Positions 1 through 64,000 of a DNA stretch of 64,000 bases are shown piece by piece. Every line of letters starts with the position of its first letter. The first letter of the stretch is position 1. Source of the DNA: Daucus carota subsp. sativus (Eukaryota > Streptophyta > Magnoliopsida > Apiales > Apiaceae); the NCBI RefSeq assembly GCF_001625215.2, contig NC_030384.2, positions 41,326,390 to 41,390,389 on the forward strand, in the 5' to 3' direction. Both the position numbers and the translations under genes were made by a program. Below the pieces are notes generated by a model. It was given only the letters and a program-made list of their open reading frames with translations. It made no database searches and had not been told where the DNA came from.

Positions 1-1018
1 CATGGCCCGGGAGGTGCGGTCTCTTGTCCAGTAAGGAGGATTGAAGACAAGATAAGGGAAGGAAGCGCCCTCCCCAGACATGGCCCGGGAGGTGCGGTCT
101 CTTGTCCAGTAAACAGGGATGAAGACGGGAATTGGGAAGGACACGTCCTCCCTATCAGGGCGCGTCCTTTGACTCAGAAGAGGCATAGTTATGAAATACA
201 TGATGAAAGAAAGAGGATGAGTGAGTCTCCGTGACGACCCTTCCGAGGGATATGAAGACTAGTTACCAAGCTCATTTGGTAGTTATCAGGCTCATCTGAT
301 AGTTCCCGGGCTCATCCGGGCATGATCTACAATCCTCAATCCTGCTATCTGCCGAGTTAACCCTCGTGTGGGGGCTTGAGGTGATCATGGCTCTTGAAGG
401 CCCTCCGGGGTAACACGAAGGCCGATCATATGTCTGGATCCTGTATTCTGGTGAGTTAGCCCTCATCGGGGGATTGAGACGATCGTGTAATTTGGCTCCT
501 TGTCTACCTTGTTTGAAGATGAAGACCTCACCGAGAGGTGAGGACGTGTCCCTGCACCTCGAGGGGTTAGTCATGGCTCCCCCAGATAACTTCTCCATAA
601 GAGTCGTGGACTCGTGGTAGATGCTATCTCTCGTAGTGGAGATATCGTTGAATCCGTGATCTATTTGGATTAGGAGTCTGAGGTAGTCATACTCAAGACT
701 AATTCTAACAGGAGTAGGATTCTCCAAGATGGGCCTTCGGCCTATCTCCGACCTTATTGCCAAGAGGCCTAGTCCTGATCAAACTAGGACTCCTGGTTCC
801 ATAGAACTACGTATGGCTTGATCCCCTATAAATATAGGGGTACGTAGGCACATTGGGGGATCATGAGTTGAGAGCACGTGAGACCAACTCAAAACTCTAA
901 TCTCAGCCACCCCCTAAAACAAACAACCACCACTCTCCAGCGACCAAAACCACCGTCACGGATCTTGATTCCGGCCGTGAACCTCATCTTTGTTGATTAC
1001 CAAATTCCTCTATCAACA
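1..1018. repeat. Left LTR (3' part)
   Basis: Matches 4595-5612 base for base in every line compared. It carries a TATA-like motif (TATAAATATA, 827-836) inside a short palindrome of C and G runs, a plausible promoter for the element. Near its visible start a unit of about 79 bases containing GGTGCGGTCTCTTGTCCAG is present twice. Confidence 0.9.
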
Positions 1019-4000
1019 AATTGGCGCTAGAAGGAGGGGCTATTCAAGATCTTCATCTTAGGAGGAAGAGATGTCACACGACGGAGATTCGCACGTAGAG
1101 GAGGAGCGTTTTCCGGCAGGGCGATGGCTAGAGCACAAAAGAGGAGGAGACCTTCATCTACTTTTTCAGAAAAAGGACGATATCTCCATCGGGAGTTTGA
1201 AGGAGGACGATCATCAACTAAATTCTAGGAGGTAACCTAATGTGCGAACAAGGTATTCTGGACCGGGGAGTCAGCGAAGGATGCGATTTTCGGAGACTTG
1301 ACACCTACGAAGAGGGTACGCCTCCCCCGGACAGAGTACACCTCCCCCGGAGAGAGTACACCTCCCCTGACAGGGTACGCCTCCAGGTGATGTGGTGTCC
1401 GACGACCACCGTGAGGAATTCATCCCTTGACACCTACGAAGAGGGTACGCCTCCCCCGGAGAGAGTACACCTCCCCTGACAGGGTACGCCTCCAGGTGAT
1501 GTGGTGTCTGACGACCACCGTGAGGAATGCATCCCTTGACACCTACGAAGAGGGTACGCCTCCCCCGGACAGGGTACACCTCCCCCGGATAGAGTACACC
1601 TCCCCAGGACAGGGTACACCTCCCTCTGACAGGGTACACCTCCAAGTGATGTGGTGCTCGACTACCACCGTGAGGAATGAATTCCCTGACACCTCCGAAG
1701 AAGGCGCACCTCCGGGTAAGATTCTCACAATGCTTTCGCATGTTATTGCTAACAAGTCTGTTGTGGTTTGAGTCTTTACGAGAAGGAGATCGCCTCCCTG
1801 GAAGCCTCAACGGTTTTCTGAAGGGGCGCGCCCTCCCCAGAGCAAGTAATTTGAGGTTCGCGAGAGGCGCATGTTGAAGGCCTGACCACGTGTGATGATA
1901 TGAACGGGAAGGTTACGAAGGGCGAGCTATTGAGATGGAACCTAGCTCGAAAAGTCGTAAGGGTGCGCGCCTTCCCCTGACCGGGCGCGCCCTCAGGTAA
2001 ATACTAAACTCCCCCAGTATTTGGTTCCCTAAGACTACTACATGTGTAAATTCACAGGTAATATGGTGTTACCTTTATGAGGAATACACCTCTTCGCCGT
2101 GAGGAGTAGTCGCACTTTCCTCCAACAAGGCGCGCCCTCCTAAAGGGGTACGCCATATCCAACCAGTATTCTATCAGAGAACGAATTGCGCGCCTCCCTC
2201 TGACAGGGCGCGCCCTCTGGTATGTCTGATGCATTAATTGCTTCATATGATACTTTGTGAAGACAAACATACTCAGGAAGGAGCTCACTAGTCTTGAAGA
2301 GGTCACGTCCCTCCCTAGGGCGCGTCCTCCCGGAAGTACTCATCACTTGAGGAAGCACATGAGGGCGCGCCCCCAGGATAATAATGTTGAGAAGGGAGAT
2401 GCTTCAAAGACGCGCCTCCTCCTAGTTGGACGCACCCCGAGTTCCAAGGTCATGTTTCCAGGGTTGATAATTTGGGAGGACGCGTCTTCCCCTAACAGGG
2501 CGCGTCGTGAGGTAACACTGACCATCAGTATTAAGTCGTATACATGATAAAGTGCAGGTCAAGTCTAACATGCTAAAGGAGCTGTCCATCTTGATGAGGG
2601 CGCGCCCTCCGTTCTACGGGAACGTAGCATGATACCTGCAAGGTCTTTGATTAAGGTACACTTAAGGCCTTTCAAAGGTTACCAAATTATCCATGACTAG
2701 CTCTGGGTACTATGAATTTTAACCATCCATGATACGCTCTGGATGTCATCCACGATTTACTCTGGATGCTATGATTATTTACGTGTCCATGATATGCTCT
2801 GGATACTATATTTGCGCATCCATAATACGCTCTGGACATTATACTTGCGCATCCATGATACGCTCTGGATCTTACATATTCATGATATGCTCTGGATAAC
2901 AGTTTATACTATTAATTCCCCATTGAGCTATTAGCTCTGGGACCCGTGCGATGCACCGGAGCTTTTTTAAACCACGATAAGATTCGTGATGCCTCGTATG
3001 GGATGATGTATGGACTGGGGAGTGGTCCTTTTGAATTTCTTAAGCAAGTGATTCACGCGTGAAAAAGTAAAGCTGCGCCAAAGGCCGCGCCCTCTACTTA
3101 ATCCTTGGAAAAGATCAAAAGAGCCTTACAAGTAAGGCTGCGCCCTCTGCTTATACAGTCCTTGAAAGAAAAGAAATATTGCAAGGCAGCGCCATCAGCC
3201 GCGCCCTCTGCTTAGGCAATTCTTTAACAAAAAGAATTAAAAGGGGTCATGTTATAACTAGGCGGCGCCATTCTGTAAGTCGCGCCTTATATTTACTATT
3301 CCCAGATACCATGGACACAGTAAGGCTGAAAAAAAAGCCACAAACCTTCGCACAGCGAAGGCGCGCCCTTCTTTTGTTGAAGTTCATTGGCGCGAATGTT
3401 ATGGTTGAATGTGTCATTTGGAAGGAATAAGCGAAGCTGCGCCACTGTCAACGACAGATAGGCCGCGCCCCCTGTTTTCTTTTGTCTACATAAAGATTGC
3501 TTATTATTTATGAACACATCAAGAAGACGCGACAGCCTCATGCTTAGCAACTTTGCTAAATGATCAAAGACACCGACATTATATACATGCAAGGCTTGTG
3601 CACAGCCTGCATCTTGGAATGTCGAGGAATAGAAGTGGCTTACGTCACGCCTCTATGCGCGGACGCGCTCTCGGAAGAGGATGTGTGGTATGGAGTAAAA
3701 ATTTCCCTGATATCTCCAATATCAAGAAAATTTGGGGAGTACTTGTTATAGCCAAATTTGGCTAGGTCCTTGTTGGGCCAAGTATGTACTTAGTTTAACT
3801 AAGTAAGACATGAATTGGGCTAAGAGTCCTATATAAAGGAAGGACGCGTCCTCCTGCTTATAAAGGGAGGACGCGACCGACCCTTGAAGACACTAGTCTG
3901 AACGGAAGGGCGCAGCCCTCCGTGACGCGACTGATCCGCCGATGTTGCGTATCTTAATGAAGAGGACGCGTCCTCCGCGTCGGAAGGAGGGATGTGTCCT

Positions 4001-4594
4001 CCAGGTCACACGTGTCCCATGAAGAGGACGCGTCCTCCTGCTTATAAGGGGAGGATGCGATCGACCCTTGGTGTTGCGTGAAGAGGAGGCGTCCTCCTGC
4101 TTATAAAGGGAGGATGCGACCGACCCTTGGTGTTGCTTGAAAAGGACGCGTCCTCCGAGTCACAAGGAGGGACGCCTTACTTGAGAGTGTTGATGGAGAG
4201 ACGCGACCGACCTCCGTCCACCCACGTCCTGTAATATGTGGAGGAGGGCACGCCCTCTTCGGAGGTGACCGAGGGGCGCGTCCCTTGTAAGAAGTTGACA
4301 ATGAGATGAAGACCAAGGGCGTGCCTTTAACGGGGTGTCCTCGCCTCCCCGGGGGCGCGACCTCATGTTAAAGAAGGACCTGTCTGATGTGTTGTAAGAA
4401 GGCTCTTCTTATGGGAGAGTGTACATTCGCTGAGACAACCCTTCCGAGGGAGACGAAGACCGTCCCTCCGGGGATAGGAAGACCTACCCCTCCGGGGGGG
4501 ATATGACGACCCCTCCGGGGGATACGACGACTCTTCCGAGGTGTTGTAGCTGTTTTTGTATATCATGTGGAGGGGAGGACGCGCCCTCCCCAGA
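1019..4594. repeat. LTR element interior: short tandem repeat blocks
   Basis: Several blocks follow each other. At 1300-1710 units of the form GGTACGCCTCC/AGTACACCTCC recur with a longer period of about 115 bases. At 2725-2900 units built on CATGATACGCTCTGGAT recur every 25-35 bases. At 3060-3480 GCGCCCTCTGCTTA-like units recur. At 3840-4160 a palindromic GAGGACGCGTCCTC unit recurs. No coding region is supported. The right-hand part (before 4595) includes the unseen start of the right LTR. Confidence 0.75.
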
Positions 4595-5612
4595 CATGGC
4601 CCGGGAGGTGCGGTCTCTTGTCCAGTAAGGAGGATTGAAGACAAGATAAGGGAAGGAAGCGCCCTCCCCAGACATGGCCCGGGAGGTGCGGTCTCTTGTC
4701 CAGTAAACAGGGATGAAGACGGGAATTGGGAAGGACACGTCCTCCCTATCAGGGCGCGTCCTTTGACTCAGAAGAGGCATAGTTATGAAATACATGATGA
4801 AAGAAAGAGGATGAGTGAGTCTCCGTGACGACCCTTCCGAGGGATATGAAGACTAGTTACCAAGCTCATTTGGTAGTTATCAGGCTCATCTGATAGTTCC
4901 CGGGCTCATCCGGGCATGATCTACAATCCTCAATCCTGCTATCTGCCGAGTTAACCCTCGTGTGGGGGCTTGAGGTGATCATGGCTCTTGAAGGCCCTCC
5001 GGGGTAACACGAAGGCCGATCATATGTCTGGATCCTGTATTCTGGTGAGTTAGCCCTCATCGGGGGATTGAGACGATCGTGTAATTTGGCTCCTTGTCTA
5101 CCTTGTTTGAAGATGAAGACCTCACCGAGAGGTGAGGACGTGTCCCTGCACCTCGAGGGGTTAGTCATGGCTCCCCCAGATAACTTCTCCATAAGAGTCG
5201 TGGACTCGTGGTAGATGCTATCTCTCGTAGTGGAGATATCGTTGAATCCGTGATCTATTTGGATTAGGAGTCTGAGGTAGTCATACTCAAGACTAATTCT
5301 AACAGGAGTAGGATTCTCCAAGATGGGCCTTCGGCCTATCTCCGACCTTATTGCCAAGAGGCCTAGTCCTGATCAAACTAGGACTCCTGGTTCCATAGAA
5401 CTACGTATGGCTTGATCCCCTATAAATATAGGGGTACGTAGGCACATTGGGGGATCATGAGTTGAGAGCACGTGAGACCAACTCAAAACTCTAATCTCAG
5501 CCACCCCCTAAAACAAACAACCACCACTCTCCAGCGACCAAAACCACCGTCACGGATCTTGATTCCGGCCGTGAACCTCATCTTTGTTGATTACCAAATT
5601 CCTCTATCAACA
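4595..5612. repeat. Right LTR (part shared with left LTR)
   Basis: Ends with CA at 5612, followed directly by host gene sequence beginning ATAAC (5613-5617), the likely right copy of a 5-bp target duplication. The other copy would lie outside the window. The TATA-like motif is at 5421-5430. The true start of this LTR is upstream of 4595. Confidence 0.88.
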
Positions 5613-7689
5613 ATAACCTTTGTAGTATTCTGCTATATCAAGCGGTTCCACCATCCTCCTATAGTTATTTCCTGCCATGAGGAGACAAAATGTGAATGAT
5701 TTTGCATCAGTTCTCCTCTCTTCATAAACAGCATTTGCCCAGCACTTTGTGAGACTTCTTTGGTGTTTGACCAATACTGCTTTAGTTACACTTTCATTTC
5801 GGCTTCGAGCTGAACTTTTGTAGGTGTCGTAATAACCTCCTCGAGTCCTTGTAGTCTTCTTGTACCACTCCATATAGGTCATTTCTATTTTCATCTTCTT
5901 CAAACTTTCATCTAAACCAACTTCATAAGCTTTGCGTTCTAAGGATTCCTTTTGCTTTGTCACAATTCTTCCGATCAAGTCTTTGTTCTGCAGTTGATTT
6001 TGTAGAAATTTGCAAGCATTAAATGTGTCAAGTGTAATCTTTAACAAATGTGAGTTCTGTTATTTTTAGTAGTTGCAAAAAAGTTTATAACTTTCTTAAT
6101 AAGTAGTTGAGATGTTAACATATTTTACCAGCGTATCATGAATTCCAATTGCTTGTAGCTGTAATGTGATCCCAGTGCGGAATGGATTGTTATCACACTC
6201 AACTAGATCAATCCCTCTAACAATTGCCTTGCTTTTAACTCCTTTCAAGAGCAATCCATAATCATTGAAGGGCAGATTCTTTGAACTAAAGGCCCATAAT
6301 AGTTCCAAGACTAACTCAGGTTTAGAGATACAAGCAAAGCGGGATTCAGAGCAGAAGAGGTATAAACCAAAGGACTTATATTTGCTTTCAAAACAGGACT
6401 CCGAGTCAATGGTGTTGTGGGGTGATAGAAACAACCCGGGAACTGGATCTTGTGTTGAGACGACATGCACAAAGCATGAATCCCAAGATGGCCGTCCTGA
6501 TATGGCTTTTTGAAGGCCCTCATTGCCAAGTAACGGTGACCCAAAAGTTAAGCAAATTGGGAATTTGGTTTTTCTGTACTCTATTTTCTTGTAGCTGTTG
6601 TTTAGCAGCCATATTGTGAACAGCGAGGCAACAGATCCCCCAAGAGAATGCCCAGTAATGATCAAGGGTTTCGTAGTATTAATCTGCAGCAGGACATACA
6701 ACCAACGAGTAAGGCCACACTTAGTATATAGTTACTACTATCTGTATGCTAATAGAAAACTTTCTCTATCATCGGTCACAATTTCATAATTTTCCAGCCA
6801 TTTCCATAACAGAATAGTGTTACTCAAAGAAGAACCATATCAGTATGAACCGTGAAAATCAAAGCAAATTAAACCAAACCAAACCAAACAAACAAAGTGT
6901 GCTCCACTCGTGAGCAAACTGTGTGGAAGGTAAGATATGTGCGAACCTATTAATTTTTTTTATCATAATATTAAAAGAATGAGTATCTAAATGACTAAAT
7001 CCAAAGCCAATGGTTAAACAGCCAAATTACAGAGATTTAATGATCTGTACATCCAATTATCAGTAAAAACATACTAAGCTAACAGTCTAACATACATATA
7101 ATACAATATGGAGAGAGTACCTTTTCTTGAATGAGTTGAGCAAGGAGAGAATGAAAAAGTTGTATAGCAAGGTTATGAAGAGAGAAGGAAGGGTTGGAAT
7201 TTGTGGAAAGAAAATCAAAGAGCTCCAAGTTGAGGTCTGCAGATGAAACTAAACGTTGACCCTCACCACGAAGATCACTAGAAATCATAGAGCAAGAAAA
7301 AGCTATAATAGTAACATCAGTAGAATTTCGAGCATCAAAAAATTCAAAACGTTTGTATTTAACAGTCTGAGGCAACAAGCTCGAATTAACTTCTTTTGGG
7401 GTTTCTTCATTGACCTTCATAATATGAGCCCAACAGTTGGATATAAGATCTGAGCATATCAGAAGATTCCCCAACTCTTCTTCATGGTTGAACCTACACA
7501 AAACAAACAAGTACCCCAAAGATGAGAAAATGGAACCAAATAAAAAACACAGAACATGATCCAAATGACATGTTAATTTCTTTGTAAACTATATATTGAT
7601 ATATTCGGTAGATTTGAAAACATCGTATATTTATCTGAAAATTAAAAGGTATTATAAGATTGCTCGAAGGGAGTTTACTGGTTCATCAT
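5613..7689 (-). pseudogene. SAG101: SAG101-like lipase-fold immune gene, 3' end cut by LTR insertion
   Basis: Member of the EDS1/PAD4/SAG101 family, which acts as nucleocytoplasmic heterodimers with EDS1 downstream of TIR-type immune receptors (known of the family). Exons: 7679-7689, 7121-7493, 6129-6683, 5613-6038, all joining in phase. Start M-M-N-Q lies in a tiny first exon. Exon 3 holds the lipase elbow GHSLGG and the segment CLTFGSPLLGNEGLQ. Exon 4 starts the EP domain (YMEWYKK, RTRGGYYDTYK, RRMVEPLDIAEYYKGY). Right after that tyrosine the sequence enters the retrotransposon and a stop follows within two codons, so about 130 residues present in the 11298-14200 copy are absent here. The lost end may survive left of the window. 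Exon 3 is exactly 555 bases in both copies. A truncated protein may still be made; calling it a pseudogene is inference. Confidence 0.88.
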
Positions 7690-7699
7690 TTTCTTCTCT

Positions 7700-8512
7700 T
7701 CCTCTGCGTGTAAGGTGAACTCAGCAGAACTGGGTATCGTACATTAGCAAGAATACTTTTTTCTATCTACGTTATTGAAATAAACTACAACCGCAAGAAG
7801 TATATAATTATGGGGAAGTTTCCTGTCTGAATCCTTTATGTCCTAATTCCGTCGACTCAGCCGCTGAGGTCTCTGCTCTTTTTATACATGTAGCTTGAAT
7901 GTTTACACAAAAGACTGGTTTGGTTGGTTTTGTCGGGGTTAAATGACGTTTTGGTCATTCAATTGACTTGAAATTTATAATTGAGTCATTCAACTAAAAA
8001 CAATTCAATACAATTAAATTGGATTCAAATTTTTTAAATTTAATTAAATAATCAATTTAACTATTAACGAATTGGATTCACCCAAAATGGATAATTTAGT
8101 TCGATTTTATCTGTTTGGTCAATTGCGAGCCCTTCTTCCTCTCTTCCCATCTTCATTTTCGACCCCTTCTCATTCTCATGCTCCATGACCACTCTTCTCA
8201 TCTCATCATCTCTTTTCGCATCTCTCGGACATATTCATAATTCTTTTTCATCTCTTTATTAATACAATATAATTTTTGAATAAAATCAATTGAGATTCTT
8301 TAGTTATAGCAAATTGACAAATTTTGTTCGTGGCCGAAGTCAATTTTGATGAGTGATGATCATATTTCATTTATACATGTGTATTTATTTAATTTAAAAA
8401 TTAAATAAAAATTTCAATTTGAAAAGTTGAATAATAACTATATAGAATCACTAATTTCTTTTATTTTAACCTGGTTTCTCAATTTTATATGTCAACCCAA
8501 TATGTTAATAAT
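7700..8512. other. Intergenic, AT-rich, no gene seen
   Basis: Upstream region of the truncated SAG101-like gene followed by AT-rich sequence. A stretch around 7935-8060 (GGGTTAAATGACGTTTTGGTCATTC, shown here in part) resembles termini of plant fold-back elements, but no matching partner end was found. Confidence 0.5.
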
Positions 8513-8514
8513 TA

Positions 8515-9434
8515 TATACTTATATATAATAAGCGTAAGGGAGATAATTTGGTCGCATGATCCTGTGGTCCAAAAGCTTATCATCCGTTGGATCGTATAT
8601 TGAACAAATAAGCACCGTTAGATTAGAACAAAATTAAATTCTGTTCTATAAGGAAACTGGCATCTACTTGCATGTTTATAATTCCTTTTCTGAATTCAAC
8701 ACAAATTCTGTCTTTCATGCGTTTTTGGTTTTTTTTTAATTCAAAATAAATATTTCCTACAAATTTTAATTGTGGAATCGTATAAATCACACCGTCACAA
8801 GATTATTTTTATTCATCGTATCGTATATTGAACAAATAAGCACTGTTGGATTAGAACAAAATTAACTTTTGTTTCATAAGACAACTGATATCTACTTGCA
8901 TGTTTATAAATCTTTTTCTGAATCCAAAACAAATTCAGTATTTCACGTGTTTATGATTTTTTTTGATCCAAAATAAATATTTTCTACCAATTTTATTTGT
9001 AGAATCATATAAATCGCACAGTCACAAACTTATTTTTACCTAATATATTTCAAAATTAATAAGCCTGATTTATGCGAGGAACAAATACAATTTTTTTTTT
9101 TAATCCAAAACAAATTCTACCATCTTATTGCACGTTTATGATTCATCTTCTTAATTCAAAACAAATTGTGTTCATCAATTTTAATCTCGAACCATAAAAA
9201 ATTTTAAAAAAATATTTAAATGACATTATAATAATTCTAATATAAAATACATTTATAAATATAATCTAATAGGAGTTGGTTTACAATTTGATAGAAAGAA
9301 TTTAATACTTTGGCATGATATATACAATTTTAATTTATTATTTATAAATTAATTTTTTCACACCATTTAAAATATATTTAAAAAGTTTATAAATAATTAA
9401 AAATCTCCCGTGCCTTGCACGGGCTATAAGTTAG
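8515..9434 (+). mobile_element. Helitron-like element, non-autonomous (first of two)
   Basis: The 3' end shows a GC hairpin (CCCGTGCCTTGCACGGG, about 9407-9423) followed by a short tail ending TTAG at 9431-9434 and then T, close to the Helitron CTRR-T rule. The left end is set by the sequence TACTTATATATAATAAGCG, similar to the next element, and is approximate. Inside, a block of about 110 bases with GTATATTGAACAAATAAGCA occurs twice (about 8593 and 8822). No Rep/helicase coding region is present. Confidence 0.55.
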
Positions 9435-9448
9435 TATACATAAATCAA

Positions 9449-10904
9449 TATACTTATATAAAGGAGAAGCGAGGGACGTGTATGTGGCGCCTCTCACATC
9501 GCTTCATTCTATTTTTCTAATTTTTTGGAATTTTTGGATGAAAAATATCAAAAATTAGAACTGCCTTTTTCAGTTTTGGATATATTAAAAGCAAGTTTCA
9601 GATTATTTATGGAATATAGTAGCTTGAAAAATTTAATCTGATTTTGTTTCAAATTATTTAATTATGGGAAATAGTAGCACACAAGTGTCTTTGGCACCCA
9701 TAAATACCCCTACAGATTGTATGATTTTGGATCATCTAAACAAAACTTCTTCTCTCTCAATACCACAACCCTACCTCCCCGGTGATAGTTCTCTTCCTCG
9801 ATTTATTACTCGATGGTGTTGTTATTCTGCAACGATAAGTGAAGGTTGTTTATACAGTATTAAAAAAAATAAAAGGTTGTTGCAAGCAAAGGTAGTTATT
9901 GATCGCTATGTGGGAGTTGACAAATCCAAACATGGGAAAAGAATATAGTCTTGACATGATATTAATGGATGATATCAAAAAATTAACTATTAGTGATGTA
10001 TGTTTGTTGGTTATTCTTTTATAATATTTGTTTTCTTCATCGGACATGTTTGTTGTTGTTAATTTTTATAAGATTTACTTTTTATACAGGGAAAAATTAT
10101 TCATGCATTATATGTTTGCTCCGTTCAAGCAACTTTTAAGTGAAGGCACGATAAGTGAAGGTTGTTTATACAGTATTAAAAAAATAAAAGTTGTTGCAAG
10201 CAAAGGTAGTTATCGACCGCTATGTGGGAGTCGACAAATCCAAACATGGGAAAGGAATATAGTCTTGACATGATATTGATATTGATGGATGATATAAAAA
10301 AATTAACTATTAGTGATGTATGTTTGTTGGTTATTCTTTTATAATATTTGTTTTGTTCATCGGACATGTTTGTTGTTGTTAATTTTTATAAGATTTACTT
10401 TGTATACAGGAAAAAATATTCATGCATTATCTGTTTGCTCCGTTCAAGCACCTTTTAAGTGAAGGCTGTTTATAGAGTATTAAAAATAAAGATCCTTACA
10501 AGCAAGGGTAGTTATAGACCACTATCTCACGGATTTAAGTTAGATTTTTTGTGGCGATCAATCCAAAAAAATTGGAGGAAGGTGACGATATATGAACATG
10601 ATTTATTTTAAAAAAACACAAATAAAATTAAGATTCGTCGTACTTTAAATTGTTAATTACATGTATAAATTTATTTTCATTTTTCACCATGAATTATATT
10701 CCAATTTTGCAATTTATATATTATTATTAGTATTACATCAAGATTTTTATAATATAAAATTTATTTTATCCTATAAATATTAATTTTGAATCATTAATAT
10801 ACTTTTTATCAGACAACCACAAAATTATTTTATTCTACAAATATTAATATTAAATAATTAATATAATTTTTATAGGCCGCCGCAACGCGCGGATTTTCAA
10901 CTAG
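9449..10904 (+). mobile_element. Helitron-like element, non-autonomous (second of two)
   Basis: The left end resembles plant Helitron starts (TATATAAAGGAGAAGCGAGG at about 9455). The right end has a hairpin-forming CCGCCGCAACGCGCGG (10877-10892) and ends CTAG at 10901-10904 before a T, the canonical Helitron terminus. The interior carries a tandem repeat of about 310 bases. No replicase is visible. It lies directly after the first Helitron-like element with about 15 bases between them. Confidence 0.7.
9831..10500 (+). repeat. About 310-bp tandem repeat inside the Helitron
   Basis: The unit starting CGATAAGTGAAGGTTG recurs at about 9831 and 10149, and a shortened third copy starts near 10457 (AAGTGAAGGCTGTTTATAGAG). 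Each unit contains the same TTGCAAGCAAAGGTAGTTA and GATGTATGTTTGTTGG segments. The open frames seen across it are by-products of the repeat and do not resemble proteins. Confidence 0.75.
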
Positions 10905-11297
10905 TTATATATACAGAGCTACTCGTTATTACGACTCAGCTAAACCAAAACATGATTTTATTTTTTTAACATGAACCTCAAGTCATAAATAAATTCTAAA
11001 GAGTTAAAAAAAACCCTGAAAACTCAGGTCGGTCTCGCTTATTCACAACCATGAACCATGTACCGAAATTCCTTATCGTAAGTGAATCTAACTAAGTAGC
11101 CATGCTTGCTTGCACGTTATTAAGATCAAAACAAGCCAGCTCATGACTAATGCTTTGCCAGTTCTTCCTGTACAAAAGTTTAAGCACGCATCTACGAAAT
11201 CAATGACACACACACACATATCATAAGAACTCCCATCCAAAGTTTACTCGTTTTCTTGTTTTCGCGTCATTAGCTTCACATGAACTCTGTCAGCATA
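10905..11297. other. Intergenic, 3' flank of SAG101-like gene
   Basis: AT-rich sequence that includes the 3' untranslated region of the downstream minus-strand gene. No gene or repeat recognised beyond a short CA run near 11210. Confidence 0.5.
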
Positions 11298-14200
11298 TTA
11301 CAACAAAGCTTCATAACTTCTAGCCCTCATATAATTAGCCAAAGGAGATTTGTAAGAATCTCCTTTCTTATCACTGTAGAGGCTCCACCATAACTTGAAG
11401 CTGCTTCCTTCCAAGAAAATCTCAGGGTCTACTATATGCTTATCTATCGAACCCATAAAATACTCCTCAAACTTGTTCAGTTTTCGGAATAGCTCCTCAT
11501 TCTCGGGAGAGCTCTCTTCATTGCTTAACATTTTGACCAACATTAATGCCTCTTCCACATGTGCCCAAAAGCAAGAATCCTCATTAAAACTACAACTTTT
11601 AGTCCTCTGACTAGGTGTGCTTTGCATTTCATTTAGCCATTTCTCCAGTAGAATATAATGCTCTGATCTTCCTCCGGCCCAGTAGTCTTTCTGTCCTTGT
11701 TTATAACCTTTGTAGTATTCTGCTATATCAAGCGGTTCCACCATCCTCCTATAGTTATTTCCTGCCATGAGGAGACGAAACGGGAAGGATTTTCCATCAG
11801 TCCTCTTCGCTTCATAAACAGCATTTGCCCAGCACTTTGTTAGACTTCTTTGGTATTTGACCAATTTTGCTTTACTTACAGTTTCATCTCGGTTTCTAGT
11901 TGAACTTTTGTAGGTGTCGTAGTAACCTCCTCGAGTCCTTGTCGTCTTCTTGTACCACTCCATATAGGCCATTTCTGTTTTCATTTTTTTTAAACTTTCA
12001 TCTAAACCAACTTGATAAGCTTTGCGTTCGAAGAATTCCTTTTGCTTTGTTTCAATTCTTCTGATCATGACATTGTTCTGCAACTGAGTCTGTAAAATTT
12101 TGAAAGCATTAAATTTGCCACGTATGATCTTGTACAAGTGCATACTTCATTTTTACGAAAGTTTTGGCTGTTGCAAAAACTGAAAAAAGGTTTTAAATTT
12201 GCTGAAAATGTAATAAGATGGTAACATAATTTTACCTGCATATCATGAATTCCAATTGCCTGTAGCTGTAATGTGATCCCAGTGCACAATGGATCGTTAT
12301 CAAATCCAGCTAAACGTGTGCCTTTAACAATTGCCTTACCTTTGAGGCCTTCCAAAACCAATCCATAATCACCAAATGGGCGATTCTGTGAACTAAAGAT
12401 GCCCAATATCTCCAAGACAAACTCGGGTTCAGAGAAACAAGCAACACCAGATTCAGAGCAAAATAGGTATAAACCAAAAGATTTATATTGACTTGTGGAA
12501 TTCGACACCGAGTCAATAGTGTTGTGGGGTAAGAGGAACAATCCAGGTACTGGGTCATGCTTTAATACGACATGCACAAAGCATGAATCCAAAGATGGCC
12601 GTGCTGATATGGCTTTTTGAAGGCCCTCATTGCCAAGTAATGGTGACCCAAAAGTTAAGCAAATTGGATATTTGGTTTTTCTGTACTCTATTTTCTTGTA
12701 GCTGTTGTTTAGCAGCCATATTGTGAAAAGTGAGGCAACAGATCCACCAAGAGAATGCCCAGTTATGATCAAGGGTTTCGTAGTATCGATCTGCAGTAGA
12801 CATAAAACCAACGAGTAAGGCTACACTTGCTACATAGTTGCCACTATTTGTTTGCTTACTACATGATGATTATCAAATAGGTCTAAGCAATCTCCAAACC
12901 ATCCATAAATATATTTAGCCTTTTCCACCTCAAATGTTAATATTGTGGTAGGCACACTTATATTCATAACAGAACCATATTAGTATCGTGTTTTAAAAGG
13001 AAAGCAAACCAAATTACACATACCAACTGTACTCCAATCGCAAAGGGGAAATTGGGGATGGCTTGATAATTGATATACACCATTCACCAACGTTAATCTA
13101 TTCTAAAAGAGTAACGTCATTTATCCATTCCTATATATTGATAAAATGAGTGTTTCTATATTCATGATGGTGTTATTTTGAAAAGAACATTAGTGATGAT
13201 ATCATATTATCATTTTCTAAAAGTCAACATGGGTTTTATCATATACAAGTCAAACAGCCAAACTACAGAGATTTCACGATCTGTATCACTAATTATCAGC
13301 AAATTATACACAAAGGTTTCCCCCCAACACATACCCATAGAGAGGTAGGGGGGAGAGGGAGAGCCGGAGAGGGAGGGAGGAGAGAGAGAGTACCTTTTCC
13401 TGAGACAGTTGAGCAAGGAGAGAATGAAAAAGTTGTATAGCAAGGTTATTTATAGAGAAGGACGGGTTAGAATTTGTGGAAAGAAAATCAAAATGCTTCA
13501 AGTCGAGGTCTGCAGATGAAACCAAACGTTGACCCTCACCATGAAGATCAATAGAAATGCAGGAAGAAAAAGCAATAACAGCAAGACCACGAGAATCTTG
13601 AGCATCAAAACGTTTGTATCTAACAGTTTGAGGCAACAAGCCCAGGTTCACAACTTGCGGGGTTTCTTCATTGACCTTGCGATTATAAGCCCAACAACTG
13701 GATAGAAGATCTGAGCATACCAGATGATTCCCCAACTCTTGTTCATAGGTGAACCTACAAAAAACAAATACTCCCTCCGTCCCTATTTATCTGTCCACTT
13801 TGGAAGTAAAAATTTGTCCCTATTTATCTGTCCATTTATATTTTCAAAACTAATTTAATGATAGTTTTTCAAATATAACTCCATAATTTCAATTTTCAAG
13901 GCTTGACTTATTTAAAACTTGGTTGAATTCATGTTTTCAAGACATAAAGTAGGGGTATTCCACCATTTTCAAGATATTAATTAGAGGTATTTAATGAAAA
14001 AGTTCATGCAATCAATTATTCCTTGGTATGTGTTTTTTTTCCCAAAATGGACAGATAAAAAGGGACGGAGGGAGTATAAAACAAGGAAATTAAATAAAAA
14101 ATTACACAAATCAACGCAAATGATTTATTGAATTTTGTGCACGAGTCGCAAAACATAATACATATGTGTTTGAAAAGTGAAGGAATGTTTACTGGTTCAT
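11298..14200 (-). CDS. SAG101: SAG101-like (EDS1 family) lipase-like immune protein
   Basis: Complete copy of the tandem pair. Exons: 14193-14200, 13394-13754, 12236-12790, 11298-12128; total 1755 bases, 584 residues (AtSAG101 is about 540). The start M-N-Q comes from an 8-base first exon, spliced in the same phase as in the other copy. Exon 2 gives the N-terminal part (ELGNHLVCSDLLSSCW). Exon 3 gives the alpha/beta hydrolase core with GHSLGG and CLTFGSPLLGNEGLQ. Exon 4 is the EP domain (RTRGGYYDTYKSS, RRMVEPLDIAEYYKGY, CFWAHVEEAL). Family knowledge: pairs with EDS1 and helper NLRs in TIR-receptor immunity; hydrolase activity is not needed. For exon 4 I chose the acceptor before ATC ATA CGT because the upstream alternatives meet stops. 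Intron 1 (13755-14192) contains a Stowaway-like MITE missing from the other copy. PAD4 is the main alternative but fits less well. Confidence 0.85.
13771..14074. mobile_element. Stowaway-like MITE in intron 1 of SAG101-like gene
   Basis: The left end CTCCCTCCGTCCC (13771) and the right end GGGACGGAGGGAG (ending 14074) form terminal inverted repeats flanked by TA on both sides, the Tc1/mariner (Stowaway) signature. Length is 304 bases, without coding sequence. It accounts for the longer intron 1 here compared with the truncated copy (438 versus 185 bases). Confidence 0.9.
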
Positions 14201-16634
14201 CTTTATTCCTTTTTTCTTCAGTGTGCTTGTAATGCTGAACTGGGTTCTTAGATTGCCATTTCCAAGGAAACAATTTATTTATCAACTACAGGACTGCTCT
14301 AAATTCAACTGCAGCGAGTAACTAATTTCTGGGAAACTTCCTGTGTGAATATTGTGTCAGCTTGCGTGGACTTGGGTCTTTTCCACTTGTATATTTTTGA
14401 GAACTCCACTGTACAGTACTAGTGGATTATTGTTAATATTTTACTCCTACGCTCATCCCATCTCATCAATTATATAAATCTCTTAATTTCTTACATATAT
14501 TTTTAGAAACGAACATATATTTAAAATTGATATTTTTATTAATGTTATATTCTTATTCAAAAAAATTTAAAAGTATTAATTTTAAATATCTAGTCAAATG
14601 TAAAAAGTCAAACGAATTATGTAACGTATCAAAAGAGTATTAAATACTAGTCTTAAATCGCGTGCACACCAAGTGCGAGTATCGTGCGAATCACGTGCGA
14701 ATATATAATCTATAATTTATTATTTATAATATATATTTTAATATCATTTATTAGTATTTTAATATCAATAAATTATAATTTACTTAAATTATATTAATAC
14801 ATTTTCTCTTAAAAAAATTAGTTTTATACTATTTTTTTTATATTATATATCGATAGTATAAACAATAAATATTATTTATCTTATATCATTTACATGATAA
14901 CTTCCTCCTTATTTTGAAGTAAAAATTATTATAGTTGAGAAGATTCACGCTTATTTATATAGATTTTTTATTTGACCTCCAGGTTGTCTTTATAAGTTAT
15001 ACATTGATTTACAATTATTTAATAATATTAATATATATTAATGATATTATTTTTTTTAACTAATTATAAATTATAGTTAAAGGGTTAATGATTTTATCTG
15101 GTACTATATTACGAGTGTTCATATTATTTAAAACTGTTAAAATTGTTTGATGATGTAAGTGTGAAAAAACTCTCTTATAGTTATAAATGAATGGCATTTT
15201 GTTATGTGGACTTTTTCTTTCTATTTTTCAAGTAGGAACAATTTGCACAGGCCAAAAAATATGACAAAACAAACAAACACAATCAAATTTTGTACCGTAA
15301 ATTATACTCATATTATCTCATTATAGTGTTGTATTGATCTCATTATAGTGTTGTATTGATCGTATGAATTTGACACAAGTATATCGAATTAGTCCCTTAC
15401 TTCTAAATTATGATTGGACTGCCCTTTTCTGTTCGTTATTCTTAGTCAAGTTGTTATAATTCTCTTTTATTTACCCTTTTCCTATTTTAAAACCGAAATC
15501 GATTTGATAATATTCATTTTCTAAAAATCCGACGAATCCATAATTCGATGGTGGTGTGTGCATGCATGAAAGTTGAAAAATGGCCGGATCGTAAATCGTA
15601 TATTCTGTGAATTCAGGACTGAGAATCATACTAGTTGCATTCAATATTAAATCGGACCGAAAATTAGATGTTTTGTAAAATATAATTTTAATTTCATCTT
15701 GAAAGATAAGTAAAGTATGAAATAAATTTGGTCCAACTATTTCAATAACTTAGAACGGACCATACCAGAAATCCTATTTTGTGGAACAAAAATAATTGTT
15801 CAGTTACGATTTAAACTGATATAATCAATACAAATTATAATTTAGAAGAAAAGGACTAATTTTCTCGTACTTGAATATATTTCTTACATACTTTTTCTAG
15901 ACTATCTCTGCATCTATATATTCATATTCTGATTTTCTAATTAATTATACATTAACTGCTTATTATTTAATACAATAATTAGGGCTAACAATAAACATAA
16001 ATACATAAATAATTTTAAGGATACGGAATAATTTTAAAAAGGTTAGTTAAAAGTAAAAAAATTGGCCAATTTTAAATAGGATTGGGAGACTAATAAATTA
16101 AATCTATTATATATTTATGGAAACATTAATAATTATTTTTTATTTAACTGGAAAATTCTTAATCATAAAATTTATGTGCATAAAAGGATGTTATTGTTAA
16201 TAATATTAAAAATAATAAAAAATTGATCATTCTAATTAAAAAGTGCTTAATTAGTGGTCTCTAGAAAATCCGAAAATTAAAAGCCGGCAAACGGATTTCC
16301 CAGCACTGTCCGGGTGTGGAGATACCCACTTGCATTCACACTGTTTGGGGGGCGTCCTCTGCATTCTGATTTCAACACGCTATTTTGATCGTGCCTTGCT
16401 GCTTCCATCGACCAGGACGTATTCAAGAATCAAGATTATAATTATTAATAATAAATCTTTTTCGAAACTTTTATCTAAATACTAAAATAAAATATTAGCA
16501 ATTCATATCAGACTTGTGTAATTTATTCCTTAGATTTTCAAGCAAAAGAATTATCATTTGTTGTTCTGAATATTTAGCTGAATTCCTGTACTCTCTAATC
16601 TGTGCTGCTGTGATTCCCTAAATTTTCTTAATTA
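14201..16634. other. Intergenic, very AT-rich, no gene seen
   Basis: Promoter side of the SAG101-like gene, then AT-rich DNA with no coding signal. Around 14647 an ACTAGT followed by a small GTGCAC/TGCGA hairpin resembles a reversed Helitron 3' end, but no opposite end was identified. At 15312-15360 a 22-bp unit (CATTATAGTGTTGTATTGATCT) is tandemly duplicated. Confidence 0.5.
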
Positions 16635-16872
16635 CTCCCTCTCCCCCATTTTTATTGATGTTTGACTTTTTAACATGTATATTGAGGTGTAAAAAAATAA
16701 TATCTACATTCAATAAAAAAATTCAGTTCTTATATCAAATAAAAGTTGAGATTCTAAACTTTTATTTGATATTCATTTTATAAAGAATGAATATGTTTAG
16801 ATGTGATTTTTTTAACACTTTAAAATACGTATAAAAAAGTCAAAAGCAGTTAAAATAAGACAGATGGTGTAG
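16635..16872. mobile_element. Degenerate Stowaway-like MITE
   Basis: Left end CTCCCTCTCCCCCATTTTTATTGATG continues into TTTGACTTTTT; the right end reads AAAAAGTCAAAAGCAG and is a diverged inverted copy. Internal AT-rich segments are also roughly palindromic. Ends are decayed, so the borders are approximate and the element is older than the one at 13771. Confidence 0.55.
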
Positions 16873-17281
16873 TTAGTTTTCTTCTCTTAACGCGGCTCCT
16901 TCGAACTCTTTACTATTCTAGATATCAATACACAAGTCATTTGGTCGACAAAAAGTTAGGAAAAGGACCCATCACAACCCCTTTTTCTTTTATGCAATTC
17001 ACTTCTCTTGTCGCTTTCAATTTTCCACTAGCGAAAGAAACAAAGAAAATGAAAACCGTGTGCATAATGATCGTTTTGTTATGCGTTGTTATAAGATGAA
17101 ATATTAGCACATGACAAATCTGTATTTGCATAAATGAAAACACGTATAGAAAAAATACATTAAATCATCAAATCGCGTTGCACAGTTTATTACCGCCACA
17201 TTGCCACTTCAAAAGCATGACATGAAAAATCCCGAAACAAGAATCGAAAAACACACAACATATAATCAGGACCAAGCAGAT

Positions 17282-17470
17282 TTAAGAAAGAGCTTTAAGA
17301 ACAAGAGATGAAATGGCCACGCCTGCAACTCCCATAAAGATGGATTCAAGTCCGTACGAGGATGCTGAAGAAGTAGGAGGAGAGGCAGGTGACTCCACTT
17401 GTGCACCCACCATGCATATTGCCAATACAAACCAGATAGCAAAAGCAGCAGCGATCTTCTCGAAACCCAT
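17282..17470 (-). CDS. Arabinogalactan peptide (AG peptide), GPI-anchored
   Basis: Encodes 62 residues. An N-terminal hydrophobic signal peptide (IAAAFAIWFVLAICMVGAQ) is followed by a very short mature region, VESPASPPTSSASS, whose Ser-Pro and Ala-Ser-Pro motifs are targets for prolyl hydroxylation and arabinogalactan addition. A C-terminal hydrophobic stretch (IFMGVAGVAISSLVL) fits GPI attachment. This layout is that of plant AG peptides such as the AGP16/20/22 group. The start is the ATG at 17468-17470; the frame is open further upstream but has no ATG there. A TATA box (CTATAAAAAG on the minus strand) lies at 17561-17570, about 95 bases upstream. Single exon. Confidence 0.75.
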   Translation of the reverse strand: MGFEKIAAAFAIWFVLAICMVGAQVESPASPPTSSASSYGLESIFMGVAGVAISSLVLKALS

Positions 17471-17560
17471 TCTAACTGAAATCAACCTCGATGATTATAT
17501 TTTAATGATTAGGTCTCGAGTGGCGATGGATTGCTGGTGCATATCTCATTGTTGCGAGGC

Positions 17561-17570
17561 CTTTTTATAG
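17561..17570 (-). promoter_or_regulatory. TATA box of AG peptide gene
   Basis: Minus-strand CTATAAAAAG about 95 bases upstream of the ATG, a normal distance for a plant TATA box plus a short leader. Confidence 0.6.
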
Positions 17571-17950
17571 GGCGAGTGAATGTGTAGTTTAATCGGTGAT
17601 AAGAACTATGGAAATTCGTTCTTGTTGTTTTGGAAACTTGGTGAACCCTGGTGATAGCTGTAGCTGTGTTATTTGTTCATTGTGGCATTGTCGATTGGTT
17701 TGTACTGTTATGGAGTCACTGGCCTGATGGCAATACCGAAGAGCATTGGCTCGCGTTCTAACGTTACGTTTCTGGCGTTAGTACTGACTTATGCTGTGGT
17801 TAATAGTTATGTTTGTTTTCATTTGTTTGGAGGTACGGTTAAATTTCTCAGATTATTACCAACCCGAAAAACACTTGTAAACTTCTGGGGTCTGGTTTAG
17901 GTTCGTAGACATATGAATTTCGGATCATTCTAGAATTTTTTTTGGTAAGA

Positions 17951-18113
17951 TTAGGGGCGGATCTAGGATTATTTTCTTGGGAGGTATCAAACAGATTTTC
18001 GAAAAACACATGTATATTTTCAAATTTTGAAAAATTTTGAATGGTGAAAACATGGAAAAATAATCTTACGGGGGACACGTGTCCCGTACCTCTTGCTAGA
18101 TCGCTCCTGGATA
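17951..18113. mobile_element. Short hAT-like MITE
   Basis: The left end TAGGGGCGGATCTAGG and the right end CTAGATCGCTCCTGG are imperfect inverted repeats around 130 bases of non-coding sequence that includes a palindromic GGGACACGTGTCCC. The terminus resembles the AGGGGCGGA type of plant hAT-related MITEs. A clear target duplication was not found. Confidence 0.4.
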
Positions 18114-18309
18114 ACGTAAAGTTTAAGAAAGATACAGTCCAAGGGAGAAACAAACTTGATACAAAGACAACAAGAGGATATAAGTGGTTCCTCAGTGCAG
18201 CCGGGGAACCTCTTACAATTTATTTGCTTACTAGTGTCAAAATTTTATTACACACATATATATCCTCCAGCTTGTTGAGATTGGTGGTGGTAGTAATTTA
18301 GGCATGAGT

Positions 18310-19212
18310 TCAGGGGCACTTTGGTCTTCCGCCGCGAGTGGTCATATTAGCATAGCACTTGCCACACTTCTCTTTGTTGCCATATTGTCCAGGAGGAACA
18401 CATTTGCATCTGTCACAGCATGTCACACAAGCTCTCAGGCATACATTCTTCCTTGAATGCAATTTGCACCTCACCACACATGGAGGGTAACATTCTGCAC
18501 CATATCAAACACATCAACACCACCACAAACACAGGATAGTCACAAATTTTCCTTATGCTCGCGGAAACAGGATTCAAAATATTTTGGGCACAAACGTTTA
18601 ATAATAATTTCTAAACCGATTTATTCACTGTTCTTCCCAGCTCAGCCCGGATTTCGTTTTAGTTAGACCTATACTAGTTCCATAGTTGACAAATTAAAAA
18701 CCAGAATATGCATGTAATTAAAATGCACATGATATGACCAGGAGTCTTTTAGTGTTACCTTTTGTGTTTCTTGGTGGAGGGGGCTGGGGAGCTGCAGGTG
18801 GTGGCTTAAGCGGTGGAGCAAGAACGGGTGGTGGAGGTGGTGGTGTTACCTGGATTCCAATTGAAGGTGGCAGTGGCGCTTTGACCGGGACAGCAGGGGA
18901 GGGTTTTACAATGGCATAACCAGCCTACAAGAGAACACACAGTTAAACTGAAACTGTTTTACAATGGCATAATTAACCAGCCTCCAAGAGAACATACAGT
19001 TAAACTGAAACTAGCTAATTAACTAAGGTTACCTCCAACAGGTCATCATCTTTTGTCGAAACCTGGGATTATCATTGGCAGTTGAACAAGTTAGTTGGCA
19101 AAGTATGTAGGCAGAGATAGCATTTTGAATCTTAAAAAAGAGAGGTGCATACCATTGTTGAAACTGTAAGAGTAGTGAGCAAGAGAAGAAAGAGAGATTT
19201 CATAGCAGCCAT
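18310..19212 (-). CDS. GASA/snakin protein with proline-rich linker
   Basis: Gibberellin-regulated cysteine-rich secreted peptide. Exons: 19153-19212, 19033-19062, 18759-18924, 18310-18494; total 441 bases, 146 residues. Exon 1 gives the signal peptide (MAAMKSLFLLLLTTLTVSTM). The 30-base exon 2 gives VSTKDDDLLE. Exon 3 gives a proline-rich region (VTPPPPPPVLAPPLKPPP). Exon 4 gives the GASA domain with all 12 cysteines, including the CVTCCDRCKCVPPG core and the C-terminal RPKCP. The proline-rich spacer places it with GASA14-type members rather than the short snakin-1 type. Family roles are growth and redox control in the apoplast and antimicrobial defence. A TATA-like TATATATATT at 19351-19360 lies about 140 bases upstream. 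An approximately 55-bp tandem duplication spans the exon 3 acceptor. Confidence 0.9.
18903..19015. repeat. Tandem duplication across GASA exon 3 acceptor
   Basis: The segment TTTTACAATGGCATAA...CCAGCCT(A/C)CAAGAGAACA...AGTTAAACTGAAACT is present twice, at about 18903 and 18957. The first copy contains the working TAG acceptor. In the second copy the equivalent acceptor is followed on the minus strand by GCT GGT TAA, a stop, so it is not usable for this frame. Confidence 0.75.
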
Positions 19213-21222
19213 AGTAGCAAAAGAAGAAAGATACTGATTGAAGCAACAGCTGCAGTGTAATTATAATGAAACTGATATGACACAGACACACAGCTAGTAA
19301 TTAAGAATGCATGATAGTCGCACTACAAGAAGACAGGAGACTTATCCAGCTATATATATTACTCTTACCCAAATTAAGTGCAGTGAAGCATGAGATAATA
19401 GTGCAAATCTGAGTGAGGAAGCAGGGGAGGTTTCGAGCCCCACATGCCATATGCTTTGGACTATCTGCACAACCTTATTTATAAATACAATGAACATCTG
19501 CAATATCTACTTTAGTCATCACCAGACTGCAATGCAGATTTATTTATGGACCTCCACGCGAGGTCTGCTCTGTCCATGCTTTGAAACTTGTACAGGGGTG
19601 ACATATCCCCATGCATCACAATATTCGGGCAAGTGGCCTTTGTTTTTCATTCTTGTAATTGCAAGCAAATAGCAATCGTGACTCTGCACCCGTGTGACTT
19701 GCTTCTTTTTATTGCTCGTGTTTAGGATATATTCACCTGGATGGAGTGGAATTGTAAAAGAATGGAATATGCACAATTTTGACTATTCTCCGCATTATTT
19801 TTTTGTAGTTGAGACTATCATGTCTTTTTAAGGAAAAACTTACTGGTTCTGGCTATCTTGAGCCAAAAAAATTTCGCCAAATCACACTGTCTCTATAAAA
19901 AAAACAAACTTTGCACAACCAACTTTTACGTAGAAAAAATTCCACATTCCGCCAATAGACTCGTGACATCCATGTCTCTATTGGTCTGATTCTTATTGTG
20001 CGCCTTGTATTTTTAATCTCTTACGAGGGAGATCTTTATAACTTGAGTTCCTTATTCAGTTCCTCTCACAACAATTATAAACAAGAAATTCAGTCAGCAA
20101 TTCAAGGTTTATGCATGATCTTCAGAAAATGAGGGGGTAGGGTTACACAAGGAAAAAATCAACCATAAAATAGAGAACACTTTAGTTGCTACGGAACGCT
20201 CTATACTACTACCTAATGTAGTTAAGTGTTTTTATCTTTGGAATCAATGCAAGATTCGAATCATGCCTTCCCCAACCCTCCCTCCAATAAGTAGTTAAGT
20301 GTTTTTATCTTTGGAATCAATGCAAGATTCAAATCATACCTCCCCCAACCCTCCCTCCCTCTAATAAGTACCGCAACTCTTTGTTAAAAACCAGGCCCAT
20401 TGATTCAGCAAGTACACAGGGGAAATGTTCAAAAACGAACAAAAAAAACAATTCGGACATCTTCAGTCCATTCTTACTATTTCAAAACCGTGAAATCTTG
20501 GCTTATGAAATTTTTGCTTCTTTGTCATCATATGTTTAGCAAGAGGCTCTTCTTGAAACTTGATATGGAGCTCTGCAAGAAGACTGTATCATCAAATTAC
20601 ACGCCAAGAAATAAAAGCAAAATTCTGTTAATACATACTACAATCAAACATTTTGTTTACATTACAATCAAATATTTATATCCGTACTTTTAAAAAATAA
20701 AAAAATATATGTGATTCAAAAATCATTAATCACATATTATTTTATATTATTTATATATTATTGATATAATTTATAGTTTGATATCATAACTGAAAATAGG
20801 TATATATGGTTTGATTAATTTTTTCTGATTACCTAATCTTGTGCTTGAGATATAAATATAACATTATATCTTATCTCCAGTATTGAGCAATAAAGATATA
20901 AATATAACACTATATTTTAACTAAAACAGTGCATACAAAGAATGAAAACTGACAGACAATTGTTTCATATTGCATTCACTAATCACATTATCACTATACT
21001 ATTACATTTGAGTTCCCACCAGACAATTGTTTGCATGTTAAAAAATTTACAAACCTATCATATTATCTCATAACAGAATCTTTAATTCTGTAGGTGCAGC
21101 TTGATCACCTCAGTTAAGGTCCAAGGTCTGTGATCAACTTAATCAAATGATCGCCCCGCATGAGTTGATAACAGGAAGTAAAAGCCGTCATTCCAGAGTG
21201 GATTGGTAAGATATTGTCAACA
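19213..21222. other. Intergenic between GASA and EMB506 genes
   Basis: Promoter region of the GASA gene, then AT-rich sequence without a supported gene. It contains a 73-bp direct repeat at 20218-20369 and the 3' flank of the EMB506 gene. Confidence 0.5.
20218..20369. repeat. 73-bp tandem repeat, two copies
   Basis: The unit GTAGTTAAGTGTTTTTATCT...GGAATCAATGCAAGATTC...CCCAACCCTCCCTCC occurs at 20218 and 20291 with only a few differences, followed in both by AATAAGTA. Not part of a gene. Confidence 0.8.
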
Positions 21223-23270
21223 TTACCTGTTGTATGGTACCAACTTCACTAGCTTCGCAAGGTCATAAGATTTAAAATCTTTTCCATAACATAAACTAAG
21301 ATCAAGCGGTGTTTTACCATCCTGAAAAATATGGGTCAACAACAAAGTCACCTCCTGAGTTGAATAGCATATTTTAATTTAGCAGAAATAATTAAGTAGC
21401 ACATTTTAATAACTTTGACAAAACAATATTATCTAATAAGAAAATAAGGTGAGAATGTTCAGTTTAATTACTGATAGAAGAAAACTGAAAATAATTGCCA
21501 ACTCAATAAACCTTCCTCAATCAAATTGTTTAAAGCTTTAATTCGCAAATGTTTACATATTTCAAGTCTTGTTCCAGAAAATTCCTCATTCTCATATTTT
21601 GCTTTGATCTCCCTCAAGCAATAAAAGAAAGGTATTGAATTAATATGTTCATAGATGCTTACTTTATTTGTAATGTTCTTGTCTGCTCCATTGACCAGTA
21701 AAAGTTTGGCTATGTCTCTATTTCTACTTTGTATAGCAACATGCAATGGTGTCCATCCTTCCTGAGAGAGCACGTATTAATAAATCATAACTACAAGTGA
21801 TTTATAAAATGGAAATAATATATCATGCTCACATTATCAGTTACGTTCACATCAACCCCGTGTTTGATCAGCAACTTCACAGTTTGCACAGCACCTACTT
21901 GAACTGCATAATGAAGTGGGGTGGCACCATCCTATAAAAAGGGTGCATATGTAAGCTCTTTTACAAATATGAAATGAAATTAAAGGTATATTACAAATTT
22001 ACAATTATAATTTTTAACATGAAAAAGGAATCTCACCAAATCTTTAGCATGAAGATTTGCACCCTTTCTCAAGAGATGACTTATCACTGCTTCCTTTTTA
22101 CCTATTATTGCTTGATGAAGAGCTGTCAAACCATCCTGCATCACCCAATCATATATTTCGAAATGTAAGACAACCAAAAAATGAAAAGAAGGAAAACTAT
22201 AGGAGTGATGTATAGGATAGCAAAATACAGACGTCACCTTATCTACGAGGTCAATATTAAGCCCCTCTTCTAGAAGCCGGTCCATGTAAGGTATTTGCCC
22301 TGCTAGAGCAAGTGTATGCAGAGAGTTCCACTTTGACTGGAAAAAAGGTATATTTTTAAGCTTGGAGCTTTTCAGAAATTGGATCTGTTTTTAGCTTCTT
22401 AATTGCAATAACAAGTAAGCTTCTTTGTCTCTATGTGAAGTTCATAAAAACAAAACATAACCAAATATAAAGTATTTCTATAACAGAAAAGAGTAGTGCC
22501 ATTAGACTTGTAAATAATCGGAAATCTTACACTTGAAATCTTCTTCATGTCAGGAGTCATATTATGCTGCAAAATTGCTAATTCTTCCGGTTCCAGAAGC
22601 TGTTCAACCTCTGGAATATTATGGAATCGGTATATTAATTGCACTATTGTTTTCAGAAATCCAAAGAAGCCTACTTTTAAAAGAAAGTATAATAGCCAAG
22701 GTTGGGTGACCCAAGGCTGTCACGGAATCCATTTCCTATAATCCTACTATACTTCTAACATAGCTTGTTGACATGTGGAGCTCAAGATGTCAGGATACTA
22801 GTAAAATAAAATGGAATGAGCAACAAATTCCACATATGATAGAAATAAATTTAGTAAGATAAACCTTTGATGAGTTCATCCTCATAGTTGCTTGCTGACA
22901 ATTCAGCAATTCTATTAGAAATTTGAACAGCACCCTTATCTGCTTCCCAGTCACTCTCAAAATCTAAATCATTTTCTCCTGCTTCAGCTTCCTTGTCTTC
23001 ATCTTCATCTTCACTATCACTAATTTCTTTAGGATCCTCCCATAGTTCATTGAGGTTTGCTGAAGATTTAGCACAAACCAAAACCCTCGAGTGTTCTGCC
23101 GCAAAAGGAAAATCCTTCTTTGTTCCTCCTAACCGTAATCTTCCACATCTCCATATACTGAAGAAATTCCCTGCACAGCAACTAGATGCATGATCACCTT
23201 TAACATTAACAGCCGGGGCTGGAAACATTTGGGATGTAAATAAACTCGTCGCAATTAACGCTGCAGCCAT
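21223..23270 (-). CDS. EMB506: EMB506-like chloroplast ankyrin-repeat protein
   Basis: Exons: 22865-23270, 22531-22610, 22238-22336, 22037-22135, 21833-21931, 21663-21761, 21223-21321; 981 bases, 326 residues (Arabidopsis EMB506 is about 315). The N-terminus looks like a plastid transit peptide ([16 protein letters not shown]), followed by an acidic region ([11 protein letters not shown]). Exon 2 gives the family motif [20 protein letters not shown]. Exons 3-7 give five ankyrin units: [67 protein letters not shown]. Known role: needed with AKRP for plastid differentiation; Arabidopsis mutants arrest as embryos. An in-frame ATG at 23327 would add 19 residues (MTSCFSLLLDC...); the inner ATG is preferred for its transit-peptide-like start. 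Exons 3-7 are each exactly 99 bases in phase 0. Confidence 0.93.
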
Positions 23271-23339
23271 CTTCTTTGCCAACCAAAAATTTGAACAATC
23301 TAAAAGAAGAGAGAAACAGCTCGTCATTATTTGTTCTCA

Positions 23340-23824
23340 CTTCTCACCCCAAGAGAAGCTTAATATATGAGCAAAATCTTATACGGGGGAATAATTCTAT
23401 TTCCATAAATTAACAAAAATAACGTAACCCCTGAATCACAAAAATCATATATAAGTATATAACATGTTACAGGTAAAAATGTTGTCAGTTGTCACTGTTG
23501 GATTTCATTGAGTCAAATGATCAAACAAGTGGTGGTCGTATTAAGAGAAAATTCTAAGAATTAAGAAAGATTATACTGAAACAGGCAGTAAGGCAAGAGG
23601 AATATAGTAGGATACAATGTAAAAGAGACCTGAATTGAATTGGAGTTTTGAATCAGCTTCACATATTTTACCCGCCACTTTAGTCTGTATACATATGGCC
23701 GTGTACTGGAGTAGCCGTAATCTGGAAAGATAGACCACATGGGCGTGCTATATTCTAAAAATATTTTGTTGTTATTATTATATATTATTTTTGTATAGTT
23801 ATATTTTAAAATTATTTTGTTATT
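23340..23824. other. Promoter region of EMB506-like gene
   Basis: AT-rich upstream sequence. No distinctive element seen apart from the target site of the adjacent fold-back element at its end. Confidence 0.4.
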
Positions 23825-24377
23825 GGGTTAATCATCAACTAGATCACTTATTACGCTAGAAAATATCAAGTGGGTCACTGAGAAATTTTTGGTCTCATTT
23901 GAATCACTAAAGTCATAAAAAATATCAAGTAGATACCTCTAATATCTTTTCGAGGAGTAAACTTTATTTTTCATTGAGTTTCACATATTTTTCTTAGCTG
24001 CTAGTATAATCAAATGAAAGGTTATGAATTCTAGTATTTATGATAATATATTCAGATTTTAAGAAATTTATTTACTATTTATTTTTAATTTTACAATTAT
24101 TTTGTTTAATTTATATCAAATAAATAATAAATGAATTTTTTAAAATCTCAATATATTATCATAAATACTAGAATTCATAACCTTTCATTTGATTATACTA
24201 ACAGCCAAGAAAAATGTGTGAAACTCAATGAAAAATAAAGTTTACTCCTCGAAAAGATATTAGAGGTATCTATTTGATATTTTTTATGACTTTAGTGATT
24301 CAAATGAGACCAAAAATTTCTCAGTGATCCGCTTGATATTTTCTAACGTAATAAGTTATCTAGTTGATAATTAACCC
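23825..24377. mobile_element. MULE-type fold-back MITE with 9-bp target duplication
   Basis: Begins GGGTTAATCATCAACTAGATC and ends with its inverted counterpart GATAATTAACCC. The two arms are each about 240 bases and closely matched (for example GAGGAGTAAACTTTATTTTTC and its complement), separated by a short AT-rich loop. The 9-mer TTTGTTATT flanks it on both sides (23816-23824 and 24378-24386), the target duplication length of Mutator-like elements. No transposase. Confidence 0.9.
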
Positions 24378-24386
24378 TTTGTTATT

Positions 24387-25160
24387 GTTATAAATTATTT
24401 TAGTTAGAATATATAATTTTAGTATCGTAATCCATAACATGAAATCTTGTTATAAGTAATTTTGATAAATATATAAAAGGTCGTTTAAAATTATAGTTAA
24501 AGAATATTATAGGTGAGTTTAAATTTTTCTTAATAGTTTGTACAAATTTTATTTAAATTATTTTTAAAGAATTTTGTAGGGTTGATCGTGGATCGAAGAT
24601 AGTTTTCTATTATATTTTAAAATTTTTGTGTGTTTGAAAATGTTTTATTATATCATAGGATGTTAACCAAAAGTTATGATTTTAAAAAAATATTTTTATT
24701 TTTGATAACTCTTCCCTTATGACTGTTTGAAGAAAAAAATAAAAAGTTCTCCGCATACAAATTGAATAATATTTTATAAAAAATGAAAATCTTACTTGTC
24801 ATACTCTTCATCATTTTTTTTAGTTTCCGTTATTTCATTTAGATTATTTATAGAATAATAAGTAATTTTGAATAGTACTACATAATAATAAAAAATTTGA
24901 CAGCAAAATTTTAATAAATTTTAATATTTTATTAATGATTTTTCTGGTTCTTTTGTGTCATGAGCATAGACCGACAACTATTAATTTTGTTGAATCTAAT
25001 CCCACTAATAACAGATCAATTAAATTTCCCGCCTAATTAAAAAATAACTATACGGTTTTATAAACAAGGATATATCCGGAATGTGCAGACGTGACTTGCA
25101 GGCTTGTCTCAGAAATGACAAATGCTCGGGGACACAACAAGTAGCAGGCACTTAGACTTA
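24387..25160. other. Intergenic, AT-rich, no feature seen
   Basis: No open frame of note, no clear repeat ends. Confidence 0.5.
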
Positions 25161-25864
25161 GGTTGTGTTCACTTGGAGTGAATAGAATGAAGGGAAAATG
25201 GAATGAATTTTGTAATGTTGGTCAAAAAAAATGTATAATTTTCATTCCTTTAATCATTCTAACCTTAGAGCATCTCCAGCAGTGTCTTAGTGTCTTCCTT
25301 ATAAATATTATAAAATATTAAATCCAAGTGATTTAGGACAAGATTTTGTATTTCAACTCCAACAATGATCCTTATAATTCATTCTTTATTATTATTATAA
25401 TAATAAATTTGGAAAGAGATTGATAAAAGATGGAAGGAAGAGAGAGAAAATTAGTTACAATAAGAGAGAGAAATGATTTTTTTATTAAAGAAATCAAATA
25501 AGGCATGACTATTGGTGCCTTATTAATAAGGCATGGAAGGAGGATCCTAGTGATTTAAGGCATCTCTAAGACACTGCTGGAGCACTAATTTATGTCACAT
25601 TCCTTATAATTGGACTTAGGATATGAAATAGGGAAGCTGCTGGAGTTGCTCTTACTATTTTAACTATAACTCTAAACCACATATTTTGGAAGAAATGCTC
25701 ATTCCATTTGAACATCATGTTTCTTCACAATTTTTCTCACAAAAAAATTAACTACATTCATATTTTGTCACCATTATCTCATATTTTCTTCTTTCTCCTT
25801 AAAACTTCTATATAATTTTTCATTCCATTCTCCCCTCATTCCATTCCATGAAGTGAACACAGCG
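25161..25864. mobile_element. MITE (GTGTTCACTT family), copy 1, interrupted
   Basis: Left end GGTTGTGTTCACTTGG and right end CCATGAAGTGAACACAGC are inverted repeats. The same family is present uninterrupted and in opposite orientation at 55257-55585. Copy 1 is split by a 384-bp Harbinger-like MITE at 25268-25651. The superfamily of this host element is not certain; the target duplication is unclear. Confidence 0.75.
25268..25651. mobile_element. Harbinger-like MITE nested in another MITE
   Basis: Starts GAGCATCTCCAGCAGTGTCTTAG and ends GCTGCTGGAGTTGCTC, with TTA directly on both sides (25265-25267 and 25652-25654), the 3-bp target duplication of PIF/Harbinger elements. Both ends repeat inward as subterminal inverted copies (TAAGACACTGCTGGAG near 25567). 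The uninterrupted family copy at 55257-55585 shows the empty site with one TAA. Confidence 0.9.
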
Positions 25865-26310
25865 GTTGTTTGGTTGGAGAGGGGGTATGGGGTTGGAATG
25901 AGGAATCAGATTAAGCTGGTATGAGGTTGAGGTATTATTTAAGATATCAGGTGTTTGGTTGAGTGGTGGAATGAATATGGTTGAATTATAATATTTATGA
26001 GTTGTTAATTGTAATTAATTTAAAATATCATTAAATTAATATTTATATACATTTTTAAGTCATTAATTTCATTTTGTGTTAAAAATTTACAAGAAATAAT
26101 ATAAATAATAATGAAAATAAAAGAGAACAATTTTGATTCCTGAAACCCACGTTTCATACCCACCTCCCCCTTGGGTATGAAATTCTCATACCTTGTGGGT
26201 TTGAGGAATGGATTTGATGAAATAAAATTCTCAACCAAACACCAGGTATGGGTTTGTAATGAACAAAATCCATACCTGATACCAGGAAAGCCTGAACCAA
26301 ACGACCCTTT
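25863..26310. mobile_element. Probable MITE with GTTTGGTT ends
   Basis: The left end GGTTGTTTGGTTGGAGAGGG and the right end GAACCAAACGACCC are inverted repeats. Inner parts also pair (GGTATGGGGTTGG with CCATACC-type segments; ATTTGATGAAATAAAATTCTC). It abuts the preceding MITE. Borders are approximate. Confidence 0.55.
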
Positions 26311-27287
26311 AGTTGCTAATTTAAATTTATTGATGTTCTAATGATTCTCTTATTTTAGCTAGTTATGTTTTCTTGACTCTTTCTTTTCTTCTCTCTCATT
26401 CTATACAGAAGATTACAACACAAATAGTGCCTAACTAAATGATAAGGGGTATTGGGATTCTCATTAATTTGTAAAAACTCGTATCATCGTTTATTTGAAA
26501 GCCAACACAAGTTCTTGTTTACGTAGTTAAGTGCTTCAACTGTCCACCTACTTCTCTTAGCCATCCCCAGCCTACTCATGGGTCATGCTACATTATTCAC
26601 CACTCGCTTGCATAACGGGACCTATATAACAAACATAATGCGAGGGTATCTGTTTTATGTTCTGATACCATGTTAAGAATCAGTCTATCTAAAACCTTAA
26701 GGTATTAGAGAAATGTCCAAATGGATCTTATGTTATATTTCAACAGTTACGTGATCAGTTCTCCGTTCTCTGTATGTGTATCAGATTATCATATGTCTGT
26801 ATATGCATTGCATCCTGATTCGTTCTCAGTCTTACTTCCGTTCGTTCTAAAATCTAAAAGTGTTCTTAACAAAACATACATAATTCATCACATTCAAACA
26901 TAGTAATGTAGAAGGCCAGCTTGTTAGGTGCTTTGGATGTCCACAGAGACCCAAGTCTTTCCAAGATACAGTAAGTAGATAACCAGTTGTACAATAACAT
27001 TAAAGGATATTAATGTATAATATGATGAGTACATGATTAGTTGAAATACTATTAATTATACAATCAAAAAAATCAACTATAATATGTGCCGATACAAACA
27101 TGCTAATTTAAGCACCACATTGTTCCTAACTAATTTTGTTTTCTCAAGTCTGGTTTGAAGCCAAACTTGTCATTATGCAGAACTGAAATTTGAACAGCTC
27201 TTCAACCGTGTGTAAAAATATAACCAAAATAAAAAAAAAATAACATTGAAAATTTAGAGATTAAGAAATTTATGTGTGAGGTGTGAT
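26311..27287. other. Intergenic, 3' flank of CSLC gene
   Basis: AT-rich, no coding or repeat structure recognised. The last part should hold the 3' untranslated region of the CSLC gene. Confidence 0.5.
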
Positions 27288-30241
27288 TCAGCTGACCTGC
27301 TCTCCGATCAAGTCTAATCCAACAACAAGGAAAGACAAGCCTTGGAACAGTAAGTAGTAGAAATGAATGCCATGTGCCGATAACAGGCTTCTTGTAGCTG
27401 CAGTGAGTAGAAGAAATGCAAGAGCAAGTTCCTTTCTGTACAGCCTGTTTTTCTTTTTTACCACGGGGGCCTCTTGTTCTTTAAGTTTCCCCAACATTTC
27501 TAGACCAGATTCTGAAAGTCTCCGTTGAATTTTCTCTTCGCTTAATGTTTTTGATTCTCTTTCACCAAGAGCAAACAAGTCCGATTCAGATGATCTACCT
27601 GTCTTTTTTGTCACTACCCATTCATAAGAACTTCCCAACTGAAATAGCCCGGAGATCATTGCATTGAATTTTGTCACAGACATTGTGTTCTCAAAAAGAA
27701 GGTATGGCATCAGAAAAGGGAAAGACTTTGGTGACGGAAGTATGTTTAAAATAGACATGGTTATAGGGACATAACAGATTACCCAAACGGGTAGCTCGGC
27801 CTCAGGTATGAACATGGTTAGTGGTAGTATGATACAAAACAGTGTGAATGAGTAAAATGGAAGAATCAGTTTCCTTAAGAGAAAGAAAAGAAGTATCAAA
27901 TTAGCTTTCTTCCACTTGGATATCTGCACAAACAAACATAAATCCTATCAATTAACTCATATTTTTCAACAATATAAAACAATTGAAAACGAATTTCACA
28001 AACCTTGGAACTCAGAACTGCAGGAAGGCATACTCTAAACAACTGCATTGGACCAGAATGCCAACGATGTTGTTGCTTTTTATACGCTTCATAAGACTCT
28101 GGTAGTTCACAGAGAACTCTGACATCATTTAGATAGACAAATTTCCATCCATTTAAGTGGGCTCGGACGGCTATATCCATATCCTCTACAGTTGTTCTTT
28201 CCAGCCAACCTCCCGACTCCTCTAATGCCTTAATCCTCCACACACCAGCTGTACCGTTGAATCCAAAGAAATTGAGGAAATAACCATTCACTTGTTGCTC
28301 GACCTCAAAATGGAAACATAGATTTATATTTTGGAGTCTTGTGAGTAAATTCTCCTCCTTGTTCACAAAAGACCAGCGAGCCTGAACAAGGCCTATATCG
28401 GGGTTTCCCTGAAGTAATGATCAAAGTATACCAACTTAACAATTAGATTTCAGGTAGTACAGTATACAAGTGAACTAATACTTGAGAGGAAATAAAATAA
28501 TCCACACCTTAAAATGAGGTATTGTCAGTTTAAGGTAATCCGGATTGGGCTGGAAATCTGCATCGAATATAGCAACAAATTCATAATCCTTGACATAGTC
28601 ACAGGACATTGCAGATTTTAGATTGCCCGCTTTATAACCAGTTCGAATGAAGCGGTGTCTGTAGATTATATTGATTCCTTTCTCTTTCCATGAAGAGACC
28701 TCGTTCTTAATAAGTAGCTGTAAAAGTGAATCATCAGAATCATCGAGGACTTGAATGAGGAATCGGTCCTTTGGCCAGTCCAGTTGACAAGCAGCAGATA
28801 TTGAAGTTGCAAACACCTAAACCAACCAAACATTTCATCAGATGATACGGTAAAATAATATTATAAAGAAATGACACTAATAAATTAAAGTCCAACAAGA
28901 TGTGTCTTTCTAAAAATTTTGAGGGCAATAAATTAAAGCAAGATGTAAATGTGCCACTGAAAAGAAGTACAGTATTGAACAATTAGCATCCGAGTCTGCA
29001 AGTTGGATTAGTAAATAAGTATAAGTTAGCTATTCAAGTACTAGGATTAGACTTGGTCAGAATTTATTTGAGCATATCAAATGTCAGTTTAGTATCCAAA
29101 TCCGGCCAATTCAGAAGTTCATTGCTCAAATCCAACCGGAAAGGTCAAAGGAGTAGATAATTGTAGTTAAAGCTTTCTGTAACACATCAATTAAAGATTC
29201 TACAGAAAGACATCATGTCATTTTTTAATAATAAATTTAAACTTTATACTTGAAAGCACAATAGCAATTTGTCAAAAACAGCACACTAAAGTTTAATTCT
29301 TTTCTTGAAAGTAAGATTAGGATGCTCTAAAGCAGATGAAGCCCATATGAACATGACTACCAACAAATTCCATATTCTAAATCTAAATCGGCAAATGTCA
29401 GAAAGTGATCATTAAATCATGCCCACCACATATTAGTAATTGAGAAGCCTCTTTTTGGAGGCAGCTGCCAGCTTGATTAAGAAACATCCAATGCAACATA
29501 ACAGATAAGCATGAACTGAGTTGAACTAGATCAAAAGAACACTGGATCCTAATGTAAACAGATGAAAATTCTAAAGTAGTTTACTGAATTTACCTCTTTC
29601 TCATTGCACATTGGAATCTGAACAAGAACCATCGGAAAACTTGAACAATCCTCAACATCATATGCTTCACCTTTAATCTCCGGCTTCAACTTCTTAAACT
29701 TAATCAAAAAACACCCGATCCCAAGCGCGAGACGATCAACAGATTGAATCATGAAAAGCACAATGCAAAACTTAGAAAGCATCATAATTGCAGGAGCAAC
29801 ATAATCCACCCTAAAGGAAATCCAAGCCATATAAGACAAATGAACAAGGCTTTGAACTTCCAATGGATGAATCAAATTCAAATTCAAATCCCATCTTTGA
29901 AAATAAGCAGTAACTTCAATAACCAAAGCAACCACAGAAATAGCAAGAAACACCCTTATAAAACTATACAATCTCCCTCTATATTTGGGATCTTCTTCCC
30001 CAACATCATCAGATAATGCAACCCTTTTCCTGATCAAAGAAAAGACAGCCTTAAAAGATGTGGCTAGCCATGAAATGCAAGAAAAGAGTCTCTGAACTCT
30101 TAGCAAAAAGAACCAAGTGACTTGTCTAGTGCTAGCAGCCTTCTGTTTCTCCTGAAACACTGATGACTTAGAATCATTGATTTCTATCAAAGAAATGTTA
30201 CTGGCCTTCTCAATTGTCACAACCACAGAGCTAGGTGCCAT
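27288..30241 (-). CDS. CSLC-type xyloglucan glucan synthase (GT2)
   Basis: Golgi membrane glycosyltransferase that makes the beta-1,4-glucan backbone of xyloglucan. Exons: 29594-30241, 28508-28816, 28004-28408, 27288-27923; all junctions phase 0; 665 residues, in the CSLC range. Exon 1 has a basic N-terminus and hydrophobic segments ([36 protein letters not shown]), ending at PMCNEKE. Exon 2 has the catalytic DDSDD and FDADFQP (DxD). Exon 3 has [20 protein letters not shown], the TVEDMD acid and QQHRW. Exon 4 holds the C-terminal membrane helices, ending [11 protein letters not shown]. The order D, DxD, D, QxxRW is complete, so it looks active. The start is the ATG at 30239-30241; the frame is open upstream without an ATG. 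A TATA-like CTTATAAAGA (30551-30560, minus) suggests a leader of about 280 bases. Which CSLC paralogue it is (4, 5, 8 or 12 type) is not decided. Confidence 0.95.
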
Positions 30242-30550
30242 TTCTGTCACAAAAAAGCTCAAATCTTGGGAACTTAAGCAAATGGGGTGGAGTGAAAAAG
30301 ATCAGATTTTGAGAAGCAAGAAGCAATCATAGTACCATTATATGAGATAATGAGACAGAACAAGAGATACCCATCACAGATTCATAGGCAATATATGTAG
30401 AGACACACACATAAGGACAGTAGTTTAATGTAGTGTGTTTGAACTGATTAATAGCTGGATCTTGAAATGTAGTAGTAATAGTTGTTAATAAAAGTAGTAG
30501 GAAGTATCCGTGAAGTGAGTAAGTATGTGCACAAAGGTTGGATGCACAAC

Positions 30551-30560
30551 TCTTTATAAG
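30551..30560 (-). promoter_or_regulatory. Candidate TATA box of CSLC gene
   Basis: Minus-strand CTTATAAAGA about 310 bases upstream of the ATG, implying a longish leader. Confidence 0.35.
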
Positions 30561-30599
30561 TCAAAGGCTCGAGGGGACTATTTCAGGCAGAGAGGTGGA

Positions 30600-33500
30600 G
30601 GAATATGCTGCTGCTTAGCTTGGGAGGTGCTAATTTTATAATTAATTTTACGTGTAAAACGGACGATTTACATACGGTGTTCGAAACAAAACGGAAGGTT
30701 CGCGCTCTAACCTGGCGTTGAGTACACCTACTAAACGCACTAATATTGCAATTACGGGTTTGGGTGAGTTTAAAATCTTACGCTAAAAGTTGAAGTTAGA
30801 AATTAAGCAGAAGTGCGAGAGCTCTTTTTAAGAAAATATATTTGTTTTTAATTTTTTTTATAAAAATATGTTTTTCCTAAAATTTACAAAAATACTCTCT
30901 TTTAACTTTTTCTTACAAATTCATTGAATTGTAATTGTAATAAGATATTAAAGGATATAATCAAAATCCTCTCCAAAGAATAAAATTTTGTTGTAAGTAA
31001 AAATTTGGACTGAAATACTATTTTTTTAATTAAAATCTTACTTTTGAGTTTATTCAAGACATACAAAAATGATTATTTTTACCGTTTTACTGATTTTGTT
31101 TATAATATTTTTAATTTAACTATATTAATTAAACTACTAATAATTATCAAAATATTATATTTTTATTCAAATATATTAATATAATTATTACTTAATTTAA
31201 AAGATAAACTAGATATTGACAATAGTCTTGCAGTAGACATAATAGAAAATTGGACAGAGAGACTTAGTTTTGATAATATATATAATTTTTAGCTACTTGT
31301 GTGATTTGTATACAGAATCATGTTTTTTATATATCGATATTTCGATAATATTTTATTGAAAACCATATAATTAAGCTGCAGATTCTTCAAGCAAATATTT
31401 ACTGTGAGCCGTTTTCACTAATGAAAAAGCTAAAAAGAGAGACAAAAAAGAGTCAAAAACCTGAAACAAGTTGCATGAGTTGGGCAATGAAAGGCTGAAG
31501 ACAGATGGCAGTGATGTAATAAGAGAAGAAAACAGTAGAGGCAGGCAGGCCATGTTGCAGAGGCGTGTGGTCAATCTCATAGCAACATCAACTAAACTAA
31601 TTTTGAATGGGAGAATATGACAGCCAATTTACACCATTTTCTATCCTCTTTTTCTAACTGAATACCATAAATTTAGGACTAATCATGAATTAGACACGGT
31701 TTATGCGCTTTCCAGGTTGCTTACTTGAAAAAAGCAATTTTACATTCTGTTATTTCAACCTTAAATTGTCTGCGCAATGCAGATATAACTTAGATTTTAT
31801 GTAATCTTCCAAGTTGCGAACTTTACTGTACTATTTTTTATGTTTGCCCATTTGAGGTTACAAAAAATATGTGAACAAATGAAAATATATTTATGCTTGT
31901 CTAAGAAAGTTTAGCATTTAGTATTCTAATATTGGGTGGGGTGGCATTCACATCCTCCCGCGGAAGCGATAAATCTTGAGAGAGGTTATAAACGGTTCAC
32001 AATTATATTACCGTGATCAAATATTTTAAAAAGGAGTCTCAGTATATATAAATTAAATCACTGAAAACTAGAATTCATCAAAATTATCACTTTTTTTAAG
32101 TTTTATGTGATTTTACTATCTTTCGAAAATATTTGTAAAAATATTATATTTCTAAAAAATATTTGTAAAAATACGATCTGCAACTAGATTCAATTTCAGT
32201 TAACTAACCCCCGACTTGCAAGTATGGTTGAATCTGGTTGAAAGTATAATTGTGTATGGTTGCAATGTGTTGCATATAGTATTTTTGCAAATATTTTCAA
32301 AATTTTGGTAATTTTACAAAACATTTTTAAAAAATATAGTATTTTTTCAAAAAATATTTTGGTCGTGGGTATATATGAGAAAACCTCTAAATTAAATTAT
32401 TAAAACAGTCTTGATATCATAATTTTACTTATAACAAGTATAAAGAGGATATTTTGGTTGTTTGATATATTATTGTAGAATAAATAATAATTATTAGATC
32501 TTATTATTTGATAAACTGTTAAAAATATATGATAATAAATATATGGGTATTTATGAAATATACTCCCTTTTAGCATATTTTAGGCTTTTAGCATATTCAT
32601 TGCAATACACAGTCCCTGTACAAATATTGAAATCTTACGTTCTTCTTCAAAAAGTAACTAAAAATTTGCATATATATCTTCTCTCGCTTTCTCTCCATCT
32701 CCCTCTCAAATTACAATTAAAAATTATTTTTATCTCTCAAATTCGTCGCGCTCTCTCGATTGTGATGAAATATGAACTATGTTCATATTGTAGCACTTGA
32801 ATTAGATCCGATTGTATTATGTTGAGTTTGAGCATATCAAACTAGAGGTGGGGCTGAGATCATATTACAGCAAAAATTATAACAAAAGATTAGAGATTTA
32901 ACTCGGCTAATACAAACAAAAATTGTTAACCTGATAAACGATGTGTTTGGTAAATAAATTAAGTACTCAGCAAAGTTTTATTTATTAAAAAAGTACATAT
33001 TTTTATAATTTTTTTGATATAAATAGTAAGGAGATGTTGAGATTCATTATGGGACAAAAGAATAAAAGCTCATCTCAAAACAAAAAGGTAAGATTTCATA
33101 TACTTTTCTCTAGAAATGAATTTTTATTTTTGAAAAATAAGTAGTCCAAGTGGCGCAAAGTTTCGCAGGTTAAAGTTTCCATCAACTCTTATTGTTAAAG
33201 TTTCCATTTCACTTATTAATTAGCAAGCACACCTCACAGAAATGGAAATCAGATAACTCAATGATCGCTCCAAACTAACAAGGATATATGATAAAATGTG
33301 GATATTCCAGCTACAATCCTAAGCTATAAAATCGCAGATGAACGAAACAGTGGCTGGCAGTGTGATGGGGCAAGATGAAGATGCACCCTAGCAACCAGAC
33401 AGTTGTATTAGAATAGGCTTATCTGGTGGAGCTCCACAAGGGGAAAATTAAGACACATCACAAGCAGTTAGTTTCTAAGTAACATTGCTTTGTCTTGGCT

Positions 33501-34412
33501 GTTCCAGAGGGCCACATGTGATTTTACTGTCTGAGTCTCCATGTGATGAGCTACCCTGGCCATCGCGATGCCTTAATATCATCAGGCACTTGTTGATCAA
33601 CACAATGTGATTGTGTCTGCAAATTAATGTTAAATAACACCTAAACTACTTAATTATTCGGAAACTATATACTACTATTTTTGTGAATCAGATCTCTATT
33701 TGCTTGCAAAAGCTCCGTATCAGTTGATCATCCTTGTTGTTTTTCAGCAAGTGGGTTATAATTGAACCGAATCCCAATAATTAAACTAATTGTGGTACGA
33801 ACAAAATTAACTGCAGTGTGCTCGTAATCTCGTATCTGCTCTTTTGTGATTTGCAGATGTGCAAAGTTTTATATCAGTTACACATGACCTTCCATTTTAA
33901 ACGGAGCAGCACACTCCAACTTCTTTTTAGTCAACTGCCTAGAAACTAATTGCATCTTTTTAATTATGACTTCGTTTTGAGCATTTTATAAGCTATCTGC
34001 ATTCAGAGGTGGTCCATAGACGGTTGAAAAAACAGTGGCAATCCATGTTCAGCTGATTTCGACTAAAATCTCGTAAATTTAACTACCTGCCGATTATTTT
34101 TACCAAAAATGCTAAAATAATCGATTCATATTATAGGTGCTGTAATATGTTTAAGAAATTTTACACACCGTTAATATCAGAAGATCGAGTTTGCTGAGTC
34201 TGGATGAATATATATTACTTTGCCGGAAAAGAGAGGAAATTCCAGATTTTGCAAGTGTTATACCATGTTCAGATTTCAATAACATCATGCTTTTCGGCTA
34301 GATTAGTGCTGCATAGACAGAATTGAATATAAAATTTTGCACAATGCAATTCAAGTGAAATGTTTTAATTGATGCTATTAATATATATACACGAGGATCC
34401 ATTCCAATCACG
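30600..34412. other. Gene-poor AT-rich region
   Basis: No gene is supported. Around 32100-32370 the short sequences AAAATATTTGTAAAAATA and TATTTTTGCAAATATTTTC form a loose inverted repeat, perhaps a decayed MITE. A block at 33340-33620 is less AT-rich than its surroundings and includes a possible exon remnant, listed separately. Confidence 0.45.
33478..33619 (-). pseudogene. Possible orphan terminal exon, family unknown
   Basis: After a TTGCAG acceptor-like site, one minus frame stays open for about 46 codons and then ends at a stop: it includes HNHIVLINKCLMILRHRDG, SSSHGDSDSKITCG and PLEQPRQSNVT. The composition is protein-like and higher in GC than the flanks. No upstream exon was found up to 34400, so it may be a gene fragment or chance. 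I do not recognise the family. Confidence 0.2.
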
Positions 34413-34464
34413 TACTCCCTCTGTCCCATAATAAAAGTCGCTTTGATTTTTGACACGTATATTT

Positions 34465-36274
34465 AATATATATATATAAAGGAGGATGCGGCCGTCTCTA
34501 GAATTGCTCGATTCAGTCTTTTGATTTTTCTTAAAATTCGGATAAAAATTATGATTATAATTCAAAAAATCAGGTTCAAGAATTTTAAAGATCATGCAAT
34601 TCTTTTCGATATTGAATTCTAAATGTAACTCTAGAATCTAAAAGAAGGATTCTTAATTTTTTTTATTTAGGAATCATAAAGGTAATATAATTCTTATTTT
34701 TTAATACATTAATATACAAATTATTAAAGAAGTACAATTCTTATTTTCAAAAATTATAAATTTTATAATTTTATTTTATTAAAGGTGATACAATTCTTTT
34801 CTTATTTTTAATTTTTATATGTAGGAATCATAAAGGTAATATAATTCTTATTTTTTTCCATACAAAGAATTCTAAAGATCATGCAATTCTTTTCGATATT
34901 GAATTTTAAATGTAACTCTAGAATCTAAAAGAAGGATTCTTAATTTTTTTTATTTAGAAATCATAAAGGTAATATAATTTTTATTTTTTAATACATTAAT
35001 ATACAAATTATTAAAGAAGTTCTTATTTTCAAAAATTATAAATTTTATAGCTTTATTTTATTAAAGATGATACAATTCTTTTCTTATTTTTAATTTTTAT
35101 ATTTAGGAATCATAAAGGTAATATAATTCTTATTTTTTTATACATTAATATAAAAATTATTAAAGAAGTACGATTCTTATTTTCAAAAATTATAAATTTT
35201 ATAGTTTTATTTATTAAAGGTTAGAATTTTTATTTTTTTATACATTAATATACAAATTATTAAAGAAGTACAATTCTTATTTTCAAAAATTATAAAACTT
35301 ATAGTTTTGTATTATTAAATTTAAAAACAAAATTTATAGTTTTATTTTATTAATATTTCCAAATTGATCACATAAATTTGTATTAAATATGTATAAAAAA
35401 TCAATTTTTCACGTGGCTGCCCGCATGATTTGATCAGGAGATATGTAAGTTTCTTTCACTACCTATTCCTACTCTGTTTCTAATCTCTGGATGGCTATAA
35501 CTTGCTCTGACTTGGCACCGGAGATCATGATCGTCTCTACTACAGATTGCTCAAAACATTATACAACAGGCACAAGTTTTCTACTCATTATCTTCTCTAT
35601 GTTGATTGCAGTGGAACTATCTATGAGACTATGACGTCTCTACAAATACTTCGCTTAATTTTTCTAATTTTTTGATAAAAAATAGATAAAATAACTAAAA
35701 AATAGTTTCATAGAAGAGATATAATTCTAAGTAGTTAAGAATAAATAGGAATCTTAAAAGAAAAGAGAGATAATTCTAAACAGTTAGAAAATAAGAGTCT
35801 TAAAAAAATATAATAGCTAAAATATATAAAATTCTAAATAGTTAAGAAAAATATGATAGCTATAATCTAATTGAATATATTTTTTCAATTATAATTATAA
35901 TTTTATCATAATGTAAATGATTTTTGATTAGTATTGTGCTTGAGGGGAGGGCGGCCCAAATTAATTTTTATCTCTAAATAATAATAAATTTTCTATTAGC
36001 ATTATGTTTGACGGGAAAACGGCTAAAACAATTTTTTATCTAAGTTATAATATATTTTTTATTAAAACGGGACATCGGCTAAAAATAATTTTTGTATTGT
36101 GTTCGACAAAAGAGCGACTCAAACTAATTTTTATTTATGTTAATATATTTAATTTTATCATACTTATTGATTAATATTGTCGGAAAAATAATTTTATGCA
36201 AGTGTAATACTGATTCGTATTAAAATTTATAAAAAATTCATAACGTCGCCGCGAAGCACGGCTTTATTAACTAG
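34465..36274 (+). mobile_element. Helitron-like element, non-autonomous
   Basis: Left end TATATATATAAAGGAGGATGCG fits plant Helitron starts. Right end has the hairpin GCCGCGAAGCACGGC (36249-36263), a short AT tail, and CTAG at 36271-36274 followed by T. The left half contains imperfect tandem repeats of about 140-300 bases built on ATAAAGGTAATATAATTCTTATTTTT. No Rep/helicase gene. Confidence 0.7.
34560..35350. repeat. Imperfect tandem repeats inside the Helitron
   Basis: Segments such as AAGATCATGCAATTCTTTTC (34590 and 34873), GGAATCATAAAGGTAATATAA and ATACATTAATATACAAATTA recur in the same order four to five times with varying spacing, giving a ladder of AT-rich units. Confidence 0.7.
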
Positions 36275-36474
36275 TTAGATGTAAAAAAAGCATACTTCTA
36301 CATATTATTTTTCAAATTTTTTTTCTGAATAATAAAAATATAGATGTTAAACTTTTGTTTGAGAAAAGAAAATTTAAAAAATAATATGTAAAAATATGTT
36401 TTTCTTATAGCTCATATTACGTGTAAAAAATTAAAGCGACTCTTGTTATGATACATAGAACTCATAGAAGTACT

Positions 36475-37017
36475 CATTTTGTTTTTGTGAATGATCTTGG
36501 ATAATATTTTCGTCCTGCTCTGTGATCCATATTAATTGTGCATCTTTTCAAAGTAGAGGGCCCTATTCCCGTCGATGTCCCTGTATTGGGCCAAATTACG
36601 TAAGGGCAGCCACAGACCCGAGTCCAGTGATTGTGCCTAGTCCTAGCCCGAGAATAAATTTGGTAAACTATCAACCAACTGACCCCATCGTCCATAAATG
36701 ATAAATAAACGAAAGCCTGAAAGCTAAAGTTTTGAAATATGACTGTTTCAGGCACAATAGTAAAAGTGCTTTGGGGCCTGGGGTGTTTTTTCGATTGCAT
36801 AAAAAGGTTTCCTCTTTGCAATTTAATCGGAATCTATTAGTTTATTGATACATAATTGTGTATGTTATGAGGATTTTTTTTTATCATGTTATATTATAAA
36901 TCTTGATTATATAGTAAATTTTGGACTATGTTGCAAATTTTGAATTATTAACTATTTATATATGGGTTTGGAATTTGCAAAGGCCACATTAGAATACTTC
37001 TTTATTGGTGTGACATG
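36475..37017. other. Intergenic, no supported gene
   Basis: A 115-residue open frame on the minus strand (36474-36821) has no recognisable family and no ATG-proximal promoter signs. The stretch 36530-36680 is richer in GC than its surroundings. Confidence 0.4.
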
Positions 37018-37020
37018 TAA

Positions 37021-37821
37021 GAGCATTTCCAACCATGAAGACTCCTTAGCTAAAAGGTGAGTTGTCATGCCAAAAATAAAAAATTTAGCCAACCACTTCA
37101 AAAGTTCACACTCCAACCATGGACCCATGGTGACCTGTTGTCTATAAATTTAGCCAACCTCCTATGGATGGCTAAGAGCATCTCCAACGGCGTTGACTAT
37201 AATCGTTGGCTAAATTGGACATGTAAGACATTATATAAAATTTGCTGAACCTGTAAGACATTTTGCTTCAATGGTACTGGCTATATTGGTTGGCTATAAT
37301 TTAAAAATAGTATGTTATTAATATTTTAAATTATTAAAACATAATATATCAGTTCAATATGGTAATAAATGATGTACAATCTTCCTACAGATTTTCTTAC
37401 AGACGTGTAGTGGTTCGACAAATTTAGCCATCCATAGGAGGTTGGCTAAATTTATAGACAACAGGTGAGCATGGTTGGAGTTGAGTTTTTGGAGCTGTTG
37501 GCTAAATTTTTTTTATTTTAAGTAAGCCAATTCACCTTTTAGCCAAGGGTTTTAGATGGTTGGAGATGCTCTAAATTTGTCGAACCTCTACTGGTCGGTA
37601 AGAAATCTGTAGGATGATTGCACATCATTTATTACCATATTGAACTGATATAATCTATTTTAACAATCTAAAATATTAATAACATACTATTTTTAAATTA
37701 TAACCAACCAATATAGTCAATACCATTGAAGCGAAAAGTCTTACAAGTTCAGCAAATTTTACATAACGTCTTACCGGTCCAATTTAGCCAACGATTATAG
37801 CCAACACCGTTGGAGATGCTC
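37021..37821. mobile_element. Composite Harbinger-like MITE with interlocked inverted repeats
   Basis: Four blocks lie in the order A (37021-37175), B (37176-37423), A-reverse (37424-37571), B-reverse (37572-37821). A starts GAGCATTTCCAACCATG and its partner ends CATGGTTGGAG-like then GGAGATGCTC. B starts GAGCATCTCCAACGGCG and its partner ends ACCGTTGGAGATGCTC. All four outer-type ends touch TAA (37018-37020, 37173-37175, 37572-37574, 37822-37824), fitting 3-bp Harbinger target duplications. No transposase. Confidence 0.85.
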
Positions 37822-37824
37822 TAA

Positions 37825-38143
37825 TTACATATAATGGATGTCTTCCGGTGATTATTGTACAAGTGTGAAGATTATGTCATAATATTAAAATATTTTTAAT
37901 TCAAATTTAAGTTGTAGATTTATTATGATTTTAATAATTTAAATGATATCTTAACCAGAATCTCTTCAGTACTTAATAAGTTACTGTTCCATAATATCTT
38001 CGGCATAACTTACTCAAGCGGACTGAGGAAAAATTCAGTCGTCATATAACCCAGACCACTAATCATATAACCCAGGCATGAACTACCTAGAAATTGGCAG
38101 AGCATTCAGTTCACAGCGCACCATGAAGCTCAATATCCATTAT
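37825..38143. other. Short intergenic stretch, nothing seen
   Basis: AT-rich spacer between two fold-back elements. No coding signal. Confidence 0.5.
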
Positions 38144-38726
38144 GGGCAAATTAAATTATAGGTCCTGAACTATTGACGTTTTATTGTTTAGGTCCCTGAA
38201 CTAAAGATTCCGTAATTTAGGTCACTTAACTTTTACGTGTCTAAGTCCTTCCATCAAAAAGATTCTAACGGTGTTAACTAGGATTCTTGAGTTTCATATG
38301 GATCAAAGCAATTTTGAAGGTGTTAGTGATTTCCAAACTCAAAATTCAAGTAGTCAAATTGAAGTTTGAATCACTAGCGACACTCATGCTCATATGATAA
38401 CAATTTTCACAAATTAGATTTAATTTTAAAAACTTTTGAATTGAACATAATTTGTGAAAATTGATGTGATATGAGTTTCGCTAACGACTCAAGCTTCAAT
38501 TTGACTACTTGAACTTTGAATTTTGATATCATTAACACCTTCAAAATTGCTTTGACATGTATGAAACTCAAGAACCCTAATTAACACCATTAGAATTTTT
38601 TTGACGGAAGGACTTAAATCAGAAAACGAAAAAGTTAAGTGACCTGAAATACGGAATCTTTAGTTCAGTTCAGGGGCCTAGACAATAAAACGTCAATAGT
38701 TCAGGGACTTATAATTTAATTTTCCC
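38144..38726. mobile_element. Long-arm fold-back MITE
   Basis: The left end GGGCAAATTAAATTATAGGTCC and right end GGGACTTATAATTTAATTTTCCC are inverted repeats that continue inward over about 250 bases (for example GAACTAAAGATTCCGTAATT with its complement near 38650). ATTAT is shared on both flanks, shorter than the 9 bp expected of Mutator-like elements. No coding region. Confidence 0.85.
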
Positions 38727-40411
38727 ATTATTTGTTCCAGATTTTCTTCGGTGCAGCTGAATCAGACAGACCGAAGTAAAACCCAACAATGGTAAAACCC
38801 GAAAGCAAAATGATAGCCTAAGATATTAATTTAGATGGTCTCATTTCAGATCATTCACCTCTATACCATTCCTCTTCACAAGGTACAAACTTCAGAAGTA
38901 CTCTTTTAATGAATAAATTCACCTCTATACCATTCCTCTTCACAAGGTACAAACTTCAGAAGTACTCTTTTAATGAATAACTGGTCATACTCTCTTCAAG
39001 TACATGCCCTCCAACGACTTCAGTAAAAACAATCTACATCATTCTGAATTTGTAACTCTCAGCACAACTAAAAACTGTCAGATAATTTTACTGAAATGCT
39101 GAAGCACGAGTACACCAGGTCTAGATTCTATATTACCAATTGTTCAAGTGGCATAATATACAGAGCAAAATGCAAGTTCACGAAGTCAAACCATCATAAA
39201 ACAGATTATAGGAAACCATTGCATAACCCAGGAACATGTAATCCCAGTATAACTAGGTAACTGCATCTAATATAATATGTGCTGACTTTCTTTTGACAGT
39301 CTTCTGAATTAGAAAATTACCAAAAAAAAGGGGATCAGCATATCAGGGCTGTGCATATGTGATGTACACAGCGTCAGACTCACAATCTCCCTCTCTATTA
39401 AACACACACACAATAAATTACAACAGAAGAGAACAAAATAATCCTAGATGTATACAGACTTTCTTCCTTATGTGATCGAGATCAATTTTTAATCACGAGT
39501 ATATACAAAATTTTACGATTCTAGTTAAGCTGTTAGAGAGTGGCACTCACTATTCTGACCCAGTCCAGAGAAAGCAGAACAACCTTATTTTAATTAATGA
39601 AAAAATAGCAATCATTTAGCACCTCTAATTAAGTGAAGGAGAGCACGATACAACTATAACAAACAATTACCACCTAAATACAGAAAATGTTATTCCTAAA
39701 AAAGCAGAGAAAGTAAGAGAAATCTGTAAAGTTTCTACAAGCTTCTCTATGTTCAATATTACACATGTGTTATGATGATTATACTCTCTAAATTGCAGCT
39801 GGCTAAACTTTTTTTAAATCTTCTGGTCCAAGTCATTCAATTAACAAGGCCCTTCTTCTAATTGGTCCCTAATATATAACTAGACGGGCCACATTTGTTC
39901 GAATTTGCTATTTTAAACTTCAATATATGTATCAGAGGTAGCAAAACATAGTGTTTAGAGAGTCCCAGAAGTGTGTTTTGCATACTAGCAAGATTGGATA
40001 AGGTTTCACAATCTTCCCTTAAACTAGTGTTAGCACACTTAACTGACTATGCAACTATGCCCATGCCACAGAGATCTGAAAGCATATAGAAAGCACATAG
40101 AATTACTAAGTTATACCACATATTTCCATATTGACCACCACTCCTTTCTCTAAAGCACAGAGAATTACTAAGTTATACCATATTTTTCCATATTGATTAC
40201 CACTCCTCTGTATACAAGGGTTCACCTCCTTAGGAGCTGAGAAAGTGTTGAATGTTCAATATAATATATATTGATAACTAAAACAGCAAGGCTAATTTTG
40301 ATATTACATCAACATAAAAAATAATCTACAAACAACTTGTACAAGAAAAAGATGCAAACATGTAGATAAATGTCAATGATTTAGGACGAACATTTAAATG
40401 GTTTTACATGC
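38727..40411. other. Intergenic with short tandem duplications; 3' flank of 2H gene
   Basis: No gene supported. It contains a perfect 64-bp tandem duplication at 38853-38977 and an approximately 62-bp one at 40093-40210 (GAATTACTAAGTTATACCA units). The last few hundred bases should include the 3' untranslated region of the minus-strand gene that follows. Confidence 0.5.
38853..38977. repeat. Perfect 64-bp tandem duplication
   Basis: ATTCACCTCTATACCATTCC...AATGAATAA occurs at 38853 and again at 38917 with no difference visible over at least 60 bases, so it is recent. Confidence 0.9.
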
Positions 40412-40963
40412 TCATGGTTCGACTGCATTACCCAGTGCATAAGAGAAGAGCTCACGAACAGGAGAGTATTCAACCAACCCAATTTCCATTGCGTACCCAG
40501 AAACTGGCAACTTCAAATCCCTCAATACAGTGAATGCCTCAGCCATACGACTTCTTGACACCTCTTCAGCAACTGGACAATAAGGTATCCACGAATCAGC
40601 ACGATACTCCTCACCAATTTCAACGCCCTCCTTCTTCATTGCATCACACAGCTGCAAATGAAAGTGAAGCAGAGACAGAGATGGATTTGGAGCAAGAAAT
40701 AGCACATTGTTGTCGCTCGGAAGTGCTCCAATTGAACGAAAAGACAAGGGCACAGGCTCTTGCTTTGAAGCAAAATTCTTGACAATGTTTTCAAGCTTCA
40801 AAGGTTCAACATACGAACTAGAAAACAAAGTAATGTGGGGCCTTGATTCAATTTCAATAAGCTGAGTACTAATCTGGCGACGAGCAAGAACATTCCAAGC
40901 TTTCAAGACCTGGTTTTCGAGGGCCGGATCAAAGTAAAGCTCAATCGCATAGCCCTGTGACAT
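40412..40963 (-). CDS. 2H phosphoesterase-like protein (RNA ligase/CPDase-like)
   Basis: Single coding exon, 183 residues, starting MSQGYAIELYFDPALE at an ATG (40961-40963). It resembles plant proteins annotated as RNA ligase/cyclic nucleotide phosphodiesterase-like. The first 2H motif is visible as RPHITLF (residues about 42-48). At the expected second motif the sequence reads DSWIPYCPVAEE, with Tyr where the second catalytic His of an HxT/S motif would stand, so phosphodiesterase activity is doubtful. The leader probably extends to about 41290 (a GTTAGGGTTTGC-type 5' region). The biochemical role of the plant group is not established. Alternative: a non-catalytic RNA-binding relative. Confidence 0.75.
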   Translation of the reverse strand: MSQGYAIELYFDPALENQVLKAWNVLARRQISTQLIEIESRPHITLFSSSYVEPLKLENIVKNFASKQEPVPLSFRSIGALPSDNNVLFLAPNPSLSLLHFHLQLCDAMKKEGVEIGEEYRADSWIPYCPVAEEVSRSRMAEAFTVLRDLKLPVSGYAMEIGLVEYSPVRELFSYALGNAVEP

Positions 40964-41299
40964 TGTGCTAAACTGAACTTCAAAACCAAAAAAAACCTAG
41001 TCAATTAACATAATCATATCCTAGTATGCAAAAATCAAGATCTGGGCTGCCCCCTAAACTAACAAAATGACAAATAAACACATACAAATCGATATATACA
41101 AAGCTAAAAGCAATCAAGAATTGAGATATCAACCAATTACTAAAACTAAGGGGAGGAATGATAAACCCCACATTAATTAAGATATAAATATCACATATAG
41201 AAGTAAAAAGATACAAACTTGGAAGTAGCGAAGAAGCAAACCCTAACCTCAAGAAACAAGGGTGCAGCAGCACATAACAGTTGGGGAGATTGAGAATAA

Positions 41300-42603
41300 G
41301 TAAAAGAGTTAAAAATCAAGTGGGTGTTTGTGGAATTTGAGGTTTTTATTACAACTATATCGTTTCCATTTAATAAAGGAAGTAGACAAAAGCAGAAAGG
41401 AGTAGCAGGAATATTTACCCAAATATTTACCGACCAATGACTGCACATGTTTGGATAAGTCAGTTTTTTTTGTCACAGATAAGTCAGTTTTTTAATATTT
41501 ATGCATGTATATTTAAAATTGTTATTTATAAATTTATAACTTAAAATATTTAGTATCATATTCTTTTTTTTTGAAGTGAATATCATATTCTTATTTATAA
41601 AACAAAATTAAAATATAATATTTATAACTATGCAGTTAAAGTTCTTGAAGAAAAGTTTAAGAGACTGGTATATTGTAAGTGGGGGAGTATAATTTTTTAA
41701 ATCTTTGATTTCAACTTTTTTTGTCTGAGAGGAGAAGCTTCGTTCTTTTCCAAATCTACATTTTTATACGAGATTCTAAAATAATCAAAGAAAAAAAATT
41801 TAGGAAAATCAGTGAGATGCTGTTCAGTCGAGGATAATACGATAACATTTTAGTGTTTGTACATTTTTAAAAATGAAACTTTCATAATTCATAATTTAAT
41901 TAGCCCGTCCATTATCTCATTTTCAAATCTCGAATAATGTCTCTTACTCACCGTTATGTTCGGTATCTAAAATCAGTTTTTATAAATAATATATTTAATT
42001 CAAAAAACTATTTTTAGAAAAAAAAGTGCTTCCATGATTTAAAAAAATATATAATAATTTTGTATGAATATATGATAAATTTATTTTCAAAATTTATCAA
42101 AAATATTTTTAATATTATAGTTCAAAATATGTAAAAAAAATATTAAAACAAATATTAAGCAGTTCTTTATAATTTCTACCACACTTTTTTAATAATAGAA
42201 CACTTTTCAACTATACTTCAAAACATTACTCTAAATATTTCATAATTTTTATTTTGATTTTTAATTACAATACCTAAACCGTAAAAACTCTATATTGTAT
42301 ATAAATTATTTTTAGATTTTAGAACTAATGTAATATTATAATTTAGGAATACAAAAATAATCACGTATCTTCTTGTTTATGGATCATAATTTCACAAATA
42401 AAATATGTTAGAATAAGTTAGACTTATTCATTTACTTTCTATTCGTATCTCTTCGTGAACTCTGTTTCATTTTTCAATTAAGCGTGAACCAAAATCATTC
42501 TTAAATAAAAAACAAATATTAAAATTATAATCAACTTAAATTTTTATGTTCACCGTAACATATAATTTGATATGTCTCGCTAATAAATATAAAGAAAATA
42601 TTA
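41300..42603. other. Intergenic AT-rich, nothing seen
   Basis: Upstream of the 2H-like gene. No coding signal and no recognisable transposon ends. Confidence 0.5.
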
Positions 42604-42787
42604 CTCCCTCCGTTTTAAAATATAAGCACACACAAAGTCTTTTGACCGCTTAGTTAAAATTATTATTTTTAAAATTTTCTTTTTCCAAATTATAATATTA
42701 ATCATATATTTTTATTCAAAAAGAAAAAATTTTAAAAATAATAATTTTAGCTATACCGCAATATTTGTGTTCATTTTGGATGTGGAG
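42604..42787. mobile_element. Stowaway-like MITE, partly decayed
   Basis: Left end CTCCCTCCGTTTTAAAATATAAGC; a central palindrome pairs TTAAAATTATTATTTTTAAAA with its complement near 42730; the right end ATATTTGTGTTCATTTTGGATG is a diverged partner. The right border is uncertain because it runs into a gene fragment. Confidence 0.5.
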
Positions 42788-43044
42788 ATAGCTGGTCCGG
42801 GCTGCTTCCATTTTTCTAACCACCTTGAATTTTCGTTAGACCAAAATGAGTACTTGAACTTTTCTGGACAGTTGAGGGGCATCCTCAATATAAACATTGA
42901 CGAACACGGCTTGTCATAAAATTTGTTGAAATCGAGGGCCTGTCCCCCAAGAACCAAGTGTAAAGGAGGGTAAAAACCGTCCCATATAGGAGCAATGACC
43001 GCATGACCATATTGAGTGTCTGATTACTAATCAAAACATGTAGT
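42779..43044 (-). pseudogene. Gene fragment, family unknown
   Basis: One minus frame is open for about 75 codons after an acceptor-like AATCAG: GHAVIAPIWDGFYPPLHLV, GGQALDFNKFYDKPCSS, FILRMPLNCPEKFKYSFW, RWLEKWKQPGPAIS. The composition is clearly protein-like (many W, F, P) in an AT-rich desert. No flanking exons were recognised and a MITE abuts its 3' side. I read it as a captured or decayed exon. I do not recognise the family. Confidence 0.35.
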
Positions 43045-43740
43045 AATGAACAAAATGCATGGAAGGTCAAAATAATATCATCATATCAGCAACTTATGTA
43101 AAAAAAAGAAAATAAGAAAATATATCAATCAGCAAGTTTGCTTCTGGATACAAAAGATTAGAATTGTGAGTGCAAAAAAGTAGAGAGGCCGGAGCTTTGC
43201 TTAATTTTGACACCTGAAAAAAGGGGTAGAAGTATAACTATAAAAAGCAGAAGAGTCTAATTACATACATACATACATGTACCATGTACGTGGACAAGAT
43301 CTTCTTGGCTTGGTGGAAGGAGCTTGATAGCCGGCACAAGTCTAATCTGCAAAAGAGTACTTACAAGTTTAGCGAGTGCACAGCTCAAAAGTCAGAACGT
43401 AGAAGTGTAACTTCGTTAATATTGACTAAATTTCTTTGACTTTCGCTTTGAATCGGTCACTATCTAGATTTTTTTTTTTAAATCAATTTAAGTTGCGTGA
43501 CCGTAAGAGCCCGAGCTTTTAAGTCATTTTTTATTTTAAATTAAAAAATTTATTTGTATAATAAATAAGAACTTGTTTAAAGTCAGAAATAGAAACTGAC
43601 TTAATTTGAGGTACTTCCTGAGTGAATTAATTTTTTGAACCTTTTTCATGAAAATTACTCCTAAGTCATAATTTACCCACAAATCATTTTAATTTTTATT
43701 ATTATATTTTTAATAATCAATAGATTATTAATAAGTCAAG
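43045..43740. other. Intergenic, nothing seen
   Basis: AT-rich spacer with a short CATA repeat near 43265. No gene. Confidence 0.45.
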
Positions 43741-43741
43741 T

Positions 43742-44150
43742 AGGGATGGGCATTCGCCCCGCCCCGCTCGACCCCGATCCGATCCCCGCCCCGTTCGGGT
43801 CGGGGATTTGGGGAATTTTTCGGGGGCGGGGCGGTGATCGGGAAGGTTTTAGAAAAAATTCGGGGATCGGGGCGGGGTCGGGGATATTTTATAAATATTA
43901 TTATTTATAAAATAATAATATTTTATTAGAATATTAGGAGTTAGTAGTTTGTTTGTTTATTAAAAAATATATTATATATTATAAAATTATAATTTTTTTA
44001 TTAAAAACTAAAATTCCCCGAATCCCCGCGGGGATCCCTGTTCCCCGTTTGGGGCGGGGATCGGGGAGGAAAATAATCCCCGTTCGGGGTTCGGGGCGGG
44101 GTCGGGGATGGGTATTTAATTCGGGGATCGGGGTCGGGGATAGCACTGCT
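43742..44150. repeat. G-rich repeat block (possible MITE, quadruplex-prone)
   Basis: Two GC-rich segments (43757-43885 and 44015-44140) with many copies of GGGGATCGGGG, GGGGCGGGG and GGTCGGGGAT, separated by about 130 AT-rich bases. It begins TAGGGATGGGCATTCGCCCC, which resembles ends of some plant hAT-like MITEs, but a matching right end was not found. Several runs of four G lie within 20 bases of each other, so a G-quadruplex is possible. Confidence 0.6.
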
Positions 44151-44837
44151 CTATGTATATAGTTTAACATATAGTTTAGTAAAAAAGTTTGTAATTTTCT
44201 TTTTCAAATTTATTAATATAGTTTTAATCACTATAATTCTCAAAAGAAAAATAGAACAAATAATATTTGATGCATTCTTCCTCGAATGTGTTTTTGACAA
44301 TAACAACTCAGCTAGTTTTTGACTAAAATGTAACATTAGATTATATTTTAACTTTTAATTCAATTTTGTCGTTTTATTCTGTTATTAATATACTTTTTCC
44401 GTCTCACTCGTTTTGCCACAGATATCTACTGAGAACGTGTATAATATTAGGAACTTTAGTGTTAATAGATGGCTAATATTTTGAGCCTGCAGTATGAACT
44501 CAAGATTCTAGACTGTAGCCTGAAGTTGACCTCTCCTGGTTACGTCCCTTGCTAATTGCAAATATAGATTTATGAGTATTTATTATTGGAGTACTGTTAA
44601 GTAAACTATACTTTAAATTAACATGAGAATCCATGGTTGATTATTATACTCTTACGTAAAATGTAATTCAAGTAGATTAACATTAAGATGAAGATAAAAG
44701 TTTTCAACACCCATGGAGTGTATTACAGCCAAGTTAATACACACTCATTCCCCAGTATTTAACATAACTCACATCAAGATTTTCAGACAGAAAGAGCTAG
44801 ACAATCTGCTAGAACTCGAGTCTGCAGATTGAGTTTG

Positions 44838-46468
44838 ATGAAGAAGGTTTCTATGCCACAGACAGTTCAAAACAAATGGATAATAGCATTAGCCACTGCA
44901 TGTGTTATTCTTTCTCTATCCCTTGTTTTCCTGATCACTCTTGGTACTTCAGCCAACTCAATGCTTCTCGTCCCTCTCCACCGTTATGCAGCCGCCACTT
45001 CCTCCCTATTCGTCGCATCCAAGGTCCAGCCTGTCACTGCCCCTCCACCTCCGCGCCTGGCTTACCTCATCTCTGGCTCAAGAGGGGAGCACAAAATGGT
45101 CCGTCGTGCCCTTCTGGCTCTGTACCATCCCTATAACCAGTACGTCGTTCATCTGGATGCTGAATCGTCCGCTGATGAGCGTTTGGATTTGTTTAATTTT
45201 GTTAAAAACTGCTCCACATTTGTCCAATTTGGCAATGTACGGATGATCACAAAGGCCAATCTGGTCACGTATAGGGGTCCAACTATGGTGTCTAATACAC
45301 TTCATGCTGCAGCGGTTCTGTTAAAAGATGGGGGAGAGTGGGATTGGTTTATTAATCTCAGTGCTTCTGATTATCCCCTCGTTACTCAAGATGGTCTGTT
45401 TAATGCACCTTTACAAATATTGCATGTGTTTCTGATTGCTGATATAATTCTCTTAACTTGAAACTCAAGTAATGGTTTTTTTGTGGCGATTTTGTAGATC
45501 TTCTTGACGCGTTTTCAAATCTACCACGGGACTTGAATTTCATTGAAAATACCAGTAAACTCGGGTGGAAAGTGTAAGTCATTGCTCTTCATGTTCTTTT
45601 TGTATATCATAGTTTAATTGTTATTTTTGGAATTTTTACTGATTTTGTGAGGATCGTAATGATATATGAAAGGGATGGGAGAGCGAAGCCAATAATCGTC
45701 GATCCGGGCTTGTATTTGACAACAAAGAGTGATGTCTTCTTGGTGACACAGCCTAGACGTGTGCCCACAGCATTCAAGCTCTTTACAGGTAATTATTTCG
45801 CAATGCTCTGCTCATTGAATATTCGGCCTTTCGTTTGAATTGCTATTGAATATTCGGCCTTTTGTTTGAATTGCTATTTTCAGTACTATTTCCGAAAGCA
45901 TCAGGCTGTTTACCTGTTTATATAAGGTTATTCTACACGTTTTGTTATTACAGGATCTGCCTGGATGGCGCTTTCTAGGCCTTTTGTGAACTACTGCATA
46001 TGGGGATGGGACAATTTGCCTAGAACGGTTCTCATGTACTACACAAATTTTGTGTCCTCCCCGGAAAGCTATTTCCAAACTGTCATCTGCAATGCTCCTG
46101 AATTTAGGAACACTACATTGAACAGTGATCTGCACTTCATACCGTGGGACGATCCCCCACTGCAGCATCCTAAGCACATCACTGTTGATGACATGGGAAA
46201 GATGATCGACAGTAATGCACCATTCGCGAGAAAGTTCCATAATGATGATCCCGTGCTGGATAAGATTGATTCTGAACTATTGTTTCGAGGTCAGGGCAGG
46301 ATAGTTCCTGGTGGGTGGTGCATAGGAAGTCGGGAAAATGGCTCTGATCCCTGTTCTGTTGCGGGTAATATAACATTTTTCAAGCCCACCTCTGGAGCAA
46401 AAAGACTGAAAACTTTGATCAGCTCACTCATGTCAGATGATAAATTTCGACCAAGACAATGTAAATAG
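44838..46468 (+). CDS. GT14 beta-glucuronosyltransferase (GlcAT14-like)
   Basis: Golgi type II membrane enzyme; Arabidopsis relatives add glucuronic acid to beta-galactans of arabinogalactan proteins. Exons: 44838-45393, 45498-45573, 45652-45788, 45954-46468; phases 1, 2, 1 agree; 427 residues. A short cytoplasmic tail (MKKVSMPQTVQNK) leads to one membrane segment (IIALATACVILSLSLVFLITLG), then a stem and the core-2/I-branching domain: PRLAYLISGSRGE, VVHLDAESS, WDWFINLSASDYPLVTQDD, IIVDPGLYL, GSAWMALSRPFV, WDDPP and GGWCIGS. The upstream frame is open without an ATG, so the ATG at 44838 is the start. Length and motifs match the family (about 420-450). Which GlcAT14 subtype is not resolved. 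Confidence 0.93.
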
Positions 46469-48135
46469 CCAAATTTGTTCCAAAAGGCGAATAATTCTTT
46501 TTAGTTATAACCATTAGTGTCAGATATAAGTAATGGCCCGAGATTAATTCCCATCAGACAGAACGAGATGAAGCTGCATATAAGAGGTGAACCTACTGAG
46601 CTTTTTTACTCAAGTAAATACTATACATGAAGAAGCTATAGATTACTCTAAAATTGTCAGTTCTTTGTTCCTCTTTCGAATGTATGTAAAAGAAAAGCGT
46701 TATTGGTTCGGATCATATCTGAAACAGCTGAAAACTGTTACTCCTTATACACTAATCTAGTGATACGTTGCCTCGGAATTTTTAGAACTTAAGTCTCTAA
46801 TCTATTTTCCAGTGATCAATGCCAAGACAATTTTATAGATGGAATCCCAGATCTGATACATGAATGAGTAAACGTGTGCGCTGCCAAGTGGAACCAGAAC
46901 TGTACATAGTGCCGATACATTTCTGGCTAGTTGGCAATTGGCAGTGTACCCGGTTAATCTAAATATTAAGTTGCAGTAAGTAGCAGAGGTTGAATAAGAA
47001 GATGGAAGATACAATAAATACCACTGAGAATTAAAAATGGTTGGATTAAGTGGAAACAAAAGATTAAGAGATAATTAAGATATAAAGTTTAAGAAAAGTA
47101 TTCAGAAGGATGAAAAGAACGAAACCATGATCTTGGTGATCTTATTGATATAGTCCCACTGGAACAACTCAGATTAATCCATCTACGACAAGGGGATTTC
47201 GAAAAAAGATTATCATAGAAGGAATGAGAGCAAGATGAAAAATTGAAAATGAAGATGGTGAAAGACTACAATGCTTGTGGTGGCATACTTTATGAAACGA
47301 GATCTAAGTTGAATGAATAAAACATGTTATATTTCTACCCATCAATGTCCAGCATCCAAGCTTTTTTCACATAAAAATAAGGTTAAAGAGAGGCCCAGAT
47401 CCAACTTTTTGGAAAATTTTGTTGATGGAAACAAAGCAGGGAAGATGAGCTTAGATCTCTAAACATGTTGGTAGTTTAGGGTGTCTTGATCCCTCTTGTT
47501 TCCGATTTTGTCAAACATATTGTGATTTTACATTTGATTTTAAACAATTTTTCGGGTCGCAGAATAACACAGATGCATGTAGTTTCAATCCACAAGAAGA
47601 CTAATAACCGGATATCATACATCCCATTGGTAAAATCGACAAAATGCGACTTATAAGAAGATACAGTAAATCAAGTCCTTCTCTTCGAATACTACGCAAT
47701 ATTCAGAGTCAACTTACGGACTTATCAAGCAATCACTCTGATCCCTCGTCACCTTGAAGTTGAGACATAAAATCAGTTGCTGGTGTTTTATTTTATATGA
47801 GCAGAGATCATTTCTTAGCTGATGGGACATCAAATGCAATGTGAATGAGATAGACCGTCAGGTTCTAGTAATCATCGATGAAACTGATATCTATTATACA
47901 TTTCTAATCGTTTACTCTACTTATATTATAAATTATTGCAGAGAATATGCTTAAAAATTACAAAAATGAGTGATAAATGATATGAATATTGATCAACGTT
48001 TATTCCCAAGTTAGAGAATGTAGTAAGTACACCAAAACAGATAAAAGTGATAACCAGGGCCACAAGTCTTAACTTTTTACTTGTATTTCATCAACTAACA
48101 ATGTTGTTTACATTGCTAGAGGTAAGTGTTATTTG
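46469..48135. other. Intergenic between GT14 and GPAT genes
   Basis: 3' flank of the GT14 gene and promoter of the GPAT gene. No further coding or repeat structure was recognised. Confidence 0.5.
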
Positions 48136-48145
48136 TTTATAAATA
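48136..48145 (+). promoter_or_regulatory. TATA box of GPAT gene
   Basis: TTTATAAATA about 75-80 bases upstream of the ATG at 48219. Confidence 0.6.
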
Positions 48146-48218
48146 GTTTGGTTTCTCATTTTTCGAATAACAAACAACTTCCACCTAATTGACCAACCAA
48201 GATACATTCTCTGCTAGA

Positions 48219-49816
48219 ATGGACAAGCAAGAAGAGAGTTGTTCGTCTTTCGACTTTCCAACAATTGATCAGTGTGAGTCCATTGGACGCGATAAACAAA
48301 CGGTGGTGGCAGACATGGACGGAACTTTGATTCGAGGAAGGAGCTCGTTTCCGTATTTTGCCCTTGTGGCATTCGAAGTTGGTGGAGCTCTGAGGCTCTT
48401 ATTCTTGTTGTTGGCTTCTCCATTAGCTGGACTGCTGTACTACAACATTTCTGAGTCTGCTGGCATTCAGGTTCTCATTTTTGCTACTTTTTGTGGCATG
48501 AAAGTGTCGGAGATAGAGGCGGTGGCACGGGCAGTTCTGCCAAAATTTTACTCTGCAGACTTGCACCCGGAATCCTGGCGTGTGTTTTCTTCCTGTGGAA
48601 CAAGATATGTGTTGACAGCGAATCCGAGGATCATGGTGGAGGGATTCTTGAAGGAGTATTTAGGTGCTGATGTTGTACTGGGAACTGAAATTGAAACATT
48701 TAGAGGGCGTGCCACGGGTTTTTTGACTAGCCCTGGAGTGCTGGTCGGCAAGAACAAGGCCTTGGCCCTGCAAAAGGCTTTTAGTGACACTGGAGCACCA
48801 GATATCGGACTTGGAGATCGAAAGACTGATTTCCCTTTCATGAAACTTTGCAAGGTCCGTGTTGTAGTTTATTTAGATTCTTGATTCATTCCTATATATA
48901 TCAATGCATCATATGAGTATATATAAAAAATTAAACAAAATTGTGATTGCAGGAAAGCTATGTGGTTCCAGCACATCCACAAGTTGAAGCTGTGACACAT
49001 GACAAGCTACCGAAGCCTATAATATTTCATGACGGGCGTTTAGTGAAAAAACCAACTCCCCTCACAGCCCTCCTCATCCTCTTCTGGATCCCAGTCGGCT
49101 TCATCCTAGCATGCATGCGCATAGCAGCCGGTGCACTCCTCCCCATGTCCCTGGTCTACTACGCTTTCCGAGCCCTCGGAGTCCGTGTCACGATCAAAGG
49201 CACTCCCCCACCAACGGCTCAAAATTCCACCAACCAAACTGGCAACTTATTTATATGCTCCCACCGAACCCTTCTTGACCCCATCTTTCTCTCTGCTGCC
49301 CTCGGCCGCCCTATCCCTGCCGTCACCTACTCCCTCTCCAGGCTCTCAGAAATCATCTCTCCAATCAAAACCGTCCGCCTCAGCCGCGACAGAGTCACGG
49401 ATGCCAGCATGATCAAGAAACTCTTACAAAAGGGTGATCTTGTACTATGTCCCGAAGGGACTACATGTAGAGAACCATTTTTGCTTAGATTTTCAGCTTT
49501 ATTTGCTGAGTTAACCGACGAGCTCGTTCCCGTGGCAATGTCAAATCGAATGAGCATGTTTCATGGAACCACCGCAAGGGGGTGGAAGGGGATGGACCCC
49601 TTCTATTTCTTTATGAACCCTAGCCCTGCATATGAAGTTACTTTTTTAAATAAGTTGCCCAAGGAACTTACTTGTGGCACAGGTCAATCAAGCCATGTTG
49701 TTGCCAATTATATACAGAGGACCATCGCTTCCACACTGTCTTATGAGTGTACCAATTTTACCAGGAAAGATAAGTACAGGGCGTTGGCAGGGAACGATGG
49801 TATAGTTGCTAGATGA
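48219..49816 (+). CDS. sn-2 glycerol-3-phosphate acyltransferase/phosphatase (GPAT4/6/8 type)
   Basis: Makes 2-monoacylglycerol from glycerol-3-phosphate and acyl-CoA in the ER for cutin. Exons 48219-48854 and 48953-49816, phase 0; 499 residues, the usual length. The N-terminal HAD-like phosphatase domain keeps the catalytic DMDGTL (about residue 33) and [11 protein letters not shown], so phosphatase function is expected, as in GPAT4/6/8 and unlike GPAT5/7. Membrane segments: [19 protein letters not shown] and [18 protein letters not shown]. The acyltransferase domain has CSHRTLLDP (HX4D) and [13 protein letters not shown]. Both halves look intact. The ATG at 48219 is the first in frame. Closest by eye to GPAT6; 4/8 is not excluded. 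Confidence 0.93.
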
Positions 49817-50293
49817 TATAATATGTATTTACATAATTACGCTTACAGTTCTAGTTGTTATACAATCTGAAATATCAGCCTAGTTTTCGATTTTAGTGGA
49901 TTTCTGAATCATCTTAACAAATATATATGAGGTGCAAATTGCAATGGTTTTTAAGATATGAGGTGTAAAGTGTAAAGAATTAAAGTTTGAGACCAAAATG
50001 AAAAAATATCCAAACATAAGGGATGCAAAATCCTAAAAGCTCAATTAAAAATTCAACGAGTTAACGCAAAACCACGTGCTCGAAACCAATGAGCGGCCCT
50101 TTGGTTACAACTTTAATTTCTCACACCAGAAGTGCAAGAAAATCAAGAAAATCACCGAGGGAAAGAAGATGCCCAGTTTTGCACACAGTTCCGCTCGCTC
50201 TTCTACTCTATATATGCACACAACTTGCATCTCTCTCACCAATCCATCCTTGTTTCATCTAAACCAACAACATACTTTAATTCAGACATCTCC
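49817..50293. other. Intergenic, P4H promoter and leader
   Basis: 3' flank of GPAT and upstream region of the first prolyl 4-hydroxylase. A TATA-like TCTATATATGC lies at about 50208, roughly 85 bases before the ATG. Confidence 0.45.
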
Positions 50294-53200
50294 ATGAATT
50301 TCCTCTTCTCTTTCATTTTCTTGATCCTTTTCCCTCATTTTTCAAACTCAGCTCTTCACTCTTCCGGACAAAACATAATGTACCCAAGTTATATATGTAC
50401 CCAAATTTGTGGTTTTGTTTGTGCCAATGTATATAAATATTCTGAATGTTTTTTTTTTCTTGTTTGATGTTTAGGCCAAGAGGGTCGGTGCTTAAATTGA
50501 CAACTGATGCTGTTTCTGCTACTTTTGATCCTACCAGAGTTACCCAACTTTCATGGCGACCCAGGTCTTCTTCTTCTTCTTCTTCTTTTTTTTTTATATT
50601 AATAATCATCATCTTATCTTATAATTTTGACTCTACAAAATAAAATGTCCTATCTTTGAATAATTATATTAATGTGCTGATCATAGAGTTCATTTTCTTT
50701 TAGGTTTGTAGTTGTTTCTAACTTTTTTTTAATGATAATTTTTGGAGTTATTTTGATAAAATTAAATGGGACTTCTTTGTTACTAGGAGAATCAGGTTGC
50801 AAATTTTGGGAGATCTCTTATTGATTTTGTTGTTTTTATTGGGATTGTACATGTACAGGGCGTTTATATACAGAAATTTTTTGTCGGATGAGGAGTGTGA
50901 TCATCTTATTGCTCTGGTTAGTTTTATAGCATATTGATTATTTCACCATTTGTTTTAACTTGAAATACTGATGTAAATAAAGAGTTTTTTTGTTATAATT
51001 ACTTATGTTTCTATGTGTATAATGTCGGCCTCTCGGCAGCAAAAGGGGGGAATATATTACATGGCTACATGCCATTCTATAAACTTTTAACTTCAGTGAT
51101 TCCTAAATCTTTTTTGATTTCTTGTTTTTTTTCAAGTAGGCAAAAGATAAGCTCGAAAAGTCCATGGTTGCTGACAATGAATCGGGTAAGAGTATAGAGA
51201 GTGAGGTCCGGACCAGCTCAGGCATGTTTCTGAACAGAGCACAGGTCAGTAGCTTCTTTGCTTTTATACCATGGATAGTTTATACACTAATGTACAATTC
51301 AGTGTTTATAAATCAAGACGTACTCTTTTCATATTCCTGCGTGGGTGTGCCGTGTGTGGCTTTCCTTCTGAGCATAAATTGTTTGAATATATGATACTGT
51401 AGGCAGTAGCTCTATCAGGATAGTTTGTTGATTAGGATGTCATGTGGAGTGTCATAGCTCTACAATATACTGGATGCCTTAATGTAATAAGCTGTTGGTC
51501 AATGTTACTTCTTGTAACTGAGTACTTGTGATGTTTTACAAACTTGCACTTAATTGTGTTGGTAATTATGGTTTTTGCTTAAAATTGAATATGGTCCTTT
51601 TCAGTGAATGTATCTTCCTATCTTCTCTATTTTACCTATATATGTAGGTAGATTTCCTTTTAAAAAATTATTTTAGCAAACCGCTAAAGTCAAGATGATA
51701 GTCGCAATTTTTTCTCTCTACAAAGTTGAGTTACTATATCAGAATCAGATATCATTTCATGTTATTGCGTGGTACACTCTGGTTTTGAGTCTAATTTCCC
51801 TGGGAGGCCATGAGAAGAAACCATTACTTTATTATAGTAATATAAGAGAAACCATTGTAAAACTCTCACTAACTGTATTATTATGATGCACTATTAGAGG
51901 ATTCTGAAACCTAGTTAGACTGTACTATGATGCCTATTAGAGAATTCTGAAAACTAGTTAGATGTGATCTAACAATCTCATTTACAATATTTTTAACCTC
52001 TGTTATATTTAAGATATATCATTAGAATTTCACAACTAGAAACATACTATTACCCTCTAGTTATTATTCTCCTTAGCGAAGCAGGTGACTTGAATGATGA
52101 GCTTGAGCCTTACGATTCATAAGAATCTACATGTTGAACAGGAGCATAGGAAGCAGTGCCAGCCCTGAACCCCAGTGAGCCTGGTGTGATCGTACCAGGC
52201 TCACCGGGATCAGGGGCCTGCATATTGCTATATGCTAGTATTTTTACAGGGATAAATATGCGTAAAAGTTGAGTTTTGTTTATCAGGTGAAAAACTTTGG
52301 TCATGTACTCCAACGACGGGGACTTTGTTCATTTCTGTACTTATCGCAGTCATGTTAGATTGAATCATTTGAGAAGATAGGTCTTTACAGAAACTAGAGA
52401 CTTCAAGTTAAATTAAAAAAATGATTAGGTAAAAGATTATTTAAATTTAAATTCATAGTTTATTCTAAATTTTCAAATAATGATAGTTTATTTTAATCTA
52501 ACTTTTTAGGCGAGGCATTGGCTATGGTTTTTTCTTAGTGACTACCAAGTCGAACAGATACAATTAAATATAGTGTATTTGTTATTTACATTCACATCCA
52601 AATTATGAGACGTATGACATATCTTACTACTCACGTATTGTCGTTTTAATATTGGATCGTTTTTCTAGCTTTTAGATTTGTGGAGAAGTTCTTGTTCTAT
52701 GTGGTATTAGCTTCAGGGATTCAGTTTCCTTTCTACTTAATCTAAAGATTAACAATATTTGTTTCATCTTTGAAGGATGAAGTAGTTGCTGCCATTGAGG
52801 TCAGAATTGCTGCCTGGACATTCCTTCCTCCAGGTAAATTGGACCTTGGCATATCAATTTATGGTCTCATAATCTGTTGGATAAGAAAATGAAACTTATT
52901 TAGCCTCTGATCATCCTGTTGTTAATTAGAAAATGGGGAGTCTATTCAAGTACTGCATTACGAGCATGGCCAAAAGTATGAACCGCATTTTGATTATTTT
53001 CAAGACAAGGTCAATCAAGAATTGGGTGGCCACAGGGTTGCAACAGTGCTTATGTATCTATCTAATGTTGACAAAGGTGGAGAAACAGTTTTTCCAAACT
53101 CAGAGGTACATTTTAGTGCAAAAATTTCTGTCTATGATATTTACTCTATTGTTTAACTTTTTTTCTCTTCCAGTAGACAAGGAACTGACCAAAACATTTA

Positions 53201-54184
53201 CAATTTTACAGGAGAAAGACTCTCAGCTGAAGACAGATGACATGTCTGATTGCGCGAAAAAAGGTTATTCAGGTAGGAAATAAAAAAAAATGATTGTTTT
53301 AGGAGTTCCAGCCTATAAAAAATATATAAGATAAATTATATGAGGGAAGCCTCCTTTAATAGGGTAATTTGAATTTGGATTATGGTAGTTAAAATTGTAA
53401 TGTTTCACGGGAATTATAACGTAAGTGTCACAGAGACTGATTAAAGGACCATGACAGGAATGCTTTGGAATCCCATGGTCTAAGTCAACAATCTATCAAA
53501 TAATGGCTACTGCTAGTCCAATAGTGGCATTATTTTGGCAGTCGCTTATGTTGCATGAAAGATGTTTCCCTAATATTATAATTTTGTCAGTTAAGCTGAA
53601 TTTATTGATCTGTATATTTTTACTACATATAGTATCCATATAATATGGGGTTTCAGAGATTATGTTGCTAGGTTTTCTGTATAGACTAGAATTCCTTTAT
53701 AGACTAAAAAAAGTTGAATATAGTTATTTTAACAGTTTACTCCTTTTTTGGTTTGTTTTTCTGTGTATGTGCTTTTGATTGCTTCCTTTGTCTACATTGT
53801 TTGAGGTGGCATTACATATTTACATGTGAATACATGTTTTTGCTGATCTGATATATGTAATATGCTATAATCTCAGTGAAACCAAGGAAGGGAGATGCTC
53901 TGCTCTTCTATAGTCTTCATCCTGATGCAACTACTGATCCACTGAGCTTGCATGGGAGCTGCCCTGTGATTGAGGGTGAAAAGTGGTCTGCAACCAAATG
54001 GATTCATGTGAGGTCGTTTGAGAGAGCAGTTAAAAACAAACCAAGTGGAGACTGCTCGGATGAGAATGAGAACTGTGCCCAGTGGGCTGCTGCAGGTGAA
54101 TGTAATAACAATCCTCTTTATATGGTTGGTTCCAGGGACAAGCTTGGTTTTTGTAGGAAGAGTTGCAAGGTTTGCTCTTCATAA
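50294..54184 (+). CDS. Prolyl 4-hydroxylase with ShKT domain (copy 1)
   Basis: ER/Golgi 2-oxoglutarate- and Fe(II)-dependent enzyme that hydroxylates prolines of extensins and arabinogalactan proteins. Exons: 50294-50379, 50475-50564, 50859-50916, 51140-51244, 52776-52833, 52930-53105, 53212-53272, 53877-54184; 942 bases, 313 residues, phases consistent. Signal: MNFLFSFIFLILFPHFSNS. The catalytic domain has the iron ligands in YEPHFDYF (HxD) and SLHGSCPV (distal His), and the 2-oxoglutarate lysine in SATKWIH. The C-terminus is a six-cysteine ShKT domain (CSDENENCAQW...CRKSCKVC), typical of a subset of plant P4Hs. Exons 3, 5, 6 and 7 have exactly the lengths found in copy 2 (58, 58, 176, 61). 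Intron 4 is long (1531 bases) and carries a hairpin at 52160-52220. Confidence 0.93.
52160..52220. repeat. GC-rich hairpin in P4H intron 4
   Basis: The arms GCCCTGAACCCCAGTGAGCC and GGCTCACCGGGATCAGGGGC pair with a few mismatches around an 8-12 base loop (TGGTGTGATCGTACCA, itself pairing). Much richer in GC than the rest of the intron. Confidence 0.75.
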
Positions 54185-55256
54185 GAATCTTTTACCAATA
54201 TATATGTAGCCCAACCTCCTTTTCTTATTAATGCAAGCTAGTTCACAAGTACAGATGTAGGTGCAACTCAAGTAGAAGCAAACACTTTAGAAGTTTAAGG
54301 AGGTTTTGTCATGTCTGCAAGCCTCTTGGGGTATATTTAGTTATAGCTGATAAAGAAATATGTACATAATATAGTGACAAATTATATTTATATAAATTTC
54401 GTGTTGGTTACATTTACGTCTATGTTGTTTGATTCCCTTCACTAATTAGTCTCCAAGGTCTCAATGGCCTTGGCCCCAGAGAGGATGAAGCAGAGAGTAT
54501 GAGAAAATAATGACTAAACCGGGGGTCTTCTACTTTAAGGGTAGGGACATGATCTGCGTACATCTTACCCTCCAAAATGACAAAATATTTGGATTAGATT
54601 TTTAGTTCAAATAGTTGGAATGGAATGATTGAAAGAATGAAAATTGCAGAGATTTTGTCTAATTTTTCTCAATTTAGAGTACATATTCCATTCCATTCTA
54701 TCCAAGCGAACGCATCCTGAGTAAATTTGTTCAGAGCTCAGACTCTTTTAGTTCTATACTTCTATTGTATGAATTCGATCTCCATGAGTTCAGGTGGAAT
54801 GAGAGAAGAATGCTGAAACGGACAAGATAGACAAATATGCATTAGTTCTTTTTCTTCTTTTTTTCTGTGCTAAATAATACACATATTTATACCTTGATCA
54901 CTCACATGCGATGGGTCGTGGGTTTAAATCTTCCTTCTAAATCGTAATCTGTCCTATCCATGACTAATTAGCATTTTAAATCAACAAGGGTTACTTCTAA
55001 GCAAAAAAGAAAAAGAAAGGGCTGCTTATTCCCTTTAAAAGTATCGCAAACATTATGAGTTACTGTATGTATAGAATGTATTAGAACAAACTTAATAAGC
55101 TACGATTTTATTTTTAAATTCCCTTTGCTACTTTCTTTTTAGAAATGGGCAAGTCTCTCTAATCTATTGCATGCTGATTGAATGAAGTGCAGTCTTTGTG
55201 CTCGCCTTCTGACCAAACTAATATTTTACGCAGACATGCATTTTTGATGACTCTTG
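54185..55256. other. Spacer between P4H copies, left part
   Basis: 3' untranslated region of P4H copy 1, then AT-rich DNA. No gene. A stretch at 54600-54715 has weak resemblance to the GTGTTCACTT MITE family (ATTCCATTCCATTCTATCC) and may be a decayed copy. Confidence 0.4.
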
Positions 55257-55585
55257 GGCTGTGTTCACTTCATGGAATGGAATGAGGGGAGAATGGAATG
55301 AAAAATTATATAGGAGTTTTAAGAAAAAAGAAGAAAATATGAGATAATGATGACAAAATATGAATGTAGTTAATTTATTTGTGAGAAAGATTGTGAAGAA
55401 ACATGATGTTCAAATGGAATGAGCATTCTTTCTAAAACATGTGGGTTAGAGTTATAGTTAAAATAGTAAGGTTGGAATGATTGAAGGAATGAAAATTATA
55501 TACATTTTGTTTGATGAACACCATTTTAGAGTACAAAATTCATTCCATTCTCCCTCCATTCCATTCATTCCAAGTGAACACAACC
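55257..55585. mobile_element. MITE (GTGTTCACTT family), copy 2, uninterrupted
   Basis: Starts GGCTGTGTTCACTTCATGG and ends CCAAGTGAACACAACC. It aligns along its whole length, in reverse, with the outer parts of the element at 25161-25864. At the point where that copy holds a Harbinger-like MITE this one reads AAATAGTAAGGTTGGAATG, with a single TAA. Confidence 0.85.
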
Positions 55586-56131
55586 TTGGTGTTTCCGAGC
55601 AGCGAGGCTTACACACAATCCTTTGAATGACTTTGTTTACAAATTTCCTTCTAGAAGTTAGTAGGAAAAAATTCCTTCTAAAATCTCCAATAATTTAGTA
55701 ACTCTTGAATAAATATTGTTTATATTAATTCAGTATATTAAGACTCATAAAATTTAAATAATAATAATAACAATAGTACTTTTAGTTCCGAATCAAGATC
55801 ATATTCATGTTCAAAAAAAAATATAGATAAAGACCAAGATAATAAGAAGAACGTAACATTTATATTTGAAAGCGCTTTATTTTTCATCTCAAAAAAATAA
55901 TGTGTGCTGAACAGGAGTAAAGATACCGGTAGACTTGAAATCATTTTGTTTTCTACTTCAAAAAAGTAATATGTGTTGAATACGACAACTTTGTTTTCTT
56001 CCTCTGGAAATTAATATGTGCTGAATCCAAATTAATGCTCGTGTAGTCGTGTGTGCTTATTTCATAATCCAAATCAAAGATTGAATCGAATTAGATTTTA
56101 AGTTTTACATATTTTAATGTATCTTTCATAA
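55586..56131. other. Spacer upstream of P4H copy 2 with degenerate repeats
   Basis: At 55880-56030 a unit of about 55-60 bases ending AATA(A)TGTG(T/C)TGAA occurs three times in decayed form. Otherwise AT-rich. No gene. Confidence 0.45.
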
Positions 56132-58544
56132 ATGGAAAATCATAAACTTTGTTTCTTCTTCTTTCTGTTACTAGTATCCATGCTCTTTCTTTGCTCCACT
56201 CTGTTTTCATACTCTGCAGCTTTTCGCTTCTTCTCTAGTTCAGCTTGGACATGGAGTCACCCTTTTCATATTACTGCTGTTCACAATAATATGTTAACTT
56301 CTCTCTCAAACCTCGATTTGACTCTCCTAAATATATTCCTGATAAAATTACATTTTGGAGCGTTCATGAGTAGCTCATCATTTTAAATTATTATTTGAAT
56401 TTCTTGTTTCAGACAACGAAGGTCAGTGCTGAAGTTAACCACTGGAGTCGAATCAGCGGCTACTTTTAATCCTACAAGAGTCTCTCGGATTTCCTGGCAA
56501 CCCAGGTCACTCAACATTTTCATCTCTTCAATTTATTTAATTTTTTACTTTATGTATCTGCCTTGTTATAAGTTATACATGTGACTGGAGACTAATACAC
56601 AGGGTGTTCTCGTACAAGAAATTTTTAACAGATGAAGAGTGTGAACATCTTATCAATCTGGTAAATCTTAATATTGTTGCATGCACCGCATGTTGTTACT
56701 TTTATATCTGCATTTATCTTACTCATAATCATTTATCAAACTCCAGACCTTTTCTAGCGCTAGAACCACCTTCGCCACTGTGCTGCTAATCTGTGCACCT
56801 AAACATTTTTACTAATTGTATTATATGACCAAGGTTTTGGACTATTTCCCTGACAAAAAAAGGTTTCGTAAAACTTATGTTTGTGCTAGTCTGGTGTATT
56901 TTGGGGCTAGTTTATTTCCTTAACAGTACAGCTTTTGCCCTTTAAATATGCTATAAGGCCAAGGTAGGGAGCCTTGAAAAATCAATGGTTGTCAACGATG
57001 AAACTGGCGAGGGCGAGGCTAGTGATGTCCGAACAAGCTCCGGCATGTTTCTTGACACAGCACATGTATGGTTCATTGACTAATTCCTCTTCCTTTATAT
57101 ATATTTTTTTGCTAAATTCTTTCATATTTGGAGTAGTTAGGTGACATGATTTCCTTCTTTTCCTTAATTCATCGACTAATTCTTCTTCCATCTATATTTT
57201 GAATAGTTAGGAAACGTGAACAAAATTATATGCATCAAGTGTAATCATTTGAACTAGTTGAATAAAAAAAAATGTTTATAAACATCTTACCTGTATAAGA
57301 GTGTAGAGATGTTTTGGGCTTTTCATTCATATATATGCATTTTTCATAGCAGTGTCAGATAGATGAGTAAAGAACCCCAAATTTGAGTAATTATGAGTAA
57401 GGCTTCAAATTCTGACACATTTAAGCTCTACCATCGAGGGCAAATGGAGTTTGATGCTTTCTGCCCTAATGCTATGTACCCCGGATTCTGTTACCAGTTT
57501 TTTTCTAAATGACATGACAGATAATTTATCTACATGTACTTGAAATTTGTTCCATGATGAAGTCATTGAAAATTAATATATGAAGTTGTTGTCTGTGCGC
57601 AAGTGTGTATGCCAGTACCTGTTTATCCTCTGATGGAAACTTACATGTTCAATTTACACCCTCATAGGATGAAGTAGTTGCCAGCATTGAAAGAAGGATA
57701 GCTGCTTGGACATTTCTTCCTACAGGTAGTATGGCCTATGGTTAGTTCTCACATTTTAAGATCATAAATTCTAATTTTGGACTTAAAACTAACGATATCT
57801 TCAGAAAACGGGGAGCAAATGCAAATTCTTCATTACGAACATGGTCAAAAATACGAGCCTCATGCTGATTTTTTTGTTGATGATTTTAATGTTCGAGCTG
57901 GTGGCAACCGAGTGGCAACAGTACTTATGTATCTGTCTAATGTTGACAAAGGCGGGGAAACAATATTTCCAGCATCAGAGGTACATTATCTCTTTTCTGG
58001 TAAAGCTACATTGCTACGAATTACATGTTTCTCCATATACTCTTTCTGCAGGCAAAAGATTTTCAGCCAAAGGATGATACTTGGTCTGATTGTGCTAAAA
58101 CTGGTTACGGAGGTAATTTGTTTTAAGAATCGCAAACTCAGAATTCTGCTACTATTTTTTAAAAATATCATTTAAGCAGGCAGTAAAATATGCATTACAA
58201 GGATTGTGGCATAGACCGTTTTATCAACATTTTATCCTATTTTGGCAGTGAAAGCAAAGAAGGGAGACGCATTGCTGTTTTATAATCTGCATATAAATTT
58301 AACAGCTGACCACATGAGCTTACATGGGAGCTGTCCAGTGGAAAAAGGTGAAAAATGGTCCGCGACAAAGTGGATACATGAAAAGCCTTATAAAGACGGA
58401 AGGGGGAGTGAGTGCATTGATGAAGATGAAGACTGCGCTTTGTGGGCTAAAGAGGGTGAATGCGAAAAAAATCCAATATATATGATGGGTACTAAGGATG
58501 ATCCTGGAGCTTGCAGCAAAAGCTGTAATGCTTGCTCTGCATAG
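56132..58544 (+). CDS. Prolyl 4-hydroxylase with ShKT domain (copy 2)
   Basis: Tandem relative of the preceding gene, same strand and exon plan. Exons: 56132-56292, 56413-56505, 56603-56660, 56958-57065, 57668-57725, 57805-57980, 58052-58112, 58249-58544; 1011 bases, 336 residues. The N-terminus has a long uncleaved-looking anchor (CFFFFLLLVSMLFLCSTLF) and is 25 residues longer than in copy 1. The iron ligands are in YEPHADFF (HxD) and SLHGSCPV, and the 2-oxoglutarate lysine is in SATKWIH. The C-terminal ShKT domain CIDEDEDCALW...CSKSCNAC keeps six cysteines. Function as for copy 1: hydroxyproline formation in cell-wall glycoproteins. The exon 1 donor (AT before GTTAAC) was chosen because it restores phase and mirrors copy 1. 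Confidence 0.92.
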
Positions 58545-58848
58545 ATTATATATACACAATTCCAGTATTATTACTTGTCACAACTTATAAGACCGGTCTG
58601 GTTCTGTATACTAACATTCAACGAAATCATAGCAAAATTTCAGGATCCAATTTTTAGCATAGATTTGAGTCCATGAATTTTAGATAACCAAGCCTAAAAA
58701 CATGGGCAATAAAAAGAACTGCAATACCGAACAATCTTGTATTGTTGCGAGTTTTGTTCTTCTGTCTTTTTTTGTTCCTTATTTTAAAATTCCTATCAAA
58801 AATGAAGAAAGACACAGGGCAGAACAAGTTAACATAAAATTTCTAGAC

Positions 58849-59247
58849 ATGGCAGTAAACAATACATTACAGAGGTCGGCATACTCGTTTCGGCGACAGG
58901 GCTCCTCTGGCCGAATCTGGGATGACAGTTATTTATCAAAGTCATGCGAGCTAGTAACGCCACGAAAAATTCAAGACAGCAGATTCAGCTGCGACCTTAA
59001 TAAGACGCAACGTCCAGGAAGCAGATTCGCTTTCAGCTGCGAGCTTAATAAGCCAAGCAGATTCAACTGCAATCTTAATAAGACGCAATGCCAATCTTCT
59101 ATGTCATTGCAGCGACAGTCATCCCTGTCGTTGCAATGCCACCCCTCTATCCCTTTGCAGCCAGCCCCCTCGAGAAAGCAAAGGGTTCAGAGGGCGAGGC
59201 CAAGGACGTTTGAATGCCTTTCATGTTTCAGGCGATGCGTCAGCTAG
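58849..59247 (+). CDS. Small DUF4666 protein (MAPK-substrate-like)
   Basis: Single exon, 132 residues. Near the N-terminus it reads LQRSAYSFRRQGSSGRIWDD, the hallmark of the plant DUF4666 family (proteins like At1g80180, reported as MAPK substrates). The middle is unusual: three imperfect repeats of the form SRF-x-C-x-LNK (SRFSCDLNK, FAFSCELNK, SRFNCNLNK). A Ser/Gln-rich stretch (SLQRQSSLSLQC) follows, and the basic end has FECLSCFRRC, comparable with the family's FGCC-type tail. The ATG at 58849 is preferred because family members start close to LQRS; the frame stays open to an ATG at 58702. The exact function is unknown; nuclear or cytosolic signalling is inferred from the family. Confidence 0.72.
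   Translation: MAVNNTLQRSAYSFRRQGSSGRIWDDSYLSKSCELVTPRKIQDSRFSCDLNKTQRPGSRFAFSCELNKPSRFNCNLNKTQCQSSMSLQRQSSLSLQCHPSIPLQPAPSRKQRVQRARPRTFECLSCFRRCVS
59105..59138. repeat. Short hairpin inside DUF4666 coding region
   Basis: CATTGCAGCGACAG (59105-59118) and CTGTCGTTGCAATG (59125-59138) pair with one mismatch around a 6-base loop. Confidence 0.8.
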
Positions 59248-60535
59248 CCGGCCTCCACATGTCTTGTTTCAGATTCTGCAGTGGTTTCAGATTCTGTAGC
59301 ACAGAAAATATACATAAGCTCTATCACTTTTTTTTTTCTTTTTGTTTTTTAAAATATTTTCCTGCGACGCATGGTTCATCCAATCTGGAATACATTGTAT
59401 ATAAACGATGTATATACTTAGTTTTCCTTCCAAATCTTCGTAGAGCATATCTACGAAGAATTGTTATAGAATTGCTTCGTATTTTCCTTCCAAGTCTGGA
59501 CAATCTTGCGTTTTCATGTGTATTCAAATGTCAGTTTCATCTAAATGCCAATTTGTATATAGTTAAAAGCCAAACTCTGAGCACATAAATATTTGGTTTT
59601 ATCATGTTCATTTTCACCCTATAAAAAATGATCCAGGTAATAATAAAACAAGAATGCTTTTCTCTTTCAGGTAGCTTTCATCTTGTACTCATTTGATTAA
59701 GCAACACAGCAAATGCACACAATATCAAACAGCTCAGGTATGTGCAAAACAATTAAACAAGTAGTTACTGGAAACGGTTCAAGTATCTTACCTTTGATCA
59801 ATAGTCCCCCGTGACAAATAAGAGAAAAGGTCCCAAACGTCATTATTTGAAGACAAATGGGCTTCAATGTCAATTTTTGAAAAAATGATCTAACTGTCAC
59901 TTCAAAACACAACTTCGTGTTATGTTTTAATTTCAGAAGGAAATACAACTTGAAGTTGCGTTCCACAACTTCAAGTTGCATTTTCAGCTGCTAAAATCAC
60001 AACTTAAAATTGCGTTTTTATCCGTTATTGTAAACACTTGGAAGGACATTCTGGGCCTTTTTTTTAGAAAGTGACAATAGAGTTTTTTCTGCTAAATAGT
60101 GACATTTAGAGCCAACACCCCGGAAAAACTACAACTTGCTTGAGCAAATATAGAAAAAGGCAACTTGTGCAATGTCACAATGTAACAAGACTGTAAACAA
60201 CAAATAACGAAATTTGACCTTTGTTGTACTTCTCGTATACCTTCTCGGGAAGATCGCTGGAACTGCGAGTTTTTCGAGCTTCTCCTGTCTCTTACTGCAG
60301 CCTCTTGCGGCCTTGCCTGTGGCAATAAACATATACGATTATGACACCCACATTCCATCAGATTGTTAGTAATGTTAAGAAATGAGTATCTTTGCTACAG
60401 AAATCTGAGATTATATCTCAATTCTGCATGCATCGCTTTCAAATCATTCAAGCAGGTCTTGTTCTCGAAAGCCCGAAGCACTCTTTATTGCTAAAACATT
60501 ATACAGAACTACAGATATTTTTCTCACCAACCATC
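59248..60535. other. Intergenic between DUF4666 and 5-phosphatase genes
   Basis: No complete gene. At 59930-60020 several AACTTGAAGTTG palindromes occur. A minus-strand block at 60225-60325 lies between an acceptor-like GCCACAG and a donor-like AAAG-GTCAAA and is open in two frames (one reads GKAARGCSKRQEKLEKLAV), so it could be an exon remnant. The family is not recognised. Confidence 0.4.
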
Positions 60536-62653
60536 ATGGATAAAAGTAAACCAACACAGAGAACTCACAGGCTTGGCAAGTTGTCTCGACGGAAGCACAA
60601 GAAGACCAACTCGACAAATTTCAGTGATTTTCTAGGTTCTGGAATGAAGCATTCTTATTGTTATAGTAGTTTACAGTCCCTCCCCCTCATTCCCAATTAT
60701 ACGAATTTCCTTGCTCTCCTACACCAGCACTCTATTTTCTAACCGTGTAGTTTATGACAAGCTATTTACAGGCCAGGTTGCAGATGAAGACGTAGATGAC
60801 GATGACTATGTGGCCAGTGATATCCACTGCAGGCCAAATGAAGTTGTTCCTAGCATTTCTACAAAATCATTAAGGTGTGTTTCCTCTGCATCTGCATATA
60901 TTATCTAAGATTATTTGATAATGAGGAAATGATGATTATAAACCCTATTACGGGTATTAATTGAAGTTTTTTTTTATCCAGTGTGTTTGTGGGTACTTGG
61001 AATGTTGCTGGAAGATCTCCGGTTGAGAGTTTGGCAGGAGATTTGGATAACTGGCTAAATATCAAGGAGTCTGCTGACATCTATGTCCTAGGGTAAGTTG
61101 TAAAGTCTACGATATTCATAGTTTATCCAAGTGGTGCATTTCAAGAAGCAGACATAATTTCCTTGCAGATTTCAAGAAATTGTTCCCCTGATTGCCAGAA
61201 CTGTAATTGGAGTGGAAGATCTGACAGAAAGTCAAAAATGGAACCTGCTTATCGGGCAAGCTCTTAATGACCAGACTGGTTTTTCTAGCAATACTCTGAA
61301 GTTGAAACCAATGGATAGCAGAAATTATGAACAAGAAGTCTCAACTACCTGTGGAGCATCAACCCCTTTGACAGGGCAGCAAAATACACAGTATATATAT
61401 CGAGATCAGGGTAACAGGTACATGCTCATTGCAAGCAAGAAGATGGTTGGGGTGTTTGTAAGTGTGTGGATAAAGACGAAAGTTGTTGAGAGTTACGACA
61501 TCAGTGTTAGAGTTAGTTCAGTAGCTTGTGGGATCATGGGCTATTTGGGAAACAAAGGTTCAGTTTCAGTTAGCATGACAATTGAAGGAACTACTTTTTG
61601 TTTCACTGCTGCACACTTGGCTTCGGGTGAGAAGAATGGTGATGAAGGAAGAAGGAATCACCAAGTGTCTGAAATTTTCAGACGAACAACTTTCACCAGA
61701 CTCGCTCATAAGGTCAACGAGCATCATCCTCTCACCATCTTAGGCCACGAGTAAGTTATCACCAAATTTGAGTTAGCTTCTTATGTATAATTCTCATTTA
61801 AAAAATGAGAATTAAATGAAAATTTCAACATCTGACATTATGATTTATGGTATTGTATGACAGTCGGATATTCTGGTTTGGAGATCTAAACTACAGGCTA
61901 TACTCAGAAGATAGCTTAGCCAGGCAACTCATAAAAGAGCAAGACTGGGCCGCACTGCAAGAATTTGATCAGCTACAGCAGGAACTAGAAGACGGCGGAG
62001 TGTTTGAAGGTTGGAAAGAGGGAAATATAGAATTTGCACCTACATATAAGTACTCTAAAATAAATAGCAATCACTACTCAGGAGGCATTGGAAGTAAACA
62101 AAGAGAGAAGAAACGAACTCCAGCATGGTACTGGTCATTATGAGCTAGGTCTTTCATTTTATTTTATTATATTTGCGGGAGGGCTAGGGTGGGGGTCGGG
62201 GTGGGGGGTAATATATAGTCAATCATAGAAATTTAAATACTCACACACATGACTCCACAGAGGGCTGAACCATCGATATCTTATTACCAAGAAGATAGGG
62301 GTATCTACTAGGCTAAAGCCTTGCTGATATGAAGGTCTTTAGTGGTTTTGATTCTTAATTTATTACCTTGCAACTCACCTTTTTAGATAAACGTAGGATA
62401 CATTAGAATATAGAATGATACTTTTTAAATGCAGCTGCTTGACACAACTTGATGAACTGAAGCAATTGTTGATGCCAGCAGGTGTGACAGAATTCTATGG
62501 TATGGCAAAGGGGTGAAACAACTATCTTACCTTCGCAGTGAGAGCAACTTCTCAGATCATCGACCTGTGTCAGCTATTTTCTCTACCTATATAGTTCTCA
62601 AATCTGCCAACCCCAGGCTTACATTTGTTCCAAGCAAATATATGTCAATATAA
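60536..62653 (+). CDS. Inositol polyphosphate 5-phosphatase (plant type I)
   Basis: Removes the 5-phosphate from inositol phosphates or phosphoinositides, affecting calcium signalling and vesicle traffic. Exons: 60536-60635, 60772-60874, 60982-61092, 61169-61750, 61864-62127, 62482-62653; 1332 bases, 443 residues, phases consistent. After a basic N-terminus ([15 protein letters not shown]) and an acidic segment ([10 protein letters not shown]) comes the catalytic domain: [41 protein letters not shown], the first signature [10 protein letters not shown] and the second TPAWCDRILW, then SDHRPVSA. All signatures of the family are intact. The first intron (60636-60771) is inferred because the first frame stops at 60742; other splice choices there are possible. 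Related by eye to the CVP2/CVL1/BST1 group; the subgroup is not decided. Confidence 0.9.
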
Positions 62654-64000
62654 CAATGTAAGAACATCTACACAACTTGCGTTTATCTAAGTGGAACACT
62701 TATCCTGTGTACAGGTCTAAACTATTATTAACCCGGGCCTCGAGTGAGTTACAAACAAAGTTTGAAAATTTTGCAGCAAGAGAAGTACATCTTTGAAGAC
62801 CGAAGAGTATGAATTCAGAAAGGTGCTTCTGCACTTGTCATTAGTTTGCTGCAAAAGGAACCTGGTCTTTGGCATTTTTAGCTTACATTGAGTGCTCAAT
62901 CAGAATAACCTCTTCTTTTAACTGTAGCAACTAATGCTTCGCCTGCATATAATTTATGCACCTCGATCAATCCAGTAGAGAAATTAATTGTTGTTGCTAA
63001 TTGAAAACATCAGTTCCTTGAATGTTGTTGATCTTTGTAACAAGGGAAAATAGATTTTTTTGCCACCCAACTTATTATTTGTTTAGAAACCTACTACTGA
63101 ACTATAATTTTTTTCTTTTTTGTCACTAATGTTAGGTTCGGACTTTTTTTTGTCACTAACGTTAGGTTCGGATTTGATTATTAACACTATGTTATTTTTT
63201 TAGTATTATTAAAATAATGTTAGTCTGCAATATAATGGCGATCTGATATGTGTCTATATCTTTATGTAGTGTCCTAGGTAGTTTACCTTGGAGGACGAGA
63301 GTTGGACACGCATTTTGAGATTCCAAAAAAATTCAAAAATTATTTTATTTTATTTTTTCTTAATAAAATTTAATGTTGGTTTTTTTCCTTGAAAAAACGT
63401 TGGATTTTTTTTTTGTCACTAACGTTATGTTTTGATTTGATTATTAACAATATGTTATTTTTTTTAGCATTATAAAAACATAGTGGTAGTCTGCAATATT
63501 ATGGTGATATGATATGTGTCTATAACATTATATACAGTCATCTATATGTCCCTTAGCTAGTTTACCTTGAAGTATGAGAGTTTAACAAGCATTTTAAGAA
63601 CCTAAAAAATTTGGTTTTATGAATTATTTTAAGACTCCACAAGTATATAGTATCACTTGACTTTATAGTTCTTTACCACTACTTGTCATGTATTTTAAGG
63701 TTCCCACTTTTTATTTTAAATATAGTTCCATAAGTTAATTTTGAGATTTCCTTTCTGAGTAAAAAAATTCCGTACTCCCGTCCTCTAAGATAAACTACCT
63801 AGGACACATATGGAGTACTACATATAAAGATATAGATATAAAGCACAGATCACTATTATATTGCAGACTACCGAAAAATATCGTTTAGATGGTCGGAAAA
63901 TTTAAATAAAAGTCTGATTTTAATTAAATATAATAAAATTTCCCAAAATACCAAAGGGGTGCCAAATGCAATTAACTCTAAAAAGAATAACAGTGTTAAT
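62654..64000. other. 3' flank and intergenic DNA with repeat blocks
   Basis: First the 3' untranslated region of the 5-phosphatase gene, then AT-rich DNA. From about 63110 there are duplicated and inverted blocks, listed separately. No gene. Confidence 0.5.
63112..63890. repeat. Direct and inverted repeat complex
   Basis: A block with GTCACTAACGTTA, GATTTGATTATTAACA, AGTCTGCAATAT and TAGTTTACCTTG occurs at about 63146-63330 and again at about 63415-63600. A partly inverted copy (ATTATATTGCAGACTACC, GATAAACTACCTAGGACACA) lies at about 63780-63885. The arrangement suggests a fold-back transposon with an internal duplication; borders are not defined. Confidence 0.65.

Follow-up and report, generated by a model that had tools for sequence, protein, structure and literature searches.

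A non-coding LTR retrotransposon splits the last exon of one of two tandem SAG101-like genes in carrot

A stretch of 64,000 nucleotides of the carrot genome (Daucus carota subsp. sativus, C4:41326390-41390389; the window) contains two tandem SAG101-like genes. One of them, SAG101-A, breaks off within an exon at the end of a long terminal repeat (LTR). Is this break a real retrotransposon insertion, how old is it, and what does it leave of the gene? All positions are those of the window unless a chromosome is named, and negative coordinates denote the flank fetched to its left.

The split gene and its intact sister

The exons of the two minus-strand genes were inferred from splice motifs and homology. 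In the SAG101-A model, exon 1 with the start codon occupies 7679..7689, exon 2 occupies 7121..7493, and exon 3, with the lipase-like domain recognised by Pfam, occupies 6129..6683. All three introns have GT/AG ends. The kept part of exon 4 (5613..6038, also with a Pfam match) has 142 codons and runs into TGT TGA of the LTR (5612-5607). As it stands, the gene encodes 456 aa: 455 codons of its own and one LTR codon for Cys (TGT), followed by TGA. The corresponding exons of SAG101-B are at 14193..14200 (with the start codon), 13394..13754, 12236..12790 (lipase-like domain, Pfam) and 11298..12128 (complete EP domain, positions 1-210 of 211 of Pfam EDS1_EP), giving a model of 584 aa. The domain order is Lipase_3 and a full EDS1_EP in SAG101-B, and Lipase_3 and an EP domain in two pieces in SAG101-A. 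The lipase-like domain of carrot SAG101-A contains GHSLGG, whereas Arabidopsis SAG101 has no catalytic Ser. Intron 1 of SAG101-B (438 bp) carries a MITE-like insert at 13771-14074, presumably Stowaway-like, whose inverted ends read CTCCCTCCGTCCC and which is flanked by TA on either side; the 185 bp of SAG101-A intron 1 are too short to hold it.

The right LTR ends with CA at 5611-5612, and the host exon starts at 5613 with ATAACCTTTGTAG, which SAG101-B carries uninterrupted at 11703. The LTR end and the resumption of the exon as in the sister gene were thus both seen where an earlier note, made from the window only, had placed them. The site is fixed to the base. At the left junction the flank ends with CCTTGTTTATAAC and the element begins with TGTTATAG; at the right junction the element ends with TATCAACA and the flank begins with ATAACCTTTG. 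In short form, ATAAC stands before TGTTATAG and again after ATCAACA, which is a target-site duplication of 5 bp, with its right copy at 5613..5617 (plus strand, by flank comparison) and its left copy at -855 to -851. The genome reads CCCAGTAGTCTTTCTGGCCTTGTTTATAAC to the left of the element and ATAACCTTTGTAGTATTCTGC to the right, and SAG101-B has CCCAGTAGTCTTTCTGTCCTTGTTTATAACCTTTGTAGTATTCTGC in one piece. The note had called for an extension to the left, and all that it expected there is present: the LTR end at -850, the second ATAAC and the rest of the exon. At the DNA level this confirms both the finding of the note and its reading. The severed exon end directly adjoins the junction, as the 479 bp ending at -851 align with 11229-11707 of the sister gene with 23 mismatches and zero gaps (95.2% identity). 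The BLAST row for this match, 94.66% over 487 bp, included 8 LTR bases, which the 479-bp figure leaves out.

A six-frame profile search of the genome placed the severed piece at C4:41325165-41325536, where it covers EDS1_EP 85-210; the piece kept in SAG101-A covers positions 2-86 of 211. About 59% of the profile is severed (from about 86 to 210 of 211), in agreement with the earlier statement that the cut removes the second half of the EP domain. The cut falls right after the conserved EPLDIAEYY block, at the equivalent of about residue 394 of Arabidopsis SAG101 (numbering of the 7xjp chain, by offset). A single-sequence AlphaFold2 model of the SAG101-B EP exon was poor (mean pLDDT 48.5) and was set aside. 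If the two flanks are joined with one ATAAC and without the insert, 589 codons are open. Over these 589 codons, the severed part included, the SAG101-A model is free of further stops and frameshifts, and its splice sites are unbroken.

Across 584 aligned codons, SAG101-A and SAG101-B have dS 0.27 and dN 0.096, a ratio of 0.36 (counting method). The values are 0.30, 0.114 and 0.38 for the 450 kept codons, and 0.16, 0.039 and 0.24 for the 134 severed ones. The highest dN/dS of any part is 0.67 (codons 385-455), and every tested part is below 1. Judged from these sequences, the pair is old. Its two members resemble each other far more towards the end of exon 4 and in the 3' non-coding part (window 5671; past the element, from -856 to around -1683) than in exon 3 or the introns. 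Identity in 120-base windows stays at 0.90-0.94 into the 3' non-coding part, and windows that are mostly intron have 0.45-0.72. Silent divergence is uneven, 0.41 in exon 3 versus 0.12 to 0.16 in codons 385-589 (Fisher p = 0.0007, on rounded counts). The uneven silent divergence, together with the high identity running into the 3' non-coding part, suggests that the 3' end of the pair underwent gene conversion long ago, before the insertion.

Two alternatives to a recent disruption of a working gene have to be weighed here. Identical LTRs and many near-identical copies elsewhere are the usual setting of misassembly, and a join artefact at 5612 is what the earlier note had named as fatal to its reading. 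However, both junctions are clean and share the 5-bp duplication, on either side the exon picks up at the exact base, and the flanks joined once remain open for 589 codons; the element contains 0 N. The artefact was rejected as having next to no probability; the junctions have the form left by an inserted retrotransposon and not that of an assembly join. The gene could also have been a pseudogene before the element arrived, as the A-B dN/dS of 0.36 overall, rising to 0.67 in one part, does not indicate strong constraint everywhere. This is very unlikely and was rejected as well. The 589 codons are open, the splice sites are intact, and dN/dS is below 1 throughout and as low as 0.24 in the severed part, although this ratio cannot tell A from B. 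With that reservation, the sequences give no sign that SAG101-A was dead before the insertion.

Structure, family and age of the element

The element spans -850 to 5612 (6463 bp) and is antisense to SAG101-A. Its features are all given on the plus strand. The left LTR is represented in the window by 1..1018, which equals 4595-5612 at 1018/1018 bases; the match extends 851 bases past the left edge of the window and stops at the TG of TGTTATAG, so that the full LTR runs from -850 to 1018. The right LTR, TGTTATAG...TATCAACA, lies at 3744..5612; its start was first guessed from the polypurine-tract-like sequence, and the left flank bore the guess out. Both LTRs have 1869 bp and differ at 0/1869 positions. 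The identity of the LTRs claimed in the earlier note has held over this whole length, but the length of 1018 bases given there was set by the window edge. The internal region (1019..3743, 2725 bp) contains a primer binding site, TGGCGCTAGAAGGAGGGG, at 1022..1039, after the left LTR, which we take to fit tRNA-Asn, and ends with the polypurine-tract-like sequence AAATTTGGGGAGTACT at 3728..3743, directly before the right LTR. Both are repeated across the family. The element therefore has the marks of an LTR retrotransposon: a direct LTR pair with TG...CA ends, a 5-bp duplication, a primer binding site and a polypurine tract. The split of an exon in place, with such an LTR pair and duplication, is as in other plant genes disrupted by LTR retrotransposons, but the target here is an immune gene of the SAG101 type. 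The breaking of a duplicated gene by a mobile element is a well-known and ordinary kind of event.

The sole frame of at least 120 aa lying wholly inside the internal region (1271-1912, minus strand) matches no Pfam family at E 0.01, and neither do the three scanned LTR frames. The element is non-coding and non-autonomous (LARD-like), in that no gag or pol domain is recognised in frames of at least 120 aa. By motif match only, the LTR contains the word TATAAA at 5421 and three others. The TATA-like motif at 5421 points rightwards, into SAG101-A in antisense. The words AATAAA, AATGAA, ATTAAA and AAGAAA are all absent from the LTR strand that a SAG101-A transcript would read.

The LTR end with the primer binding site occurs at 157 places of the genome, and the polypurine tract with the LTR start at 103, each with at most 2 mismatches; the reversed-pattern controls gave 0 in both cases. 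Among 100 listed places of each kind, at least 74 primer-site places have a polypurine-tract place at most 25 kb downstream on the same strand, with a spacing under 4.5 kb in at least 57 of these listed pairs and of 9-13 kb in at least nine. A 3-kb piece of a longer relative (C3:1233500-1236500), matching both the LTR end with the primer site and the polypurine tract with the LTR start with 1 mismatch each, contains an open gypsy pol frame of 1000 aa. This frame has RVT_1, RT_RNaseH and RVT_3, of which the last is a second domain of the RNase H type; an integrase zinc domain also matches, below the cut-off. The longer relative may supply the proteins by which the non-coding copies are moved.

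A second RNase H domain is a mark of the Tat/Retand group of gypsy elements. Kwolek et al. suggest a recent spread of non-autonomous copies of carrot DcRetand, a Ty3/gypsy family with an f0 set of truncated copies (PMC9324142). In view of this suggestion and of the second RNase H domain of the longer relative, which also has a gypsy reverse transcriptase, we infer that the element is probably a non-autonomous Tat/Retand derivative, that is, a copy of the DcRetand type. The likeness is judged from the published description of DcRetand.

For comparison of LTR pairs, 19 places (20 stretches) were fetched from a listing in which 40 of 971 candidates were scored. The sample leans to close relatives, and the listed places at C1:3.79 Mb, C3:45.32 Mb and C9:6.11 Mb lie outside it. 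Thirteen places have two-LTR copies, 12 of them single elements and one an array whose outer LTRs were measured; at the other 6/19 the LTRs are single or no pair was resolved. With the present element included (n=14), the LTRs differ at 0 positions in ten copies, at 1 in three, and at 3 in the array. Matching 5-bp flanks are present in 13/14, the exception (L035) having TTACT and CATAC. The family is young, with identical LTRs in 10/14 measured copies. The internal regions of the copies differ from that of this element by up to 90 substitutions, and therefore the LTR identity is not an assembly collapse across the family.

With 0/1869 differences, the 95% upper bound of K is 0.0016. This corresponds to 62,000 years at 1.3e-8, the substitution rate used by Kwolek et al. 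(PMC9324142). At the alternative rate of 7e-9 it corresponds to 115,000 years. The insertion is thus probably younger than 0.06-0.12 Myr by its LTRs, with the reservation that gene conversion between them could also give zero differences. In two active Copia subfamilies of carrot, 78/78 and 99/99 sites were polymorphic among the compared genomes (PMC9324142), so this insertion is likely to be polymorphic among carrots too. As a marker in a crop's EDS1-SAG101-NRG1 pathway it is exact to the base and easy to genotype, and it is probably recent enough to vary among accessions; it also records a recent move of a non-coding LTR family into a gene.

Two of these places, both on the same chromosome as the element, deserve mention. 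One is the array, of the form LTR-internal-LTR-internal-LTR (C4:33923600-33937000) with GTAAC on both outer sides. The other is a solo LTR (1329-3197 of the stretch C4:44443500-44447800) with GTCCA on both sides, identical to the LTR of the element at 1869/1869 positions; it is probably a very young copy whose interior was lost by LTR recombination.

SAG101-like genes of the carrot genome

The EP exon of SAG101-B scores 148 bits with Arabidopsis SAG101, 63 with PAD4 and at most 49 with EDS1 chains. On these scores it is of the SAG101 type, neither PAD4 nor EDS1, and the two tandem genes are SAG101-like, as the earlier note had them. The scores are those of SAG101-B, through which SAG101-A was classed as its close tandem copy. 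The lipase exon alone does not discriminate (72 bits with PAD4, 70 with SAG101).

The profile search found 14 EDS1_EP matches in the genome. A second SAG101-like tandem pair is located on C2. The EP exon of one member (L012) scores 193 bits with SAG101 and 73 with PAD4; the other (L011) is its close copy by alignment and is classed by that score. Arabidopsis SAG101 is nearer to the C2 pair than to SAG101-B (193 bits, for the L012 EP exon, versus 148). Besides SAG101-A, three SAG101-like EP exons have no internal stop, those of SAG101-B and of the C2 pair. By appearance, the match at C6:39188179 is PAD4-like, and those at C4:26.83-26.85 Mb, C6:9623106, C7:38803763 and C7:38809573 are EDS1-like.

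Among the listed matches in the open-licence literature (titles and abstract openings), we found no transposon-hit or truncated SAG101 and no study of carrot SAG101. A listed paper on gene loss in Cuscuta names SAG101 once (PMC6041341).

Predicted consequences for EDS1-SAG101-NRG1 signalling

The N-terminal helix of EDS1 docks into the N-terminal groove of its partner, and the EP domains of the two proteins jointly form a cavity (PMC8185089). ADPr-ATP occupies the EP-domain pocket, and the EP domain of SAG101 rotates (PMC10442000). With ADPr-ATP bound, the EP domain of SAG101 changes in a way that lets NRG1 bind (PMC12315475).

In our reading, to which we give a probability of about 0.93, the insertion of a non-coding LTR retrotransposon split SAG101-A and left what would be a loss-of-function allele of very recent origin, with SAG101-B and the C2 pair covering for it. 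The element, presumably moved in trans by an autonomous relative of the Ty3/gypsy type, entered the last exon in antisense orientation with a 5-bp stagger. The remaining frame covers the whole lipase-like domain, about the first 40% of the EP domain and one LTR-encoded Cys before the stop. Such a product would be unable to form the cavity of two EP domains needed for binding the TIR-made nucleotide and for engaging NRG1. Lacking most of the EP domain, it should be incapable of signalling. The transcript, having no normal 3' end, would probably be unstable. The absence of the poly(A)-signal words and the antisense TATA-like motif favour silence over a stable truncated product, though they are not proof; a stable truncated transcript is possible, as plant poly(A) signals are loose. 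Since the three other SAG101-like EP exons are intact, the loss of a redundant copy is the likeliest outcome, and with three related copies left a strong effect is not expected. With its paralogues intact, SAG101-A is a candidate for a precise natural knock-out in an immune pathway of a crop. If some carrots have the insertion and others do not, they would provide a natural test of SAG101 dosage.

The truncated gene could alternatively be expressed as a competitor, its lipase-like domain holding EDS1 in dimers unable to bind NRG1. The lipase-like domain is intact within 455 open codons of the gene itself, EDS1 docking uses the N-terminal groove of the partner (PMC8185089), and an NRG1-like gene seems to be present in the genome. 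There is also a published precedent in NRG1C, a truncated helper which acts against its neighbours on the opposite side of this complex (PMC12315475). However, half an EP domain would probably misfold, the four poly(A)-signal words are all absent from the LTR strand read by the transcript, and the insertion seems too recent for selection in favour of a truncated form to have become visible. We consider expression as a competitor highly improbable. Slightly less probable still is an extension of it: a truncated SAG101 specific to carrot would segregate, bind EDS1 but not NRG1 and damp TIR-triggered cell death, with antisense RNA possibly added by a promoter of the right LTR that points into the gene. 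It would be an EDS1-side counterpart of NRG1C. The two cases are alike in that a truncated neighbour of intact copies belongs to the same pathway. However, NRG1C is conserved in Brassicaceae and has been shown to be an inhibitor (PMC12315475), whereas the SAG101-A truncation is young and, as an inhibitor, hypothetical.

The presence of an NRG1-like partner gene is suggested by the sequence of another region of C4. The RPW8 family has nine matches in the genome. One of them (26842605-26843015, minus strand) falls, together with a leucine-rich repeat frame (26838767-26839642, minus strand), into C4:26834685-26847266 (L014, L017, L022, L023, L024), where a cluster of EDS1-family EP exons encloses an NRG1-like helper NLR. 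The LRR frame, in L022, is closest to At5g66900: it scores 218 and 216 bits with chains of At5g66900 and At5g66890, which we take to be NRG1A and NRG1C. Its scores are lower with an RPW8-domain protein in 8zf0 (170) and with At5g04720 and ADR1 (169 and 149). The RPW8 match and the LRR frame would belong to one gene. Nothing plainly on a linkage between EDS1-family and NRG1 genes appeared among the listed literature matches. The EDS1 fragments at C4:26838128-26838615 contain stops.
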